Source: Pseudomonadota bacterium (GTDB lineage: Bacteria; Pseudomonadota; Gammaproteobacteria; Steroidobacterales; SZUA-146). From it: DNA of 64,000 nucleotides. Made by a program: the position numbers and the translations under genes. The notes below the pieces were generated by a model. It ran no database searches. It had not been told where the DNA came from and saw nothing but the letters and a program-made list of their open reading frames with translations. Within the stretch, counting starts at the first letter, position 1. Each line of letters starts with the position of its first letter. Shown here one piece after another: positions 1 through 64,000 of this stretch. The stretch spans positions 62,001 through 126,000 of the forward strand of contig JBCCHD010000005.1 in the NCBI GenBank assembly GCA_039028935.1, in the 5' to 3' direction.

Positions 1-1149
1 ATGTCCGTGCATTTTGTTCTCGAAAAACCCGTCGGCGCACTCATGGCCACATCCGGCCTGGTGACTTTGATTATCGGCCTTGCAATACGCGACATGATTG
101 CTGACTTTTTCTCCGGCCTGGCCATCAATTTTGAACGCCCCTATTCGATCGGTGACTGGATTGAACTCGAACCAGGCCTGGTTGGCAAAGTGTCCGAACT
201 CAACTGGCGATCGACGCGCTTAGTCACCTTGTCACAACGCACAGTGATCGTACCAAATAATAATTTCGCCGCTCGCCAGTTTGTGAATTACAGTCTACCC
301 AGACGCAGCTATCGTGAGTCGTTGGACATCACGCTAAACTACACCGCCGATCCAGATCGAATTACCAATATTCTCCAGTCTGCGATCAGCGCGACGTCCG
401 GCCTGGTTGAAGGCGGCGACCACAATGTCCGTATTAAGAATTTTTCAGAACGCGGCGTGGAGTATCAGATTCGATTCTGGATCGATGACTTGGCGTCGCG
501 CGTTGGACTTCGCCACAAACTGGCCGCGAACGTGCTGCGTTATTTAAGTCAAGCGGGCGTATCGATTCCGTATCAGCAACAAGAAATTCTCATTACACGC
601 GACCGACGCGCTCGACAGGAGCGTCGAATCGATGCAAAACGTTTGCTATCGCGCATTGACTGGTTGGAGCCATTAAAAGATCACGAGCTCGAACAGCTTG
701 CGCAGGTTGCTCAGCCTCATGATTTCGATAAAGGTACGATCATCTTCAACGAAGGCGAGGATGGCGACAGTCTGTATCTGGTTGTGGAGGGCATTGCCAA
801 CGTGCGCACAGGCACGAACGGCTCTTCAAAAATGGTGGGCAAAATTGAGCCTGGTCAAGCGCTCGGAGAAATGTCAGTGCTAACCGGCGCCCCTCGCCGA
901 GCATCCGTAACCGCCGACACCCATGTACACGCATTGTCCATTCACCGTGACGACCTTGAGCCGATCTTACGAGCACGGCCAGAAATCGCGCAGGAATTGG
1001 GCAACCTCATGGCGGTACGGGTACGCGCCATGAACGCGCGTAGCTTCGCCCACACACATGCCACGACACTCGATGACGATCACTCGTTGGCCAAGCAACT
1101 CGCCAACAAGATCAGTCAGTTTTTTGGCATCGGTGGCGCCACGCACTGA
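1..1149 (+). CDS. MscS-type mechanosensitive channel with C-terminal cyclic-nucleotide-binding domain (5' end cut by window)
   Basis: This is an inner-membrane channel of the small-conductance mechanosensitive family. The visible 382 residues begin in the pore helix (glycine/alanine-rich, about residues 12-40, with GLAIRD and the FERPYSIGDWI turn typical of MscS). The beta domain follows (about 50-105, with VPNNNF), then the mixed alpha/beta cytoplasmic domain (about 105-200). Residues about 225-345 form a cNMP-binding domain with the phosphate-binding cassette GEMSVLTGAPRRASV. The upstream membrane helices expected in this family are missing because the window starts here, so the first ATG is probably internal. 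The channel may be gated or modulated by cyclic nucleotide as well as tension. The architecture is clear; the ligand is not known. Confidence 0.85.
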   Translation: MSVHFVLEKPVGALMATSGLVTLIIGLAIRDMIADFFSGLAINFERPYSIGDWIELEPGLVGKVSELNWRSTRLVTLSQRTVIVPNNNFAARQFVNYSLPRRSYRESLDITLNYTADPDRITNILQSAISATSGLVEGGDHNVRIKNFSERGVEYQIRFWIDDLASRVGLRHKLAANVLRYLSQAGVSIPYQQQEILITRDRRARQERRIDAKRLLSRIDWLEPLKDHELEQLAQVAQPHDFDKGTIIFNEGEDGDSLYLVVEGIANVRTGTNGSSKMVGKIEPGQALGEMSVLTGAPRRASVTADTHVHALSIHRDDLEPILRARPEIAQELGNLMAVRVRAMNARSFAHTHATTLDDDHSLAKQLANKISQFFGIGGATH

Positions 1150-1235
1150 CACAAAGCGCCGCTGTGGCCTTGAGCCTGGATCAGGAATCCAAGGTAGACA
1201 CCATGGCGGCCATCACGGCGCATCAGCGCCTTGCA

Positions 1236-2534
1236 TCAACGGTCTACCGAGCGGCGATCGAACTCACGACTAACATTGATCGCCACGGCAGCTAATCCCG
1301 CCAGCAGCACGACCGTTACCGCCGTGATGCCGCCAATGGTCAGCCCCCCAAACTTAAGCCCGGTAAACAGCCACCCGCCCGCGAGATCGCCGGCACGCAC
1401 CAACGAGGTGTCGATAAAGTTCTTTGCCTTGTACTTCTGTTCGCGGTCAACCACGCTGAACAACATGTCGTAACACGGCTTCATGGTGCCAAACTGGGCG
1501 GCACGAAGCACCACTTGGGCCACAGCGATGGTCATCACGGCCGGCCAAACGCCAAGCACAATCACACCCGCGATAATCGCCGCAGTACTGCCGCCATAAG
1601 CGCCACTGACGCCAAATCGACGTACTAACCAACTGGTAGCAAAGAACTGAAAAAGCAGCGCACAAACATTGATCACCAGATTGATTCGCGCGAAGAATTG
1701 CGTACGCTGTAATGAGTCGGTGAGTAGTTCGCTCACGAGATTTTGCTGAATAAAATACAACAGCGAGGCGATCAACGTGTACAGCAATGAGATCACGGCG
1801 ATCTTACCCAGGTAGCGCGATTGGGCGAGTGCCGTTACACCGGCAAAGATGCCCCCCTTCTCTGTCTCGCCTGACTCGCTGACGGTTTGCCGCTCCTTTT
1901 TGGCCTGACGGTCCTCGTACGTGAGCAAAACGGCCGCGCACAAAGCGACGACAATCAGCAGTATCGCCGCCATGAGCAGCAAACTGCGAATACCGATGAG
2001 CGTCACAAACTGACCGGTTACCCAGCTGCCAGTGATGCCACCCAGGCTGCCCGCCGCCGCGACCGGCGCGAACAACGAACGCGCTTTACTCCGCGGATAA
2101 ACGTCCGCCATGAGGCTCCAAAAAACCGACACGGCAAACATATTGAATACGCTGAGCCATACGAAAAAGGCGCGCGCCACCCAGGCGTTCAAATACGACT
2201 CGGCAAACAGCACGTAAAAAATCAGTAGATTTGCCGCGAAGAAAAAATAGATGGCGCGGACCAACGTGCGGCGTCGAAGCTGATTCTTGAGCCAGCCAAA
2301 AATGGGCACGATTAACAGCATCACCACAAAAGTGCCCGTATACAGCCATTGCAGTTTATCTACGCCCTGCAAAATACCGACTTCCTCACGCACGGGCCGC
2401 AACAGGTAGTAGGCAAACAGCAGACAATAAAAATAGAGAAACGCGACCTGAAACTGACGGTGACCCAGCGCCTCACGCACCTCCTGCCAAACGCTCGGCT
2501 GAGAGGTCGTCGATGTGTCGATGGCGTTGGTCAC
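1236..2534 (-). CDS. MFS-fold transporter resembling the ATP:ADP antiporter (Tlc/NTT-like) group
   Basis: A polytopic inner-membrane protein of 432 residues with roughly twelve hydrophobic segments. The N-terminal YYLLRPVREEVGI stretch and the FWSLMADVYPRSKARSLF loop are typical of MFS members related to nucleotide exchange transporters, which are widespread in gammaproteobacteria. The start is GTG at 2534. The C-terminus is hydrophobic, followed by a short basic tail. It is convergent with the MscS-like gene and followed upstream by the AI-2E-family gene on the same strand. Substrate is unknown; nucleotide transport should not be assumed from this resemblance alone. Confidence 0.75.
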   Translation of the reverse strand: MTNAIDTSTTSQPSVWQEVREALGHRQFQVAFLYFYCLLFAYYLLRPVREEVGILQGVDKLQWLYTGTFVVMLLIVPIFGWLKNQLRRRTLVRAIYFFFAANLLIFYVLFAESYLNAWVARAFFVWLSVFNMFAVSVFWSLMADVYPRSKARSLFAPVAAAGSLGGITGSWVTGQFVTLIGIRSLLLMAAILLIVVALCAAVLLTYEDRQAKKERQTVSESGETEKGGIFAGVTALAQSRYLGKIAVISLLYTLIASLLYFIQQNLVSELLTDSLQRTQFFARINLVINVCALLFQFFATSWLVRRFGVSGAYGGSTAAIIAGVIVLGVWPAVMTIAVAQVVLRAAQFGTMKPCYDMLFSVVDREQKYKAKNFIDTSLVRAGDLAGGWLFTGLKFGGLTIGGITAVTVVLLAGLAAVAINVSREFDRRSVDR

Positions 2535-2626
2535 CGGTTGGTCAGATCAACACACGCCAACCGCACGTGCCAGCCGGCGATCAACGGGCATCCACAGCCG
2601 GACATGCGTCGAAGAAGCGAAATGGA

Positions 2627-3706
2627 TCAAGCCTCGGCGGGTGTAGATTCGTCGTCAGATGGCTGCTCACGCGGCCAAGATTTGAGAATTGCCTGCACGA
2701 CCGTAGCAAAGGGAATCGCGAAAAACAGCCCCCAAAAACCCCAAATTCCACCGAAGAACAAGATGGCGACGATAATTGCGACCGGATGAAGGTCGACGAC
2801 TTCGCTAAACAGAAACGGCACAAGCACGTTTCCATCGAGTGCTTGCAGCACACCGTACGCCACGAAGACTTTCGCCAAATCCGCACCCCAGCCAAACTGA
2901 AAGAACGCCACAGCGCATACGGGCACGGTCACGGCCGCCGCACCGATATACGGGATCAACACCGAGACACCGGTGAGCACGGCCAACAGCTCGGCGTATT
3001 GCAAACCCAAGATTGTAAAAACAACATACGCCGCGCCACCAACGATGAGGATTTCCCACACCTTGCCACGAATGTAATTGCCGATCTGATCATTAACCTC
3101 GGTCCACACCTGGCCTGCCAACTCGTGGTTTCTGGGCAGAAGCTGACTAAACCACGCAAGGATTTTCTCGCGATCGCGAATCATGAAAAAGACCAGCAGC
3201 GGAACCAAAATAAAATAGAGCATCACCTGCATAAAGGTGACAAGCGACGTGAGGGAGAAGCCGACAATTTCTTGTCCGGCATCGATCAGCGCGGTGCCGA
3301 TATTGCCCATAACCTCTGAGATTTGCTCGGTGGTCACGAGTTCCGGGTATTTTGCCTGCAGCTGATAGATCAGCTCTTGCACGGAGCTGATGATCACGGG
3401 CGTCTGTTTAACAAGCTGGGACGCCTGTTTGGCCAGACTTGGAAAAAGGCCAAAGACAATAATAAACACCACGAACAAAAACAGAACGAAGGCAAACAGT
3501 GTCGCCAGTAAATGATTGCAGCCAAGCTGTTCGAGCTTGGCGACAAACCCCTGCATCAGATAGGCGATGACCACCGCGGCGAAAACCGGGCCAAGGTACG
3601 AGCCAAAGAAAAAAACGAGCGCCACGAGCCCCAGCACGGCCGCCAATAGGAATACGACCTGAGGGTTATCAAACTGGCGGCGAAACCACAGCGTGAGCTG
3701 ATTCAT
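2627..3706 (-). CDS. AI-2E/PerM family membrane protein (UPF0118)
   Basis: An inner-membrane protein of about 360 residues with the layout of the PerM/TqsA family: paired N-terminal helices (about 15-75), a soluble middle segment (about 90-140), then several helices to about residue 340. The late stretch GGIWGFWGLFFAIPFATVVQ is the characteristic C-terminal signature. Members export small molecules or act as sodium/proton antiporters; the substrate here is unknown. The start is ATG at 3706, or the in-frame GTG six bases upstream at 3712; neither has a strong ribosome-binding site. It ends in an acidic tail. It lies 92 bp upstream of the Tlc-like gene and may be cotranscribed with it. Confidence 0.82.
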   Translation of the reverse strand: MNQLTLWFRRQFDNPQVVFLLAAVLGLVALVFFFGSYLGPVFAAVVIAYLMQGFVAKLEQLGCNHLLATLFAFVLFLFVVFIIVFGLFPSLAKQASQLVKQTPVIISSVQELIYQLQAKYPELVTTEQISEVMGNIGTALIDAGQEIVGFSLTSLVTFMQVMLYFILVPLLVFFMIRDREKILAWFSQLLPRNHELAGQVWTEVNDQIGNYIRGKVWEILIVGGAAYVVFTILGLQYAELLAVLTGVSVLIPYIGAAAVTVPVCAVAFFQFGWGADLAKVFVAYGVLQALDGNVLVPFLFSEVVDLHPVAIIVAILFFGGIWGFWGLFFAIPFATVVQAILKSWPREQPSDDESTPAEA

Positions 3707-3786
3707 ACGCACCCGTATGGAACATGGATTAAGCTGAAATCATACGGCATTTTTCGCAGGATACAATGCGCCCGCGCCGTGCTGGA

Positions 3787-6048
3787 TCAGGCGGTCATAT
3801 TGTGTACGAAACTCAGATCGAGCTTATTCATATGACGGTCTTGCAAGCGTAAATGCCATTCGGCCAGTTCATCGGCGGTCAGCGGCGCGCTGACCAGATA
3901 ACCCTGCACCAGATTGCAGCCGTAAGAGTTCAGCAGGTTCCAACAATAGTTGCTCTCAACCCCTTCCGCCGTCACATGCAGGCCCATATTGTGGCCAAGA
4001 TCGATAATAGACTTCACGATGATGGCGTCGCCGCTATCGGCTCGGAGGTTTTGCACAAACGACTTGTCGATTTTGATTTCGCTGATCGGTAGCTGTTTGA
4101 GTAATGCCAACGACGTTTGGCCTGTGCCAAAATCATCCAACGAACAGCGAATACCACTCGATCTAAGCTCATTGAGCAATTTGACCGATGTGTCAGGATT
4201 TTTGATCACCGCACTCTCGGTGACTTCGATTGTAATTCGATTGGCGTCCACCGCGTGATAGTGCAACAGCTTTTTGATCTGCCCAGGCAGCGCTTCATTA
4301 AGCAAATCGTTCGCCGAGATATTCACCGCAATGCCGATATCGTGACCGGCTTCCATCCAGGCTCGCGCCTGCAAGACCGCTTCCTTGAACACCCATTCTG
4401 TCAGCTTGCCGATCATGCCCGACTTTTCGAGCAGCGCAATAAACTCGTCGGGCGGAATAAAGCCAAGCTGAGGATGACGCCACCGTACTAAAGCCTCAAC
4501 CTGTCGAACCTGCTGATTGTCCATGTCAATTTTGGGTTGGTACTGCAGATACAGCTCGCGGTTTTTAATGGCGTTGGGCAGGTCGTGAATGATCGCGAGC
4601 TCGCGCAGGTGTTTTTCGTCCTGCCCCGGTTCGTAGATCACCAATGAATCATCCTGTTCCTTGGCGGTGTAAAGGCCAATATTGGCCATACGACGTAAGC
4701 TGTCGGCGCTATCGCAGTGCATCGGATAAAACGCCAATCCAGCGTGAACGTTGAGCTTAAACTCCGCATCGCTCACATGGATTGGCGTCGTGAGACTGGA
4801 GAGCATAAAGCGAGCCAATGATTGTGCGAGTTTGACGTCATCATCCTCAAGGACAACAAAAAATTCGTCTCCACCTACCCGCGCAACGGTATCCGTTACC
4901 CGAGCATTACTCGCGAGTCGACGAGCGATTTCTTTGAGCACCTCATCGCCAACCTCATGACCCATCGACCCATTAATCTCACTAAAGCGCGACAGATCAA
5001 TGGCCATCGCAGCGACCACCGTGCCGTTTCGATGAGCACGTGTCATGGCTGTCTTAATTTTCTCGGATACGACCGACCGATTCGTGAGCCCGGTAAGCGA
5101 ATCGTATTCGGCGTGGTGCATGACCTTGTTTTCGCGCTCGGAAACCGCTTCGCGCATGGCCTCTAGATCGCTCGCAACATTGTGAAACGGCGCTTGTTCG
5201 ATAGCCCGAACCGGCTCCTGCAAGCGTCCGTCTTTGAGACTGCGAATGGATCGCCGTAGTGAAGATATGGGGCGATCAATGTGTTTGGTAAACAAGCGTG
5301 AATACAACAGTGCGCAAGCCAGTGCCGCCATGCTTAAGATAAAAAGTGCGGCGCCGAACTGGCCCAGGATAAATAAGTAGAGTGTGCTGTTTGATTGATC
5401 GGCGAGCTGTAAATTGGCCGTCAGCGAGATGTTGCCCTCCGCATCAAGTGGCAGCGAGATGACTGGACGCCCGTTGTCCGTTTCGACGATCTGGACTTGA
5501 CCGTCCATTGACGCGGCAAGACGGGTCTTGATCACCGGCACGGGAGAAAACCCGGTTATCAGGCCAAAGGTCGACTCGCGTTGCGTAAATGACTCCCGGG
5601 CTACAGCCACTGTCTGACCTGAGAGCGGCAATAGACGGTCTGTATCGTGGGCCGCCAGTGCGGCTTCCAACGCCGGCTGAGGGAGTCTGACCTCAGCACC
5701 GGTCGTCAAGAATAATAGCGCGCCACCCGCGTCGGTGATCGCCACAAATTCGTGGGCCGACAGAGGTGCTCGCCGACGCAACAGCGCCTCGAGGTCTTGA
5801 ATCGAACCACGATAGGCTTGCAGTCTGAGCGCCGGGTCGGCCGCCAAACGCGCCGCCAACAAGCGGTTTTGGGTGGCGCGCGTTACGTACGACTCGCCAA
5901 CAACACGCGCCGCCAGCTCAATCTGCTCGGCACCGGCCTGCGTCTGACGTGACTGCTCTTGCCACAAACTGAACACGACGCCCAGTGCTTGAGCGGTACC
6001 CAGGACAATCAATGACAAAACGATCGCTTTGACCCGCAAATCTTTCAA
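3787..6048 (-). CDS. Membrane-bound GGDEF-EAL cyclic-di-GMP enzyme
   Basis: A 753-residue bifunctional c-di-GMP enzyme. One transmembrane helix (about 8-28) and a second (about 223-250) bracket a periplasmic sensor region of about 190 residues with no cofactor motif I recognise. A linker of HAMP-like length leads to the GGDEF domain (about 312-475), with intact GGDEF at 392-396 and an inhibitory RxxD site (383-386) exactly five residues before it. The EAL domain (about 483-740) keeps EAL at 518-520, NIS at 576-578, the ExT motif near 608, DDFGTG at 638-643, the lysine of KIDKSF and the AEGVE glutamate. Every catalytic position I can check is present, so it could both make and degrade c-di-GMP. 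It is transcribed alone, leftwards. Confidence 0.9.
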   Translation of the reverse strand: MKDLRVKAIVLSLIVLGTAQALGVVFSLWQEQSRQTQAGAEQIELAARVVGESYVTRATQNRLLAARLAADPALRLQAYRGSIQDLEALLRRRAPLSAHEFVAITDAGGALLFLTTGAEVRLPQPALEAALAAHDTDRLLPLSGQTVAVARESFTQRESTFGLITGFSPVPVIKTRLAASMDGQVQIVETDNGRPVISLPLDAEGNISLTANLQLADQSNSTLYLFILGQFGAALFILSMAALACALLYSRLFTKHIDRPISSLRRSIRSLKDGRLQEPVRAIEQAPFHNVASDLEAMREAVSERENKVMHHAEYDSLTGLTNRSVVSEKIKTAMTRAHRNGTVVAAMAIDLSRFSEINGSMGHEVGDEVLKEIARRLASNARVTDTVARVGGDEFFVVLEDDDVKLAQSLARFMLSSLTTPIHVSDAEFKLNVHAGLAFYPMHCDSADSLRRMANIGLYTAKEQDDSLVIYEPGQDEKHLRELAIIHDLPNAIKNRELYLQYQPKIDMDNQQVRQVEALVRWRHPQLGFIPPDEFIALLEKSGMIGKLTEWVFKEAVLQARAWMEAGHDIGIAVNISANDLLNEALPGQIKKLLHYHAVDANRITIEVTESAVIKNPDTSVKLLNELRSSGIRCSLDDFGTGQTSLALLKQLPISEIKIDKSFVQNLRADSGDAIIVKSIIDLGHNMGLHVTAEGVESNYCWNLLNSYGCNLVQGYLVSAPLTADELAEWHLRLQDRHMNKLDLSFVHNMTA

Positions 6049-6229
6049 TCGACGTACCTCGTGTGGCGGTGAACGGCTCAGAGGCCGGACACTCGATAGA
6101 AGGGCTCAGCATATAGACGCCACCTCTTACCCGCTGTGATAAGGCGCACAAATAGGCAAATTCATTACTTTTCAAGGATTTGAATCGGTATCGGAGCGGC
6201 ACACTCACCCGACTCGGTGGCGGTCACGA

Positions 6230-6751
6230 TCAGTCGAACACGCGGATGGCTTCTAATTCAGATGGCGGCACCTTGAGCGCGATCAGCGAATCAATAAGAT
6301 CCTGATAATAATCGTAATTATGTCCGCTTGGACCCGTTGATCGCCGGATATGAGCGGCCAATTCATCGACCGGACAGTCACCTAAATAGTGTGGATTGCC
6401 CGGCAGCGCGACGTAGGTCAATGCCCGACAACGGCCCGCCCCCTCGCGATGCACGGTCACCCAGCAGCGCGTGTAGCCACCGCTCTCACGATGATCCAGA
6501 TAGGCCAGCGTGTCGGCGATGCGGGTGCGTGGCAGCGCGTAAAGTCGACCGGTCACTGACCGTTCATCGCACGGAACCAGCGTCACAACGCGACCCGGCT
6601 GAGTATCAGTGCCGCGATGATCCGGGGATCCCTGCCAGAATCGTCGTTCCCAGCCCTGAAGTGTGCCACGCTCCGCCTGGTCGTACGCCACCCCAGGGCG
6701 CCACAGTAAAGAGCCATAGGCGAACAGCCATATATTATTATTTTCAATCAC
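6230..6751 (-). CDS. ChaC-like gamma-glutamylcyclotransferase
   Basis: A 173-residue cytoplasmic enzyme of the ChaC/GGCT superfamily, which cleaves gamma-glutamyl peptides such as glutathione to 5-oxoproline. The N-terminal glycine loop FAYGSLLWRPG (about 9-19) binds the gamma-glutamyl group, and the glutamate in DHRESGGY (about 87-94) fits the catalytic acid. RRFWQGSPDHRG, following the loop, is typical of the ChaC branch. Start is GTG at 6751 in a markedly AT-rich stretch with no clear ribosome-binding site, so initiation is uncertain. It lies just downstream of a small membrane-protein gene on the same strand. Confidence 0.85.
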   Translation of the reverse strand: MIENNNIWLFAYGSLLWRPGVAYDQAERGTLQGWERRFWQGSPDHRGTDTQPGRVVTLVPCDERSVTGRLYALPRTRIADTLAYLDHRESGGYTRCWVTVHREGAGRCRALTYVALPGNPHYLGDCPVDELAAHIRRSTGPSGHNYDYYQDLIDSLIALKVPPSELEAIRVFD

Positions 6752-6784
6752 TTATAATTAATTTTAATGATCGATTCGAGGCGT

Positions 6785-7099
6785 TCAATTGCCCTGGGTT
6801 TTGAGCGCGATGACGCCCACAATGGTGCCGATCCAGCTTATCCACATCAACGCCTGAGCGAGCCACCGACGTGGCGTCGTTTTAAGCTGGGCGATGAAAC
6901 CCCATGCACTGGTCGCGGTCAGAAAGAGGAACAGGCCCGAATACCCGAGTAAAGGCTTAATTTCGGCCTCGACGCGCGGGGTGTCGACACCGAGCATGGC
7001 CATAATGAGTGCCACAACGGCCAGGCCGAAAAAGATGGAAAAAGCGGTTCCTAAGAGGATTCCGCTCACAAATACGAGAGGCGTCACCTGGAATTGCAC
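6785..7099 (-). CDS. Small hypothetical inner-membrane protein
   Basis: A 104-residue hydrophobic protein that I do not recognise. Three probable membrane helices are visible (about 5-35, 48-68 and 80-100), separated by a short acidic loop (GVDTPRVEAEIKP) and a basic loop (LKTTPRRWLAQ), which suggests the second loop is cytoplasmic. The start is GTG at 7099; an ATG would give a much shorter product. It ends 33 bp before the ChaC-like gene, so the two may form an operon. Function cannot be inferred. Confidence 0.6.
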   Translation of the reverse strand: MQFQVTPLVFVSGILLGTAFSIFFGLAVVALIMAMLGVDTPRVEAEIKPLLGYSGLFLFLTATSAWGFIAQLKTTPRRWLAQALMWISWIGTIVGVIALKTQGN

Positions 7100-7220
7100 T
7101 CCGGTTGGGGTTTGGCGGCAAAAATGAGGAATACGCCCTTGATAATATTGGGTTCGACCTCTAGCCTAAGGACATTATTTTCGATCTAAATGGATCGCAC
7201 AACAACGAGAAAGACAGCCT

Positions 7221-9320
7221 ATGAAAAACGGTTCGCAACGGTACATTTCGCGTGGTATCACCCGCCTTGCTTTGTTTTTAGCCTGCGTCAGTCTGCCCAT
7301 TATCGTCTCGGCAGCTATTGATGAGCAAGAAGTTCTGGAAGCCCAGCCTCAGCACGCCAAGGTCAGCCGCATTGTGACCACACTGTTTGAGCACTCCCAC
7401 TACCGTCGCGCCAAAGTCAGTAATGACCTGTCATCTAAGATTCTCGACCGTTATCTCAAAGCACTCGACAGCAACCGCTTCTACTTCCTGTCTGACGACG
7501 TCGACGCCTTTGAAAAATACCGATTCGCGCTCGATGACAGTGTGCGCTCCGGTCGGGTCGATCCGGTATTCGCCATTTTCGACGTCTATCGCGATCGTGT
7601 AGTCGAGCGTATGAACCACGCTCTGGAAGTACTCAATAGCGATTTGGATTTCACGCTCGATGAGAACTTTGTGTTTGATCGAGAAGACGCCGAATGGCCG
7701 ACATCGGATGCCGAGGCGCGGGAAATCTGGCGAAAGAAAACGAAGAACGACGTATTGGGCCAGTTGTTAAACAAGAAGACAATTGATGAAGCGCGCGACA
7801 TCCTGACCAAACGCTATGAGCGTGTGCTCGACCGCACTCAGGACCTAAACAGCAACGAAGTGTTCGAAACCTTCATGAATTCGTATGCCGACACGCTCGA
7901 TCCGCATTCGCACTACTTCCTGCCGCGGAATGCTAAAGAATACGACATTCAAATGTCGCTCGAATACTTTGGCATTGGCGCTTCGCTGCAAATTAAAGAT
8001 GAATTTGTGACGGTGATGGAAATTCTGGCGGGCGGCCCAGCCTCTGTCGCTGGCACCATCAGCCAAAACGATCGCATTACCGGTGTCGGCCAGGAAGAAT
8101 CGGGCGAGATCGTCGATGTCGTGGGCTGGAGTCTTGACGATGTTGTCGATCAAATTCGCGGCCCCGACGGTACCGTTGTGCGGCTGCAAATCCTACGCGC
8201 CGGCGCGGCGCCTGGCAGCGAAGAGGAAATTGTGCCTTTCACACGCGGCAAAGTAACACTCGAAGCCAAAGCCGCGAAAAAGAAGATCATCGAAGTGCCG
8301 CGTGACGATCAGATCGTTAAACTCGGTGTGATCACCGTGCCGAGCTTCTATCAAAATTTCCAAGCGCGCATGAACGGCGACAAAGATTACACCAGCGTGA
8401 CCCGCGACGTGCGTCGCCTTCTGTTGGAGCTGAAAGAAGAAGATGTTCAGGGCGTGATCATGGACCTACGCGGCAATGGCGGTGGCCAGCTTACGGAGGC
8501 TGTCGACCTGACTGGACTGTTCATCGATCATGGTCCCGTTGTTCAGCTTCGCGAACATAGCGGCCGCGTTAAGGTGTACAAAGACAATAACCGCGGCGCC
8601 ATCTGGGACGGTCCCGTTTCGGTATTGGTCAATCGTTTCAGCGCCTCGGCCTCAGAGATTTTCGCTGCAGCCATTCAAGACTACGGTCGCGGCATCGTGA
8701 TCGGTCAGCAAACGTTTGGTAAAGGCTCAGTGCAGAACGTCTATCCGCTTGATCGGCAGCCCCGCAAGCGGGAGCAACAGTACGGCCGCCTGAACCTCAC
8801 AATGGGCAAGTATTACCGAGTGAATGGCGGCAGCACGCAGCATCGCGGCGTGATCCCCGACATCGAGCTGCCCTCGCTCATTCCGGTAGAAGACGTGGGT
8901 GAAAACACACGAGAGAGCGCGCTCTTGTGGGATGAGATTGAAACCACAAAATTCGAGAGCGTAAGCTCGGCCTTTTCAGTGGATGTTGAGGCGCTTAAAC
9001 GCGAAGTACTCAAGCGCAGTCAAAGCGACCCCGACCTCATGTACCTTGAGCGTGAAATTACACGTGCGAGCAATCTGCGAAATCGCGAATTTGTGTCGCT
9101 CAATCTCAATGCGCGGGAAGCGGAAAACAAAAAGATCGACGAACAACGCCTCGAGAATGAGAACATTCGGCGCGCCGCTCACGGCCTGAACGCTTTCGAA
9201 ACGACCGAAGAACTCGAAGACCGTGAAGATCTGGACGCCATTCTGGACGAGACCGGCGAAGTGATGGCCGACATTCTCACCCAGTCGCAACTGTCCGCTG
9301 CACGAGCGGGCACCAACTAA
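7221..9320 (+). CDS. prc: Carboxy-terminal processing (tail-specific) protease Prc/Tsp
   Basis: A periplasmic S41-family serine protease that degrades or trims proteins from their C-termini, including cell-wall hydrolases and ssrA-tagged proteins. A signal peptide covers about residues 1-31. The N-terminal helical domain runs to about 230, a PDZ domain lies at about 240-330, and the S41 domain spans about 350-560. The catalytic dyad sits in FSASASEIF (middle serine, about 476) and TFGKGSVQ (lysine, about 501), with the same 25-residue spacing as E. coli Prc. A charged helical C-terminal domain (DUF3340 type) completes the 699 residues. It is followed by a strong terminator and appears monocistronic. 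Confidence 0.95.
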   Translation: MKNGSQRYISRGITRLALFLACVSLPIIVSAAIDEQEVLEAQPQHAKVSRIVTTLFEHSHYRRAKVSNDLSSKILDRYLKALDSNRFYFLSDDVDAFEKYRFALDDSVRSGRVDPVFAIFDVYRDRVVERMNHALEVLNSDLDFTLDENFVFDREDAEWPTSDAEAREIWRKKTKNDVLGQLLNKKTIDEARDILTKRYERVLDRTQDLNSNEVFETFMNSYADTLDPHSHYFLPRNAKEYDIQMSLEYFGIGASLQIKDEFVTVMEILAGGPASVAGTISQNDRITGVGQEESGEIVDVVGWSLDDVVDQIRGPDGTVVRLQILRAGAAPGSEEEIVPFTRGKVTLEAKAAKKKIIEVPRDDQIVKLGVITVPSFYQNFQARMNGDKDYTSVTRDVRRLLLELKEEDVQGVIMDLRGNGGGQLTEAVDLTGLFIDHGPVVQLREHSGRVKVYKDNNRGAIWDGPVSVLVNRFSASASEIFAAAIQDYGRGIVIGQQTFGKGSVQNVYPLDRQPRKREQQYGRLNLTMGKYYRVNGGSTQHRGVIPDIELPSLIPVEDVGENTRESALLWDEIETTKFESVSSAFSVDVEALKREVLKRSQSDPDLMYLEREITRASNLRNREFVSLNLNAREAENKKIDEQRLENENIRRAAHGLNAFETTEELEDREDLDAILDETGEVMADILTQSQLSAARAGTN

Positions 9321-9342
9321 GCTAGGGCAACAACGCCAAAGA

Positions 9343-9367
9343 AAGCCGCCCACGGGCGGCTTTTTTC
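9343..9367 (+). terminator. Rho-independent terminator after prc
   Basis: An 8-bp perfect stem (AAGCCGCC/GGCGGCTT) with a CACG tetraloop, followed by a run of six T. It starts 22 bp after the prc stop codon. Confidence 0.93.
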
Positions 9368-9877
9368 TTGCCTGGACAACACTGACGGTTGACCAATTCA
9401 CGGTCACCATCACCTCTATTAGAAAGAGTCTAAATAAGTCCGCGCGCCGCGCAGACGCCCCGCCATCGATTTACCTCACCGTTGGACCGATCTGTCCAAA
9501 TTGGCTTGAAACGATCCGATCGATTCACGCATCGTAAAGGGTAGGCGTCGCTCGAATCGTGACCGTCGCGGTATCAACATCACGTAATCTTCAAGATATT
9601 CAATGCATTATGATCGCTGCGGGGTGGATCGCAACGATCTTTTGCATTTCGGTAGTATGGTGTTATACTCTACTACAACACTAAATTACCAAGGACGCCC
9701 GTCAGGGCGGGGCAGAAGGAACATGATAAACGCCTGTGCGACACAGCTGGAGCGCCATTTCACACGCGGAACGACCGCCCGGCTACCGCAGTCAGACTGC
9801 CTGACAGGCCAGTTCACTACTGCACGACCCGACGTGAACGCTGTGACCCCATTTTACTTCCACACTAAGAGCACCTC
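9368..9877 (+). other. Intergenic region and long leader upstream of the RND operon
   Basis: About 500 bp lie between the prc terminator and the efflux adaptor gene. The first 270 bp hold nothing I can name. A promoter-like pair is at 9642-9669 (listed separately), implying a transcript leader of about 200 nt. That leader holds a small hairpin (CGCCC/GGGCG, 9696-9709) and an ATG at 9723 opening a 52-codon frame. The frame's stop overlaps the adaptor ATG at 9878 in an ATGA arrangement. AAGGA lies only 2 nt before the ATG at 9723, too close for a good ribosome site, and the peptide (MINACATQLERHF...) has no recognisable domain. It could be a coupled leader peptide or chance. Confidence 0.4.
9642..9669 (+). 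promoter_or_regulatory. Predicted sigma70 promoter of the RND efflux operon
   Basis: TTGCAT at 9642-9647 and TATACT at 9664-9669, separated by 16 bp. These are close to the -35 and -10 consensus. The expected start is near 9676, giving an untranslated leader of about 200 nt. Prediction from sequence only. Confidence 0.5.
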
Positions 9878-10987
9878 ATGATGAAGCGCAGAACACATTG
9901 GTTGGTATTGAGCACGTTTGCCCTGCTGGCCTGTCAGCCCCCGGGCAGCGGAACGGACACCGATAACGACGAAGACAAGCCACCCGAACCGGTACCGGTA
10001 GAAGTGTCCGCGGTCGAGCGCGGCACAGTCAATGCGGTGTATGTGGGCACGGCCTCGCTCGAAGCCGATGGCGAAGCCCAGGTAAAAGCCAAAGTAAATG
10101 GTGAGATTATTCGTCTATTAGTGGAAGAAGGCGATATCGTCAAAGCTGGCCAGCCCTTGGCGAAGATCGATGACGCCCGTCTTAAGCTTGAGCTCGCCAG
10201 AGCTAAAGCGAATGTCGACAAGGTGGCGCAGGACTACCAGCGAAACATTGAACTTCATGACAAAGGACTGCTACCGGCCGGAGTGTTCGAAGGACTGCGC
10301 TACGATTTGGACGCCCTCAAAGCCTCCTATGAACTGACACGTCTAGAGCTGAGCTACACCACAATCCGCGCGCCGATTGCCGGTGTCATCTCGGCGCGTG
10401 ACGTGAAAGCCGGCAACAATATTTCGGTCGGCGAGACATTGTTCACGATCACCGACCTGGACCCATTGCTCGCCTATTTGTACGTACCAGAAAAGGACTT
10501 TCAGAAACTCAAAGCCGAACAGCGCGTTGATCTCACCGTTGACGCCCTGCCCGGCCAACCCTTCGTCGGGTCGATCGCACGCGTGAGCCCTGTTGTCGAT
10601 CCCGCAACGGGCACCTTTAAAGTCACGATCGAAGTCAATGACGATTCCCAAGCGCTCAAGCCGGGCATGTTTGGCCGAATTGCCATCGTCTACGACACGT
10701 TTGCCAATGCGGTGCTGCTGCCACGCGGCGCCGTAGTTGAAAGCGACGGACGTCCTTCGGTGTTTATTGCAGACGGTGATAAAGCCCGTCAACAGGCCAT
10801 AATCACCGGCCACATCAGCGGTCAAAACGTGCAGGTGATTGATGGACTGACCGGCAACGAGCGGGTCATCGTTATCGGTCAAAACGGACTGAAAGACAAC
10901 GGCCTGATCAAAGTCGTGGGCGACGACGACGCGACCGATGTGCTGCTTGAGGACACGGAAACGGCCGTTGCCCAATCCGCCGAATGA
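9878..10987 (+). CDS. RND efflux periplasmic adaptor (membrane-fusion) lipoprotein
   Basis: The adaptor links an inner-membrane RND pump to an outer-membrane channel. A lipoprotein signal ends in the lipobox LLAC (about residues 16-19), followed by an acidic linker. The lipoyl/barrel-sandwich half-motifs (about 62-100 and 160-185, the second reading IRAPIAGVISARDVKAGNNISVG) flank a helical hairpin (about 100-150), with a beta-barrel and membrane-proximal domain to about 350. At 369 residues it is normal for the family. An alternative ATG lies 3 bp downstream. It is the first gene of a three-gene operon with two permeases; no outer-membrane factor gene is visible in the window. Substrate is unknown. 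Confidence 0.92.
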   Translation: MMKRRTHWLVLSTFALLACQPPGSGTDTDNDEDKPPEPVPVEVSAVERGTVNAVYVGTASLEADGEAQVKAKVNGEIIRLLVEEGDIVKAGQPLAKIDDARLKLELARAKANVDKVAQDYQRNIELHDKGLLPAGVFEGLRYDLDALKASYELTRLELSYTTIRAPIAGVISARDVKAGNNISVGETLFTITDLDPLLAYLYVPEKDFQKLKAEQRVDLTVDALPGQPFVGSIARVSPVVDPATGTFKVTIEVNDDSQALKPGMFGRIAIVYDTFANAVLLPRGAVVESDGRPSVFIADGDKARQQAIITGHISGQNVQVIDGLTGNERVIVIGQNGLKDNGLIKVVGDDDATDVLLEDTETAVAQSAE

Positions 10988-11047
10988 TCGAGTGCACGAC
11001 ACCCCCATCGATAACCGACTCAGTCTGACAGCGAGCGAGAATAAATC

Positions 11048-14000
11048 ATGCGTATCGTAGAAATCGCCACTGAACGCCGCATAACCGTGCTGATGGTGAC
11101 GCTTGCCGTTATCTTGTTTGGCATCGTCTCGCTCACGCGTCTGCGGGTCAATCTCTTGCCCGATTTGTCGTATCCGACGATTACGGTACGCACCGAACTC
11201 ACGGGCGCAGCTCCCCTGGAAATCGAGAACCTGATTACCAAACCCATCGAGGAAGCGGTGGGCGTGATACGCAATGTGCGCAAAGTACGCAGCGTCTCAC
11301 GTTCAGGACAGTCTGATGTCATCTTGGAGTTTGTTTGGGGCACCGAGATGGATTACGCCGGTGTTGATGTGCGTGAAAAACTCGATCTTCTCGATTTACC
11401 GGAAGACGCCGAGCGCCCTATTCTGTTGCGGTTTGACCCGTCCAACGAGCCGATCATGCGGCTGGCATTGTCCAAGCAATCCGAATCGGGAGCCGCCATC
11501 ACCGACGACGAGCTCCGTTACTTTCGGCAAATTGCTGATGAGGAACTCAAAAACTCGCTCGAAGCGGTGGAAGGCACAGCCGCTGTAAAAGTCAGCGGCG
11601 GTCTGGAAGACGAGATTCAGGTCCTTGTTGACCAGCAGCGTATCGCCCAGCTTGGGATTTCAATCGATCAAATTATCAGTCAACTTCGCGCTGAGAACGT
11701 CAACCTGTCCGGGGGCCGTCTCGAAGACGGCTCACAGCGATATATGGTGCGCACGATAAATGAATTTCAGTCGGTCGACGAAATTGGTGACGCCATTATA
11801 CCGGCGCCCGGCGTCCAAACGGTTTATCTTCGCGACGTCGCCACCGTCACCAACAGCCATAAAGAACGTGAAGCCATCACCCGAATTAATGGTCGCGAGA
11901 GCGTCGAGCTTGCGATTTATAAGGAAGGCGATGCCAACACCGTAGCCGTAGCGACCAATATAAAAGACAGTCTGGACACCGTGCGCGATACGCTGCCTGA
12001 TTCGATGCAGCTCGATGTGATGTACGACGAGTCCACGTTTATTTCCGGCGCTGTGCAGCAAGTGCAATCGGCCGCTCTGATTGGCGGCATACTCGCTGTG
12101 CTGGTGTTGTATTTTTTCCTTCGAAATTTCCGCTCCACCCTACTGATTGCGGTCGCGATTCCAGTGTCGGTCATCGGCACGTTCATGCTGATGTATTTGT
12201 ATGACGTCACGCTCAATATTATGTCGCTGGGCGGCATTGCCCTGGCCGTCGGACTACTGGTGGACAACTCAATTGTGGTGCTAGAGAACATCTCTCGGCA
12301 CCGCGAAAACGGCAGTGGCATATTTGAGGCGGCACGCAAGGGCACGAGCGAAGTCGGCGGCGCCGTCGTAGCGGCGACACTCACCACTATCGCCGTCTTC
12401 TTTCCAATGGTATTTGTAAGCGGTATTGCCGGTCAGCTGTTCCGCGACCAGGCGCTAACCGTCACCTTTGCCCTGGTTTTCTCATTGTTCGTCGCACTCA
12501 CACTTATCCCGATGCTCAGTGGTTGGCAAGGCAAAGAGCAATACCACGACCACGATGATGTCCGTCCACCCAGTGAAACCACACGTGTTTTTGCCTTCGT
12601 GGCCTGGGGCATTGGCGCACTGATCGCGCTGATGGGCAAACTGTTGCGCTTGATCGCACTGCCCTTCACGCTTGTCGTTCAGGGTTTCTACTCGCTGCTC
12701 GCCCGCCTCTACGTTCCGATTCTCAACTGGAGCTTGAGGCACCGGATCGTGGTGGTTTTGATCGCCGCTCTGGCGCTTGGCGGCACGGTTTCGCTCCTGC
12801 CTCGTCTGGGTACCGAGCTTATTCCGCAACTCTCTCAAGGCGAGTTTCAAGTTGACTTGCGGCTCGCCTCGGGCGCGACGCTCGATCAATCTGACGAGGC
12901 AGTGACCAAAGCTTATGAGGCAACGCGACAGATCGATACGCTCGAACGCAGTTTCTCGGTCGCCGGATCCGGCAACCGTCTTGACGCCAGTCCCGTCGAT
13001 GAAGGGGAAAACACGGCTACCCTGAGTCTCAAACTTAAGCCTGGGGCCGGCGACCAGGCCGAAGCCCGCGCCATGCAAACCCTACGCGATGCGGTGGGCA
13101 ATATGGCGGGCGTGCAGTACGAGTTTTCAAGACCGGCCTTGTTCACGCTGAGCACACCGCTTGAGATCGAGATTCAGGGCTACAACCTGTCAGATCTGCG
13201 CACGGCGAGCGAGCAGATTGTGTCCGCCTTGAGTGCAGACGAACAGTTTGCTGATGTCAAAACCACCATCGAGAATGGCAATCCCGAAGTTCAAATTCAT
13301 TTTGACCAAGTGCGCATTCATCAGCTCGGTCTCACCGTGCGTGACGTCGCCGACACGGTCGTTGCCAACGTGCGCGGAAATGTCGCAACACGCTACAGCA
13401 TTCGCGACCGCAAGATCGATGTTCTGGTCCGCAGCGTCAACACTCAAAACGCCACGGTCGAAGAACTGCGTAATCTGATCGTAAATCCACTGAGCGAGCG
13501 CCCGGTGTCGTTGCAGTCGGTGGCAGACGTCGATATTGAGATGGGGCCGACCGAAATTCGTCGTAGCGATCAAGAGCGCGTCGCCATCATTACTGCAGGA
13601 CTGAATTACGGCGATCTTGGCTCGGCGGTCACCCGTCTTGATTCGCTTCTCGATGATTTGCCACTACCGGCCACAACGCTGATTGAAATCGGTGGCCAAA
13701 ATGCCGAGATGAGCGAATCGTTCAATTCAATGATCTTTACGCTCTTGATGGCCGTCTTTTTGGTTTATCTTGTGATGGCCGCGCAGTTTGAGTCGATAAT
13801 TCATCCATTTGTGATTCTCTTTACGATTCCGCTCGCCTTTGTCGGCGCGATCCTGGCGCTGTACCTTACCGGCTCAACGATCAACGTGGTGGTCTTTATT
13901 GGCGCCATTATGCTTGCCGGTATCGTAGTGAATAACGCAATTGTTCTGGTTGATTTGATAAATCAACTGCGTGCCGACGGCATGGAAAAAGTTGAGGCCA

Positions 14001-14260
14001 TTCGAGAGGCTGGTAAAACGCGGTTGCGCCCGATTCTGATAACCACCATGACCACCGCGTTGGGCCTACTCCCCATGGCAATCGGATTTGGCGAGGGTGC
14101 GGAGATTCGGGCACCCATGGCCATTACCGTGATTGGCGGATTACTGACCTCAACGGCCCTTACCTTGGTCGTGATACCGGTGGTGTATTCGCTGCTTGAC
14201 CGAAAACAATTTCGCGCGATCGACCCGCCGCCTAGCTCCGACCCGGTGACGTTCCAATGA
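11048..14260 (+). CDS. RND efflux permease, first of a tandem pair
   Basis: A 1070-residue inner-membrane proton-driven pump subunit of the AcrB/MdtB superfamily. The N-terminal helix (about 10-30) leads into the porter segment LPDLSYPTITVRTELTGAAP; helices recur near 335-500 and 880-1040 around two large periplasmic porter domains. The transmembrane-4 relay is VDN (D406-N407) rather than the double aspartate of AcrB. A charged loop after about residue 490 separates the two halves. It lies 60 bp after the adaptor and overlaps the second permease by 4 bp (ATGA), implying translational coupling. Two non-identical permeases served by one adaptor suggest a heteromeric pump like MdtBC, but this is inference. 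Confidence 0.92.
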   Translation: MRIVEIATERRITVLMVTLAVILFGIVSLTRLRVNLLPDLSYPTITVRTELTGAAPLEIENLITKPIEEAVGVIRNVRKVRSVSRSGQSDVILEFVWGTEMDYAGVDVREKLDLLDLPEDAERPILLRFDPSNEPIMRLALSKQSESGAAITDDELRYFRQIADEELKNSLEAVEGTAAVKVSGGLEDEIQVLVDQQRIAQLGISIDQIISQLRAENVNLSGGRLEDGSQRYMVRTINEFQSVDEIGDAIIPAPGVQTVYLRDVATVTNSHKEREAITRINGRESVELAIYKEGDANTVAVATNIKDSLDTVRDTLPDSMQLDVMYDESTFISGAVQQVQSAALIGGILAVLVLYFFLRNFRSTLLIAVAIPVSVIGTFMLMYLYDVTLNIMSLGGIALAVGLLVDNSIVVLENISRHRENGSGIFEAARKGTSEVGGAVVAATLTTIAVFFPMVFVSGIAGQLFRDQALTVTFALVFSLFVALTLIPMLSGWQGKEQYHDHDDVRPPSETTRVFAFVAWGIGALIALMGKLLRLIALPFTLVVQGFYSLLARLYVPILNWSLRHRIVVVLIAALALGGTVSLLPRLGTELIPQLSQGEFQVDLRLASGATLDQSDEAVTKAYEATRQIDTLERSFSVAGSGNRLDASPVDEGENTATLSLKLKPGAGDQAEARAMQTLRDAVGNMAGVQYEFSRPALFTLSTPLEIEIQGYNLSDLRTASEQIVSALSADEQFADVKTTIENGNPEVQIHFDQVRIHQLGLTVRDVADTVVANVRGNVATRYSIRDRKIDVLVRSVNTQNATVEELRNLIVNPLSERPVSLQSVADVDIEMGPTEIRRSDQERVAIITAGLNYGDLGSAVTRLDSLLDDLPLPATTLIEIGGQNAEMSESFNSMIFTLLMAVFLVYLVMAAQFESIIHPFVILFTIPLAFVGAILALYLTGSTINVVVFIGAIMLAGIVVNNAIVLVDLINQLRADGMEKVEAIREAGKTRLRPILITTMTTALGLLPMAIGFGEGAEIRAPMAITVIGGLLTSTALTLVVIPVVYSLLDRKQFRAIDPPPSSDPVTFQ

Positions 14261-17200
14261 AACATATTGAAACCGCCATTCGACGGCCCGTCGGCATTGT
14301 CATGGTGTTCGTGGCGCTGAGCCTCGTGGGCCTTATCTCATCGCAACTGTTGCCGCTTGAAAAATTCCCAGATGTCGAGTTCCCCGGCATTTTTGTGTCG
14401 GTGCCCTACCCCGGCTCCACGCCTGAAGAAGTCGAGCGTTTGATTACCCGTCCAATCGAGGAATCGTTGGCGACGCTGAGTGGCGTCGAATTTATGCAGT
14501 CGTGGAGCACGAGCAGTGAAGCACGGTTGTTTGTTGCCTTTACGCTCGGAGAGGAAGCGCAAGCTAAGGGCATCGAAGCGCGTGCGCGCATTGATGCGGT
14601 ACGTGATGATCTGCCGGATGATATTCGCAATCTGTTCGTGTTTACCGGATCGCTTGCCGACCAGCCGGTGCTCGTTATCCGCGTTTCCAGCGAGCGCGAT
14701 CTGTCGCTGTCGTACGACATGCTCGATCAACTACTCAAACGACGGATCGAACGTGTGGAAGGCGTATCAAGAGTTGAGCTACAGGGCGTCGACCCGGCTG
14801 AAATTCGCATATTGCTCGACCCTGTACGCTTGTCGGCGCACAATGTTGATGCACGAATCGTTGCCGAAGCGTTGCGTCGCGCCAATTTTTCGATGAGCGC
14901 GGGAAATATCACTGACAATGGTATGCGCTTGAGCGTGCGGCCAAAAGGTGAGTTCGACTCGATTGATGAATTCAAACAGTTTCGCATCGGCACTGGCAAC
15001 CTCATATTGGACGACGTTGCCGATATCGAGTTACGAATACCCGAACGCAACTACGGCCGCCATCTCGATCAAACCTATGCGATCGGACTGGATGTGTTTA
15101 AAAGCACCGGCGCGAACATTGTGGACGTCACTGACCGGGTGCTCGCCGAAGTCGACAAAGTTCGTGATTCGCCCAAACTGCGTGACGTCAATATCTTTGA
15201 GTTGCAAAATGAAGGCGACGACATTCGCAACACGCTGTCCGACTTAATTATGTCTGGGCTCATGGGGGCGCTGCTGGCCATCGCCGTTCTGTATTTATTT
15301 TTACGCCAGCTATCTACCACGCTCATCGTCACCCTGTCCGTGCCGCTTTCGTTGCTCGTGACCTTGGCGGCCCTTTATTTCTTTGGCTTGACGCTCAACA
15401 TCTTGTCAATGATGGGTATGATGCTCGCGATCGGCATGCTCGTGGACAATGCAGTCGTGGTGACCGAAAACATTTTCCGTCGGCGTCAGATGGATGATTC
15501 GCACCCCCTAAAGACCAGCACCGAAGCGGTCAACCAGGTGGGGCTCGCGGTGATCGCCGGCACCTTCACGTCGATCAGCGTCTTCCTCCCCATCATTTTT
15601 GGCGAGAAAAATCAGCTCACCATCTTCCTGACCCACGTTGCGATGTCGATTACGGTCGCAATGCTCGCCTCATTGCTCATTTCGCAAACGCTGGTGCCGA
15701 TGCTTGCATCGCGTGTGCAAATTCCAAAAGCAAAACCAGCCTCATCGGCCATGAATCGGTTGACGGGCTGGTACGGTCGCACGCTCACGCGCGTTCTCGA
15801 TCATCGTTGGAAGATGCTGCTGGTGACGTTGCTCTTGTTGGGCTCAGGGGCCATCGCCCAAAAACTAGTGACGATTGATATGTTTCCGCAAGAGGCCAAG
15901 CGGAGCTTGTTTCTGCCTTACTACCTGAAAGCGAACTACCCACTGGAGACCGTTGAAGAAGCGGTCGACAAAGTTGAGGACTACCTATACGCCAATCAAG
16001 AACGCCTAAATATCGTGGCGGTCTACTCGTACTATAACGAAGAGCAAGCCGAATCGACCATCCTTCTAACCGATGAGGATAACGCCACTCTCAGCACGAA
16101 AGAGATCATTGCGATCATCAACGAAGAAATCCCAGAGATCATTATTGGCGAACCCAGTTTCAAGCTGGATCAAGAAGGCAGCGGCGGTCAGGGCTTTACG
16201 CTCCAAGTACGCGGTGACTCAAGCGAACAGCTCAACGCGAATGCGCGTGAGATGATCCCAATATTGGCGCAGGTCGACGGCCTCGAAAACGTTCGTCTCG
16301 AAGCGTTTGAAAAAGAAAAAGAACTGCAGGTGGTAGTCGATCGCGACAAGGCCGCGCGGTTTGGTATGTCGCCAATGTCGGTCGCCAGCGCCGTAGCGGT
16401 CGCCATGCGCGGTGAGAACTTACGTGAATTTCGCGCGGACGACGGCGAAGTGGATGTGCGGTTGGCATTTCAAGACGAACAGCAGCAGACCATCGCGAAC
16501 CTGGCCAAACTTCCCCTCTACACTGCGGATGGCGAGTTAATCGAACTCAGCTCTGTTGCTCGTTTCCATGTCAACTACGGACCTCGCGTCATTCGTCGTA
16601 TCTCGCGCAACACCGCCGTGATCATCGAAGCTAACCTCGCAAAAGGCAGCTCGCTGGAGGAAATCCGGCCCGACGTTGAACGCGTTCTCAAAGGGTACAC
16701 GCTGCCGGTCGGATACAGTTGGAAGCTCGGCCGCGGGTTTGATCAATCCAATGATGCCCAAGAGCAGATGGGCGTGAATACAATGCTGGCCGTGATACTC
16801 ATTTTCTTTGTGATGGCCGCCATGTTTGAGTCCATGCTGTATCCACTCTCAATCATGACCTCCATCGCCTTATCCATTGTGGGTGTGTATTGGTTCTTTG
16901 CGCTCACTGGTACCACGTTCTCTTTTATGGCCTCAATCGGCATCTTGATACTCATCGGCGTGGTGGTGAACAATGGCATTGTGTTGATCGATCACGTCAA
17001 CCATCTGCGCAAGCAGGGTCTGTCGCGTGACGAGGCGTTGATTCAAGGGGGTAAAGACCGGCTACGCCCCATTTTAATGACTGTGGCGACTACCATTCTG
17101 GGCTTGCTGCCGTTGGCGATTGGCACGACTCAGGTGGGTGGCGACGGCCCGCCCTACTTCCCAATGGCTCGGGCGATCATCGGTGGCCTGGCGTTTTCGA

Positions 17201-17316
17201 CCATCGCATCGTTGTTTATTGTGCCGTTTGTCTACGTGGTGGTCGATGGCATTGCGAAATGGACCCGAAAAGTACTGCGCACAGCCGCTTCGGGTCGCGC
17301 CACCAGCGCACCTTGA
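14257..17316 (+). CDS. RND efflux permease, second of a tandem pair
   Basis: A 1019-residue AcrB-superfamily permease, clearly diverged from its neighbour and not a recent duplicate. The N-terminal helix is followed by LEKFPDVEFPGIFVSVPYPGST. Helical bundles lie at about 335-490 and 850-1005 with porter domains between. Its transmembrane-4 site is also VDN (D397-N398). The end of the protein carries the usual GLLPLAIGTTQVGGDGPPYFPMA turn. It starts inside the last codon of the first permease and ends the operon just before a bidirectional terminator. The substrate class (drug, lipid, bile-like compound) cannot be told from sequence. Confidence 0.92.
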   Translation: MKHIETAIRRPVGIVMVFVALSLVGLISSQLLPLEKFPDVEFPGIFVSVPYPGSTPEEVERLITRPIEESLATLSGVEFMQSWSTSSEARLFVAFTLGEEAQAKGIEARARIDAVRDDLPDDIRNLFVFTGSLADQPVLVIRVSSERDLSLSYDMLDQLLKRRIERVEGVSRVELQGVDPAEIRILLDPVRLSAHNVDARIVAEALRRANFSMSAGNITDNGMRLSVRPKGEFDSIDEFKQFRIGTGNLILDDVADIELRIPERNYGRHLDQTYAIGLDVFKSTGANIVDVTDRVLAEVDKVRDSPKLRDVNIFELQNEGDDIRNTLSDLIMSGLMGALLAIAVLYLFLRQLSTTLIVTLSVPLSLLVTLAALYFFGLTLNILSMMGMMLAIGMLVDNAVVVTENIFRRRQMDDSHPLKTSTEAVNQVGLAVIAGTFTSISVFLPIIFGEKNQLTIFLTHVAMSITVAMLASLLISQTLVPMLASRVQIPKAKPASSAMNRLTGWYGRTLTRVLDHRWKMLLVTLLLLGSGAIAQKLVTIDMFPQEAKRSLFLPYYLKANYPLETVEEAVDKVEDYLYANQERLNIVAVYSYYNEEQAESTILLTDEDNATLSTKEIIAIINEEIPEIIIGEPSFKLDQEGSGGQGFTLQVRGDSSEQLNANAREMIPILAQVDGLENVRLEAFEKEKELQVVVDRDKAARFGMSPMSVASAVAVAMRGENLREFRADDGEVDVRLAFQDEQQQTIANLAKLPLYTADGELIELSSVARFHVNYGPRVIRRISRNTAVIIEANLAKGSSLEEIRPDVERVLKGYTLPVGYSWKLGRGFDQSNDAQEQMGVNTMLAVILIFFVMAAMFESMLYPLSIMTSIALSIVGVYWFFALTGTTFSFMASIGILILIGVVVNNGIVLIDHVNHLRKQGLSRDEALIQGGKDRLRPILMTVATTILGLLPLAIGTTQVGGDGPPYFPMARAIIGGLAFSTIASLFIVPFVYVVVDGIAKWTRKVLRTAASGRATSAP

Positions 17317-17333
17317 ATCCGATTCGCTAGCGC

Positions 17334-17374
17334 AAAAAAAAAGCCTGGTGTGTGAACACTCCAGGCTTTCTTTT
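17334..17374. terminator. Bidirectional terminator between the RND operon and the coiled-coil gene
   Basis: The stem AGCCTGG/CCAGGCT extends inwards through GTG/CAC. It is preceded by a run of nine A (17334-17342) and followed by a T-rich tract (17367-17374). It would work for transcripts from both sides, matching the convergent gene arrangement. Confidence 0.85.
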
Positions 17375-17395
17375 AATACTCGTTGAGTGCGTCGA

Positions 17396-18475
17396 TCAGT
17401 CCACCAACACCTGCGACAAATTCCAGTAGTCTTCCGCCAGCACGTTAATCTCAAGTGGCATGCCCGCCACGGTATTGCCAAGGTCGATTCCCGGCAGCGA
17501 CACCGGAATGCCACCGACGCTTTCGGCTACTGGGCGCGTATCGTCCTCGGTGCGGTACTCGGCTTTGCTTCGCAGCCATTTCGAGCGCGCTTTGAGCTCA
17601 CTGGCAAAACCACGATCTTCTTGCATGCTCACGACGGCCGATCGAATTTTTGTCATCATAAATTCGCAGTCGCTCTTACTACCATAATCGACTTTCTGAA
17701 TTTTTTGAGTCACGGCGATGCGCGCTTGATTCGCTAACGCATGCTCAGAAAAATGCACGCACAAATGCTGAGCCAGCGCGATGACCGCCATGTTAATGAC
17801 CCGCCGACCGTCTACGGTGAGACCTGGATATTCAGGCCACGGCTCGCTCTCGATTTTAATGCGGTCATCAAACAAACCCTCGATACGTTCTCTCACGCGT
17901 TCATAGTCTTCGCGATGCTGCTCCACCGCTGGCTGAAGACTCTTGCGTTTGAACGTATTGAGTAGGCCGGTCAATTCATTGAAACGCATTTCAATCGCCG
18001 TTAACGCCCCTTTCGCGTTGTCAGACTGCTTTTTGACCTCGACAATTTTTTCATTGAGTTCCTTAAGCCGCTTTTGCCGCTCTTGATTGAACTCCATAAT
18101 CTGTTTTTTGCGCTCGCGATCTTTCTGTTGGGTAATAAGCTCTTCACTGAAGGCTTCGAGCTTGGCCATCGCTTGATCCCATAGATCGCGCAACTGGAAA
18201 TACACCATCGCGTTGTAGCCGGCGACCGGGTCGGCCAACCGTGCTTCCAACGCACGCATCTCATTCTTCTGACGCTTAAGTTCTTTTTCAGCGCTCTTGA
18301 GCTGCGTTTTTAAATCGTAAATATCGTCCCGCGAATTGGAAAACTGCTTTTTCAAGTCTGCGCGGTTCCAGAATAGGTCGAGCAGCTTGTCGTCGGCCGA
18401 CTTGCGGAACATCCGACCCAGCTTCTTGCTCCCGGAGGAGTGCTCACCCATCATTCTGTTTACGTCGTCAATCAT
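17396..18475 (-). CDS. Coiled-coil protein of unknown function
   Basis: A 359-residue soluble protein with no signal peptide or membrane segment. I do not recognise a named family. Residues about 38-75 and 95-200 are strongly charged heptad-like helices rich in K, E, R and Q (for example KSAEKELKRQKNEMRALEARL), predicting long coiled coils. Residues about 205-320 are mixed and probably globular (WPEYPGLTVDGRRVINMAVIALAQHL). The last 40 residues are proline/glycine-rich and end in a short hydrophobic/acidic segment. It starts 28 bp after the DUF1249 gene on the same strand, so the two are likely cotranscribed. A structural or scaffolding role is only a guess. Confidence 0.75.
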   Translation of the reverse strand: MIDDVNRMMGEHSSGSKKLGRMFRKSADDKLLDLFWNRADLKKQFSNSRDDIYDLKTQLKSAEKELKRQKNEMRALEARLADPVAGYNAMVYFQLRDLWDQAMAKLEAFSEELITQQKDRERKKQIMEFNQERQKRLKELNEKIVEVKKQSDNAKGALTAIEMRFNELTGLLNTFKRKSLQPAVEQHREDYERVRERIEGLFDDRIKIESEPWPEYPGLTVDGRRVINMAVIALAQHLCVHFSEHALANQARIAVTQKIQKVDYGSKSDCEFMMTKIRSAVVSMQEDRGFASELKARSKWLRSKAEYRTEDDTRPVAESVGGIPVSLPGIDLGNTVAGMPLEINVLAEDYWNLSQVLVD

Positions 18476-18503
18476 AAAATCTGTCCAACTTGCTCGCCTG
18501 CCC

Positions 18504-19028
18504 TTAGGTGTCCTGCTCGGGCAAGTTCTTTACGTCGCGTTGCGGCGCTACCTCGCGAAATCGATGGTTCGCGTCCGCACAATACTCCAGCCATTTATTC
18601 AGCATCATATTGCGGGCCCAACGACGACTCAGTTCCGAGCCGTGATCGGTAACAAATCCCTGCAAAACCCGATGCCGTCGATTGTGGCGACAGGCCATGG
18701 CCTCCGCCAACCGTGCATCGTGATAAATCCTGATATCCAAATCCGGATCGGCCACCGCGTCTATACCATCGCCCTCAAACCAATAGGTCAGATGAATGGA
18801 CGTCGTGTAGCGGCTGACATCGCGAACACTGAGGTGAAGCGGAAAGTCATCGGGACTGTCGGAGCGATACTCGCCACGCAGAAATTCCATCTCATCGATC
18901 AGCCAGTTGAGTCGCAGGTAGTTGCTCTCATAGAGCGCCATAAGTGCGGTAAAGCTGCCCGGTCGAAGATTCCACCCGGACTCCAAATTACTGTCGCTGA
19001 CTGACTTTAACTTCTCGTTTATCCTCAT
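18504..19028 (-). CDS. DUF1249 (YqiB-like) family protein
   Basis: A 174-residue cytoplasmic protein matching the DUF1249/YqiB family: an N-terminal LMALYESNYLRLNWLI helix, the central LHLSVRDVSRYTTSIHLTYWF strand region and the acidic PDLDIRIYHDARLAEAM segment with a following HNRRH motif. In E. coli the homologue lies beside nudF and cpdA; its biochemical role is not established. Here it is upstream of the coiled-coil gene in a probable two-gene operon. Start ATG at 19028. Confidence 0.8.
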   Translation of the reverse strand: MRINEKLKSVSDSNLESGWNLRPGSFTALMALYESNYLRLNWLIDEMEFLRGEYRSDSPDDFPLHLSVRDVSRYTTSIHLTYWFEGDGIDAVADPDLDIRIYHDARLAEAMACRHNRRHRVLQGFVTDHGSELSRRWARNMMLNKWLEYCADANHRFREVAPQRDVKNLPEQDT

Positions 19029-19185
19029 GTTTTCACTATATCACAGGGCCTCTTTTCACCCCGGATTAAGACTCATCCTGAGGCAGAGACGAAAATCTTG
19101 CCGCGACCGGGTTCACAGAATGATGGAGTCATTAAATTTTATATACATAACAGACATTTAACCCACTACTGGAGAGCGCAACTCG

Positions 19186-20004
19186 CTATTCGTATCGTTT
19201 TAAATGCATGTGGGCCATGACTTTCGCGGCGATTTCTTCAACCGAAGTGTGGGTGGTGTTCAGATGGGGGACTCCGTATTTACGAAACAGGGCTTCAGCG
19301 GCACGAAGCTCATAGCTCACTTGGCGAGATGACGCGTACCGACTGTCCGGGCGGCGCTCCTCACGTATTTGCTGAAGACGCGCGGATTCGATAGTCAAAC
19401 CGAATAGTTTGTCCTTGTTTTGTTCCAGAGCGCGTGGCAAACGCCCTGCCTCAAAATCGTCTTCATTCAGCGGATAGTTGGCCGCAAATACGCCGTGCTG
19501 AAGAGCGAGATAGAGGCAAGTGGGGGTTTTCCCGCATCGAGACACACCGACCAGAATGGCCTGCGCTTGACTGTATCCGTTGAGGTTGACCCCATCGTCG
19601 TAGGTCACCGCAAAGTTGACCGCCTCCATACGACGCGAATAGTTGTCGGAATCGGCGAGACCATGCGCCTTGCCCGTCGTGTGAGTGGATTTGCGACCGA
19701 GTTCTTTTTCAAGGGGACCAATAAAGGCGTCGAAAAAATCCAAAAACAGGCCATTGCTCTGTTTGATGACATCGCGAATTTCATCGAGCACAAACGTGCT
19801 GAAAACGATGGGCCGGCTGCCTTCCACCTCACACGTTAAGTTGACTCGGCGACACGCCTCCTGTGCCTTGTCAATGGTATCAATAAATGGCAGAGTTACG
19901 GCGCGAAAATTGACATCCTCAAACTGCGTGAGCAGGCTGTGACCTAACGTTTCTGCGGTGATCCCGGTTTGGTCCGAAATATAAAAAACCGTTCTGGTTA
20001 GCAT
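19186..20004 (-). CDS. ppsR: PEP synthetase regulatory protein (bifunctional kinase/pyrophosphorylase)
   Basis: This DUF299-family enzyme inactivates phosphoenolpyruvate synthetase by ADP-dependent phosphorylation and reactivates it by phosphate-dependent dephosphorylation. The sequence opens with RTVFYISDQTGITAETLGHSLL. The P-loop-like GVSRCGKTPTCLYLA (about 151-165) and the preceding DGVNLNGYSQAQAILVGVSR region are diagnostic. The frame is open for 36 more codons upstream, but the ATG at 20004 gives 272 residues, the normal family length, and begins at the conserved region. It is divergent from its target ppsA across only 70 bp, so both promoters must share that interval. Confidence 0.93.
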   Translation of the reverse strand: MLTRTVFYISDQTGITAETLGHSLLTQFEDVNFRAVTLPFIDTIDKAQEACRRVNLTCEVEGSRPIVFSTFVLDEIRDVIKQSNGLFLDFFDAFIGPLEKELGRKSTHTTGKAHGLADSDNYSRRMEAVNFAVTYDDGVNLNGYSQAQAILVGVSRCGKTPTCLYLALQHGVFAANYPLNEDDFEAGRLPRALEQNKDKLFGLTIESARLQQIREERRPDSRYASSRQVSYELRAAEALFRKYGVPHLNTTHTSVEEIAAKVMAHMHLKRYE

Positions 20005-20074
20005 CGTCTCCCGCCTTCCTGTTTGAGTTTTCACCGATTTTCCACGTCTTCGCCAATAATACAAGGTTCTTGTT

Positions 20075-22435
20075 GTGACTGAATACGTTATAGGTTTCGA
20101 AAAGTTGGGCATGGACGATGTCGAGCGAGTTGGCGGTAAGAACGCATCGCTTGGCGAGATGATTCAGAACCTCGCCAATGCCGGGGTGGATGTGCCGGGA
20201 GGTTACGCGACGACTGCAGACGCCTATCGAGAATTTCTAAGCCATGACGGTTTAGCCGATCGCATCAACAGCGCCCTCGACACACTGGATGTTGATGACC
20301 TGGAGGCGCTTGCAAACACCGGCGCCAAGATTCGTAATTGGATCATGGAAACCCCCTTTCCACCCGCACTCGATGCCGCCATCCGCAACAGTTTCGCATC
20401 GCTGTCGGGTGGGCACGACATCGCGGTTGCCGTGCGCTCGTCGGCCACGGCTGAAGACTTGCCTGAAGCGTCATTTGCTGGACAACAAGAGAGTTTTCTC
20501 AATGTGCGCGGCATCGACGATGTGATCGACCGCGTCAAAGAAGTGTTTTCTTCGCTGTTTAACGATCGCGCCATATCGTATCGAGTGCATCAGAACTTTG
20601 AACACAGCCAGGTTGCGTTATCGGCCGGCATTCAGCGAATGGTGCGTTCTGATGTGGGCGCGAGCGGTGTGATGTTCACACTCGATACCGAATCGGGTTT
20701 TCGCGACGCGGTGTTCGTGACCGCCTCGTACGGGCTGGGCGAAACGGTCGTGCAAGGATCGGTCAACCCCGACGAGTTTTATTGCTACAAGCCTGCGCTC
20801 GCGGCCAATCGACGAAGCGTCATCCGTCGCAACCTCGGAAGCAAAGCGATCAAAATGACCTACGGCGAGGATGGCAGTGGCGTACAGACCTTGCCGGTTG
20901 ACAGAATGGAGCGCGATCGGTTTTGCCTGAGTGATTCAGAAGTCGAGCAACTCGCACGACAAGCGGTCATCATTGAACAACACTACGGCAGACCCATGGA
21001 CATTGAGTGGGGCAAAGACGGCGAAGACGGCCATCTTTACATCCTTCAAGCCCGACCGGAAACCGTACGGAGCCGGCAGCAGGCGCAAGTAATCGAGCGC
21101 TATACCCTCCAAGGGCAGGGCAACCTGCTGACGACCGGTCGCAGTATCGGTCATAAGATCGGCACCGGTAATGCCCGCATTATTCGCGATCCGTCTGAAA
21201 TGAACTTAGTACAACCCGGTGAGGTACTCGTGACCGACATGACCGATCCCGATTGGGAGCCGGTGATGAAGCGCGCGTCAGCGATCGTGACGAATCGCGG
21301 CGGCCGCACCTGTCATGCCGCCATCATTGCGCGCGAATTGGGAATCCCTGCCGTGGTCGGCTGCGGTGACGCGACTGATAAGATCCGTGACATGACGCCC
21401 GTGACGGTAAGCTGTGCCGAAGGCGATACGGGCAATGTTTACGATGGCGTGCTGGAATTTGATCACGCAGAGCATAGCCTGACCGCCCTACCCGACGTTC
21501 CGGTCAAAATCATGATGAACGTGGGCAATCCTGATCGCGCGATGGACTTTGCCAGTCTGCCGCACGACGGCGTGGGCTTGGCGCGTCTTGAATTTATTAT
21601 CAATCGCATGATCGGCGTGCACCCCCGTGCCCTGCTCGATTTTGACACGCTCGATGATTCGCTCAAGTCGACCATTCAAGAGCAGATGGCGGGCTACGAC
21701 GATCCGATTGAGTTCTTTGTCGGTCGCCTCGCTGAGGGCGTAGGCACCATCGCAGCGGCCTTTGCACCGAAGCCCGTTATTGTGCGGATGTCCGATTTCA
21801 AATCAAACGAATACGCCAACTTAATCGGCGGACAACGTTACGAGCCACACGAAGAAAACCCGATGTTGGGTTTTCGCGGCGCTTCGCGCTACATCGACGA
21901 TGAATTTCGCCCCTGCTTCAATCTTGAGTGCGAGGCGATCAAGCGCGTTCGCAATGAGATGGGCTTAACCAATGTGCAAATCATGATCCCGTTTGTGCGC
22001 ACACTGGTTGAGGCACAAACTGTGTCGGCTATCTTGGAAGAAAACGGATTGGCGCGCGGTAGCAACGACCTGAAACACATCATGATGTGTGAGCTCCCGT
22101 CCAATGCACTGCTCGCCGACGAGTTTCTCGAATATTTTGATGGCTTCTCGATTGGTTCGAACGATCTGACGCAACTCACGCTCGGACTTGATCGCGACTC
22201 AGGCCTTATCGCTAATCTGTTTGATGAACGAGATGAGGCCGTCAAAAAAATGCTGTCGATGGCCATTTCAGCGTGTCGACGACAGAACAAGTACATCGGC
22301 ATCTGTGGACAAGGCCCTTCCGATCACCCAGATCTTGCCCAGTGGCTACTCGACCAAGAAATAGAGAGTATGTCGCTCAACCCGGACACGGTCATCGAAA
22401 CACGCCTATTTTTAGGTGGCATGAGCGTCGGCTAG
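20075..22435 (+). CDS. ppsA: Phosphoenolpyruvate synthase
   Basis: This enzyme converts pyruvate, ATP and water to PEP, AMP and phosphate, the entry step of gluconeogenesis from three-carbon acids. The N-terminal ATP-grasp domain (about 1-340) contains [10 protein letters not shown] and [21 protein letters not shown]. The mobile phosphohistidine domain (about 370-450) has [21 protein letters not shown] with the catalytic histidine. The C-terminal TIM-barrel PEP-binding domain (about 475-780) has LARLEFII and the late GICGQGPSD motif with the catalytic cysteine. At 786 residues it is close to E. coli PpsA. The start is GTG at 20075, divergent from the ppsR regulator. Confidence 0.96.
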
Positions 22436-22478
22436 CGCCGTGCCGTCCTCTTCATTTTGAGCCTTTTTGGAGGTCATT

Positions 22479-22799
22479 TTGATTCTGACATCACTACAGA
22501 CTGTGCCAGGTCGAGATATCACCGCCCACTTTGGGCTGGTGAGCGGCAGCACGATTCGCGCCAAGCACGTCGGCCGCGATTTGGCCGCGGGTTTTAAGAA
22601 CATCTTCGGCGGAGAACTCAAAGGCTATACCGAACTGTTGCAAGAATCGCGAGATGAAGCCACGCAGCGGATGATTCAGCAGGCCGAGAGTCTAGGCGCC
22701 AACGCGATCGTCAATATTCGCTACGCAACCTCGTCGGTTGCGCCGGGTGCGGCTGAACTTTTCGCTTATGGCACCGCGGTGGTGGTCTCAACCCTGTGA
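22479..22799 (+). CDS. YbjQ-family (DUF74) heavy-metal-binding-like protein
   Basis: A 106-residue cytoplasmic protein of the YbjQ/UPF0145 family, which forms a pentameric ring fold; biological role is poorly defined. The family core is clear: TVPGRDITAHFGLVSGSTI, ELKGYTELLQESRDEATQRM, then ANAIVNIRYATSSV and AELFAYGTAVVV. The preferred start is TTG at 22479, because GGAGG lies at 22469-22473 with 5-bp spacing and the protein then begins like its relatives. A TTG at 22467 would place the Shine-Dalgarno inside the gene. Its stop overlaps the ATG of a second YbjQ-like gene. Confidence 0.85.
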   Translation: MILTSLQTVPGRDITAHFGLVSGSTIRAKHVGRDLAAGFKNIFGGELKGYTELLQESRDEATQRMIQQAESLGANAIVNIRYATSSVAPGAAELFAYGTAVVVSTL

Positions 22800-23266
22800 T
22801 GGATTGGCTCACTTTAATCTTCAACCTTGGGATTCCCATCCTGCTGTTGTTGTTGGGCTATTTTATTGGATCCTTGGCCGAGCGAAACCATTTTCGCTCA
22901 ATCGTTAAACGCGAAAAAGCGCTGATAAACCGTCCCGCTGTAACATTTGATGAAATGGACGACACCCAGTTCCCACCCGATACCTCCATTGCCCGGGCCG
23001 AATTGGTCAGCGGCAGCGTGGTGATATCGGTGGATTACTTCAAGCGGTTTCTGGCTGGCCTTCGGGCGATTTTCGGCGGCCGAGTGAGTGCCTACGAAAC
23101 GCTCGTCGACCGCGCTCGACGCGAAGCGGTACTGCGGATGAAAGAACGTGCCGGCGACGCGGATCGCATCGCCAATCTGCGCATTGAGACATCAACGTTG
23201 TCATCCGGCGCAGGCATTGGGTCAGTTGAAGTTCACGCCTATGGCACGGCGCTTTACAATCGCTAG
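22799..23266 (+). CDS. Membrane-anchored YbjQ-like (DUF74) protein
   Basis: A 155-residue protein with an N-terminal membrane helix (about 5-25, rich in leucine, with a LLLLGYFIG end) followed by a basic stretch and a divergent YbjQ domain (about 60-155: SGSVVISVDYFKRFLAGLRAIFGGRVSAYETLVDRARREAV and IGSVEVHAYGTALY). The topology would place a YbjQ-type ring at the cytoplasmic face of the inner membrane. It begins within the stop codon of the previous YbjQ gene (TGATG) and is followed 17 bp later by an M48 peptidase, so the three are almost certainly one operon. Confidence 0.82.
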   Translation: MDWLTLIFNLGIPILLLLLGYFIGSLAERNHFRSIVKREKALINRPAVTFDEMDDTQFPPDTSIARAELVSGSVVISVDYFKRFLAGLRAIFGGRVSAYETLVDRARREAVLRMKERAGDADRIANLRIETSTLSSGAGIGSVEVHAYGTALYNR

Positions 23267-23283
23267 CATCGCTGGCGTATTCC

Positions 23284-24129
23284 ATGCGCTATATTCCCAA
23301 AGACGTCGACGCTCAAGTCAACCTTCCTGACCGCCATCCACTGGCTGACCTGGTCTGGCTCGGAGGCGGCCTACTGTTAATTATTGTCGTGGTGTACTTG
23401 CTCGGCGGTTTTTTGATCGACCAGTTAGTCCGTTTCATTCCACCGGAATACGACAATCGTATTGGCGCCCAGCTTCCAGATGATTTTCTCATTGAGTTTG
23501 GAGAACCGATGGTATCGGGCGAGCAGGTGGAACGTACACACGCCATCTTTGAACAGCTTAAACGGCATCTGCCCAACGACGACCCGCGAGCGTATCGTCT
23601 GGTGATCATCGACACGCCCGATATCAATGCACTCGCGATTCCAGGCGGTACGATCGTGGTGTTTAGGGGTCTTTTGGATGCGGCCACTTCGGAAAACGAG
23701 GTCGCCATGGTATTGGCTCATGAGTTTGGCCACATATACCACCAACATCACTGGCGCCGACTGGGCCGGCTGGCGCTCCTCACCACTGGCGCGCTGCTAG
23801 TCGGATCGAATACCTCCGCATCGAATCAGATTGCGGGCCTATCGACACACGCTTTGTTTCAAGGCAGTAATCGACAACAAGAGGCGGAATCGGACCGCTT
23901 CGGCGTCGAGCTTTTGTGTCGATACTACGGGCACGGTGGCGGCGCCAGCGACTTTTTTGAACGGCACATCGACAAGGACACGCTTGCACGGCGCTCGATC
24001 AGCCTCTTCCTCACGCACCCACTTTCTCAAGAGCGTGTTGATGCCATACACATTCACCGAGAGAAGATAGGGTGTACGACAAATCCGCTATCGCCCTGGC
24101 TCACGCCCTCGGCAACGCCGCTCGACTAA
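23284..24129 (+). CDS. M48-family membrane-anchored zinc metallopeptidase
   Basis: A 281-residue protein with one transmembrane helix (about 20-44) and a periplasmic-type M48 peptidase domain. The zinc motif is HEFGH (in VLAHEFGHIYHQHH, about 147-151), and the third ligand is the glutamate of EAESDRFGVELL. The segment before it (NALAIPGGTIVVFRGLLDAA) is the usual M48C substrate-cleft strand. It lacks the TPR domain of BepA. It is the last gene of the YbjQ-YbjQ-M48 cluster. By family it should degrade misfolded envelope proteins; the link with YbjQ proteins is not explained by anything I know. Confidence 0.88.
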   Translation: MRYIPKDVDAQVNLPDRHPLADLVWLGGGLLLIIVVVYLLGGFLIDQLVRFIPPEYDNRIGAQLPDDFLIEFGEPMVSGEQVERTHAIFEQLKRHLPNDDPRAYRLVIIDTPDINALAIPGGTIVVFRGLLDAATSENEVAMVLAHEFGHIYHQHHWRRLGRLALLTTGALLVGSNTSASNQIAGLSTHALFQGSNRQQEAESDRFGVELLCRYYGHGGGASDFFERHIDKDTLARRSISLFLTHPLSQERVDAIHIHREKIGCTTNPLSPWLTPSATPLD

Positions 24130-24289
24130 GCAAGATCAATGTCGCATGACCGAGCACCGCATCCGACTCGGACCGTGATGGTCGCCGTGCCAACGTCATC
24201 CATCGCACTCTCACTGTCGCCGGTCGACGGCAATCGCCGTTGCGCCCCACCACACGTTCGTTCATTGGCGGCGATATTCGTGTCTAGCT

Positions 24290-25327
24290 CTATTTTTCAA
24301 GCGGCGGCATGCTGCTAACAATCGCCAGCCGAGTGGCCGTATCATTCACTGCCAAACGGGTTACGGTGCCCGGCAAATAAGTACTGAGGTCGGCATGCGC
24401 CTGCCAGGATTCATCACCGGGCGACCACGATAAGAGTTTCCCGTCCACCACAGTGAGGGCGCGGCCATCGGGTAACCAAGTCAAATCCTCAACATCGACG
24501 GGCATATCGACTAAGAAGGTCAATTCGCTGCCGTTCCAATCCATCAGGCGTGACGGTGCGCCCGGCAAGTGCTGGACGAAACTCAACGTGCCGGTATCGG
24601 GTCGACGATGCAACGAGCGACCGCCGTTCACGGTCAACACATAGCGTTCCGTGCTTTGTACAGTCACGACGTCAAGATGCATAAGCGGTTGGTCAACTAC
24701 AAACAACGCCAACTGATCGTCCGGCAGCCAGGCATGATAGCCAACTCCTGTGACATCTTCGCGGATCGGCACATCCGCCTCGCCCAGAGCATCGTACCGC
24801 CACAAGCGTTGCGTGCCATCTCCCTCAACGACTACCGCCGAGAAACCGCTATCGATCGGTGTCGGCGAATATTCTGATAACGATGTTGACGTAACTTGAC
24901 TGAGGGAACGGTCGCGCGAGTGAAAGCGGTACACATCACTTTGCCGACCATCCAAAATGCTCGCAAACAAAAAATCGTTCGTGCCCGGTACGTAAGCGGG
25001 CTGATTGTCATAGCCTGCGCGCTGCGTGACATTGGCCAAAAACCGAGTCGCGATTGCATCGGTGGCAGGATTGATCACAAACACAAATATGTCGGTATCC
25101 GGCACCGTCGCCGCAATAGCCTGTTGCGCATCGTCCGTCGACGCCTCGTCAGCTACCGCGTCATGGTCGACCGACTCTGACTGAGGATCGATCTCCGACG
25201 TGTCAGGCGGAAGCGCTGACGGCATACAGGCCGTGACCACAGCAAGCGTCGTCAACAGGCACGCCAGGCGAGTGGCAGAAGCCGCTCGGTCAATGACGTT
25301 AATAATGGCTAGGGGACGGACCCTCAT
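24290..25327 (-). CDS. Probable lipoprotein with TolB-like beta-propeller repeats
   Basis: A secreted or lipid-anchored protein of about 345 residues. The ATG at 25327 gives a typical lipoprotein signal with a VTAC lipobox (about residues 31-34 from this start), and GGAG lies 8-9 bp upstream; the open frame extends much further 5' but runs into the divergent MFS gene. After an acidic spacer, repeated blade-like segments (DIFVFVINPATDAIATRF, NDFLFASILDGRQSDVYRF, LTWLPDGRALTVVDGKLLSW) suggest a TolB/WD40-like beta-propeller. No catalytic motif is visible. It may be a periplasmic binding or scaffold protein; its partner is unknown. Confidence 0.72.
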   Translation of the reverse strand: MRVRPLAIINVIDRAASATRLACLLTTLAVVTACMPSALPPDTSEIDPQSESVDHDAVADEASTDDAQQAIAATVPDTDIFVFVINPATDAIATRFLANVTQRAGYDNQPAYVPGTNDFLFASILDGRQSDVYRFHSRDRSLSQVTSTSLSEYSPTPIDSGFSAVVVEGDGTQRLWRYDALGEADVPIREDVTGVGYHAWLPDDQLALFVVDQPLMHLDVVTVQSTERYVLTVNGGRSLHRRPDTGTLSFVQHLPGAPSRLMDWNGSELTFLVDMPVDVEDLTWLPDGRALTVVDGKLLSWSPGDESWQAHADLSTYLPGTVTRLAVNDTATRLAIVSSMPPLEK

Positions 25328-25545
25328 CAGTATTCTCCACAGGCTGTTCGATGACATCATCATACCCGAATAGCGCAAGATGCGGGTCTGGGGTCGCGAC
25401 AGACAGGTGACCGTCGGCGCGAGAATATACGAGCTGCCCTCCGTATCCACCGAGGTTGAAAAAGTGTTTTGTCTGGCGCTTTGAGTGAGATACGATTCGC
25501 CCAAGGCGCATGGCGTCGTAGCGCGAATCGAGGCGACGGAATATC

Positions 25546-26856
25546 GTGATTCGAACACTGGCACCTGTTGCGGCACTGCTCTTCAGCGTCGCAATTCTTA
25601 TCACCGGACAAGGTCTGCAGGGCACGCTGCTGCCTGTCCGCGCAAACCTCGAAGAATTCTCAGCGCTTATGGTCGGCATCATGGGCGCCGCCTATTTCTT
25701 GGGCTTTACCTTGGGCTGCGTTCGCGGCATCGACATGATTCGCAAGGTCGGTCATATCCGAGTGTTCGCGGCAATGACAGCGATCGCGTCCGCGACGCCG
25801 TTGCTGCATGGCTTGTTCATCCACGATGTCGCCTGGTGTATTTTTCGGTTCCTCAGTGGCTTTTGTTTCGCCGCCTTGTACGTGGTGATCGAAAGCTGGT
25901 TGAACGAAATGTCCACCAACGAAAACCGCGGCATGATTTTTTCGGTGTATGTGATTATTCACCTCACCGTGGTGGCACTCGGTCAGCAAATGTTGTTGCT
26001 CGCCGACCCCGCGCAAATGCCTTTGTTTGCCGCCATTACGGTGCTCGTTTCGCTGGCGGCCGTACCGGTGGCGTTATCAACTTCGCCCATGCCGCAAATT
26101 GTGCCGGAAGGCGTAAAGGTCAACTTCAAAAAGCTCTATGTGATCTCGCCCGCTGGCGTCCTGGGCTGTGTCGCTGCGGGCATCGCGAGCGGCATTTTTT
26201 ATTCTCTCTCACCGCTTTACACCGCCGCTCAGAGTGACGATCTAACGCTGGCCGCCAGTTTCATGACCGCTGCGGTGCTCGGCGGCGCACTCGGCCAGTG
26301 GCCCTTGGGGTATGTCTCTGACCGCATCGACCGGCGTTTTGTGATCGCCTTTTGCGCCGTCGTTTGTTGTGCGCTCAGTGTTGGACTTTGGCTCGTATCC
26401 GGCCAACTCTCGACCAATACACTGCTGGTTGTGAATCTGATCTGGGGAGCCATGTCGTTTCCGATTTATTCTATTTCCATTGCCCACGCAAACGACTATG
26501 CGCAACCGGACGACTTTGTCATGATCTCCAGCGGTATGTTGCTCGTTTACGGCTTGGGCGCCGTCGTGGGCCCTTTTATTGGCTCCGCTTTTATTGGCAT
26601 GGCGGGGGTTGGCGGCATGTTTTTGCCCATCGCAATCGCCGATGCGGCGCTCGCGCTGTATATTTTGTATCGCGTCTTCCAACGCGAACAAGCCGACTCG
26701 GACGATCAAATTCCATTTACCGAAGCCCTGGCGGCCGTTGTGACCAAGTCGCCGGTTTACGACTACTACGAAGACGAAGAAACGGACGAGCAACAGGCCG
26801 AGCCGCAGACGGCGCACGACGAGGATTCCGGAGCGGACTCGGAGACCTTGCCTTAA
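25546..26856 (+). CDS. MFS transporter, YcaD-like
   Basis: A 436-residue inner-membrane transporter with about twelve helices. The features LPVRANLEEFSALMVGIMGAAYFLGFTLGC, the IFRFLSGFCFAALYVVIESWLNE stretch and the QWPLGYVSDRIDRR loop are those of the YcaD/MFS-type group seen across proteobacteria. The last 50 residues are an unusually acidic cytoplasmic tail (YYEDEETDEQQAEPQ). The start is GTG at 25546. It diverges from the beta-propeller lipoprotein gene across about 220 bp. Substrate is unknown. Confidence 0.87.
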   Translation: MIRTLAPVAALLFSVAILITGQGLQGTLLPVRANLEEFSALMVGIMGAAYFLGFTLGCVRGIDMIRKVGHIRVFAAMTAIASATPLLHGLFIHDVAWCIFRFLSGFCFAALYVVIESWLNEMSTNENRGMIFSVYVIIHLTVVALGQQMLLLADPAQMPLFAAITVLVSLAAVPVALSTSPMPQIVPEGVKVNFKKLYVISPAGVLGCVAAGIASGIFYSLSPLYTAAQSDDLTLAASFMTAAVLGGALGQWPLGYVSDRIDRRFVIAFCAVVCCALSVGLWLVSGQLSTNTLLVVNLIWGAMSFPIYSISIAHANDYAQPDDFVMISSGMLLVYGLGAVVGPFIGSAFIGMAGVGGMFLPIAIADAALALYILYRVFQREQADSDDQIPFTEALAAVVTKSPVYDYYEDEETDEQQAEPQTAHDEDSGADSETLP

Positions 26857-26897
26857 TTCCATGCAACAACGCGCGACAGAAACGCCCATCGATCACC

Positions 26898-26930
26898 ACG
26901 GGCGTCTGGCAGGAGTGACTGAACGCCCGT
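26898..26930. terminator. Possible hairpin terminator between convergent genes
   Basis: The perfect 8-bp arms ACGGGCGT (26898-26905) and ACGCCCGT (26923-26930) lie in the 79-bp gap between the MFS gene and the convergent methyltransferase gene. The loop is 17 nt and there is no clear T-run, so this is a weak call. Confidence 0.35.
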
Positions 26931-26935
26931 TCGGC

Positions 26936-27589
26936 CTAACTTAGGTCACGGCGTCGAGACAACACCAGTAGCTGATTGTTGGCTGGCATGACGTCGATTC
27001 GCAACAAGCTAAAGCCAGCTTGATCCGCCGTCTGGATCAGCGCCTCACGATGACGAATACCTTGCCAGGGATTGCTCTGACTGAGCGTGAGATCGAAACG
27101 GTAGTTACCCTCACTGGTCGCCCGCCCCCCGACGTGGAACGGACCATAGATCACCAACATGGCACCAGGGGACAAGCACCGCCCCGCGTTCACGCAAAGC
27201 CGTTTGACATCTTGCCAGGCCATGATGTGGCACGTATTGGCCGTAAAGATGACATCGACTGGCTCCTGGAAATGGTGCAGCGTAGCGGCCTCTAGCGCCA
27301 CGGGGCGGATCACCTGATCATTGCCGTTGGCAGCCAAAAACGCGTTGATCTGTTCGAGATTGTCAGGAAGATCACTGGTGTACCAAGTGACATTCTGCAG
27401 CGCGTTCGTCATGTACACAGCGTGTTGACCGGTGCCGCTTCCAATCTCGAGTACACGCCAGTGTCGCTCGCCGCTCAATAGCGTTCGTAAACTCGCCAAT
27501 ATGGGTTGCTGATTGCGCTCGGCGGCTGGGGAATAGCCGAGTCGTGAGGGAACGCCCGGCACTACGCGCACCACGTTTGACGCGTGCAC
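26936..27589 (-). CDS. DUF938 family SAM-dependent methyltransferase-like protein
   Basis: A 217-residue cytoplasmic protein with a class I SAM-binding fold. It contains SPAAERNQQPILASLRTLL, then motif I as VLEIGSGTGQHAVYM (about 46-60), followed by TSDLPDNLEQINAFL and IFTANTCHIMAW. The opening SPAAERNQ and later YGPFHVGGRATSEGNYRFD are hallmarks of DUF938. The substrate of the family is not established. The start appears to be GTG at 27589. It lies 127 bp downstream of orn on the same strand and may share its transcript. Confidence 0.85.
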   Translation of the reverse strand: MHASNVVRVVPGVPSRLGYSPAAERNQQPILASLRTLLSGERHWRVLEIGSGTGQHAVYMTNALQNVTWYTSDLPDNLEQINAFLAANGNDQVIRPVALEAATLHHFQEPVDVIFTANTCHIMAWQDVKRLCVNAGRCLSPGAMLVIYGPFHVGGRATSEGNYRFDLTLSQSNPWQGIRHREALIQTADQAGFSLLRIDVMPANNQLLVLSRRRDLS

Positions 27590-27716
27590 ACACCGCGACG
27601 TTCAAGATCGCCGAAGGTCGACGGCCCCGTGCATCGACGGCGTTGCGCGTCACCGAACCGACCGCCCACCGCATTAAGATCGATAGACAGAAATCGGTGG
27701 GTCAGGCAGACCAACA

Positions 27717-28274
27717 TCAATCGCGTGAATCGACAATCAGGAAGTGCTCCCGATAGTGTTTCAGCTCATTGATCGAATCGTGAATATCGCTCAGCGCGAG
27801 GTGTCGGTTTTCTTTCACAACGCCTTTGGCAATCGCCGGTGCCCAGCGTAACGCCAACTGCTTGAGCGCGCTGACGTCAAGATTGCGATAGTGAAAAAAC
27901 GCCTCGAGCTCGGGCATTAGACGCGCCATAAACCGACGATCTTGGCAAATCGAATTACCGCACATGGGCGACGCGCCATCATTGACCCACTGGCGCAAGA
28001 AGGTCAGCGTCGCGGACTCGGCATCCCGAGTGTCGTGCGAGCTGGCAAGCACGCGGTCGGTAAGACCCGAATCACCGTGATGACGGGTATTCCACTCGTC
28101 CATGCTGTCCATGAGGGATCGTGGCTGCCGAATCGCGATTTCGGGTCCTTCAGCCAGTACGTTGAGATCCTGATCGGTGACCACCGTCGCGATCTCAATA
28201 ATCATGTCGGTAAACGGGTCCAGTCCGGTCATTTCCAGGTCGATCCAGATCAGATTCGTGGACGGATTTGACAT
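27717..28274 (-). CDS. orn: Oligoribonuclease
   Basis: A DEDDh 3'-5' exonuclease that degrades nano-RNA dinucleotides, including the pGpG produced by c-di-GMP phosphodiesterases. The acidic residues appear in [10 protein letters not shown] (about 11-20) and in the [17 protein letters not shown] segment (about 113-129), with the later histidine and aspartate in [18 protein letters not shown]. At 185 residues it is of normal length. It is divergent from the Ste24-like gene (85 bp). Its pGpG activity makes it the final step of the c-di-GMP turnover implied by several genes in this window. Confidence 0.96.
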
Positions 28275-28359
28275 GGGGTTATAGTCCTCAATTGCTTGCG
28301 CGCCATAGTACCATTGGCTAAGCTCAGGCGCTCAATTTTGCATCTCCGCAGGTTTTCTT

Positions 28360-29607
28360 ATGCACTCGTTCCAAATGGCCTTTTTGATTTTCCTCGCGGT
28401 CGGCACCGGTATCCGGCTGTGGCTGTCGTTTCGACAACTTCGCGCCATGCGCGAACGGCGCAATGCCCTCCCGGCGGGCTTCGACAAAGCGTTGTCACTG
28501 GAAGAACACCAAAAGGCCTCCGACTACACCGCTGCCGGCACACGCGTCGGTCTTTGGGACATCGTCATCGATACGCTGCTGTTGTTGGGCTGGACACTCG
28601 GCGGAGGATTACAGTGGATCGATAATCTCGTTAGCGCGTTCGGCTGGGGCCCGTTAGTCACCGGCGTAGCCAGTATCTTAGCGATACTCTTTGTGATGTC
28701 GCTACTTTCGATCCCACTGTCGCTCTATCGAACATTTGGCGTCGAGGCACGCTTCGGCTTTAATAAAATGACAGCCGGCTTGTTCGTGGGAGACATGGTT
28801 AAAGGCTGGCTAGTCGCGCTTGTATTGGCCGCTCCGCTGCTCGCAGCGATTCTATGGATCATGGACGCGACGGGGACTTACTGGTGGCTGTACGCATGGA
28901 TCGTGTGGGTTGCGTTCTCACTGGCCATCACTTGGGCTTATCCGGCCTTTATCGCGCCGCTATTTAACACGTTCTCAAAGCTCTCCGACGAGTCGCTGAT
29001 TTCGCGGATCGAGGCGTTGCTCGGTCGCTGTGGATTCCAAAGCAAAGGTATTTTTGTCATGGACGGCTCACGACGTTCGACGCATGGTAATGCCTACTTC
29101 ACCGGTGTTGGCAACAATAAGCGTATTGTGTTCTTCGATACGCTGATCGACAGTCTCGAACCGCTGGAAGTCGAGGCCGTGCTCGCGCACGAGTTGGGTC
29201 ATTTTCGAAAGAAACACATTCGCTCACGACTCATCTGGGGCTTCGCAACCGGTTTAATTGGATTGGCCATCCTTGGGTTCTTGAAAGACCAAACCTGGTT
29301 CTATACGTCACTGGGGGTGACGTCCATGACCAACCATATGGCGCTCATGCTCTTTATGCTCGTAATCCCTGTGTTCACGTTCTTTTTGACCCCCGTTAGC
29401 GCCTACTTTTCACGCAAGCACGAATTCGAAGCGGATGAGTATGCGCACGAACAAAGCGATGCCAATGCGCTGATCAGTGCCCTGGGCAAACTCTACAAAG
29501 AAAACGCGTCAACGCTTGTACCGGACGAGCTTCACAGTCGCTTTTACGATTCGCACCCACCTGGCCCTGTGCGGGTTGCCTATTTGCAAAAACTACTCAA
29601 CGCATGA
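28360..29607 (+). CDS. Ste24/HtpX-type M48 integral-membrane metallopeptidase
   Basis: A 415-residue multi-pass M48 peptidase of the Ste24 (M48A) type: helices near 2-20, 65-85, 100-125, 145-200 and two after the catalytic domain (about 290-350). The zinc site is HELGH (in VLAHELGHFRKKH, about 277-281), with the third ligand in FEADEYAHEQ (about 353-362). The N-terminal part, including SDYTAAGTRVG, matches bacterial proteins annotated as CAAX prenyl protease-like. Bacteria do not prenylate CAAX proteins, so a role in membrane-protein quality control is more likely. It is followed 13 bp later by rsgA. Confidence 0.92.
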   Translation: MHSFQMAFLIFLAVGTGIRLWLSFRQLRAMRERRNALPAGFDKALSLEEHQKASDYTAAGTRVGLWDIVIDTLLLLGWTLGGGLQWIDNLVSAFGWGPLVTGVASILAILFVMSLLSIPLSLYRTFGVEARFGFNKMTAGLFVGDMVKGWLVALVLAAPLLAAILWIMDATGTYWWLYAWIVWVAFSLAITWAYPAFIAPLFNTFSKLSDESLISRIEALLGRCGFQSKGIFVMDGSRRSTHGNAYFTGVGNNKRIVFFDTLIDSLEPLEVEAVLAHELGHFRKKHIRSRLIWGFATGLIGLAILGFLKDQTWFYTSLGVTSMTNHMALMLFMLVIPVFTFFLTPVSAYFSRKHEFEADEYAHEQSDANALISALGKLYKENASTLVPDELHSRFYDSHPPGPVRVAYLQKLLNA

Positions 29608-29620
29608 CGAATAACGCCTC

Positions 29621-30535
29621 ATGAGCACGGCCACGGCGACAGCGCAGGTCGTCGCCGCGTTTGGTCGTCAGGTTATTATTGAAACTCCCGCACGGGAACG
29701 TTTTAGCTGCCGTATGAAAGGCCGTCGGATCCGACCGGTGTGCGGCGACTACGTAACATGGTCACCCTTGGTGGACGACACCGTGGATGGCGTGGTCACC
29801 GCCATTAACGAGCGTGACAATGTGCTCATGCGACCAAACCGCCGCGGTCGCGATGAACACGTTGCGGCGAATCTCACCCGACTAATCGTCGTGTTCGCCT
29901 CCCAACCCCCTGCGGACCCGTTTCTTGTCGACCGCTATATCGCGGCCGCCGAGCACCTGCAGATCGACTGCGTGCTGGTGCAGAACAAAGTTGAGCTTGC
30001 CGACAGCCATCTCGACTGGCTCGACTCGTTTGCACAACTGGGCTACCCGACGATTCGCTGCAGCGCCAAATCCGGCGACGGCATCGAATCCCTCATGGCG
30101 CATTGTGAGCACGGCGTGAGCATTCTCGTTGGGCAATCTGGTGTGGGCAAATCGTCACTTTTAAATCGATTAATCCCGGGTAGTGATCAAGAAACGCAAG
30201 AAATTTCGACGTCTGGGAAGTTTGGACGCCACACCACATCGGCAAGCTATATGTATCGTTTTGCCGAACCGGCGGAGGGTGGACTCATCGACTCGCCGGG
30301 TGTGCGAGACTTTGCTCCGCCAACCCTGCTAGAAGAGCAAGTGGTTAATGGTTATACCGAGATCTTTGCCGCCGCGCGACATTGCCGATTTGCCAATTGT
30401 CGCCACGAGCACGAACCCGGGTGCGAGGTTAAAGCGCGAGTGGACCAAGGGATTATTCTTGAGCGCCGTTACACCAGCTATCTTCGTCTGTTGTCGCTCA
30501 TGCGCGAGCTAAACGCCAGTGCGTCCCCCCACTGA
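29621..30535 (+). CDS. rsgA: Small ribosomal subunit biogenesis GTPase RsgA
   Basis: A circularly permuted GTPase that acts in late 30S subunit maturation. An N-terminal OB domain (about 1-80) precedes the GTPase domain, in which the NKxE/D-type motif (QNKVEL, about 121-126) comes before the P-loop GQSGVGKSSLL (about 171-181) and the DSPG motif. The C-terminal zinc-binding helix domain contains CRFANCRHEHEPGC (about 253-266). The G4 motif has E in place of the usual D. The 304 residues are normal for the family. It is probably cotranscribed with the preceding peptidase. Confidence 0.95.
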   Translation: MSTATATAQVVAAFGRQVIIETPARERFSCRMKGRRIRPVCGDYVTWSPLVDDTVDGVVTAINERDNVLMRPNRRGRDEHVAANLTRLIVVFASQPPADPFLVDRYIAAAEHLQIDCVLVQNKVELADSHLDWLDSFAQLGYPTIRCSAKSGDGIESLMAHCEHGVSILVGQSGVGKSSLLNRLIPGSDQETQEISTSGKFGRHTTSASYMYRFAEPAEGGLIDSPGVRDFAPPTLLEEQVVNGYTEIFAAARHCRFANCRHEHEPGCEVKARVDQGIILERRYTSYLRLLSLMRELNASASPH

Positions 30536-30661
30536 GCATACTCAGGTTTCGACGCGCGCAACGTTACAAGCCCTACCGACGCGAACGCGCTGAATGCACC
30601 GGATGGGTTGACGTGACGCGCCATACGGGAATTCGCCACAGACTCGGTACGTCGTCGCGTT

Positions 30662-31273
30662 TTATTGATTTTCTTCGTCAAAGTGACGCCGGCCGGCCAG
30701 CGCATGAGAGAGCGTGCCACCGTCAACAAACTCAAGCTCGCCGCCCATCGGCACACCGTGCGCAATGCGTGTGGCCGAAACATTCATATGCCGCGCCATG
30801 TCGGCCAGGTACTGCGCCGTCGTTTCGCCTTCCACCGTCGGGTTGGTTGCCACAATGATCTCGCGCACCTCCCCTTCACGCAAACGTTGTTCGAGCAAAT
30901 CAAGCCCCAGCTCATCCGGGCCGATGCCATCGAGTGGCGACAAATGCCCCATCAGCACAAAGTACAGGCCGCTGTAGCCTCCCGATTGCTCAATCGCGGC
31001 TACGTCGGCCGGCGTTTCAACGATACACAGCGTGGTGGCGTCGCGGCGTGGTGAGGCGCACTGTGCACACAACGGCTGCTCAGTGAACATTCGGCAACGT
31101 TCACAATGACCGATCTCCGACGCGCTTTTATCCAGCGTTTGCGCAAGCCGTGTGGCGCCAGCACGATCTCGATGCAGCAGATGGAACGCCATGCGCTGCG
31201 CCGACTTGGGCCCAACGCCGGGTAGACAGCGCAGCGCTTCTATGAGCTCCTGAAGTAAGGGCGAATAGGACAA
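30662..31273 (-). CDS. recR: Recombination mediator RecR
   Basis: A 203-residue DNA-clamp protein of the RecFOR pathway, which helps load RecA at gaps. An N-terminal helix-hairpin-helix ([17 protein letters not shown], about 18-34), a four-cysteine zinc finger ([16 protein letters not shown], about 57-72) and a Toprim domain (about 80-170, [15 protein letters not shown] and [12 protein letters not shown]) are all present. It starts 4 bp after ybaB, giving the usual dnaX-ybaB-recR operon. Confidence 0.97.
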
Positions 31274-31277
31274 TGGA

Positions 31278-31598
31278 TCAGAACGGTAGATTCATGCCGG
31301 GGGGCAATCCGGCGGTTAGGCCCGACATTTTTTCCTGCGTGGCCTTTTCAACTTTCTTGGCGCAGTCGTTCATCGCCGCCGCGATGAGATCTTCGAGCAT
31401 GTCCTTGTCCTCTCCGATTAAGGCGTCATCAATTTTCACCTGCCTGACTTCGTGCTTACAGTTCATTACGACTTGAACCATATCGCCACCCGCCACGCCG
31501 ATGACCTCTAGCGAGGCCAATTCCTCCTGCGCCTTTTTCATGTCTTCTTGCATTTTTTGGGCTTGCTTCATGAGCTTGCCGAGTCCACCTTTCATCAT
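31278..31598 (-). CDS. ybaB: YbaB/EbfC nucleoid-associated protein
   Basis: A 106-residue DNA-binding dimer with the family pattern: an N-terminal methionine/lysine-rich helix ([24 protein letters not shown]), a central beta sheet ([20 protein letters not shown]) and a C-terminal helix with [16 protein letters not shown]. It lies between dnaX and recR, the conserved gammaproteobacterial order, suggesting a link to replication or repair. Confidence 0.95.
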
Positions 31599-31665
31599 AG
31601 TCGTATTCCTGATTTTGCCTGCCGGCTATTTGCATCCCATATGGCGCGTGTCGCCGATAGCAATG

Positions 31666-33303
31666 CTAGTTGATCGGTTTAATGGAATCTTCATGCAACG
31701 TCGCGTCAAACGTCTCCAGTAAGGTCTGAACGTTTGGATCATTGAGCAATGAGTCGCGGATCGCCAGTCGATTGGCCTGTTCGGCATCACGCTGCTGCTT
31801 GGCGGGCGTATCCGCCGTGACGCTACCCAACGCAATGGAAATCGAAAACGCGTCGCCAAGGTGGCCCTGAATCACCGACGTCAGCTTATTGAGCACCTGT
31901 GGCGTCAACATGTGCTGATTCGATTCATCCAACACCAGGCTCAATGAGTGTGAGTCGCTGGCGCTCACGACGCAATTCGACGCCAGCTGGCGCGCCGCAC
32001 CGTGCAAGCCGAACAACTCAAGCGCGGACGACCAGTCCTGAAAATCAACCCGCGCACCGGTGTCAGAGGGAGCGCGCTCAGCCGAGCTGGGAGATGCCGA
32101 TTGCGTCGCCGTCTTGGTGTTCGTCGCATGTGATGCCCCTTGCGGTGCTGCGGCCACCGTGGATCGAGCGTGAGACTGTGTCTCACTCAACGGTTTTTTT
32201 TTACCTTCGCCCTGCGGCGATGCCGGCAAAAACGCGAGCATACGTAGCAACACCATTTCAAAACCACTGCGCATATCCGGCGCCAGCGGTAAATCACGGC
32301 GACCCACAATTGCAATTTGATACAACAGTTGCACGTCCTCTTTATCCAGCAGGCCGCATAACTCCGTGACTAAATCGAACATTTCCTGCGAGTCGCGTGG
32401 CTTGACCTGTGTCAGATGATAAATGGCGGCACGTTGCAGCAACAGCGACAACTCCTGCAACACTTCGGCATAGTCAGGCGCATATTCGTCCATCGCCGCG
32501 ACGCGCTCGAGCACCGCCTGACCGTCTCGCCGCGCCAGTAGGCGCGCCAGCTCATAGACCTTATTTCGCTCCACCGTGCCAAGCATGGCACGCACATCCG
32601 CTTCATTGACTGCGCCGCCGCCAAACGCCACGGCCTGATCGAGCAAACTCAGCGCATCTCGCATGCTCCCGTCGGCGCCGTGCGCCAACAGAGACAGCGC
32701 ATCTGACTCGAAGCTAAATGACTCCGCCTCACAAATCGCCTTGAGGCGTTCGACGATTAGCTCTTTCGGTAGACGCTTCAAATTAAACTGCAGACAACGT
32801 GACAAGACAGTTGCCGGCAAGCGCTGCGGGTCGGTCGTGGCCAGCAGGAATTTAACGTGTGGAGGGGGTTCCTCGAGCGTTTTTAGCAACGCGTTAAACG
32901 AATGGCGAGACAGCATGTGGACCTCATCGATGAGGTAAACCTTATATCGCCCGGCCGTTGGGGCGTACTGCACGTTATCGAGTAGTTCTCGCGTGTCGTC
33001 GACTTTCGTTCGGGAGGCAGCGTCCACTTCAATCAGATCGACGAAACGACCTTCGTCGATCTCTAGACAGGCTGAGCATTTACCACACGGCGTGGAACTG
33101 ACGCCTTGTTCGCAGTTTAGGCATTTCGCCAAAATACGCGCGATGGTCGTTTTCCCGACACCCCGGGTGCCGGTGAATAAAAAGCCATGATGGAGTCGAT
33201 CGTTATCCAGGGCGTTGATCAACGCGCGAAGTACGTGTTCCTGTCCGGCCATTTCAGCAAAATTGCGTGGGCGCCACTTGCGGGCAAGAACGGTGTAGCT
33301 CAT
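31666..33303 (-). CDS. dnaX: DNA polymerase III clamp-loader subunit tau (and predicted gamma)
   Basis: The clamp-loader ATPase of the replicase. Walker A (GTRGVGKTT, about 45-53), the zinc-binding CLNCEQGVSSTPCGKCSACL module (about 61-80), Walker B/DEVH (about 126-129) and the sensor I region (LLATTDPQRLP) define domains I-II. Domain III, the oligomerisation collar, ends around residue 360. Domains IV-V (about 375-545) bind DnaB and the polymerase and are much shorter than in E. coli tau (643 residues). At codons 368-370 there is a run of nine A (32194-32202), a candidate slippage site described separately. dnaX is followed by ybaB and recR and preceded by the SRP RNA gene. Confidence 0.96.
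   Translation of the reverse strand: MSYTVLARKWRPRNFAEMAGQEHVLRALINALDNDRLHHGFLFTGTRGVGKTTIARILAKCLNCEQGVSSTPCGKCSACLEIDEGRFVDLIEVDAASRTKVDDTRELLDNVQYAPTAGRYKVYLIDEVHMLSRHSFNALLKTLEEPPPHVKFLLATTDPQRLPATVLSRCLQFNLKRLPKELIVERLKAICEAESFSFESDALSLLAHGADGSMRDALSLLDQAVAFGGGAVNEADVRAMLGTVERNKVYELARLLARRDGQAVLERVAAMDEYAPDYAEVLQELSLLLQRAAIYHLTQVKPRDSQEMFDLVTELCGLLDKEDVQLLYQIAIVGRRDLPLAPDMRSGFEMVLLRMLAFLPASPQGEGKKKPLSETQSHARSTVAAAPQGASHATNTKTATQSASPSSAERAPSDTGARVDFQDWSSALELFGLHGAARQLASNCVVSASDSHSLSLVLDESNQHMLTPQVLNKLTSVIQGHLGDAFSISIALGSVTADTPAKQQRDAEQANRLAIRDSLLNDPNVQTLLETFDATLHEDSIKPIN
32194..32202 (-). promoter_or_regulatory. A9 slippery run inside dnaX, candidate gamma-producing frameshift site
   Basis: The coding strand reads GGT AAA AAA AAA CCG TTG AGT GAG. 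A -1 shift on the A run gives ACC GTT GAG TGA, and a +1 shift gives AAC CGT TGA, so both other frames stop within three codons. The shortened product would end at about residue 370-373, immediately after clamp-loader domain III. Long A runs in dnaX are known to cause transcriptional slippage in Thermus and ribosomal frameshifting in E. coli. The effect here is inferred. Confidence 0.7.
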
Positions 33304-33394
33304 AAGTCGACTTTCTTGAAACTAGGCGCAACGGCGGCTCAGCCGCGGCCGTCTACTGTACCACTGATCGCACCGGAAAATCGGAAGAGAAAGC

Positions 33395-33500
<106 letters not shown>

Positions 33501-33510
33501 ACCGCTGCGC

Positions 33511-33539
33511 ACTGTATCAACCCGCACCGCAACAAACAA
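33511..33539 (-). promoter_or_regulatory. Predicted promoter of the SRP RNA gene
   Basis: On the minus strand, TTGTTT (33539-33534) and TACAGT (33516-33511) are spaced 17 bp apart, with a TG four bases before TACAGT. The expected start lies near 33503, a few bases from the 5' end deduced from RNA pairing. The two predictions are independent and agree. Confidence 0.55.
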
Positions 33540-33797
33540 CCGCAATACCAGCGGCCCAACACACGGAGATCAAGTCGCCTGACCGTCACGCCACACGCCC
33601 CGACATCCACAGCACGCCGGCCCAGTCTGTATGGGGGCGACCACCGTAGGAACGCCGATGTGGTACCCGCGCCGCATCGCACAGACAGCGTTAACTACAG
33701 CTCGTAACGGTTTATTACTGGAGGGAAATCAGTTGACTTATTGGCGTACCGCGCACCGGTGACGATGCACGGCGTGTTCACATCGCGCCAAGCAGTC
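33540..33797. other. Gap between dapA and the SRP RNA promoter, no gene seen
   Basis: About 260 bp downstream of dapA and upstream of the SRP RNA promoter. Short frames exist but none has a credible start, ribosome site or recognisable protein sequence. No strong terminator hairpin with a T-run was found. Confidence 0.5.
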
Positions 33798-34673
33798 TCA
33801 AAGCGACACGCCCGCGTGTTCCAACCCTGCCCGGATGGCGTGGCGCGTTGCCTCGGACACCGCGACGATCGGCAGCCGAGATTCCTCCTCACACAGGCCC
33901 AGCAGCGATGCGGCGTACTTGGCGCCGGCCGGACTCGGCTCAGTGAACAAGGCAAGGTGCAATGGTACTAACTGATCGTGAATGGCACGCGCGGCAGCGA
34001 AATCGCCGCGTTCGCAGGCCGCTTGCATCGCGGCACACTCGGCCGGTAGCACATTCCCGGTGACCGAGATGCACCCTTTTCCACCGACTGCGTTGTACGC
34101 CACCGCGGTGATGTCGTCGCCCGATAAATAGGCAAAATCATCTCCGATACGCTGCCGCTCCTCCGACACCCGGCCCAAATTGCCGGTGGCGTCTTTCACG
34201 CCAACAACACGATCCAATGCGGCTAATCGAGCCATCGTCTCGCTGCTGACATCCACTACCGCTCGGGGCGGGATGTTGTAGACCACCAGCGGAATGTTGG
34301 TTTCGTTATGGAGCATCTCAAAATGACGGTAGATGCCCTCCTGCGAGGGTCGATTGTAGTAACCCACAACCACCAGCGCCCCGTCAGCACCCGCCTCTTC
34401 GGCGCAACGAGCGTATTCGATTGATTCAATCGGGTTATTTGAGCCGGCACCCGCGAGCACCCGAACCCGCCCTGCCGCCTGCTCCACGACAACCTCGATA
34501 ACGCGCTTGTGCTCGGCTTCGCTGAGGGTCGGTGACTCGCCCGTCGTGCCGACCGGCACCAGTCCGTTCGTGCCGTGTTCGATTTGAAAATCAACCATGC
34601 GGCGAAGCGCCGGCTCATCGAGTCGCCCATTCGAAAATGGCGTAACCAGCGCAACCAAAGATCCACTAAACAT
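33798..34673 (-). CDS. dapA: 4-hydroxy-tetrahydrodipicolinate synthase
   Basis: A lysine/diaminopimelate pathway enzyme that condenses pyruvate with aspartate semialdehyde. The ATG at 34673 gives 291 residues beginning MFSGSLVALVTPF, exactly as in the family; a longer frame to 34721 is unlikely. The TIM barrel carries GTTGESPTLSEAEH (about 43-56), the proton-relay tyrosine in LVVYNIPPR and the Schiff-base lysine in VVGVKDATGN (about residue 161). The locus (lipoprotein gene, tRNA, dapA, with gcvR-bcp divergent) resembles the enteric dapA-bamC/gcvR-bcp arrangement with a tRNA inserted. Confidence 0.96.
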   Translation of the reverse strand: MFSGSLVALVTPFSNGRLDEPALRRMVDFQIEHGTNGLVPVGTTGESPTLSEAEHKRVIEVVVEQAAGRVRVLAGAGSNNPIESIEYARCAEEAGADGALVVVGYYNRPSQEGIYRHFEMLHNETNIPLVVYNIPPRAVVDVSSETMARLAALDRVVGVKDATGNLGRVSEERQRIGDDFAYLSGDDITAVAYNAVGGKGCISVTGNVLPAECAAMQAACERGDFAAARAIHDQLVPLHLALFTEPSPAGAKYAASLLGLCEEESRLPIVAVSEATRHAIRAGLEHAGVSL

Positions 34674-34780
34674 AGAGTCTCGCTTTACCAACAGGATGGG
34701 GCGATAGATCGGTTCTGACACGCAGTGCGACTGAGCGCCAATCGGCGGTAACCCCGACGTGCGCGAGGTCCAACTCGAAG

Positions 34781-34871
34781 TGGCGGAGAGTGAGGGATTC
34801 GAACCCTCGATACGGGGTTACCGTATACATGAATTCCAATCATGCGCCTTCGACCACTCGGCCAACTCTCC
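34781..34871 (-). tRNA. tRNA-Ser (anticodon GGA)
   Basis: On the minus strand the sequence starts GGAGAGTTGGCCGAGTGGTC and ends CTCTCCGCCA, giving a 7-bp acceptor stem with encoded CCA. The anticodon stem CATGA/TCATG encloses TTGGAAT, so the anticodon is GGA (serine UCC/UCU). A long variable arm (TACGG...CCGTA) confirms the class II serine type, and GGTTCGAATCC is the T-loop. Length 91 nt. Confidence 0.96.
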
Positions 34872-34974
34872 ACTTTGGAACCTGCAGGGGTTTCACCCCA
34901 AGGCCGCGCAGAGTACCCCAGGCGCCTCCGAGGCGCAATGTGTCGACACGCGGTTCACGCGACACTCGGGGACG

Positions 34975-35664
34975 TCAGTTTGCAGGCAACACCTCGACCA
35001 CGCGCTCACGGCGGATACGCCAACTGTCAAACTCACGCGTCATTTCCAGCAATTTCACCACCGACGCTCGCTCACCATCGGTGCTCACAAAATCTTGAAT
35101 CAAACGAACCATTTTTCGGCCGGCCGGGAGGTCCTCAACACGCACATCACGAATGCTGATTTGAGCGGTTCCGGTATCTCGCACGAGTTGCTGACGACGG
35201 TGCATCCATTCGTCGCGACTCAGTGTTTGATCGGCACTTTGGAAATCGGTCGCGTAGTAGCTCAGGTAGCTCGGCGCGTCACCCGCTCGCCAGCTCGCAA
35301 TCCAGGCATCCACGGTCTCCTCAACACTCTCACTTCGAAACAACGGCCCGACCTCAACGGGCGCCGCGGTGGTTGGCGGCGTACGCGCCGGAGGTGCGTC
35401 AGCGACTTGGCCGGACGGCGGTTCAATCACAATGTCCGGCGGCCCGACGCTGCACGGATTGGAGCGCGCTCGCCGCTCTTCGGCGATTGGCGGAATGCGC
35501 TTTTGGCTATCGTCAGGCGGTGCATTGAGGTCGGACGGAACAACCAGTTCCCCCCGCTCGGTGCTCGCCAAATACGGCAAGGGTTTATTACAGGCGTCGT
35601 CGGAGCCACAGGCCGCCAGGAATAAACCGCTCAGTGCGCTCACTGCTACGAGCTTGATTCGCAT
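34975..35664 (-). CDS. Lipoprotein with NTF2-like/Cds6-type C-terminal domain, in the bamC position
   Basis: A 229-residue probable lipoprotein; the signal ends in the lipobox LAAC (about 16-19). A low-complexity proline-rich middle (about 45-105) follows PYLASTERGELVVPSDLNAPP, which is reminiscent of the BamC N-terminal segment. Residues about 110-228 look like an NTF2-like/Cds6 C-terminal domain (VEETVDAWIASWRAGDAPSYLSYYATDF, then SRDEWMHRRQQLV). The gene occupies the place where many gammaproteobacteria carry bamC, but I do not see BamC helix-grip domains. A role in envelope assembly is plausible but unproven. Confidence 0.7.
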   Translation of the reverse strand: MRIKLVAVSALSGLFLAACGSDDACNKPLPYLASTERGELVVPSDLNAPPDDSQKRIPPIAEERRARSNPCSVGPPDIVIEPPSGQVADAPPARTPPTTAAPVEVGPLFRSESVEETVDAWIASWRAGDAPSYLSYYATDFQSADQTLSRDEWMHRRQQLVRDTGTAQISIRDVRVEDLPAGRKMVRLIQDFVSTDGERASVVKLLEMTREFDSWRIRRERVVEVLPAN

Positions 35665-35925
35665 TCTATCTCCCCAAACCAGTGTTTTCGGGTGTTGCCC
35701 AACGGTTCGGCTCGCGCCGCGACCGAATCAGCGCGCGTCGCCAAAGGATACGAGCGCCTGCCGCCTCTTCCAGCTCAAATGGTTGAGCCGGATAATAATC
35801 GACGCATGATATCGCATTTCGTTCATTGACAGTGCGAAAAATGCCGGTCTAACAGGCCCCGCGGCGGTTGCACGCAACCTGTGACGCGGTACACTCACGG
35901 TTTCGCACCATCCCGGACTGTGCTC

Positions 35926-36456
35926 ATGACTCACTTTGTATTGATTTCTGCGGTCGGAGCCGACCGTACCGGCCTGGTACACGACCTTACCGCCACTGTT
36001 CTTGACTGCGGCGGCAACATTGTTGAAAGCCGTATGGCCACCCTCGGTACGCAATTTGCGACGTTGATTCTGGTGTCGGGCAACTGGCATACGTTGGCCA
36101 AACTCGAATCTGAACTCGAGACGCTCAACCGACAGAGCGAACTGTCCGTTTCGTGCCGTCGCACCGAGAACATGCCGCCCAAACAAAACCTGTTGCCATA
36201 CTCGGTCGACCTGGTGTCATTGGATGAAACCGGAATAGTGCATGCCGTGTCGGGCTTTTTCGGTTCGCGCAACATTGCCATCGCCGAACTGGCCACGCAC
36301 TGCCGCGCGGCGCCACACACCGGCGCAAACCTGTTTGAAATGCAAATTATCGTCAACATTCCAAGCACGCTTCACATCGCGCGATTGCGCGATGAGTTCG
36401 CGGAGTTTTGTGACGAAATAAATGTCGACGCCATCCTTGAGCCGGTCAAAAACTAA
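35926..36456 (+). CDS. gcvR: Glycine cleavage system transcriptional repressor-like ACT protein
   Basis: A 176-residue cytoplasmic protein with two ACT domains: residues about 1-75 start THFVLISAVGADRTGLVHDLTATVLDCGGNIVESRM, and about 90-170 contain YSVDLVSLDETGIVHAVSGFF. This is the GcvR layout; GcvR binds GcvA to repress the glycine cleavage operon when glycine is low. The ATG at 35926 is chosen because the protein then begins at the first ACT strand; the 15 extra upstream codons look unlike coding sequence. It is followed by bcp as in E. coli. Confidence 0.88.
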   Translation: MTHFVLISAVGADRTGLVHDLTATVLDCGGNIVESRMATLGTQFATLILVSGNWHTLAKLESELETLNRQSELSVSCRRTENMPPKQNLLPYSVDLVSLDETGIVHAVSGFFGSRNIAIAELATHCRAAPHTGANLFEMQIIVNIPSTLHIARLRDEFAEFCDEINVDAILEPVKN

Positions 36457-36494
36457 GCCGCCTCAGCCACCGCCACCCAACCAGAGGATACACC

Positions 36495-36965
36495 GTGCCC
36501 CGACCCGTCATTGGTAAGAAAGTGAAGAATTTTAAAGCGTCGGCCACGTCCGATGCGACGATCGAGCTCAACAAATTAAAAGGAAAGAATGTTGTCCTGT
36601 ATTTTTACCCCAAAGACAGCACGCCAGGATGCACGACCGAAGGGCTCGACTTTCAAGCGAACTCGCTGAAATTCAAACGACGCAATACGGTCGTCTTGGG
36701 TGTGTCGCGCGACAGCCTAAAAAGCCACGAGAATTTTCGAACCAAGCAGGGTTTTAAATTTGATCTGATCTCCGACCCAGACGAAACGTTGTGCAAACAG
36801 TTCGACGTGATTCAAGAGAAGAACATGTACGGGCGAAAAGTTCTGGGGATCGAGCGCAGCACGTTTTTAATCGACGAAAAAGGCATCCTTCGCAATGAGT
36901 GGCGCAAAGTAAAAGTTAAAGGTCATGTCGACGACGTTCTGGAGGCCGTCAAAGCACTGCAATGA
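36495..36965 (+). CDS. bcp: Bcp/PrxQ peroxiredoxin (thiol peroxidase)
   Basis: A 156-residue thioredoxin-fold peroxidase that reduces hydrogen peroxide and organic hydroperoxides. The peroxidatic cysteine is C46 in DSTPGCTTEG. The partner cysteine found five residues later in E. coli Bcp is a leucine here (position 51); the only other cysteine is C100, matching the third cysteine of E. coli Bcp. The enzyme may therefore be a 1-Cys type or use C100. Start is GTG at 36495 with AGAGGA upstream. It overlaps the PhoH-like gene by 4 bp. Confidence 0.92.
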   Translation: MPRPVIGKKVKNFKASATSDATIELNKLKGKNVVLYFYPKDSTPGCTTEGLDFQANSLKFKRRNTVVLGVSRDSLKSHENFRTKQGFKFDLISDPDETLCKQFDVIQEKNMYGRKVLGIERSTFLIDEKGILRNEWRKVKVKGHVDDVLEAVKALQ

Positions 36966-38359
36966 GTAAACGCCGTATCTTTGTGCTCGACACCAATGTG
37001 TTGATGCACGACCCCGCCGCCATTTTCCGCTTTGACGAGCATGATGTTCATCTGCCCATGATGGTGCTTGAGGAACTGGATCGCGGCAAAAAAGGCATGT
37101 CAGAAGCCGCGCGGAACGCGCGTCAAGCGAGCCGCTTTATTGACGAGCTGATACAAAAAGGGGGCGACACGCTCATCGAAGAAGGCGTTCAGCTGCCTGG
37201 GCGATTTCACCGTGGCGAGGACAACGAAATCGACGCGGGTCGTCTGATGTTCGATACCGATACCCTCCAGACGCCCTCAGTAGCATTAACCGAGGAAGTG
37301 CCGGACAACAGCATTCTCTCTACCGCCATCCATCTCAAGGTCAAGTACTCCGACGCGGACGTCGTACTGGTCTCAAAAGATATCAACCTGCGCATCAAGG
37401 CGCGCATTGTGGGTGTCGCCGCCGAGGACTACTACAATGATAAGACGCTCAACGATGTTGACCTGCTCTTTTCTGGCGTGAGCGAGCTGCCCCATGATTT
37501 TTGGGACACCCATAGCAAGAACATGGATTCCTGGCTCGAGGAAGGCCGCACGTTTTACAAACTCAGCGGCCCGCTGGTCAGCACATGGGCACCCGGTCAA
37601 TTCGTCTACTCGGACCAAGCGACCGCCTTCGACGCCACGGTGGTCAGTCTTGACGACGACGGCGCAACGGTCGAGTTAGTGCAGGACTATCGCAGCGAAC
37701 ACAACAACGTGTGGGGCATTCGAGCGCGTAATCGCGAGCAAAACTACGTGCTCAACCTGCTGCTCAACGACGACATCGATTTTGTCACGGTACTCGGCGC
37801 AGCAGGCACCGGAAAAACCTTGCTCGCCCTCGCCGCTGGCCTTCAACAAACGCTGGATGATAATCGCTTCAAAGAAATCATCATGACTCGCGTCACGGTA
37901 CCGTTGGGTGAGGACATCGGTTTTCTGCCTGGCACCGAAGAAGAAAAAATGGAGTCGTGGATGGGCGCGCTGATGGACAATCTGGAGGTGCTCACGCAAA
38001 GCGAAGAGAGCGGCTCATGGGGGCGCGGCGCAACGCAAGATTTGGTCCGCAGTCGCATCAAAATTCGGTCGATGAATTTTATGCGAGGTCGCACCTTCTT
38101 CGGGCGGTACATTATTGTCGACGAAGCCCAAAACCTCACCGCCAAACAAATGAAAGCGCTCATCACTCGGGCCGGCCCGGGCACCAAGGTGGTGGCGATC
38201 GGTAACGTCGCGCAAATCGACACGCCCTACCTAACCGAAACCACGTCCGGACTGACCTACGTCGTGAATCGTTTCAAATCCTGGCCCCATTCGGGTCATA
38301 TCACCCTGATGCAGGGCGAACGCTCCCGTCTGGCCGATTACGCATCGGATGCCCTTTGA
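36962..38359 (+). CDS. PIN-PhoH (PhoH2-type) ATPase/ribonuclease
   Basis: A 465-residue cytoplasmic fusion protein. Residues about 4-160 form a PIN ribonuclease domain (RRIFVLDTNVLMHDP, with later acidic residues, e.g. in KYSDADVVLVSKDINLRIKA). Residues about 230-460 form a PhoH ATPase domain with Walker A GAAGTGKTLLA (about 279-289) and Walker B FGRYIIVDEAQN (about 380-391). PhoH2 proteins are reported to act as RNA helicases and ribonucleases. The start codon overlaps the bcp stop (ATGA), so the two are cotranslated. Confidence 0.92.
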   Translation: MSKRRIFVLDTNVLMHDPAAIFRFDEHDVHLPMMVLEELDRGKKGMSEAARNARQASRFIDELIQKGGDTLIEEGVQLPGRFHRGEDNEIDAGRLMFDTDTLQTPSVALTEEVPDNSILSTAIHLKVKYSDADVVLVSKDINLRIKARIVGVAAEDYYNDKTLNDVDLLFSGVSELPHDFWDTHSKNMDSWLEEGRTFYKLSGPLVSTWAPGQFVYSDQATAFDATVVSLDDDGATVELVQDYRSEHNNVWGIRARNREQNYVLNLLLNDDIDFVTVLGAAGTGKTLLALAAGLQQTLDDNRFKEIIMTRVTVPLGEDIGFLPGTEEEKMESWMGALMDNLEVLTQSEESGSWGRGATQDLVRSRIKIRSMNFMRGRTFFGRYIIVDEAQNLTAKQMKALITRAGPGTKVVAIGNVAQIDTPYLTETTSGLTYVVNRFKSWPHSGHITLMQGERSRLADYASDAL

Positions 38360-38506
38360 GATCCAAGGCCATGGATGCTGGCTCGCTCACACCACTCGGA
38401 CACCGTGGATACGCCGGTCTGCCGTCGTGATGAGGGGCCCGCCATGACCGGGAACCTCACCCTGGACAGTCGGTCTGAAAGACTGATGGGCGGGCAGGAG
38501 CATAAA
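38360..38506 (+). other. Leader between the PhoH2 and BepA-like genes
   Basis: A 147-bp gap containing a short hairpin (CAGTC at 38467-38471 pairing with GACTG at 38481-38485) just upstream of a GGAG ribosome site. The peptidase frame stays open through this gap without a good start. I could match it to no riboswitch class I know. Confidence 0.3.
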
Positions 38507-40006
38507 ATGAAACTTGTTTTATTTCTTATTGTTATGGGATTTACCTCAAGTATCTATGCAAATGTAAACAGCGACCTGCCCGATCTCGGCCTCTCCGCCA
38601 GCGCACGCATTTCCAGCACCCAGGAATATCAGCTTGGCCGCGCGATTGTTCGAGATTTACAGCGACGCGGTGCCATTCTTCAGGACCCGGAGCTCACCGC
38701 GTATATCCAAGCCATCGGCCATCGCATCGCGATTCACGCACACGAAGGCGACCAGCGCTTCACCTTTTTTGTCGTCGACGATCCAGAAATCAACGCGTTT
38801 GCCCTGCCGGGCGGCTTCATCGGCGTCCACACCGGCTTGATCGCGGCCACCCGTAACGAAAATGAACTCGCGGGTGTACTGGCGCACGAAATCGCGCACG
38901 TCAGTCAGAAACACATCGCGCGGTTCATCGAATCTCAGGGTCAAAACAGCATGCTCACGACCGCGGCAAGTTTGGCGGCTATTTTGATCGGCGGTTTGGG
39001 CGGGGCGGACAGCGCGGCCATCGGCGCAGCTGTGCAGGCTGTCCAGGGCGCCTCCATTCAACAGCGCATCAACTTTACCCGTGACAACGAATACGAAGCG
39101 GATCGCGTCGGCGTACAGTTTCTGTATGAAGCGGGCTTTGATCCCGAGGGCATGCCGAGTTTTTTCCAGACCCTTTCACGCCGTAACGGCGTGGCCGGTC
39201 AGCAGGTACCCGAATTTCTCCGCACCCACCCGGTAACCCGAAATCGCATCGCGGAAACCCGAAACCGCGCCGAGCAGCTTCCTGAGCGTCGTGTGCCCAG
39301 TTCGATGAGCTATGGGCTGGCCAAGGCGCGTTTGAACATTCTATCAAAGCGCAGCGCAACCGTGGCTCTCAGTGACATTGAGGCGCGCATTGAGGGTCAT
39401 CCCTCCGAAGAACGCGACGACGTCCAGTATGCCTTTGGGCTCGCCCTCATGCGCGCCGGAGAAACCCAACGCGCTGTCGAACTCATCGAACCGCTGTTCA
39501 AACGCAACCAAGCCACTGTCGCCTACCATATTCTCTACGGCGAGGCGCTTTTCGCCGACGACCAGGTTGACGAGGCGCTGGTGCGGCTGGGACAGTCGCA
39601 GCGCTTATTCCCGCGCAATGTGCCGCTAACAATGAGTCACGCCAGCCTGCTGGTTGACGCCGGCGAATCCGAAGAGGCGCGCACACTGATGCTCGATTTG
39701 GTTAATAACGTCGACTACACCACCGAGCAGCTTCGCATCCTGGCGCTGGCAGCAAACGCCGCCGGTTACAACGGCGACGCGCACTACTATATGTCCGAAT
39801 TTCATGTGCTCAATGGCCAACTCTCGTTGGCGGCCGATCAACTTCGCCTCGCACTCAAATCCCCCGACATTCGCGACTACCAATTCGCTCGTATTGAAAC
39901 GCGTCTCGAGGAAATCGAAGCCGTCATTGTGAAAAGTCGTCGAAACCAGCGCCGCGCACCCAGGGCTAAACCACAGCCTTTGCGCGACGCGGTTGCGGCC
40001 CGATAG
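38507..40006 (+). CDS. BepA-like periplasmic M48 peptidase with TPR repeats
   Basis: A 499-residue secreted protein; the ATG at 38507 (GGAG 8-9 bp upstream) gives a signal peptide ending SIYAN. The M48 domain has HEIAH (in LAHEIAHVSQKH) and EYEADRVGVQFL for zinc. The FALPGGFIGVHTGLI strand precedes it. After about residue 290 there are helical TPR-like repeats (about 320-470), as in BepA/YfgC, which assembles and degrades LptD and BAM substrates. The C-terminus is very basic. It is the third of four M48 enzymes in the window and the one most like canonical BepA. Confidence 0.92.
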   Translation: MKLVLFLIVMGFTSSIYANVNSDLPDLGLSASARISSTQEYQLGRAIVRDLQRRGAILQDPELTAYIQAIGHRIAIHAHEGDQRFTFFVVDDPEINAFALPGGFIGVHTGLIAATRNENELAGVLAHEIAHVSQKHIARFIESQGQNSMLTTAASLAAILIGGLGGADSAAIGAAVQAVQGASIQQRINFTRDNEYEADRVGVQFLYEAGFDPEGMPSFFQTLSRRNGVAGQQVPEFLRTHPVTRNRIAETRNRAEQLPERRVPSSMSYGLAKARLNILSKRSATVALSDIEARIEGHPSEERDDVQYAFGLALMRAGETQRAVELIEPLFKRNQATVAYHILYGEALFADDQVDEALVRLGQSQRLFPRNVPLTMSHASLLVDAGESEEARTLMLDLVNNVDYTTEQLRILALAANAAGYNGDAHYYMSEFHVLNGQLSLAADQLRLALKSPDIRDYQFARIETRLEEIEAVIVKSRRNQRRAPRAKPQPLRDAVAAR

Positions 40007-40189
40007 TCACCACCTCGCAACGCGCTAAAACCCCTTCACAGGCCGTTCACGCACTCGCCCAGTGGCGACTTGCACTAGTACGAGATTGCCAAACAACACC
40101 ACATAATACTGGCGCTTACGAGCAAACAGGACTAGAATAGTACCCTTTAGATGATGCGCCGCGTGGCGGCGCGAAGACTGGGTACAGCT

Positions 40190-40648
40190 GTGCTAAAAAT
40201 GAGCAAAATGACGGACTATGGCACCGTGGTTTTGGCAACCCTCGCCAATCAACCCGGCGCCGTGTTTAGTGCGGTAGAAGTTGCCGAAGCCACTCGCCTT
40301 AACGAGCCGACGGTCAAAAAAATCCTCAAGACACTCGCACGCGCGAATCTAGTCGATTCGTTTCGCGGGCAGCAAGGCGGCTACGCACTGAAAGGCAGCG
40401 CGCACGAAATCAGTGCCGCCCGAATCATCGACGCACTTGAAGGGCCCGTCATGCTTACCCAGTGCAGCGCACCGGAATACACCTGTCACATTCAATCTTG
40501 CTGCACCGTGGGCCGTAGCTGGCAAATCATCAATCACCAAATCCGCATGGCGCTCGAGGACATCTCGCTGGCGCAGCTACTGCAAGGCGGCCCGTTGGCA
40601 ATGAACCCTATGCAGTTTGATCTCCCTCTCCCCGCTTCGGCGAACTAA
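40190..40648 (+). CDS. Rrf2-family regulator of the SUF operon
   Basis: A 152-residue winged-helix regulator. Starting at GTG 40190 gives VLKMSKMTDYGTVVLATLA, the start typical of SUF-linked Rrf2 proteins; an ATG at 40151 would add 13 basic residues. The helix-turn-helix lies at about 25-60. A cysteine cluster, CSAPEYTCHIQSCC (about 90-105), is suited to binding an Fe-S cluster, as in IscR/SufR-type sensors. It lies 12 bp upstream of sufB, so it probably autoregulates the operon according to Fe-S supply. I found no convincing operator by eye. Confidence 0.88.
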   Translation: MLKMSKMTDYGTVVLATLANQPGAVFSAVEVAEATRLNEPTVKKILKTLARANLVDSFRGQQGGYALKGSAHEISAARIIDALEGPVMLTQCSAPEYTCHIQSCCTVGRSWQIINHQIRMALEDISLAQLLQGGPLAMNPMQFDLPLPASAN

Positions 40649-40660
40649 TCGGACACCGTA

Positions 40661-42109
40661 ATGGCCAAATCTCAAGACGATATGCACGACTTAGTCGATC
40701 GCTCGTACAAGCATGGATTCGTGACGGACATCGCGTCCGAAACGCTTCCACCAGGACTCGACGAGGATGTGATTCGACGTATTTCTGCGATTAAAAACGA
40801 GCCCGAGTTTTTGCTCGAATGGCGGCTCAAGGCGTATCGCCGATGGCTGAAGATGGAGCCACCCAACTGGGCGAAACTGAATATCGAGCCGATCGACTAC
40901 CAAGCGATCTCGTATTATTCGGCGCCCAAATCCGAAAAGGACAAGCCACAAAGTCTCGATGAGGTCGATCCCAAGCTGCTCGAAACGTATGACAAGCTGG
41001 GCATTCCGCTGCATGAGCGCGCGCGATTGGCCGGTGTGGCCGTCGATGCCGTGTTCGACAGTGTGTCGGTCGCCACCACCTTTCGCGAGAAATTGCTCGA
41101 CGCCGGCGTCATCTTTTGTTCTTTTTCTGAAGCGGTCAAAGACTACCCTGAGTTAGTCAAACAGTACTTGGGCTCGGTCGTGTCGCACGCCGATAACTAT
41201 TTTGCCGCGCTCAATTCGGCCGTGTTCACCGACGGCTCGTTTGTGTATATCCCGGAGGGGGTTCGTTGCCCAATGGAGCTCTCAACGTACTTTCGGATCA
41301 ACGCAGCGAACACCGGTCAGTTCGAACGCACGCTGATCGTCGCAGACAAAGGCAGTCACGTGAGCTATCTCGAAGGCTGCACCGCGCCTATGCGCGACGA
41401 AAATCAGCTGCATGCTGCAGTCGTGGAACTCGTCGCACTCGATGACGCACAAATCAAATACAGCACGGTGCAAAACTGGTACCCCGGCGACGAAAACGGT
41501 GTCGGCGGCATTTACAATTTCGTGACCAAACGCGGCGATTGTCGTGGTCCACGCTCAAAAATTTCGTGGACTCAAGTCGAAACCGGCTCCGCCATCACCT
41601 GGAAATACCCAAGCTGTATTCTTCGGGGAGACGATTCTCAGGGCGAGTTCTATTCAGTGGCTGTTACCAATAACTGGCAGCAGGCCGATACGGGCACCAA
41701 AATGGTTCATATGGGCAAGAACACCCGCAGCACCATCATTTCGAAAGGCATTTCCGCCGGACAGGCACAGAATGCCTATCGCGGCCTGGTCAAAGTGCTG
41801 CCCGGCGCCAGTCACGCGCGGAACTATGCGCAGTGCGATTCACTGCTGCTCGGCGATAAGTGTGGCGCCCATACGTTCCCGTATATCGAGGCCGCTAACG
41901 CCACAGCTAAAATCGAGCACGAAGCGACGACATCCAAAATTGGCGAGGATCAAATGTTCTATTGCCAGCAGCGTGGTCTGTCAGAAGAAGACGCGGTGAG
42001 CTTAATCGTCAATGGGTTTTGCAAAGAAGTATTTAAAGAATTGCCAATGGAATTTGCTGTCGAAGCTCAGGCGCTTCTGACGGTCAGCCTCGAAGGCGCT
42101 GTTGGATAG
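40661..42109 (+). CDS. sufB: Fe-S scaffold protein SufB
   Basis: The scaffold subunit of the SufBCD complex on which Fe-S clusters form. The 482 residues show the family's N-terminal helical region, [10 protein letters not shown], then the right-handed parallel beta-helix ending with [26 protein letters not shown]; the cysteine of QCDSLL corresponds to the essential C405 of E. coli SufB. The C-terminal ISEKIGEDQ-like segment (here [19 protein letters not shown]) contacts SufC. First structural gene of a tightly packed operon (gaps of -4 to +31 bp). Confidence 0.97.
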
Positions 42110-42117
42110 GAATGACT

Positions 42118-42873
42118 ATGCTTAATATTAACAATCTACACGCAAGCGTTGACGACACGCGGATTCTAAAGGGCATCGACCTGAATATTGAGCCTGGCAG
42201 CGTGCACGCGATCATGGGTCCAAATGGCTCGGGTAAAAGCACACTCGCCGGTGTGCTCGCCGGCAACCCACGCTACGACGTGACCGATGGCACCGTCGAT
42301 TTTTTGGGTGACGACCTTAATGACATGAGCACGGAAGATCGCGCTCGCGCCGGTCTGTTCTTGGCCTTCCAATACCCGGTCGAAATCCCTGGGGTCAACA
42401 ATGCCTATCTGCTAAAAGCAGCGCTCAACGCCAAGCGTGCCTACAACGGCGAGCCCGAACTCGACGCCTTCGAGTTTCTGACCAAGATCAAATCCAGCAT
42501 GAAAACCATGAACATGAGCGAGGACTTTCTCAAGCGCGATGTAAACGCCGGCTTCTCGGGCGGCGAGAAAAAGCGCAATGAGGTGCTGCAAATGCAAATG
42601 CTCGAACCCGCGCTCGCAGTGCTCGATGAAACCGACTCCGGACTCGATATCGACGCGCTCAAAATCGTTGCCGATGGGGTCAACGGACTGCGCGATGAAC
42701 AACGCTCGTTTCTTGTCATCACGCACTACCAGCGCTTACTCGATTATATTGTGCCAGACTATGTGCATGTGCTGGCCAACGGCCGCATCGTAAAAAGTGG
42801 CGATCGAGAGTTGGCGCTCGAACTGGAAAAACGCGGTTACGACTGGATTGTACCGCAGGCTGTTGCGTCATGA
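42118..42873 (+). CDS. sufC: Fe-S assembly ATPase SufC
   Basis: A cytosolic ABC-type ATPase that drives the SufBCD scaffold. Walker A GPNGSGKST (about 35-43), the SGGEKKRNE signature with the SUF-specific KKRNE (about 144-152), and Walker B LAVLDETDSGLD are intact. Of two nearby starts, ATG 42118 has AGGA six bases upstream, whereas ATG 42112 abuts it; I chose 42118 (251 residues). The stop overlaps the sufD start by 4 bp. Confidence 0.97.
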   Translation: MLNINNLHASVDDTRILKGIDLNIEPGSVHAIMGPNGSGKSTLAGVLAGNPRYDVTDGTVDFLGDDLNDMSTEDRARAGLFLAFQYPVEIPGVNNAYLLKAALNAKRAYNGEPELDAFEFLTKIKSSMKTMNMSEDFLKRDVNAGFSGGEKKRNEVLQMQMLEPALAVLDETDSGLDIDALKIVADGVNGLRDEQRSFLVITHYQRLLDYIVPDYVHVLANGRIVKSGDRELALELEKRGYDWIVPQAVAS

Positions 42874-44132
42874 GACCCTCCATGGACCTGCTGGCGCAGG
42901 CCTTTGCCGACCGTGAACAAGCCAACCTACCCGCTTGGCTTGTCGATGATCAAGCGCACGCCTGGCAACGCGCCTTCGAGCACGGATTACCTTGGCGTCG
43001 AGACGAGCACTGGAAATACACGAGTCTCTTTGGGTTAGCGAAGCTGCCGCTGCGCTCGCCAGTTGCCCGCGACGCGGCACTCGAGCGCTCAGTGGAGCAC
43101 CGAGTATTCGACGCCACGAACAGCCACCTGATCGAGTGGCGTAACGGGCGTCTTATCACGCCAGCACCACTGCCCGAGGGTGTAACGCTGAGCGTAAATG
43201 GCGAGCGCCACCCCGCGGATACGCCGATTCGCTATTCGGTCATGCAAGATCTCAATCAAGCGTTCGCCGATTCAGCAGGCGTGCTCTCGATCGCGGACAA
43301 TACCCGGCTTGATAAACCCATCTATTTAGTGCATTCCTTGGATGGCACCCATACCTTGGCGTCACCCAAACTGCATATCCAGGTCGGTGCGCAGTGCGAC
43401 CTACACGTGGTGGATCATCTGGGTGGTCATAGTGAATCGGGCGTCACCAACCGGCATCTTTCGTTATCGCTCGACGCCAACTCGCATGTGCAGCACGCGC
43501 TTCTGCAACAGCATGACCACAGCGCGAGTTTTATCAATAACACGCAGGTCACGGTTGGACGCGACGCCCACTACGCGGCGCTAACCATTGATTTGGGTGC
43601 ACAACTTGCCCGTCACGACTTGGGCATTGCGCTCAATGATCACAACGCGCAATGCACGATGCTCGCTGTGTATTTGCCGCATGGTGACCAACATGTGGAT
43701 CACCATACGGTGGTGCATCACAACACCCCACACACTCACAGCCAACAGCGCTATCACGGGGTGGCCGGCACCAAGGGCCACGGTGTGTTTAATGGCAAGG
43801 TGTTGGTGCAAAAGGACGCACAAAAAATCACTGCTGAGCAGAGCAATCAAAACATACTGCTGAGCGAGAAGGCGGCCGTCGACACCAAGCCGGAACTCGA
43901 AATTTATGCCGACGACGTCAAATGCTCGCATGGAGCGACGGTCGGTCAGCTCGACCCGACGTCGCTGTTCTATTTACAAAGCCGTGGGTTGAGTAAGCAT
44001 GACGCTCAACGACTGCTCGTGCAGGGTTTTGTGCGCGACATATATAGCAACGTGCACAACGACACGCTCGCTGCCTGGCTCGACGCGGCAATCCTGTCCA
44101 AACTTGACGTCATGGTGGAGGACACGCAATGA
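42870..44132 (+). CDS. sufD: Fe-S scaffold protein SufD
   Basis: A paralogue of SufB that completes the SufB-SufC2-SufD complex. The 420 residues have the variable N-terminal helical part (RRDEHWKYTSLFGLAK), the beta-helix (about 150-330) and the conserved end KCSHGATVGQLDPTSLFYL (here starting VKCSHG), where the histidine matches E. coli SufD H360. It overlaps sufC and sufS by 4 bp at each end. Confidence 0.96.
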   Translation: MRPSMDLLAQAFADREQANLPAWLVDDQAHAWQRAFEHGLPWRRDEHWKYTSLFGLAKLPLRSPVARDAALERSVEHRVFDATNSHLIEWRNGRLITPAPLPEGVTLSVNGERHPADTPIRYSVMQDLNQAFADSAGVLSIADNTRLDKPIYLVHSLDGTHTLASPKLHIQVGAQCDLHVVDHLGGHSESGVTNRHLSLSLDANSHVQHALLQQHDHSASFINNTQVTVGRDAHYAALTIDLGAQLARHDLGIALNDHNAQCTMLAVYLPHGDQHVDHHTVVHHNTPHTHSQQRYHGVAGTKGHGVFNGKVLVQKDAQKITAEQSNQNILLSEKAAVDTKPELEIYADDVKCSHGATVGQLDPTSLFYLQSRGLSKHDAQRLLVQGFVRDIYSNVHNDTLAAWLDAAILSKLDVMVEDTQ

Positions 44133-45373
44133 CTGTACCCGCTACCGCATCCCCAGCGTTCGACATCGACGCGATTCGTTCTGACTTCCCCATTCTCAAT
44201 CAGTCGGTCCACGGTAAAGATCTCGTGTTTTTGGACAGCGCGGCGTCAGCCCAACGACCGCAACAGGTCATTGACGCGATCAGCCGTTACTATTCGCGTG
44301 ATCACGCCAATGTGCATCGCGGTGTCCACGCTTTGAGCGAACGCGCCACGGCCGCGTATGAGGGCGCCCGAGAAAAAGTACGGGCCTACATCAATGCGCA
44401 GTCAACCGCCGAAATTATTTTTGTTCGGGGCACCACCGAAGCGATCAATCTTGTGGCGCAATCCTACGGGCGGGAGCGACTCGGCCCCGGCGACGAAATC
44501 TTGATTACGTGGATGGAACACCATGCCAACATTGTGCCATGGCAAATGGTCTGTAAGCAGACTGGCGCAAAGCTCGTAGTGGCGCCGATCACGGACGCCG
44601 GTGAGCTTGACTTGGATGCACTGAAGGGCTTGTTGAACGAACGCACACGCCTCCTCGCAGTGGGGCACATTTCGAATGCCATCGGCACGGTCAACCCGAT
44701 CAAAGCCATTATCGAGCACGCGCATCAGTTTGATGTTCCGGTGCTGGTTGATGGCGCGCAGTCTATGCCGCACGGCCGGGTTGATGTGCAGGCCCTCGAT
44801 GCGGATTTTTTCGCCTTCTCAAGTCACAAAATGTTTGGCCCCACGGGTGTCGGCGTACTCTATGGCAAGCAGGCACTACTCGATGCGATGCCACCCTATC
44901 AGGGCGGCGGAGACATGATTCTCGCCGTGGATTTCGAAAAGACGCTCTACAATGAGCTGCCCGCCAAGTTTGAAGCCGGTACACCCAACATTGCAGGCGT
45001 TGTCGGATTGGGTGCAGCGATTGACTATCTGTCAGCGCTCGACTTCGATGTGATCGCACAGCACGAACAGTCACTGTTGCAGTATGCCCACGAGCAGCTC
45101 AGAGACATCCCGGATCTACGCATCATTGGCACTGCGCGCAACAAAGCCAGCGTTGTCTCCTTTGTACTTGACTCGGTCCACGCCCACGACCTGGGTACCA
45201 TTGTAGACAGTGAGGGAGTGGCCATCCGTACCGGCCACCATTGCGCCATGCCGGTTATGGATTTCTTCAACGTGCCGGCCACGGCACGTGCATCGTTCGC
45301 GTTTTACAATCAACATAGCGAAGTCGATGTACTCGCCGGGGCCCTGCGCAAAGCTCAGCGGATGTTTGCATAA
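44129..45373 (+). CDS. sufS: Cysteine desulfurase SufS
   Basis: A PLP enzyme that takes sulfur from cysteine to form a persulfide. The PLP lysine is in FSSHKMFGPTG (about 229-239), and the active-site cysteine lies in the short loop RTGHHCAMPVM (about 369-379), marking group II (SufS/CsdA). The PLP-pocket motif FVRGTTEAINLVAQ is also present. At 414 residues it is of standard length. Its partner is probably the SufU-like protein encoded next, since no sufE is present in the operon. Confidence 0.96.
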   Translation: MTVPATASPAFDIDAIRSDFPILNQSVHGKDLVFLDSAASAQRPQQVIDAISRYYSRDHANVHRGVHALSERATAAYEGAREKVRAYINAQSTAEIIFVRGTTEAINLVAQSYGRERLGPGDEILITWMEHHANIVPWQMVCKQTGAKLVVAPITDAGELDLDALKGLLNERTRLLAVGHISNAIGTVNPIKAIIEHAHQFDVPVLVDGAQSMPHGRVDVQALDADFFAFSSHKMFGPTGVGVLYGKQALLDAMPPYQGGGDMILAVDFEKTLYNELPAKFEAGTPNIAGVVGLGAAIDYLSALDFDVIAQHEQSLLQYAHEQLRDIPDLRIIGTARNKASVVSFVLDSVHAHDLGTIVDSEGVAIRTGHHCAMPVMDFFNVPATARASFAFYNQHSEVDVLAGALRKAQRMFA

Positions 45374-45816
45374 TGGATTTGCGCGATCTCTATCAACAGA
45401 TCATTGTCGATCACAACCGCAGCCCGCGTAATTTTCGCAAGATCGATCACCCCACCCACTCCGCTCAAGGGTTCAATCCACTATGCGGCGATAAGTTGAC
45501 CCTCTACATCACCCTTGATGGCGATGTCATTACCGACATCGCATTTGAAGGCAGCGGCTGCGCGATTTCGGTGGCATCGGCGTCACTGCTCACCGAACGG
45601 CTGAAGGGCCGGACCGTCAGTGAGGCGCGCGAGACGTTTGCGCAACTGCACGATGTGTTTACCGCCATCGAGGAGCCAGAGAACCTTGAAGAGCTGGGCA
45701 AACTCGGTGCGCTAGCGGGTGTACGGGCGTACCCATCCCGCATAAAATGTGCAAGCCTGAGCTGGCACGCGCTCAATAACGCACTGAACGCTGACGGCAC
45801 AGCCTCAACCGAATAA
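45373..45816 (+). CDS. sufU: SufU-type sulfur transfer protein
   Basis: A 147-residue IscU-fold protein of the SufU branch. The zinc/sulfur ligands are in NPLCGD (about 35-40), GSGCAIS (about 60-66) and RIKCASLSW (about 121-129). The region between the second and third cysteine carries the family-typical helical insertion. In Firmicutes, SufU accepts sulfur from SufS and replaces SufE. It begins 1 bp inside the sufS stop. The operon has no sufE, which supports the same role here. Annotation as an IscU-type scaffold is a less likely alternative. Confidence 0.9.
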   Translation: MDLRDLYQQIIVDHNRSPRNFRKIDHPTHSAQGFNPLCGDKLTLYITLDGDVITDIAFEGSGCAISVASASLLTERLKGRTVSEARETFAQLHDVFTAIEEPENLEELGKLGALAGVRAYPSRIKCASLSWHALNNALNADGTASTE

Positions 45817-45847
45817 CGCCACGACGTTCATTAAACCGAGTCCAACT

Positions 45848-46402
45848 ATGTACAGCGCCTCCAGCGAACCGGTCACTCTTCACCGCAATTGCAAAGCAAC
45901 CCTCATTCCCGAAGGCTATGAGATCGAGCTTCCCCAGGGCAGCATCGGTTACATCACGCAAGCGCTTGGGGGTAGCTTTACTGTGTACGTGGACGGCAGC
46001 CTGTTTCGCATCAGCGGCATCGATGCCGATGCGCTGGGCAAAGAACCGGTGGAGCCGCCCACGCTGCCAGATAACTCGACCGATGAAGACGTTGAAGTTC
46101 TGATCTGGAGCCAAATCAGAACGTGTTATGACCCCGAGATTCCCATTAACGTGGTCGATTTGGGACTGATTTATACCTGCGACATTGTCAAACACGCGGA
46201 CAATACTCGACAGGTAAGCATCACCATGACGCTCACCGCACCCGGTTGCGGGATGGGCGATATTCTGGTCGAAGACGTTCGAAGCAAAGTCGCGCTGGTG
46301 CCAACCGTCACCGACACTGACGTGGAGCTGGTGTTTGATCCGCCCTGGGATCGCTCCATGATGTCCGAAGAAGCACAGCTTCAAACCGGCATGATGTACT
46401 GA
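45848..46402 (+). CDS. sufT: SufT (MIP18/DUF59) Fe-S assembly factor
   Basis: A 184-residue protein of the SufT group. A unique N-terminal part (about 1-70: ATLIPEGYEIELPQGSIGYITQALGGSFTVYV) precedes a MIP18 domain (about 85-170) with DPEIPINVVDLGLIY and the conserved cysteine motif TAPGCGMG (about 137-144). SufT proteins help maturation of Fe-S enzymes under high demand. Gap to sufU is 31 bp, so it is the last gene of the SUF operon. Confidence 0.92.
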   Translation: MYSASSEPVTLHRNCKATLIPEGYEIELPQGSIGYITQALGGSFTVYVDGSLFRISGIDADALGKEPVEPPTLPDNSTDEDVEVLIWSQIRTCYDPEIPINVVDLGLIYTCDIVKHADNTRQVSITMTLTAPGCGMGDILVEDVRSKVALVPTVTDTDVELVFDPPWDRSMMSEEAQLQTGMMY

Positions 46403-46514
46403 CCGCAACACGAGCCGCCGTCGCATCGAGCGTTTGACAAGCGCCTGAATTCCCACTAAAACTAGAGCATTCTGACGCGCCAGAGGGCGCCGGACTCATG
46501 CGAAAGGACTGCTC

Positions 46515-47006
46515 GTGAAAGATCTCATACTGGTGCGCCACGCTAAAGCCAGCTGGAACAATCCAGACGTGCCCGACATCGATCGCCAGCTCAACGACAC
46601 GGGTCGCCGCGAGGTGCCGACCATGGGAGAGCGTTTGGCTGCGCGCGAGATCATGCCCGATATGATTTTGTCGAGCCCCGCTGAACGCGCGCATCACACC
46701 GCAACAATGCTGGCGCCGTATATGAAACTGCCATCCGATCGAATCGAAGTCCTCGACGAAATGTACCTCGCTGATACCGATGTATTGTTATCGCTGACCC
46801 AATTGTGCGACAACAACGTCGACTGCCTCATGATGGTCGGCCACAATCCAGGCCTTACGCAGTTTGCCAATATGATGACCGAAGTGGCGGTGGATAATAT
46901 CCCGACATGCGGTATGTATCATATGCGTTTTGATGTAGACGTTTGGCACAATGTGGAACTCAAAACCGGCGATTACGTGGCGTTCGACTTTCCGCGCAAT
47001 CACTGA
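46515..47006 (+). CDS. sixA: SixA-like phosphohistidine phosphatase
   Basis: A 163-residue histidine-phosphatase-superfamily enzyme. The catalytic RH(A/G) motif is LVRHAKASWNN near residue 7, with the SSPAERAHHTA (about 55-65) and VGHNPGL (about 113-119) motifs. SixA in E. coli dephosphorylates histidine phosphotransfer proteins and the nitrogen PTS. Start GTG at 46515 follows GAAAGGA. It is about 110 bp downstream of sufT, so operon membership is doubtful. Confidence 0.88.
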   Translation: MKDLILVRHAKASWNNPDVPDIDRQLNDTGRREVPTMGERLAAREIMPDMILSSPAERAHHTATMLAPYMKLPSDRIEVLDEMYLADTDVLLSLTQLCDNNVDCLMMVGHNPGLTQFANMMTEVAVDNIPTCGMYHMRFDVDVWHNVELKTGDYVAFDFPRNH

Positions 47007-47311
47007 TTGAGCGCACGACACACAGCCTTGAAATCAAAGGCCATTATTTCGACGCCTTACTCTATATGTTGCTTTTTTCTACTCACCGTTATCGGTAATT
47101 ACCCTAACCTATAACGCCATTTTTACGTACCAAACTGTGATCTGGATCGTAGGCGCGACGAACGGTTTTTGGCAGGGTGGAACCAGAGTCAGCGTTTGCG
47201 TGTCGTACTAGTAATCGATCTATGAACGACGACGGCAAAGTGTAAAGAGACAATCATGATCCCATCAACATATCGACAACCGGCAACAGAAGGACACCAT
47301 CGAGAGGCAAC
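47007..47311. other. 305-bp intergenic region with no gene recognised
   Basis: Lies between sixA and the trypsin-like lipoprotein. It contains a weak terminator-like inverted repeat just after sixA (CCTT/AAGG around 47026-47041) and an AT-rich zone with TATAAC at 47110-47115, but no good -35 partner. Short frames here have no family resemblance. Confidence 0.4.
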
Positions 47312-48055
47312 GTGATACACGGTCCACGCAGTTTTCGTCGCGCACTGTGCTTGCTCTGGCTCGTAGGCAGCGCCCTGCTGCTCACCGCCTGCGCCGAAAC
47401 TCGGATTAAACCCGCGTCGACTCACTACTCGGTTACCGCCACACCACAGGCCGCCAATCTGGTTGCACATCATGCCCATATTGATTGTCGCTCACCAGAC
47501 TACGAAACACTCGACGCCATTGTGCGCGTAGCCAGCATCACGACAAATGGCGGCGATGGCAGTGGCGTTGTCGTTGCGCCGAATGTCGTACTCACGGCCG
47601 CACACGTTCTCGAAGGCGCGTCCGTTGGGCTTGTCTACATCGGTAATCACTACAAAGAGGCGACCGTACTCGGTCGCGATGCGTATTCGGATCTGGCATT
47701 ACTGATGGTCGGCACTGAAAATCTGCAACCCATTCAGATCAGCGACCGCGGATTGGTCACCAACGAGTCGGTATGGGCGGTTGGTTTTCCACTGGCGCTC
47801 GACCAGTCAACCACGAAGGGACAGTTTTACCGCTACCGAAATGGCGGTCTTTTAACCTCTGCTGGGATCGATGCGGGCTCATCGGGCGGTGGATTGCTGC
47901 ATTGTGAACGCGGCACCTTTAAGCTAGCCGGCATGATTCGCAGCTACTTGGCGCGTGTGCGACAAGGCGAAGCGGTGGCCATACCGAATCGTTCAATCTC
48001 GGTGCCGGCGGACGCGATTGAGGCGTTTATTAACTTACACGGCGTCTCTCACTAG
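47312..48055 (+). CDS. Trypsin-like serine protease lipoprotein
   Basis: A 247-residue envelope protein. The signal peptide ends in the lipobox LTAC (about 24-27), predicting a lipid anchor. The S1-type domain carries the complete triad: histidine in LTAAHVLEG (about 92-100), aspartate in DAYSDLALLMV (about 123-133) and serine in GSSGGGLLHC (about 190-199). No PDZ domain follows, unlike DegP. It is transcribed alone. Membrane attachment and the simple domain layout suggest local envelope proteolysis; the substrate is unknown. Start GTG at 47312. Confidence 0.85.
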   Translation: MIHGPRSFRRALCLLWLVGSALLLTACAETRIKPASTHYSVTATPQAANLVAHHAHIDCRSPDYETLDAIVRVASITTNGGDGSGVVVAPNVVLTAAHVLEGASVGLVYIGNHYKEATVLGRDAYSDLALLMVGTENLQPIQISDRGLVTNESVWAVGFPLALDQSTTKGQFYRYRNGGLLTSAGIDAGSSGGGLLHCERGTFKLAGMIRSYLARVRQGEAVAIPNRSISVPADAIEAFINLHGVSH

Positions 48056-48157
48056 TCGACTCCCGCATTGAGGTCGACCAATGTGCTTGGCCTTCAACTG
48101 TCGACGCCCGAATCACATCCCTCAATCCTACGCACGGAGTCAGCCGCATCTTCGCAG

Positions 48158-49525
48158 TCAGCACTCGACGACGTTCACCGCCAAACCACCGCGCGACGTT
48201 TCCTTATACACCGAGTTCATGTCATTGCCGGTTTGACGCATGGTCTCGATCACCTGATCGAGTGTCACCTTGTGCGTACCATCGCCGCGCAATGCCAAGC
48301 GCGCTGCATTGATGGCTTTGATCGCGCCCATCGCATTTCGCTCAATACAGGGAATCTGTACCAGCCCCGCGATCGGATCGCAGGTCAAACCTAAATTGTG
48401 CTCCATGCCAATCTCGGCCGCGTTTTCGATTTGTTCGTTTGATCCATTAAGCGCGGCCACGAGCCCGCCCGCCGCCATAGAGCAGGCCACGCCGACTTCG
48501 CCCTGGCAGCCCATTTCCGCACCTGAAATCGATGCATTCATTTTGTACAGACTGCCAATCACAGCGGCCACAAGCAAAAAGCGAATGATTCCTTCTTCGT
48601 CTGCGTCGTCCTCAAATTTCATGTAGTAATGCATCACGGCAGGAATAATGCCCGCCGCGCCGTTGGTCGGCGCCGTCACCACTTTGCCACCCGCTGCGTT
48701 TTCCTCGTTAACCGACAGCGCCCAGGCCGTGACCCAGTCCATAAACAGTGTTGGACTTTTATAGTCCGGTGCGGTCAACAGATCATGGGACTTAGGCGCG
48801 CGCCGAGTCACTTTAAGCACCCCGGGCAAAATACCCCGCTGTGAGAAACCACGCTCGACGCATCGCTGCATCACCCCCCAAAGCGCGAGAAGCCCCTCGC
48901 GAACCGCTTGCTCGTCGGCCAAGTGACGCTCATTGGCCATGGCCATCTCCGCAATCGATACGCTGTGTTCCGCGCAGAAGGCCAAAATATGCGCGGCGCT
49001 TTTGTAGGGGTACGGAAAGGTCTGCCCTTGCTCACCAAGCGGCTGATTGACCTCGTCTTTGGTCACAATGAATCCACCGCCCGTCGAGAAGTACTCCTCC
49101 TGAAGCAGAACGTGCTCATGGGCATCGAACGCGGTGAAACGCATACCATTGGGATGCTCGGGCAGGTACTGTTCAGTCAGAAACAGAAGATCGAGCTGCT
49201 CGTCGAACGCGATCATATGACGCCCGCCTAGATTGAGGGCGCGTTCTTGGCGAATCCGAGCCACTTGCTGCTCACCGACATCCGGATCAAGCGTGCGCGG
49301 CTCAACGCCCTCCAAACCCAGCAACACGGCCGTATCCGTGCAATGGCCAACGCCGGTTAACGCCAACGAACCAAATAACTCGGCGGTTACGTGAGCAACC
49401 TCATCGAGCTCACCGCGCTGATGTAACTTGCCCACGAACTGCGCCGCGGCGTTCATGGGTCCCATCGTGTGCGAACTCGACGGTCCGACGCCGATCTTAA
49501 AAATGTCAAACGCACTGATACTCAT
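48158..49525 (-). CDS. sdaA: L-serine ammonia-lyase (Fe-S type)
   Basis: Deaminates L-serine to pyruvate with an oxygen-sensitive [4Fe-4S] cluster. The beta domain begins with [18 protein letters not shown] (about 11-28), and the alpha domain holds [16 protein letters not shown], the [16 protein letters not shown] region and the cluster cysteines around [17 protein letters not shown] (about 378-394). At 455 residues it is the single-chain SdaA/SdaB type. It is the gene immediately downstream of putA on the same strand. Pyruvate from it can feed PEP synthase, also encoded in the window. Confidence 0.96.
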
Positions 49526-49670
49526 GGCAAGCTCCGCCCTCTCGCCTGACTATTGTAGGACTCACTCAGTCTCTCTGCCGACTGCCCCCGACCTGCTTCC
49601 GCGTGATTCGGCCCTTTTGACCGTCGATCGTTGACATAAAGGCCGAATGACGTCGTGGCCGCTATTTGCG

Positions 49671-52600
49671 TTACGTACTGGGACCCAACGACAGGAGACT
49701 CGTGTTCCCCCCCACCGCTGCCGTGTTGTTAGTAATGGTCTTCTCGTTAGCGTAGCGATGCAGATAGAACGGGCCACCGGCCTTGGGACCCGTTCCTGAC
49801 AAGCCGCAGCCGCCGAACGGTTGGACGCCCACCACCGCGCCAATCTGATTGCGGTTGATGTAGACATTGCCCACTTTCACTCGCTTTTGGATAAAACGCG
49901 CGGTGCTTTCGATGCGGCTGTGAATACCCAACGTTAAGCCGTAACCCGTCGCGTTGATGTCGGCAATCATCTTCTCGAGCGATTCACTCGAATAGCGAAC
50001 GACGTGCAAGATAGGCCCGAACACCTCGCGTTCAAGTTGACCGATGGAATCAATTTCTACCGCGATGGGCGCAAAGTAATGCCCGTCCGGCAGGTCTTTA
50101 GGCAGTTGGCACTCATGAACGAGTTTGCCCGTGGACAGTAGATGCGCCCGATGTGCATTGAGCATCGCCAGTGCAGCTGGGTCGATGACCGGGCCGCAAT
50201 CGGTACTGAGTAAACCAGGGTTGCCCACCACCAGTTCATCCATGTAACCCGCCAAGAGTTCCAAGACGCGCGGCGCGATCTCGTCTTGAAGAAACAGCAC
50301 GCGTAGCGCCGAACAACGTTGACCGGCACTGTTGAACGCCGAGCTCACCACGTCGAGCACGACCTGTTCCGGCAACGCCGAACTGTCCACGAGCATGGCA
50401 TTGAGCCCGCCGGTCTCGGCCACCAATGTGGCGATTGGGCCATCTTTCGCAGCCAGCGCTCGATTGATCACACGCGCGGTTTCGGTTGAACCGGTAAACG
50501 CAACGCCATCAACATCAGCGTGTTCAACGAGTCGAGCACCCACCTCGCCTCCCATGCCAGGCACGAGTTGGAGCACCTCTTTGGGCACACCGGCTTTGTG
50601 CAGCAATTCAGTCACGGCGTGTGCGCACAGCGTGCTTTGCTCAGCCGGTTTGGCCACCACCGCATTGCCGGCCGCCAAAGCGGCGGAGACCTGACCGGTA
50701 AAGATTGCGATCGGGAAGTTCCAAGGGCTGATGCAGACAAAGGTTCCCCGGCCTTCAAGCGCCAGCGTATTGCTCTCGCCCGTCGGTCCAGGCATCACCA
50801 TAGGTTCACCGAACTCGTGAGCGGCGCGTTTGCCGTAGTAGTAAAGAAAGTCGATCGCCTCACGCAATTCCGCGTGCGCATCGAAAATTGACTTGCCCGC
50901 CTCCCGAATACACACATTGAATAAACGCGCTTCGTTCTGTTGCAATAGCTCGGCCGCCTTGATCAGGATCTCGCCACGCGCGCGACCGCCCAACCGGTTC
51001 CATCGCGTTTGGGCAAATTTTGCCGTGGCCATTGCGGTGTCCACATCGGCCTGCGTGGCGGTCTGCCATGTGCCGACCGTATCAGCGAGATTGGCGGGAT
51101 TGCGTACCGTTATGGTGTCGCCCACGTCAAGCGATTTTCGCTTGTTGAGATTGACGATCAGGGGCGTTGTATGGATAGCGGTCGAGGTGTGCGTAGCAAT
51201 ATCAGAAGACAAAGTTCGAATACGCTGCGCGTCGAACAAATTCAGTCCTTTGGAATTCACACGTTCATCGCCAAACAGGTCGACCGGCAGGCGGATTTGA
51301 GGATGCGGTTTGTGCTCAAGCTGTTCGATCTGCTTGACGGGATCTTCGATGATTTTCTCGACCGGCGCATTATCGTCAACGATGCGATTAACAAACGAAG
51401 TGTTTGCACCGTTCTCAAGCAGTCGACGGACCAGATAGGGCAATAGATCCTCATGCTCACCCACAGGCGCGTAAACGCGACAGGGGCGGTTGAGCTTATC
51501 TTCGCCAATCACTTCGGCATACAGTTCTTCACCCATACCATGCAGTCGCTGAAACTCGAACGGTTTGTCGCCCGCCATTTCAACGATCGACGCGACGGTG
51601 TGCGCGTTGTGCGTTGCAAACTGAGGGTAAATCGCTTCCGGCGCGTCGAGCAAAATTCGCGCGCAAGCGAGGTATGAGACATCGGTCGACGCCTTGCGGG
51701 TAAACACCGGATAACTTTCCAATCCCAATTCTTGACCGAGTTTGATTTCAGTATCCCAGTACGCGCCTTTTACGAGGCGTACAGACATGCGCCGTCCGGC
51801 CTTGCGGCCCTGCTCGACCACCCACCGACAGATTTCAAGGCTGCGCTTCTGATACGCCTGCAAGGCGATGCCATAGCCTTCCCAGTTGGCGCACGCTGGC
51901 GAGTGAAACACACGTCCGATGACCTCGAGCGACAGTTCAAGGCGCGCCGCCTCTTCCGCATCAACGCAAAACCCAATATCGTAGTCGCGCGCCTTGACCG
52001 CCAGCGCTTCGAGCATTGGCACCATTTCGTGGAGTACACGTTTGCGGTGATGAAGGTCGTAACGCGGATGCAGGGCCGAGAGCTTAACTGAGATTCCCGG
52101 CGACTCGAATGTGCTTTTTCCTTTGGACGCCTTGTTCTTGCCGATCTGTTCAATGGCCTTGGCGTAGGCGTCAAAGTAGCGGCGTGCGTCTTTAGCGGTT
52201 AGAGCTGCCTCCCCGAGCATATCGAACGAGTAGCGATAGTCGCGATTGTCCTTTTTCAGAGAACGTTTCAACGCATCGTCTATGTTACGGCCCATCACAA
52301 ACTGCCGGCCCATAATACGCATGGCTTGTCGCATAGCCGTTCGGACGACCGGCTCGCCGGCGCGGGCGACCATCTTTTCCATAAACGACTCAGGGTCGTC
52401 GACCGCGTCTTTCTCTGCGCCCAGAATCTGCCCGGTCAGCATCAATCCCCATGTTGACGCATTCACAAACAGCGAGCGGTTGTTGCCCAGATGACCTTTC
52501 CAATGCCCGCTTTGCAGCTTGTCTTTGATCAATTTATCGGCGGTGTCACCATCAGGCACACGAAGCAACGCCTCGGCCAAACACATCAAGACAATCCCTT

Positions 52601-52856
52601 CTTGTGAGGAAAGATCGTATTCCTGCAAAAAGGCATCGAGTCCACCGGCACGTTTGCGGTTGGCTCGGACACTGTGCACCAGCTGTGTGGCCAACGCCTG
52701 CACGCGTGCCTGCGCGGGCGCCTCGAGCCGCGCCAGCGCGAGCGCCGCATCCACACATTCGGTTTCGTCGGCCAGATAGAGCTGGTTTATCGCCTCGTTT
52801 AAGGGCGTTAGGTCGTTTTCGGTGGCGCTCACCAAAAATTCGATTTGAGTCGACAT
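49671..52856 (-). CDS. putA: Bifunctional proline dehydrogenase/P5C dehydrogenase PutA, without DNA-binding domain
   Basis: Oxidises proline to glutamate in two steps. The PRODH barrel (about 180-470) has KGAYWDTEIKLGQELGLESYPVF and the FAD-binding ATHNAHTVASI region; the P5C dehydrogenase (about 520-1050) has the Glu in VAETGGLNAMLV and the nucleophile in NSAGQRCSALRVL. At about 1061 residues and starting MSTQIEFLVSATEN, it lacks the N-terminal ribbon-helix-helix domain that makes E. coli PutA a repressor, so it is a type A PutA that does not autoregulate. ATG 52856 is chosen; the frame runs open to 52934 without family similarity. Confidence 0.95.
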   Translation of the reverse strand: MSTQIEFLVSATENDLTPLNEAINQLYLADETECVDAALALARLEAPAQARVQALATQLVHSVRANRKRAGGLDAFLQEYDLSSQEGIVLMCLAEALLRVPDGDTADKLIKDKLQSGHWKGHLGNNRSLFVNASTWGLMLTGQILGAEKDAVDDPESFMEKMVARAGEPVVRTAMRQAMRIMGRQFVMGRNIDDALKRSLKKDNRDYRYSFDMLGEAALTAKDARRYFDAYAKAIEQIGKNKASKGKSTFESPGISVKLSALHPRYDLHHRKRVLHEMVPMLEALAVKARDYDIGFCVDAEEAARLELSLEVIGRVFHSPACANWEGYGIALQAYQKRSLEICRWVVEQGRKAGRRMSVRLVKGAYWDTEIKLGQELGLESYPVFTRKASTDVSYLACARILLDAPEAIYPQFATHNAHTVASIVEMAGDKPFEFQRLHGMGEELYAEVIGEDKLNRPCRVYAPVGEHEDLLPYLVRRLLENGANTSFVNRIVDDNAPVEKIIEDPVKQIEQLEHKPHPQIRLPVDLFGDERVNSKGLNLFDAQRIRTLSSDIATHTSTAIHTTPLIVNLNKRKSLDVGDTITVRNPANLADTVGTWQTATQADVDTAMATAKFAQTRWNRLGGRARGEILIKAAELLQQNEARLFNVCIREAGKSIFDAHAELREAIDFLYYYGKRAAHEFGEPMVMPGPTGESNTLALEGRGTFVCISPWNFPIAIFTGQVSAALAAGNAVVAKPAEQSTLCAHAVTELLHKAGVPKEVLQLVPGMGGEVGARLVEHADVDGVAFTGSTETARVINRALAAKDGPIATLVAETGGLNAMLVDSSALPEQVVLDVVSSAFNSAGQRCSALRVLFLQDEIAPRVLELLAGYMDELVVGNPGLLSTDCGPVIDPAALAMLNAHRAHLLSTGKLVHECQLPKDLPDGHYFAPIAVEIDSIGQLEREVFGPILHVVRYSSESLEKMIADINATGYGLTLGIHSRIESTARFIQKRVKVGNVYINRNQIGAVVGVQPFGGCGLSGTGPKAGGPFYLHRYANEKTITNNTAAVGGNTSLLSLGPST

Positions 52857-52954
52857 GAATAAGTCCCTGATTAGTCGCGGTTCACCGCGCAGTAATTGAC
52901 GGCAATACGATCCTTTTACCGCCCCTGCTGACAAAAGACAACCATAAACAGAAG

Positions 52955-53359
52955 CTACTTTTTGTCGCGAATAAATCGGATGATTTGACGTCTGGATTTC
53001 TTGTCAGGACGGCGTTTTGGACCGGCGGAAAGCGCCGCGCCAATCCGCAGCTGCTCCGCTCGCGCCTCGCGCGCTTCGCGGCTGGCATCGGTCTCCTCGT
53101 ACCAGGTCTGTGTGATCGATGCCGCAGCGCGTCGCGTGCTCAAAATGCGCACGATCACATCGGTTTGAAGACTATCGCGTCGCACGCTGACGCAATCTCC
53201 CGGTTTGACGCCATGGGCCGGTTTTGTGCGCATGCCATTGAGCAGCACCCGGCCGGTTTTAATCGCCTGCGCCGAGAGTGCGCGTGTTTTGTAAAACCGC
53301 GCGGCGTGAAGCCACTGGTCGAGTCGTACGCTTTTGGCGTCGGTCAGTTTTTGACTCAC
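52955..53359 (-). CDS. hslR: S4-domain RNA-binding protein Hsp15
   Basis: A 134-residue protein that binds stalled 50S subunits carrying nascent tRNA and helps recycle them. The S4 domain (about 8-70) reads [32 protein letters not shown], followed by [10 protein letters not shown]. The rest is a basic C-terminal tail ([13 protein letters not shown]), matching Hsp15. It is divergent from kbl over 60 bp. Confidence 0.92.
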
Positions 53360-53419
53360 AATTGCTCACCTTTTGAGCGCGGCCTGATACACTTCGACGT
53401 TACTACAAAGGAGCGATTT

Positions 53420-54610
53420 GTGACCACCGAATTTTTACAGCGCATGCGCCGCCGAACCGCAGAATTGAAGAAATCGGGACTGTTCAAGGCCGAACGTCTT
53501 ATCGAGTCACCGCAAAGTGCGCGCATACGGGTGGGCGAACAGGACGTACTGAATTTTTGCGCCAACAACTATCTCGGCCTGGCGAATCATCCCGAGGTCA
53601 TTGAGGCCGCCAAAAAAGGACTAGACGAACACGGCTTTGGTATGGCCTCAGTGCGCTTTATTTGTGGCACCCAGGCCATTCACAAGGAGCTGGAAGCTCG
53701 ACTGTCAGCGTTTCTGGGTACCGAGGACACCATTTTGTACCCCTCTTGTTTCGACGCCAATGGCGGCCTGTTCGAAACACTCCTGGGAGAAAAAGACGCG
53801 GTGGTGAGCGACAGCCTCAATCATGCGAGCATCATCGACGGCATACGCCTGTGTAAGGCGCGCCGCCTCCGTTATCAAAATAACAATATGGAAGATCTCG
53901 AATCAAAGCTCACCGACGCGAGCAGCTCCAACATGCGTCTGATTGCCACCGATGGCGTGTTTTCGATGGACGGGTCGATCGCCAAAATGGACCGCATTTG
54001 CGAGTTGGCTGAGTCATCGAATTCATTGGTGATGATGGATGACTGCCACGCTACCGGATTTCTAGGCGCGAACGGAAAAGGCACACATGAGTTTCACCAT
54101 GTGATGGGAAAGGTCGATTTGATCACGGGCACACTCGGCAAGGCACTGGGCGGTGCAGCGGGCGGCTACACCAGCGGCCGCAAGGAGTTGATCGGTTGGC
54201 TCAGACAGCGGTCTCGTCCGTATCTGTTTTCGAACACGGTCGCGCCACCGCTGGTCACCGCCGCGCTCAAAGTACTCGATCTGCTGGAACAAAGCGATGA
54301 TTTGCGTCAGAAGTTACACGAAAACTCGCGTTACTTTCGCGACGGCATGGAAAAAGCCGGGTTCACATTGCTGCCCGGTGAACACCCCATTATTCCGGTC
54401 ATGCTCGGCGACGCTGCGCTGGCGTCAGACATGGCCGACAAATTGCTCGAGCGCGGTATTTACGTCATCGGTTTCTCCTATCCAGTGGTTCCGGAAGGAC
54501 AAGCGCGCATTCGCACACAGATGTCGGCCGCACACGAGACGGAACATCTCGACGCCGCCATTGCCGCATTCACCGAAGTGGGTCACGAGCTCGGCGTACT
54601 CGGCGATTAA
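53420..54610 (+). CDS. kbl: 2-amino-3-ketobutyrate coenzyme A ligase (glycine C-acetyltransferase)
   Basis: A PLP enzyme that splits 2-amino-3-ketobutyrate with CoA to glycine and acetyl-CoA, the second step of threonine degradation. The PLP lysine is in [13 protein letters not shown] (about residues 240-252), with the PLP-binding [10 protein letters not shown] motif before it and SNTVAPPLV after. The GTG at 53420 has AAGGAG six bases upstream and gives 396 residues (E. coli 398). A longer frame upstream runs through the divergent hslR and is not real. tdh follows at 36 bp. Confidence 0.96.
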
Positions 54611-54646
54611 GCCCGCCGTCACACCCGTTGCTCAAGGGAGATCGTT

Positions 54647-55672
54647 GTGAAAGCACTGGTTAAAGCCAAAGCCGAACCCGGCATCTGGATGGAGGACATC
54701 CCTATGCCCGGCGTCGGGCCCAACGACGTGTTGATCAAAATTCGTAAAACCGCCATTTGCGGCACGGATATGCACATCTTCAACTGGGACGAATGGGCAC
54801 AGAAGACGATTCCCGTACCGATGGCAGTCGGCCATGAATACGCCGGCGAGATCGTCGACATGGGATCGGAGGTGCGTGGCTTTACCCTCGGCGATCGAGT
54901 GTCGGGCGAAGGGCACTTGACCTGCGGGTTTTGTCGCAACTGCAAGGCAGGCCGTCGACATCTATGTCGCGCGACCGAAGGCGTTGGGGTCAATCGACCC
55001 GGCAGTTTCGCTGAATTCCTGAGCATTCCCGCCTCCAATGCGTTTTTGCTGCCGGACAGCATCACCGACGACATCGCGTCGCTTCTCGATCCCCTTGGCA
55101 ACGCGGTGCACACCGCCCTGTCCTTCGATCTTGTCGGCGAAGACGTCCTCATCACCGGAGCGGGCCCGATCGGTATCATGGCTGTCGCCATTGCGCGTCA
55201 CGTCGGCGCACGGCACGTGGTGATCACTGACGTCAACGACTATCGATTGCAGCTCGCACGACAGATGGGCGCGACGCGTGCGATCAATGTGTTACAGGAC
55301 TCCGTGGCCGATGTGATGAATGATCTGGGCATGACAGAAGGCTTCGATGTCGGCATGGAGATGTCTGGCAACGGCGATGCACTGCGCACCGTGATCGAAA
55401 TGCTGCACCACGGCGGCGCGCTGGCGCTGCTCGGCATCCCACCGGACAACACCGCGATCGACTGGAATCAGGTGATCTTCAAGGGATTGGTAATAAAAGG
55501 TGTCTACGGTCGTGAGATGTTTGAAACCTGGTATAAAATGACGAGCATGCTGCAAAGCGGGCTGGATGTGGGAGAGATCGTTACCCACCATTTGCCCATC
55601 GATGACTTTGCTCGAGGATTCGACATCATGAATTCCGGCGAATCGGGCAAAGTGATACTGAATTGGTCGTAA
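54647..55672 (+). CDS. tdh: L-threonine 3-dehydrogenase
   Basis: A zinc-dependent NAD enzyme that oxidises threonine to 2-amino-3-ketobutyrate, the substrate of Kbl. The catalytic zinc cysteine and histidines appear in CGTDMHIF and GHEYAGEI, with the four-cysteine structural zinc lobe [15 protein letters not shown] (about 90-104). The Rossmann motif [13 protein letters not shown] is present. At 341 residues it equals E. coli Tdh. Start GTG at 54647. It forms an operon with kbl. Confidence 0.96.
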
Positions 55673-55693
55673 CACCGCTACCGAGGTACTAAC

Positions 55694-57247
55694 ATGAAAC
55701 GCGCCCTGCTCTCCGTCACCTTGATTATCATGGCCCTGACCGGTTGTGCGTCCAACCCGGTCACCGGCAAGAACCAACTTAAGCTCATCAGTAGCGCCCA
55801 AGAGCGCGCCATCGGCGAGCAGCAGTACGGCCCATCTCGCCAAATGCAAGGTGGCGACTACGTCATTGAACCGGAACTGACGGCGTATATCCAAGAAGTG
55901 GGCAACCGGGTAGCGCGCGCAAGCAACGTACCGCTGCCCTATGAATTTACGATTCTCAACAACTCGGTACCAAACGCCTGGGCGATGCCAGGCGGCAAGA
56001 TCGCGATCAATCGCGGGCTGCTCACCGAGATGAATAGTGAGGCCGAATTAGCCGCCGTGCTCGCTCACGAAGTCGTGCATTCCGCTGCCAGCCACGGAGC
56101 CAGTGCGATGACTCGTGGCATGCTGCTGCAAACGGGACTCATCGCACTCCAAATTTCTCAGCAGGACAATGATTACGGTCAGTATGTCGTGGGTGCCGCG
56201 TCGCTCGGTGTGCAATTATTATCGAGTAAGCACAGCCGAGCCAAAGAACTGGAATCCGATCTCTACGGCATGCGCTTTATGTCCGATGCCGGATACAATC
56301 CCGCCGCAGCGGTTGATTTGCAACAAACCTTCGTTAACCTTTCTAAAGGCTCGGGACGACGCGATGACTTTCTGTCCGGCTTGTTCGCGTCACACCCACC
56401 CTCGCAACATCGAGCCGATGCAAACCGGCAAACACTCGCCACGCTACCGGAGGGCGGAGAGTACGGGCGAGAGCGGTATCAGCGCATGATCGCGGGTCTG
56501 AAACGCAATGCCCCGGCTTATAAAGCACATGACGACGCGGTCAAATTGATGCGCGAAGGCAATTTTACGCAGGCCGCTCAACTCGCCCAGCAGGCCATCA
56601 ACCTCGAGCCGCGTGAATCCAAGTTCTACGGCCTTCTCGGTGACACCTATCGCGCGCGCGGCGAACACGCCACCGCCGTGCAGTATTACAACACCGCTCT
56701 TGAGCGAAACAGCAATTTTTTCCAGCCGCACCTCACCCGAGGACTGGCAAACCTGCAGCTTGGCAGCTGGCAGGTTGCCGAAAAGGATCTGCAGCGCAGT
56801 ATACAACTCTTGCCAACGGCCACGGCGTATCATCAGCTCGGCCTCATCGCGTTGCAAACCGGCCGTAATCAAGAAGCGGTTAGCTATCTCGAGCAAGCGG
56901 CGACCTCCAATTCCGACGTTGGGCGCGAAGCGGGAGCGACACTGGCGAGACTACAGCTTGAAAGCAATCCTGGACGTTATATTCAGGGGCGACTGGGACT
57001 CGATCAGCGCGGTTACCTCATGGTGCAGCTACAAAATTCCGCCCCTCTTGCCGTTCGGGACGTGCAAATCGCAATTGTCGTGCTGAATGCACAAGGCCAG
57101 ATTGTGCAGCGAGAACCATTGTCGGTTCGCGATACGCTCCCGGCCCAACAGGTTCGCAACCTCAGCACACGCCTCGGTCCGATCAATGATCAGAATCAGC
57201 TTCGTTCTATGCGCGTTGTGGTTGAATCCGCACAAATCGCTCAATAG
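55694..57247 (+). CDS. M48 metallopeptidase lipoprotein with TPR repeats
   Basis: A 517-residue predicted lipoprotein; the signal ends in LTGC (about 15-18), followed by NPVTGKNQLKLIS, typical of LoiP/YggG-type peptidases. The zinc motif is HEVVH (in LAHEVVHSAASHG, about 119-123) and the third ligand is in ELESDLYGMRF. TPR-like repeats occupy about 275-410, and the last 90 residues are a beta-rich domain of unknown type. It starts 22 bp after tdh, so it may be read from the same transcript, although the functions are unrelated. Confidence 0.9.
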   Translation: MKRALLSVTLIIMALTGCASNPVTGKNQLKLISSAQERAIGEQQYGPSRQMQGGDYVIEPELTAYIQEVGNRVARASNVPLPYEFTILNNSVPNAWAMPGGKIAINRGLLTEMNSEAELAAVLAHEVVHSAASHGASAMTRGMLLQTGLIALQISQQDNDYGQYVVGAASLGVQLLSSKHSRAKELESDLYGMRFMSDAGYNPAAAVDLQQTFVNLSKGSGRRDDFLSGLFASHPPSQHRADANRQTLATLPEGGEYGRERYQRMIAGLKRNAPAYKAHDDAVKLMREGNFTQAAQLAQQAINLEPRESKFYGLLGDTYRARGEHATAVQYYNTALERNSNFFQPHLTRGLANLQLGSWQVAEKDLQRSIQLLPTATAYHQLGLIALQTGRNQEAVSYLEQAATSNSDVGREAGATLARLQLESNPGRYIQGRLGLDQRGYLMVQLQNSAPLAVRDVQIAIVVLNAQGQIVQREPLSVRDTLPAQQVRNLSTRLGPINDQNQLRSMRVVVESAQIAQ

Positions 57248-57293
57248 CGTGGGTTGGCTGCCGTGACGGATCGCTCCGCATAACGAGACCACG

Positions 57294-57710
57294 TTGCGCC
57301 CAGCATTCATCAGTCTTTGTGCGATGCTGACGTGTTCGTGTCTGGTCACGCTCATGGCCGTGTTCCTGGGGCACCAGTCGCGCACGCTCGGCGTGGCGCT
57401 TCTTGTTCAGGCGGTCTTTACACCGCTTGTGGTGGTGGTGGCTGTCTTTTACACGCTGCGCACTCGGCAGATTGCCGGCGAGTCTTCACTGCGGCGCCTC
57501 TACCGGGAGCACGTCGACGGCTGGATGTGGTTTGTATTTTGGTCAATCAACTCGCTCGTGATCGCCGGCGAACTCTCGTTTGCCATCGTCCACTGGGCGT
57601 CAGACCAACAACCACCTTGGTTGGAACACGCGCCTCTTTGGTGTGCGGCGGCCTGTACAATCGCGGTACTCGCCGCGTTTATCCTTGGAAAAGCCGAATC
57701 CTCCCAATGA
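57294..57710 (+). CDS. Hypothetical inner-membrane protein
   Basis: A 138-residue hydrophobic protein with four probable membrane helices (about 5-25, 30-55, 78-98 and 113-133). The short cytoplasmic loop RTRQIAGESSLRRLYREHVDG is basic, which orients the second loop inwards. The start is TTG at 57294; the frame is preferred to an overlapping +1 frame (57317-57790), whose arginine/histidine-rich translation looks non-coding. I do not recognise the family. It lies 47 bp after the M48 lipoprotein and may be cotranscribed. Confidence 0.5.
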   Translation: MRPAFISLCAMLTCSCLVTLMAVFLGHQSRTLGVALLVQAVFTPLVVVVAVFYTLRTRQIAGESSLRRLYREHVDGWMWFVFWSINSLVIAGELSFAIVHWASDQQPPWLEHAPLWCAAACTIAVLAAFILGKAESSQ

Positions 57711-57743
57711 CGGGGTTCACCGAATGGGCTCACACACCCCTCG

Positions 57744-57770
57744 CCCGAACATCGGTACGTCACGTTCGGG
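57744..57770. terminator. Inverted repeat between convergent genes
   Basis: CCCGAAC (57744-57750) and GTTCGGG (57764-57770), with a 13-nt loop, lie in the 155-bp gap between the convergent membrane-protein and VOC genes. There is no T-run, so it may instead be a protein-binding or attenuation site. Weak call. Confidence 0.3.
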
Positions 57771-57865
57771 AAGATGCCGCGCGCTCGTGAACGTCACGCG
57801 ATCCACAGCGCACTGCGCGCACGGGTCAATGTCGGCCACGCCACAAGGGTGGCCTTACACTGAGC

Positions 57866-58237
57866 TTAGACGTGCTGATCGATCAAAATGGGATTGTCGT
57901 CGGGATCCATCACTAAGAAACTAGCTGGCCCCGTGGTCGTCGTATCGGCTTCATTGACAATCTCGACACCGTGTTCTTTTAGCGCTTGCTGAATGTCGCG
58001 GACATCCATAAAGTCATCCATTTTTGACGTGTCTGAATTCCAGCCGGGATTAAACGTCAACATATTCTTCTCAAACATGCCCTGAAACAGACCAATCGTA
58101 TGACTGCCATTTTGCAAGATTAGCCACCCTTGCTCGGCATCCCCGCCAAACACCGAAAATCCCAGCTTCTCGTAAAACGCCTTTGATGCTGAAATATCCT
58201 TCACCGCCAAGCTAATTGAAAACGCACCAAGCTCCAT
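57866..58237 (-). CDS. VOC (glyoxalase-fold) family protein
   Basis: A 123-residue vicinal-oxygen-chelate fold protein. The pattern LGAFSISLAVKDISASKAFYEKLGFSVFGG (about 2-31) and the C-terminal SFLVMDPDDNPILIDQHV are those of small YdcJ/glyoxalase-like VOC proteins. Possible metal-type positions are H49, E90 and D120, but the function (resistance protein, isomerase or glyoxalase) cannot be assigned. ATG 58237 follows AGGGGA at 7-8 bp; the frame is open upstream into the end of the diguanylate cyclase gene, but that part lacks family similarity. Confidence 0.85.
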   Translation of the reverse strand: MELGAFSISLAVKDISASKAFYEKLGFSVFGGDAEQGWLILQNGSHTIGLFQGMFEKNMLTFNPGWNSDTSKMDDFMDVRDIQQALKEHGVEIVNEADTTTTGPASFLVMDPDDNPILIDQHV

Positions 58238-58316
58238 CGCAATTCCCCTTATTCCAGTGTGGCCCGACAGTGTAACAAACGGACGACCCGAAGGCCGGGT
58301 CGGCCATCGCATCCAC

Positions 58317-61300
58317 TTAGGCGCTGGGATCGGAGGTGTCGAACCGGGTCGGTGCATCCGTTGCTCGCACCCAGTCACCGTTAACGACCAGGCAGTCGCG
58401 ACCTCGGTTTTTCGCCATATACAGCGCTTCGTCAGCAAGCCGAATAAGCGCTTCGCGACTGCCCACGCTGCCACCGTCAGACGTGGCAAACCCAGCACTC
58501 ACCGTTAACACCGTTCCCGGTCGCGCAGGATGCGGCCGCTTTAGCTCGCGTACGCTTGACTGCAACCGACGACAAATTCGACGCATCATCATGGTATTGG
58601 AATCGGATAACAGAACCACAAATTCCTCACCACCATAGCGAGCCACAAAATCGTTGCTACGCAGTTTGCTAGACAAAGCCTGGGCTACCGCCTTGAGACA
58701 TTCATCTCCAGCTTGGTGGCCGGCGATATCGTTATAGTCTTTAAAGAAATCGATATCGATCATCATTAATCCGAGCGTTGAGCTTTGCGCAATGGAACGC
58801 TGCCACTCCTCTTCAAATCGCTCTCTGAAGTGACGTCGGTTTGCCACTTGCGTCAGCACATCGGTACGAGAAATCCTCTCTACCGCGCCCAACGCCTCTT
58901 GCAGCGCCTCGGTTCGTTCATTCACCAACTCTTCGAGACGTCGCTGTCGATGCCGATATCGTCGTAACGCCAACAGGTAAATCAAACCAGTGAGCATCAT
59001 CAGCGCGAATATTGCCCCAACCCGCGCAATGTACGTTTGGTACCACAGTGGCTCGACGAAAAGTACAACCGACTGATTCTGGGCGTCCTTCATTTCAAAC
59101 GGTTGACCCTCTCGAGCGACCGCCACTTCAAACGTGCTCAGCCTCGGTGGCAACGACGTAAAAAACGCCGTTCGGCGCTTGCCTGCGTCTAGCCAACGAT
59201 CCTCTCCATTGTTTAGCCGATAGCGAAATTGCAACGATTCGGCGTCGTGAAGGCGCGGTACCGTGTAGTCGATTTGCACCGTCTGTGTATTGGCCGGAAT
59301 ACGGTAGACGCCATCACCCTGAATCTTTATGCCATCCGCCTCAATACTCTCGATAACGATGTCGAGTGGTTCACTCATCGTTGGTAAGTGTCGAGGATCG
59401 ACCACGGCAAGACCACGCGCGGTTGCAAACCAAACACGACCGTCACGCGTGCGGGTACTCGCCGATTTAAAACCGCCCGGCACACGTACCGAGCGAAGCC
59501 CGTCATTTTCGGAATACACGCTCGAGATCACTCTATCAGTGCGCCCCGCCGCCACATCCTCAAGCTCATCTTTATTCACTCGCACGATTCCACGACGGCC
59601 ACCCAGCCATAAATAGCCTTCGTAATCCTCAACAATGGTCATGATCGAATCGATGCCGAGCTCATGATGGCGTTCAAACACAAACAACTCACTACCGGAC
59701 AAACGCGCCAGCCCGCCACTGCGGTGGCCAAGCCACGTGACACCTGCGCGATCCACATAAGTGGTTGCAACGACATCAGTAACCAAACCATCGCGGCGAT
59801 CAAACGTGTCGATGACCTGCAGATCGTTCAGTGATAAGCGCGTCAGGCCGCTGTCGCTGGCGATAAGCAGGCGTTGCATACGGTCCTCAGCCAGATGACG
59901 AACTAAATCCGACAGCAATCCATGTTCGGTTGATAGCGTGTGAGTAAAGGCACCTTGATGCCATCGCGCTAAGCCGCTGGACGTTCCGATCCACATTGCG
60001 CCGGTGCTATCGCGATGAAAAGCGGTTACTTGGTTATCGGGCAGTCCCGAGGTGTTGTCGATTACGTCGCCCAACTGACCATTCTTCATGCGCACAAACC
60101 CGCCTCCGAACGTCCCCACCCACACGGAGTCATCCGAATCGAGATACAGCGCCGATACACTGGACGAGGGCAAGCCATCCTCTGTGCCAAAGCGCGTCAC
60201 AGAGTCAGACGACACATGGAACAGACCGGTCCCCTCTGTGCCGACCCACACGCTGTTGGCGTCAGCAGATGGTTCGACCACAAACGACCCATCCGCCACG
60301 CCTTCTTGAGCACCCCAGGGCATAAACGCCCCTTCGCGATAATGATGTAGGCCCGCCGACGTAGCCACCCACAGACCACCATAACGGTCTTCGGTCAGAC
60401 CAAAGATATGCGTGATTTTGTGTTCCGGGTTATCAAGCCGCTGGACCTCCGGCTTCATGCGCCAAAGCCCACCTCCACCATTCATGCCCACCCATAGATT
60501 CTCATGACGATCGCGAAGCGCGCTCAACGGCGCGAGCTTCTCAGGTAGCGCACCCGTGTCGAGTCGCACCAATCCCTCGGGGGTGACGCGGTAGTAGCTA
60601 CCATCGTACGCACCCACCAATACGTTATAAACGGGGTCGCTACGAACGAGAAAAATCTGCTGACTGGTGAGCCCGTTTTCCGGGCCGTACGTTTTGAACT
60701 GCACGCCGTCGAAAGAGCTCAGACCGCCGTCGATCGCCCCCATCCACACGCGTCCTTGCGCGTCTTCAGCTATTCGAAAGATGCGTCCGCCAGCAACGCC
60801 GTCTTTCTTATCCCAACAGTCAATCAGATCGTCGCGGAGCCGACACACGCCAATGGCGGTTCCTGCCCATACGTCTCCATTCGAGGTGACCGTTACGGAA
60901 TACACCACATCGCTGAGCAGACCGTCGTTCTTGTCGATACGACTGGGTATGTCGTCAACCAGTCGAATCAGCCCACCGCCATACGTGGACGCCCAAATCT
61001 CTCCGCTCGGGCCCTGCGCCACGGATCGAACATCGTCGGCACGAAACGCCGCATGCGTGTTGCTATTGAATACTTTGAACTTGATGCCGTCAAAGCGGAC
61101 CAAGCCACCTTCTGTACCGATCCAAAGATAGCCATCCTGGTCTTCGAATACATCCCACACTGACTCGGCGGGCAAACCGTCAGCACGGCTCCAAGACGAG
61201 TGAATAAATTGGGACGGCTGCCGGGAACCATCGAGAGCGGAAACGTCGATCGCCGAGATCCAAAACGCGAATACGATTGCGGTGGCTGCACGGATGCTGG

Positions 61301-61349
61301 CCACGCGGACACATTTTCTGCTCGACTGATACTCGCCAACTCGCAACAC
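58317..61349 (-). CDS. Two-component-regulator-propeller sensor diguanylate cyclase
   Basis: A 1010-residue membrane c-di-GMP synthase. An N-terminal signal/anchor (about 22-40) precedes repeated reg_prop blades (about 45-640, for example EDQDGYLWIGTEGGLVRFDG), each with the WxGT pattern. A Y_Y_Y domain (about 665-750) follows, then a transmembrane helix (about 769-792), a coiled-coil linker and a GGDEF domain (about 830-1000). The active site is GGEEF at 906-910, with an intact RSND inhibitory site five residues before. The periplasmic propeller should sense a ligand or envelope state. It diverges from the H-NOX/HD-GYP pair, so it may belong to the same signalling circuit. Confidence 0.93.
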   Translation of the reverse strand: MLRVGEYQSSRKCVRVASIRAATAIVFAFWISAIDVSALDGSRQPSQFIHSSWSRADGLPAESVWDVFEDQDGYLWIGTEGGLVRFDGIKFKVFNSNTHAAFRADDVRSVAQGPSGEIWASTYGGGLIRLVDDIPSRIDKNDGLLSDVVYSVTVTSNGDVWAGTAIGVCRLRDDLIDCWDKKDGVAGGRIFRIAEDAQGRVWMGAIDGGLSSFDGVQFKTYGPENGLTSQQIFLVRSDPVYNVLVGAYDGSYYRVTPEGLVRLDTGALPEKLAPLSALRDRHENLWVGMNGGGGLWRMKPEVQRLDNPEHKITHIFGLTEDRYGGLWVATSAGLHHYREGAFMPWGAQEGVADGSFVVEPSADANSVWVGTEGTGLFHVSSDSVTRFGTEDGLPSSSVSALYLDSDDSVWVGTFGGGFVRMKNGQLGDVIDNTSGLPDNQVTAFHRDSTGAMWIGTSSGLARWHQGAFTHTLSTEHGLLSDLVRHLAEDRMQRLLIASDSGLTRLSLNDLQVIDTFDRRDGLVTDVVATTYVDRAGVTWLGHRSGGLARLSGSELFVFERHHELGIDSIMTIVEDYEGYLWLGGRRGIVRVNKDELEDVAAGRTDRVISSVYSENDGLRSVRVPGGFKSASTRTRDGRVWFATARGLAVVDPRHLPTMSEPLDIVIESIEADGIKIQGDGVYRIPANTQTVQIDYTVPRLHDAESLQFRYRLNNGEDRWLDAGKRRTAFFTSLPPRLSTFEVAVAREGQPFEMKDAQNQSVVLFVEPLWYQTYIARVGAIFALMMLTGLIYLLALRRYRHRQRRLEELVNERTEALQEALGAVERISRTDVLTQVANRRHFRERFEEEWQRSIAQSSTLGLMMIDIDFFKDYNDIAGHQAGDECLKAVAQALSSKLRSNDFVARYGGEEFVVLLSDSNTMMMRRICRRLQSSVRELKRPHPARPGTVLTVSAGFATSDGGSVGSREALIRLADEALYMAKNRGRDCLVVNGDWVRATDAPTRFDTSDPSA

Positions 61350-61535
61350 GGAACCCTAAATATAGACCTTACGCCCTGTAAGCGACCGGTTCGACGCAAT
61401 CTTTAGCGTTTGGCTGAATCACAAAGACCGCCCGTGCGCTACGTGGAGGGCGAACGGGAATTTGTGCTCGGAGCATCTAAAGAACGTTCCTCTATTACCG
61501 ACATATTAATTAGGTGCGAAGAAAAGGATGACGTG
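61350..61535. other. Divergent region between the diguanylate cyclase and H-NOX genes
   Basis: A 186-bp interval that must carry promoters for both sides. I saw no convincing NO-responsive operator (NsrR/DNR type) by eye. The H-NOX frame is open back to 61410, but the extra 42 residues resemble no H-NOX sequence. Confidence 0.4.
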
Positions 61536-62075
61536 ATGAAAGGTATGGTCTTTACAATGCTCAGTGAAATGATTGAAGAGCGCTTCGGCTATGAAACCTG
61601 GGACGAGCTGATTGAGCAAACAGAACCCGATTCGGAGGGTATATATGTGGCTTCTGCGGTCTATCCTCACGAGGAGCTGATCGCCTACGTCGGCGCAATA
61701 TCTGAGAAAACCAGTCTTTCACCGACGAAGATTGTGTTCAATTTTGGCCATTACATGTTGGGGCGATTCGCTGATATTCACCCAGAATACTTCCACAATC
61801 ACACGCTCAAATCGTTCATTCAATCGGTTCATGATGTGATTCACGTCGAGGTCAAGAAACTGCATCCCGATGCTGTCCTGCCACATTTTGACTATGTCGA
61901 TGAATCGGCCGATACGCTCACCGTTCTGTATCGCTCGCCTCGACAGCTCTGCGCCTTGGCCGAAGGGCTGATCAGCGGCGCCTCCGAACACTTTGGAACC
62001 CCCGTGCAGTTTCACCATCCGGTATGCATGCACGACGGCGCCGATCACTGCCGGATTGAGCTCACGTTCAAGTAG
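61536..62075 (+). CDS. H-NOX haem nitric-oxide sensor protein
   Basis: A 179-residue haem-NO-binding domain protein, starting at ATG 61536 (AAGGA upstream). The proximal haem histidine is H103 (in SVHDVIHVEVKKL), and the propionate-binding YxSxR motif is YRSPR (Y132, S134, R136), with conserved P116. The position that carries the oxygen-binding tyrosine in Thermoanaerobacter H-NOX (Y140) is L141 here, so selective binding of NO over oxygen is expected. C139, H161, C164 and C172 match the zinc site described in Shewanella/Vibrio H-NOX, a possible thiol-redox switch. It is followed after 3 bp by an HD-GYP-like gene. Confidence 0.9.
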   Translation: MKGMVFTMLSEMIEERFGYETWDELIEQTEPDSEGIYVASAVYPHEELIAYVGAISEKTSLSPTKIVFNFGHYMLGRFADIHPEYFHNHTLKSFIQSVHDVIHVEVKKLHPDAVLPHFDYVDESADTLTVLYRSPRQLCALAEGLISGASEHFGTPVQFHHPVCMHDGADHCRIELTFK

Positions 62076-62078
62076 CCG

Positions 62079-63023
62079 ATGAGCACACCGTCGGACTCGA
62101 CATCGCGCATGGAACGCGCGCTGAAGCGCGAGCGACTCGCGCGCAAACGTGCTGAAGAACTTCTCGAGAATCGTTCGCGCGAACTCTACGATTCAAAGAA
62201 AGCACTGGAAGCCTCCTACGCCGCGACTGTCGAAGTGTTTGCTAGTTTGATCGGGGGGAAGAGCCGACGCTCGCCCAGCGATCTGCGTGCTATCGCCCGC
62301 GATGCCCGAAGCCTGGGACGAATTTTAAATCTCGACGCCGAACGTATTCGCGTTCTGTATTTGTCAGCGCTTCTGTGCGATATGGGGAAACTCGCGCTGC
62401 CTGACTCGCTGCTTGAACGCCCTGTGTCGTCTTTCAACCTTCACGAACGCGAGCATTTTCATAGTCACCCCAAACTGGCGTTTGATGCCCTGATTGCCCT
62501 TAAGCCCCTAGAGCATGTTGCCGCAGTGATCAAAGACCACTGTGAGCTTTACGATGGCCAGGGCTATCCCAATAAGCGGACATGGGACGAAATTACGATT
62601 GAATCGAAGATTCTCTGTGTGATCAAAGATTTTGATGCCCTCAAACGCGGCCTGCTCGTCGATGAATCGTTGACGGAGCTCGAAGCCATCGAATTCTTAC
62701 TGAGCCATCGCGACAAGCGCTACGAGCGCTCGCTAGTGGACGAATTTGTGGCGATGATTCGGGCAAACAACCAGGGCACGCGCTCGCACGATGAGCTTCG
62801 CCTTGCGGCGCGGAGCCTCCGGCCGGGCATGACTCTATCGCGTGACTTGACGAACACACAAGGCGTGTTGATCCTACCCGCAGAGTATGTGTTAGACGAA
62901 GCGGTTATTGAAAAACTACGGGCAATGTCGGATACACGGGACAGAAGTCTATTCCCGTACGTGACGCGGTCGGCGTCGGATGAGGACACATTGCCCAGAT
63001 TGCAATCAGCGATCAACCGTTAG
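62079..63023 (+). CDS. Degenerate HD-GYP domain protein, H-NOX partner
   Basis: A 314-residue cytoplasmic protein. A charged coiled coil (about 10-48, RERLARKRAEELLENRSREL) leads to an HD-GYP-like domain (about 65-230). The catalytic HD is CD (C100-D101, in LLCDMGKLALPD), and the paired histidines before GYP are HC (H154-C155, in DHCELYDGQGYP); the H of HSHP (H130) and D184 remain. It therefore probably has lost or altered phosphodiesterase activity. The last 70 residues (GMTLSRDLTNTQGVLILPAEYVLD) match the C-terminal tail of RpfG-like proteins. In Shewanella, an H-NOX works with a degenerate HD-GYP regulator, HnoD; this pair, without a receiver domain, looks like a simplified version. Confidence 0.88.
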   Translation: MSTPSDSTSRMERALKRERLARKRAEELLENRSRELYDSKKALEASYAATVEVFASLIGGKSRRSPSDLRAIARDARSLGRILNLDAERIRVLYLSALLCDMGKLALPDSLLERPVSSFNLHEREHFHSHPKLAFDALIALKPLEHVAAVIKDHCELYDGQGYPNKRTWDEITIESKILCVIKDFDALKRGLLVDESLTELEAIEFLLSHRDKRYERSLVDEFVAMIRANNQGTRSHDELRLAARSLRPGMTLSRDLTNTQGVLILPAEYVLDEAVIEKLRAMSDTRDRSLFPYVTRSASDEDTLPRLQSAINR

Positions 63024-63096
63024 CGCCGTTCCTATTTCACGCGCCATTTTTTTGGTGACGGAAATCCGGGTCCAAGCGCAGTGCGAATAGCAAACG

Positions 63097-64000
63097 CTAC
63101 GATACCTGGCGAATGGGGGCTACGTTACTTCGATCCGGTGATTGCGGCGATGATCCACACTCTTCGCTATTCCATGAGCGGCGTTCCGGCGCATAGCTGC
63201 GGGCCTCCATTGCGTTCACCACTTGCTCACGAAATTCTCGCTTGAATCGTTCAGGCCCAAACTCGGCGGCGTGTGCGCTGATGTCGGCCGCCGAGAAAGC
63301 AGAATAATGGTTCTCGAACGCCTGGACGGCTTCAATCAACGAATCGGCTTCCTGCCGGCCAAAGAAGATGCCCGTTGGGGATGCCGTGTCTTGACCCGAC
63401 ACATCGAGCCCTTTCACTGTTTCCAGCGCGCCGCCAGAGCCAAAGGCCACGACCGGTGTGCCGCATGCCTGCGCTTCAACCGGCAGAATACCAAAGTCCT
63501 CCTCGGACGGGAAAATCAGTGCTTTGGCTTTTGACAAATAGTCGTTCATAACCTCTGGTGGTTGAAACCCAACGAACTCAATATTGGGTCCGGCCTTCGT
63601 CGCGAGCTTGGCCATATCAGGGCCATCACCAACCATAATCAACTTTTTATCGGGCATTTGTGTAAACGCCTCAACCGCCAGATCGAGTCGCTTGAACGGT
63701 ACAAAACGACCCGCCGCGACGTAAAACGCCTGCTTGTCTTCGTTGAGCTTAAATAGCTCTGTCTCCACGGGTGGAAATACCAGTGCCGAGGATCGACGAT
63801 AAAACTTATTGATGCGTGCCTGCACGAAACGTGAATTGGCCACAAAGTGATCCACGGTGTTGGATGATCGTACGTCCCAATTACGAATACGATGTAGCAC
63901 CCGTCGCGCAAACCAAGAGAGTGGTCCTCTTTCGAGATTCGACTCGCGCAGATACTCGTGATAGTGATCCCAGGCATAACGCATCGGCGAATGACAGTAA
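63097..64000 (-). CDS. Group 4 glycosyltransferase (5' end cut by window)
   Basis: A GT4-family (WbaZ/WbdB-like) nucleotide-sugar glycosyltransferase, probably acting in polysaccharide or lipopolysaccharide synthesis. The frame continues past the window edge: codons before 63984 read YCHSP then MRYAWD, a conserved GT4 segment, so the ATG at 63984 is internal. Motifs include FVANSRFVQARI, YVAAGRFVPFKRLDLAVEAF and the C-terminal EX7E region FPSEEDFGILPVEAQACGTPVVA. The last 25 residues are non-conserved. About 300 of an expected 380 residues are visible. Confidence 0.9.
   Translation of the reverse strand, partial: YCHSPMRYAWDHYHEYLRESNLERGPLSWFARRVLHRIRNWDVRSSNTVDHFVANSRFVQARINKFYRRSSALVFPPVETELFKLNEDKQAFYVAAGRFVPFKRLDLAVEAFTQMPDKKLIMVGDGPDMAKLATKAGPNIEFVGFQPPEVMNDYLSKAKALIFPSEEDFGILPVEAQACGTPVVAFGSGGALETVKGLDVSGQDTASPTGIFFGRQEADSLIEAVQAFENHYSAFSAADISAHAAEFGPERFKREFREQVVNAMEARSYAPERRSWNSEECGSSPQSPDRSNVAPIRQVS

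Follow-up and report, generated by a model that had tools for sequence, protein, structure and literature searches.

A run of nine adenines at a recurrent position in dnaX as a candidate slip site for gamma production in scattered Gammaproteobacteria

The stretch of DNA analysed here, a window of 64,000 nucleotides, contains a dnaX gene with nine consecutive A on its coding strand, and the question is whether this run is a programmed slip site that allows one gene to yield both the tau and the gamma forms of DnaX. The gene (31666-33303, minus strand) was identified from the ORF list and from NCBIfam and Pfam matches and encodes the gamma/tau subunit of DNA polymerase III, the full-length product of 545 aa being tau. 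In a profile search, the ORF product matched PRK07994 at 1e-224 and scored above the cut-off for DnaX families. Pfam gamma domain III (DNA_pol3_gamma3) covers residues 232-357 and the alpha-binding tau domain V (PF12170) covers residues 422-541. ORFs resembling ybaB and recR come next after dnaX in the ORF list of the window, and an Rfam scan of the dnaX region returned nothing relevant.

The run (32194-32202, minus strand) occupies codons 368-370 as AAA AAA AAA, in the context GGT AAA AAA AAA CCG TTG AGT GAG on the coding strand, and starts nine codons past the conserved LRMLAF that closes domain III. The sequence, a pattern search and comparative enrichment mark it as a candidate slip site. 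The segment encoding domains I-III up to LRMLAF (32230-33303, minus strand) would be common to tau and the predicted gamma, and that encoding domain V (31681-32040, minus strand) would belong to tau only, as only a reading of nine (or 12) A brings it into frame. Because domain V is in frame 3' of the run, the length of the run has to be nine modulo three. After a +1 shift or the deletion of one A, translation meets a TGA at 32187-32189 (minus strand) and gives a product of 371 aa ending in KKNR; after a -1 shift or the insertion of one A, it meets a TGA at 32183-32185 (minus strand) and gives a product of 373 aa ending in KKKTVE. Computed products were 372, 371, 373 and 372 aa for runs of 7, 8, 10 and 11 A, respectively, and 545 and 546 aa for runs of 9 and 12 A. 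Both shifted frames are thus stopped within 4 codons of the run, and the short products end just past domain III. The initial annotation had described the nine in-frame A and had predicted that slips in either direction end early, at about 370-373 residues and past domain III; on re-reading, all its statements on the sequence were correct, and the computed lengths of 371-373 aa agree with it.

A run of nine A is not rare in itself, since two are found in the window against 0.63 expected from base composition. The other one (17334-17342, plus strand) lies outside an AcrB-type transporter gene (14257-17316), 18 nt past its stop codon. We inspected each of the approximately 25 A9/T9 sites in the 4.1-Mb genome. 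Only the dnaX run lies well within a recognisable gene, and the others were mostly at terminators, in intergenic regions or at ORF edges. This near absence of A9 from other gene interiors argues against a neutral run, under which a tolerant linker would simply contain a patch of lysines, no product would be programmed and any gamma would be noise.

Relatives of the window organism retain the run in part. The same-genus comparison covered two other species, SZUA-146 and SS_bin_79. The dnaX gene of SZUA-146 keeps GGT AAA AAA AAA C within an otherwise rewritten linker, and both shifted frames are closed there too, after 7 and 3 codons. Conserved residues of domains I-III are encoded by identical codons in only 134 of 316 cases (42%) between the two genes, so retention of A9 in SZUA-146 is not simply a matter of recent ancestry. 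On the other hand, dnaX of SS_bin_79 contains no run of six or more A, which is what a neutral run would allow and also counts against polymerase slippage. Conservation among relatives, named as a check in the initial annotation, therefore holds for one of the two congeneric species compared, for further families of the order and for scattered members of the class, but a strict A9 pattern was found in only 8 of 396 same-order genomes and 13 of 369 class genomes. The backward control pattern was found in 1 and 0 genomes, respectively. The strict pattern places A9 at a fixed spacing after an R-M-L-A-F-like motif and misses variants such as RMFAF; two more A9 genes, with RMFAF, escaped it in family f13.

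A survey of 249 distinct gammaproteobacterial dnaX genes, in which A runs were mapped relative to the end of domain III, placed the run in a wider frame. Fifteen runs of nine or more A were found, and ten of these lie in a band from +6 to +18 codons past domain III, which comprises 3,237 codons or about 2% of the codons. These ten are all A9, with no A8 and no A10 in the band, and sit 8-16 codons past domain III. No run of nine or more A was found in the 93,815 codons upstream of the domain III end, and the other five were in the 44,864 codons of linker and C-terminus that start at +19. A9 density shows an approximately sixty-fold contrast. An in-band run was found in at least 12 families (f1, f5, f6, f13, f14, f81 in 3 of 3 genomes, f89, f101, f124, f127, f146, f147 and FCS_Gamma_010), A10 replacing A9 in family f89 and in genome G006 of f5, and most Gammaproteobacteria are without the run. 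Most of the A9 genomes of the survey are metagenome assemblies or unnamed. In a dnaX tree of 131 genes, the A9 trait must have changed at least 12 times, and well-supported branches force 7 of these changes, gains and losses not being separable. Two genes carry two long A runs each, namely A10 at +45 and A9 at +121 in one (L111), and A9 at +10 and A10 at +196 in another (L327).

The binomial probability of 10 of 15 runs falling in the band is about 1e-13 for the whole gene, 3e-9 for the linker and C-terminus only and about 3e-6 with families as rough units, all of which are optimistic because the band was set after the data had been seen, a point that weighs against the statistics of a programmed slip site. 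A permutation of synonymous codons, with every protein and its codon usage left unchanged, gave a mean of 3.3 in-band A9 genes and a maximum of 7 in 200 trials, compared with 10 observed; this null is conservative, as it takes the lysine clusters as given. It is unlikely, judging from these sequence comparisons, that A9 stands at this position of dnaX by chance.

The composition of the run suggests what is maintained. A9 was seen in phase 0 (AAA AAA AAA), phase 1 (xAA AAA AAA Ayy) and phase 2 (xxA AAA AAA AAG), and the run sums to nine in every phase except in three A10 genes. Since all three codon phases occur, selection acts on the nucleotides rather than on the residues. The eight in-band KKK triplets of the 249 genes are all AAA-AAA-AAA or AAA-AAA-AAG, and a more mixed codon choice is seen for KKK in the rest of the C-terminal half. 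Both shifted frames are closed within nine codons in 14 of 16 A9 genes, against 5.2 expected from synonymous permutation of the downstream sequence (p 7e-8), and in 9 of 10 when one gene per family is taken, against 3.3 expected (p 2e-5). At ordinary linker control positions both frames are closed in 3.7%, and among genes fetched later by the run alone they are closed in 4 of 5. Closure of both frames is a requirement of an indel mechanism that is insensitive to direction, whereas a pure -1 ribosomal shift requires closure of one frame only. A neutral run seems quite improbable to us, because it leaves unaccounted for the enrichment at a single place, the exact length, the three phases and the paired stops in at least 12 families, although dnaX genes of several bacteria were reported to give tau only when expressed in E. 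coli (PMC3290774).

In family f6, the dnaX gene of genome G547 (L332) continues from the run as KKKPISETQSQ, close to KKKPLSETQSH in the window (32170-32202, minus strand), and the linker has otherwise diverged. AGTGA within this stretch provides the -1 stop in both genes. The similarity past the run is due either to homology or to convergence.

Homopolymer tracts can mutate by slipped-strand mispairing, and the run could in principle be a phase-variation tract by which replication slippage switches dnaX on and off at the DNA level. Tau is essential in bacteria where tested, however, and the reading frame is kept through the C-terminal part in all in-band A9 genes examined, with lengths of nine and rarely ten across families. 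We regard phase variation as very improbable indeed.

The kind of system that the window resembles is already known. Transcriptional slippage was reported for dnaX of Thermus thermophilus (Larsen et al. 2000), as that work is described in PMC1088944 and PMC5009743. According to those descriptions, the window dnaX is like Thermus dnaX in having nine sense-strand A inside a single tau ORF that is intact through domain V, and near stops in both non-zero frames, so that the short product would be gamma. As expected of a Thermus-type site, the length and place of the run recur in relatives, here in the +6 to +18 band and in SZUA-146 but not in SS_bin_79. The host, in contrast to Thermus, is a gammaproteobacterium, the site also carries an AGGG motif and a hairpin, and slippage is predicted from sequence.

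We consider that the A9 run is probably a programmed slip site at which slippage of RNA polymerase gives both tau and gamma. RNA polymerase would realign on the A:T tract and produce dnaX mRNAs with 8, 9, 10, 11 or more A. Those with 9 or 12 A would encode tau (545-546 aa), and those of other lengths would meet a stop 2-4 codons on and yield a predicted gamma of about 371-374 aa. The predicted gamma would retain clamp-loader domains I-III, including, as in E. coli, the ATPase and oligomerisation domains, and would lose the linker and the alpha-binding domain V. It may then serve clamp loading apart from the main replisome. The sequences themselves show the run, the paired stops and, by comparison, a signal of selection for a length of exactly nine. 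That the polymerase slips more than the ribosome, that gamma accumulates and that it has this separate role are steps that we infer. In many genomes, selection against runs starts to show at a length of nine (PMC1088944), and on tracts of nine or more A/T the enterobacterial RNA polymerase slips in variable directions (PMC6260861), slippage of bacterial RNA polymerase on runs of nine A/T going in both directions (PMC6260861; PMC1088944). The Thermus dnaX run also slips in E. coli (PMC6260861). Against polymerase slippage, A runs are reported to be less slip-prone than T runs for E. coli polymerase (PMC6260861), and most Gammaproteobacteria do without the run.

The window site also has features that ribosomes could use and the polymerase could not. 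A Shine-Dalgarno-like motif, AGGGCGAAGG (32204-32213, minus strand), lies 5' of A9, and its AGGGCG is at roughly the E. coli spacing but is a weak Shine-Dalgarno match. A perfect hairpin, GTGAGAC-ACA-GTCTCAC (32170-32186, minus strand), which the earlier note did not mention, was found by inverted-repeat count and folding; it has a 7-bp stem and a 3-nt loop, begins 7 nt after A9 and contains the -1 stop in its 5' arm. Its folding z is -1.28, compared with -1.26 for the proven E. coli dnaX hairpin. Inverted repeats with loops of 3-8 nt occur at about 0.7 per kb in the window, and the chance that such a repeat starts in a given 7-nt stretch is about 0.5%, judged after the fact. An intrinsic terminator on the opposite strand, formed by the hairpin and T9, was rejected because 7 nt separate the hairpin from the T run and a terminator scan made no call.

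These features point to another possible source of gamma, namely a -1 ribosomal frameshift at A_AAA_AAA, or ribosome sliding on AAA AAA AAA, aided by AGGG and the hairpin as in E. coli, where dnaX combines A_AAA_AAG with a Shine-Dalgarno-like AGGGAG and a stem-loop. The window dnaX is like that of E. coli in being the same gene with the same kind of predicted short product; an A_AAA_AAA heptamer, an upstream AGGG and a downstream hairpin are also present in it. Consecutive AAA codons let ribosomes slide in E. coli systems (PMC4363877), and all in-band A9 genes examined have an early stop in the -1 frame. However, the heptamer lies inside A9 with no in-frame A_AAA_AAG, and in E. coli A_AAA_AAA shifts far less readily than A_AAA_AAG does (PMC5009743). 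The site is nine codons past domain III, that of E. coli at codon 428-430, and the window closes both shifted frames, E. coli only the -1 frame. A -1 shift leaves the early +1 stops and the exact length of nine A in all phases unexplained. The stimulators are not conserved either, as the site of SZUA-146, the nearest A9 relative, has neither the motif nor the hairpin. A mainly ribosomal origin of gamma is possible but somewhat unlikely.

A comparison across the class bears on the same choice. A separate group of dnaX genes in the survey set has A_AAA_AAG or A_AAA_AAA with a -1 stop immediately after it; runs of eight or more A are missing from most of them. A Shine-Dalgarno-like motif is present 6-20 nt upstream of these heptamer sites in 11 of 15 cases, compared with 17% of control positions and 3 of 16 A9 sites (Fisher p 0.004 for A9 against heptamer sites). 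Nine linkers (L077, L082, L088, L090, L096, L097, L104, L172 and L174) contain such E. coli-type sites, typically AAAAAAGCCTGA preceded by a G-rich Shine-Dalgarno-like motif, at 10 to 148 codons past domain III. A9 sites showed no enrichment of downstream folding (mean z -0.3), a weak test in that the proven E. coli stimulator scores only -1.26. No Shine-Dalgarno-like motif or hairpin is common to the A9 genes across the class, whereas the heptamer sites do carry Shine-Dalgarno-like motifs, and this favours Thermus-like slippage by RNA polymerase. We read the class as using two modes, which its sequences suggest: an E. coli-like ribosomal mode with A6G and a Shine-Dalgarno-like motif, and a Thermus-like A9 mode without it.

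The initial annotation had inferred a Thermus-type, direction-insensitive site and had added that the purine-rich motif upstream could help ribosomes. Comparison backs the former, with the qualifications that some relatives lack A9 and that the window carries possible ribosomal stimulators. As for the latter, the motif is present in the window, but its frequency at A9 sites equals background, and it is at most a local addition. The window site is an ambiguous member among the A9 genes. Because AGGG, A9 and a hairpin are combined there, a ribosomal contribution or a mixed mechanism is possible at this particular site. We think it unlikely, but conceivable, that the site works in both ways, a Thermus-like A9 for RNA polymerase having acquired E. 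coli-like ribosomal stimulators. If so, it would link the two known routes to gamma as an intermediate, in a class where the A9 mode was gained or lost many times.

A two-tRNA argument was made for Thermus dnaX (PMC5009743). The window genome is like Thermus in having two tRNA-Lys species, with both UUU and CUU anticodons encoded, and most other A9 genomes showed only tRNA-Lys(UUU) by a narrow pattern. Two tRNA-Lys species as a general explanation of the A9 mode were thus rejected, as they fit the window genome and Thermus and not most other A9 genomes. One tRNA-Lys(CUU) (L314, G000:C3:15900-16130) has a D-loop one base shorter than the usual pattern, and its genome also has tRNA-Lys(UUU).

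GeneTack detected two-ORF dnaX genes in Chlorobi and others (PMC3711429), in which a poly-A of 7-10 likewise divides gamma from tau. There, tau requires slippage, whereas tau in the window is an unshifted, uninterrupted ORF. Two survey genes considered as two-ORF genes with an in-frame stop were rejected: that of G027 is open from before the Walker motif to its 3' end, and that of G358 is a piece cut by a contig end. In mxiE, spa13, tssM and IS elements, 9-11 A/T are read with indels by enterobacterial RNA polymerase (PMC6260861, PMC1088944); slippage restores or extends a product in these genes, unlike in the window dnaX, where it would shorten one.

A 2012 review noted that most bacteria beyond enterobacteria and Thermus are without a dnaX frameshift signature and may lack gamma (PMC3290774). 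What appears to be new, from the sequences compared, is the recurrence of A9 at an exact length and a fixed position in scattered Gammaproteobacteria; we found no earlier report of this distribution in the literature searched, the coverage of which was incomplete. Within that literature, the A9 dnaX mode is known experimentally only from Thermus. Presence of A9 at a single fixed position across 12 or more families, in three phases and with paired stops, suggests that gamma is made, and selected for, more widely than assumed. In E. coli, gamma matters for UV resistance and for normal Pol IV-dependent mutagenesis (PMC5009743), and by analogy gamma may have the same function in the window organism. 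The old question of the purpose of gamma becomes testable by comparing A9 relatives with those without A9.

Homopolymers other than A were considered as general slip sites and rejected, as only scattered cases were found. One dnaX gene (L224) has a G8 run at +7 codons past domain III, after which both shifted frames end within 4 codons, and another (L251) has a C11 run at +8 codons past domain III with the -1 frame closed after 7 codons; each of these may be a slip site.
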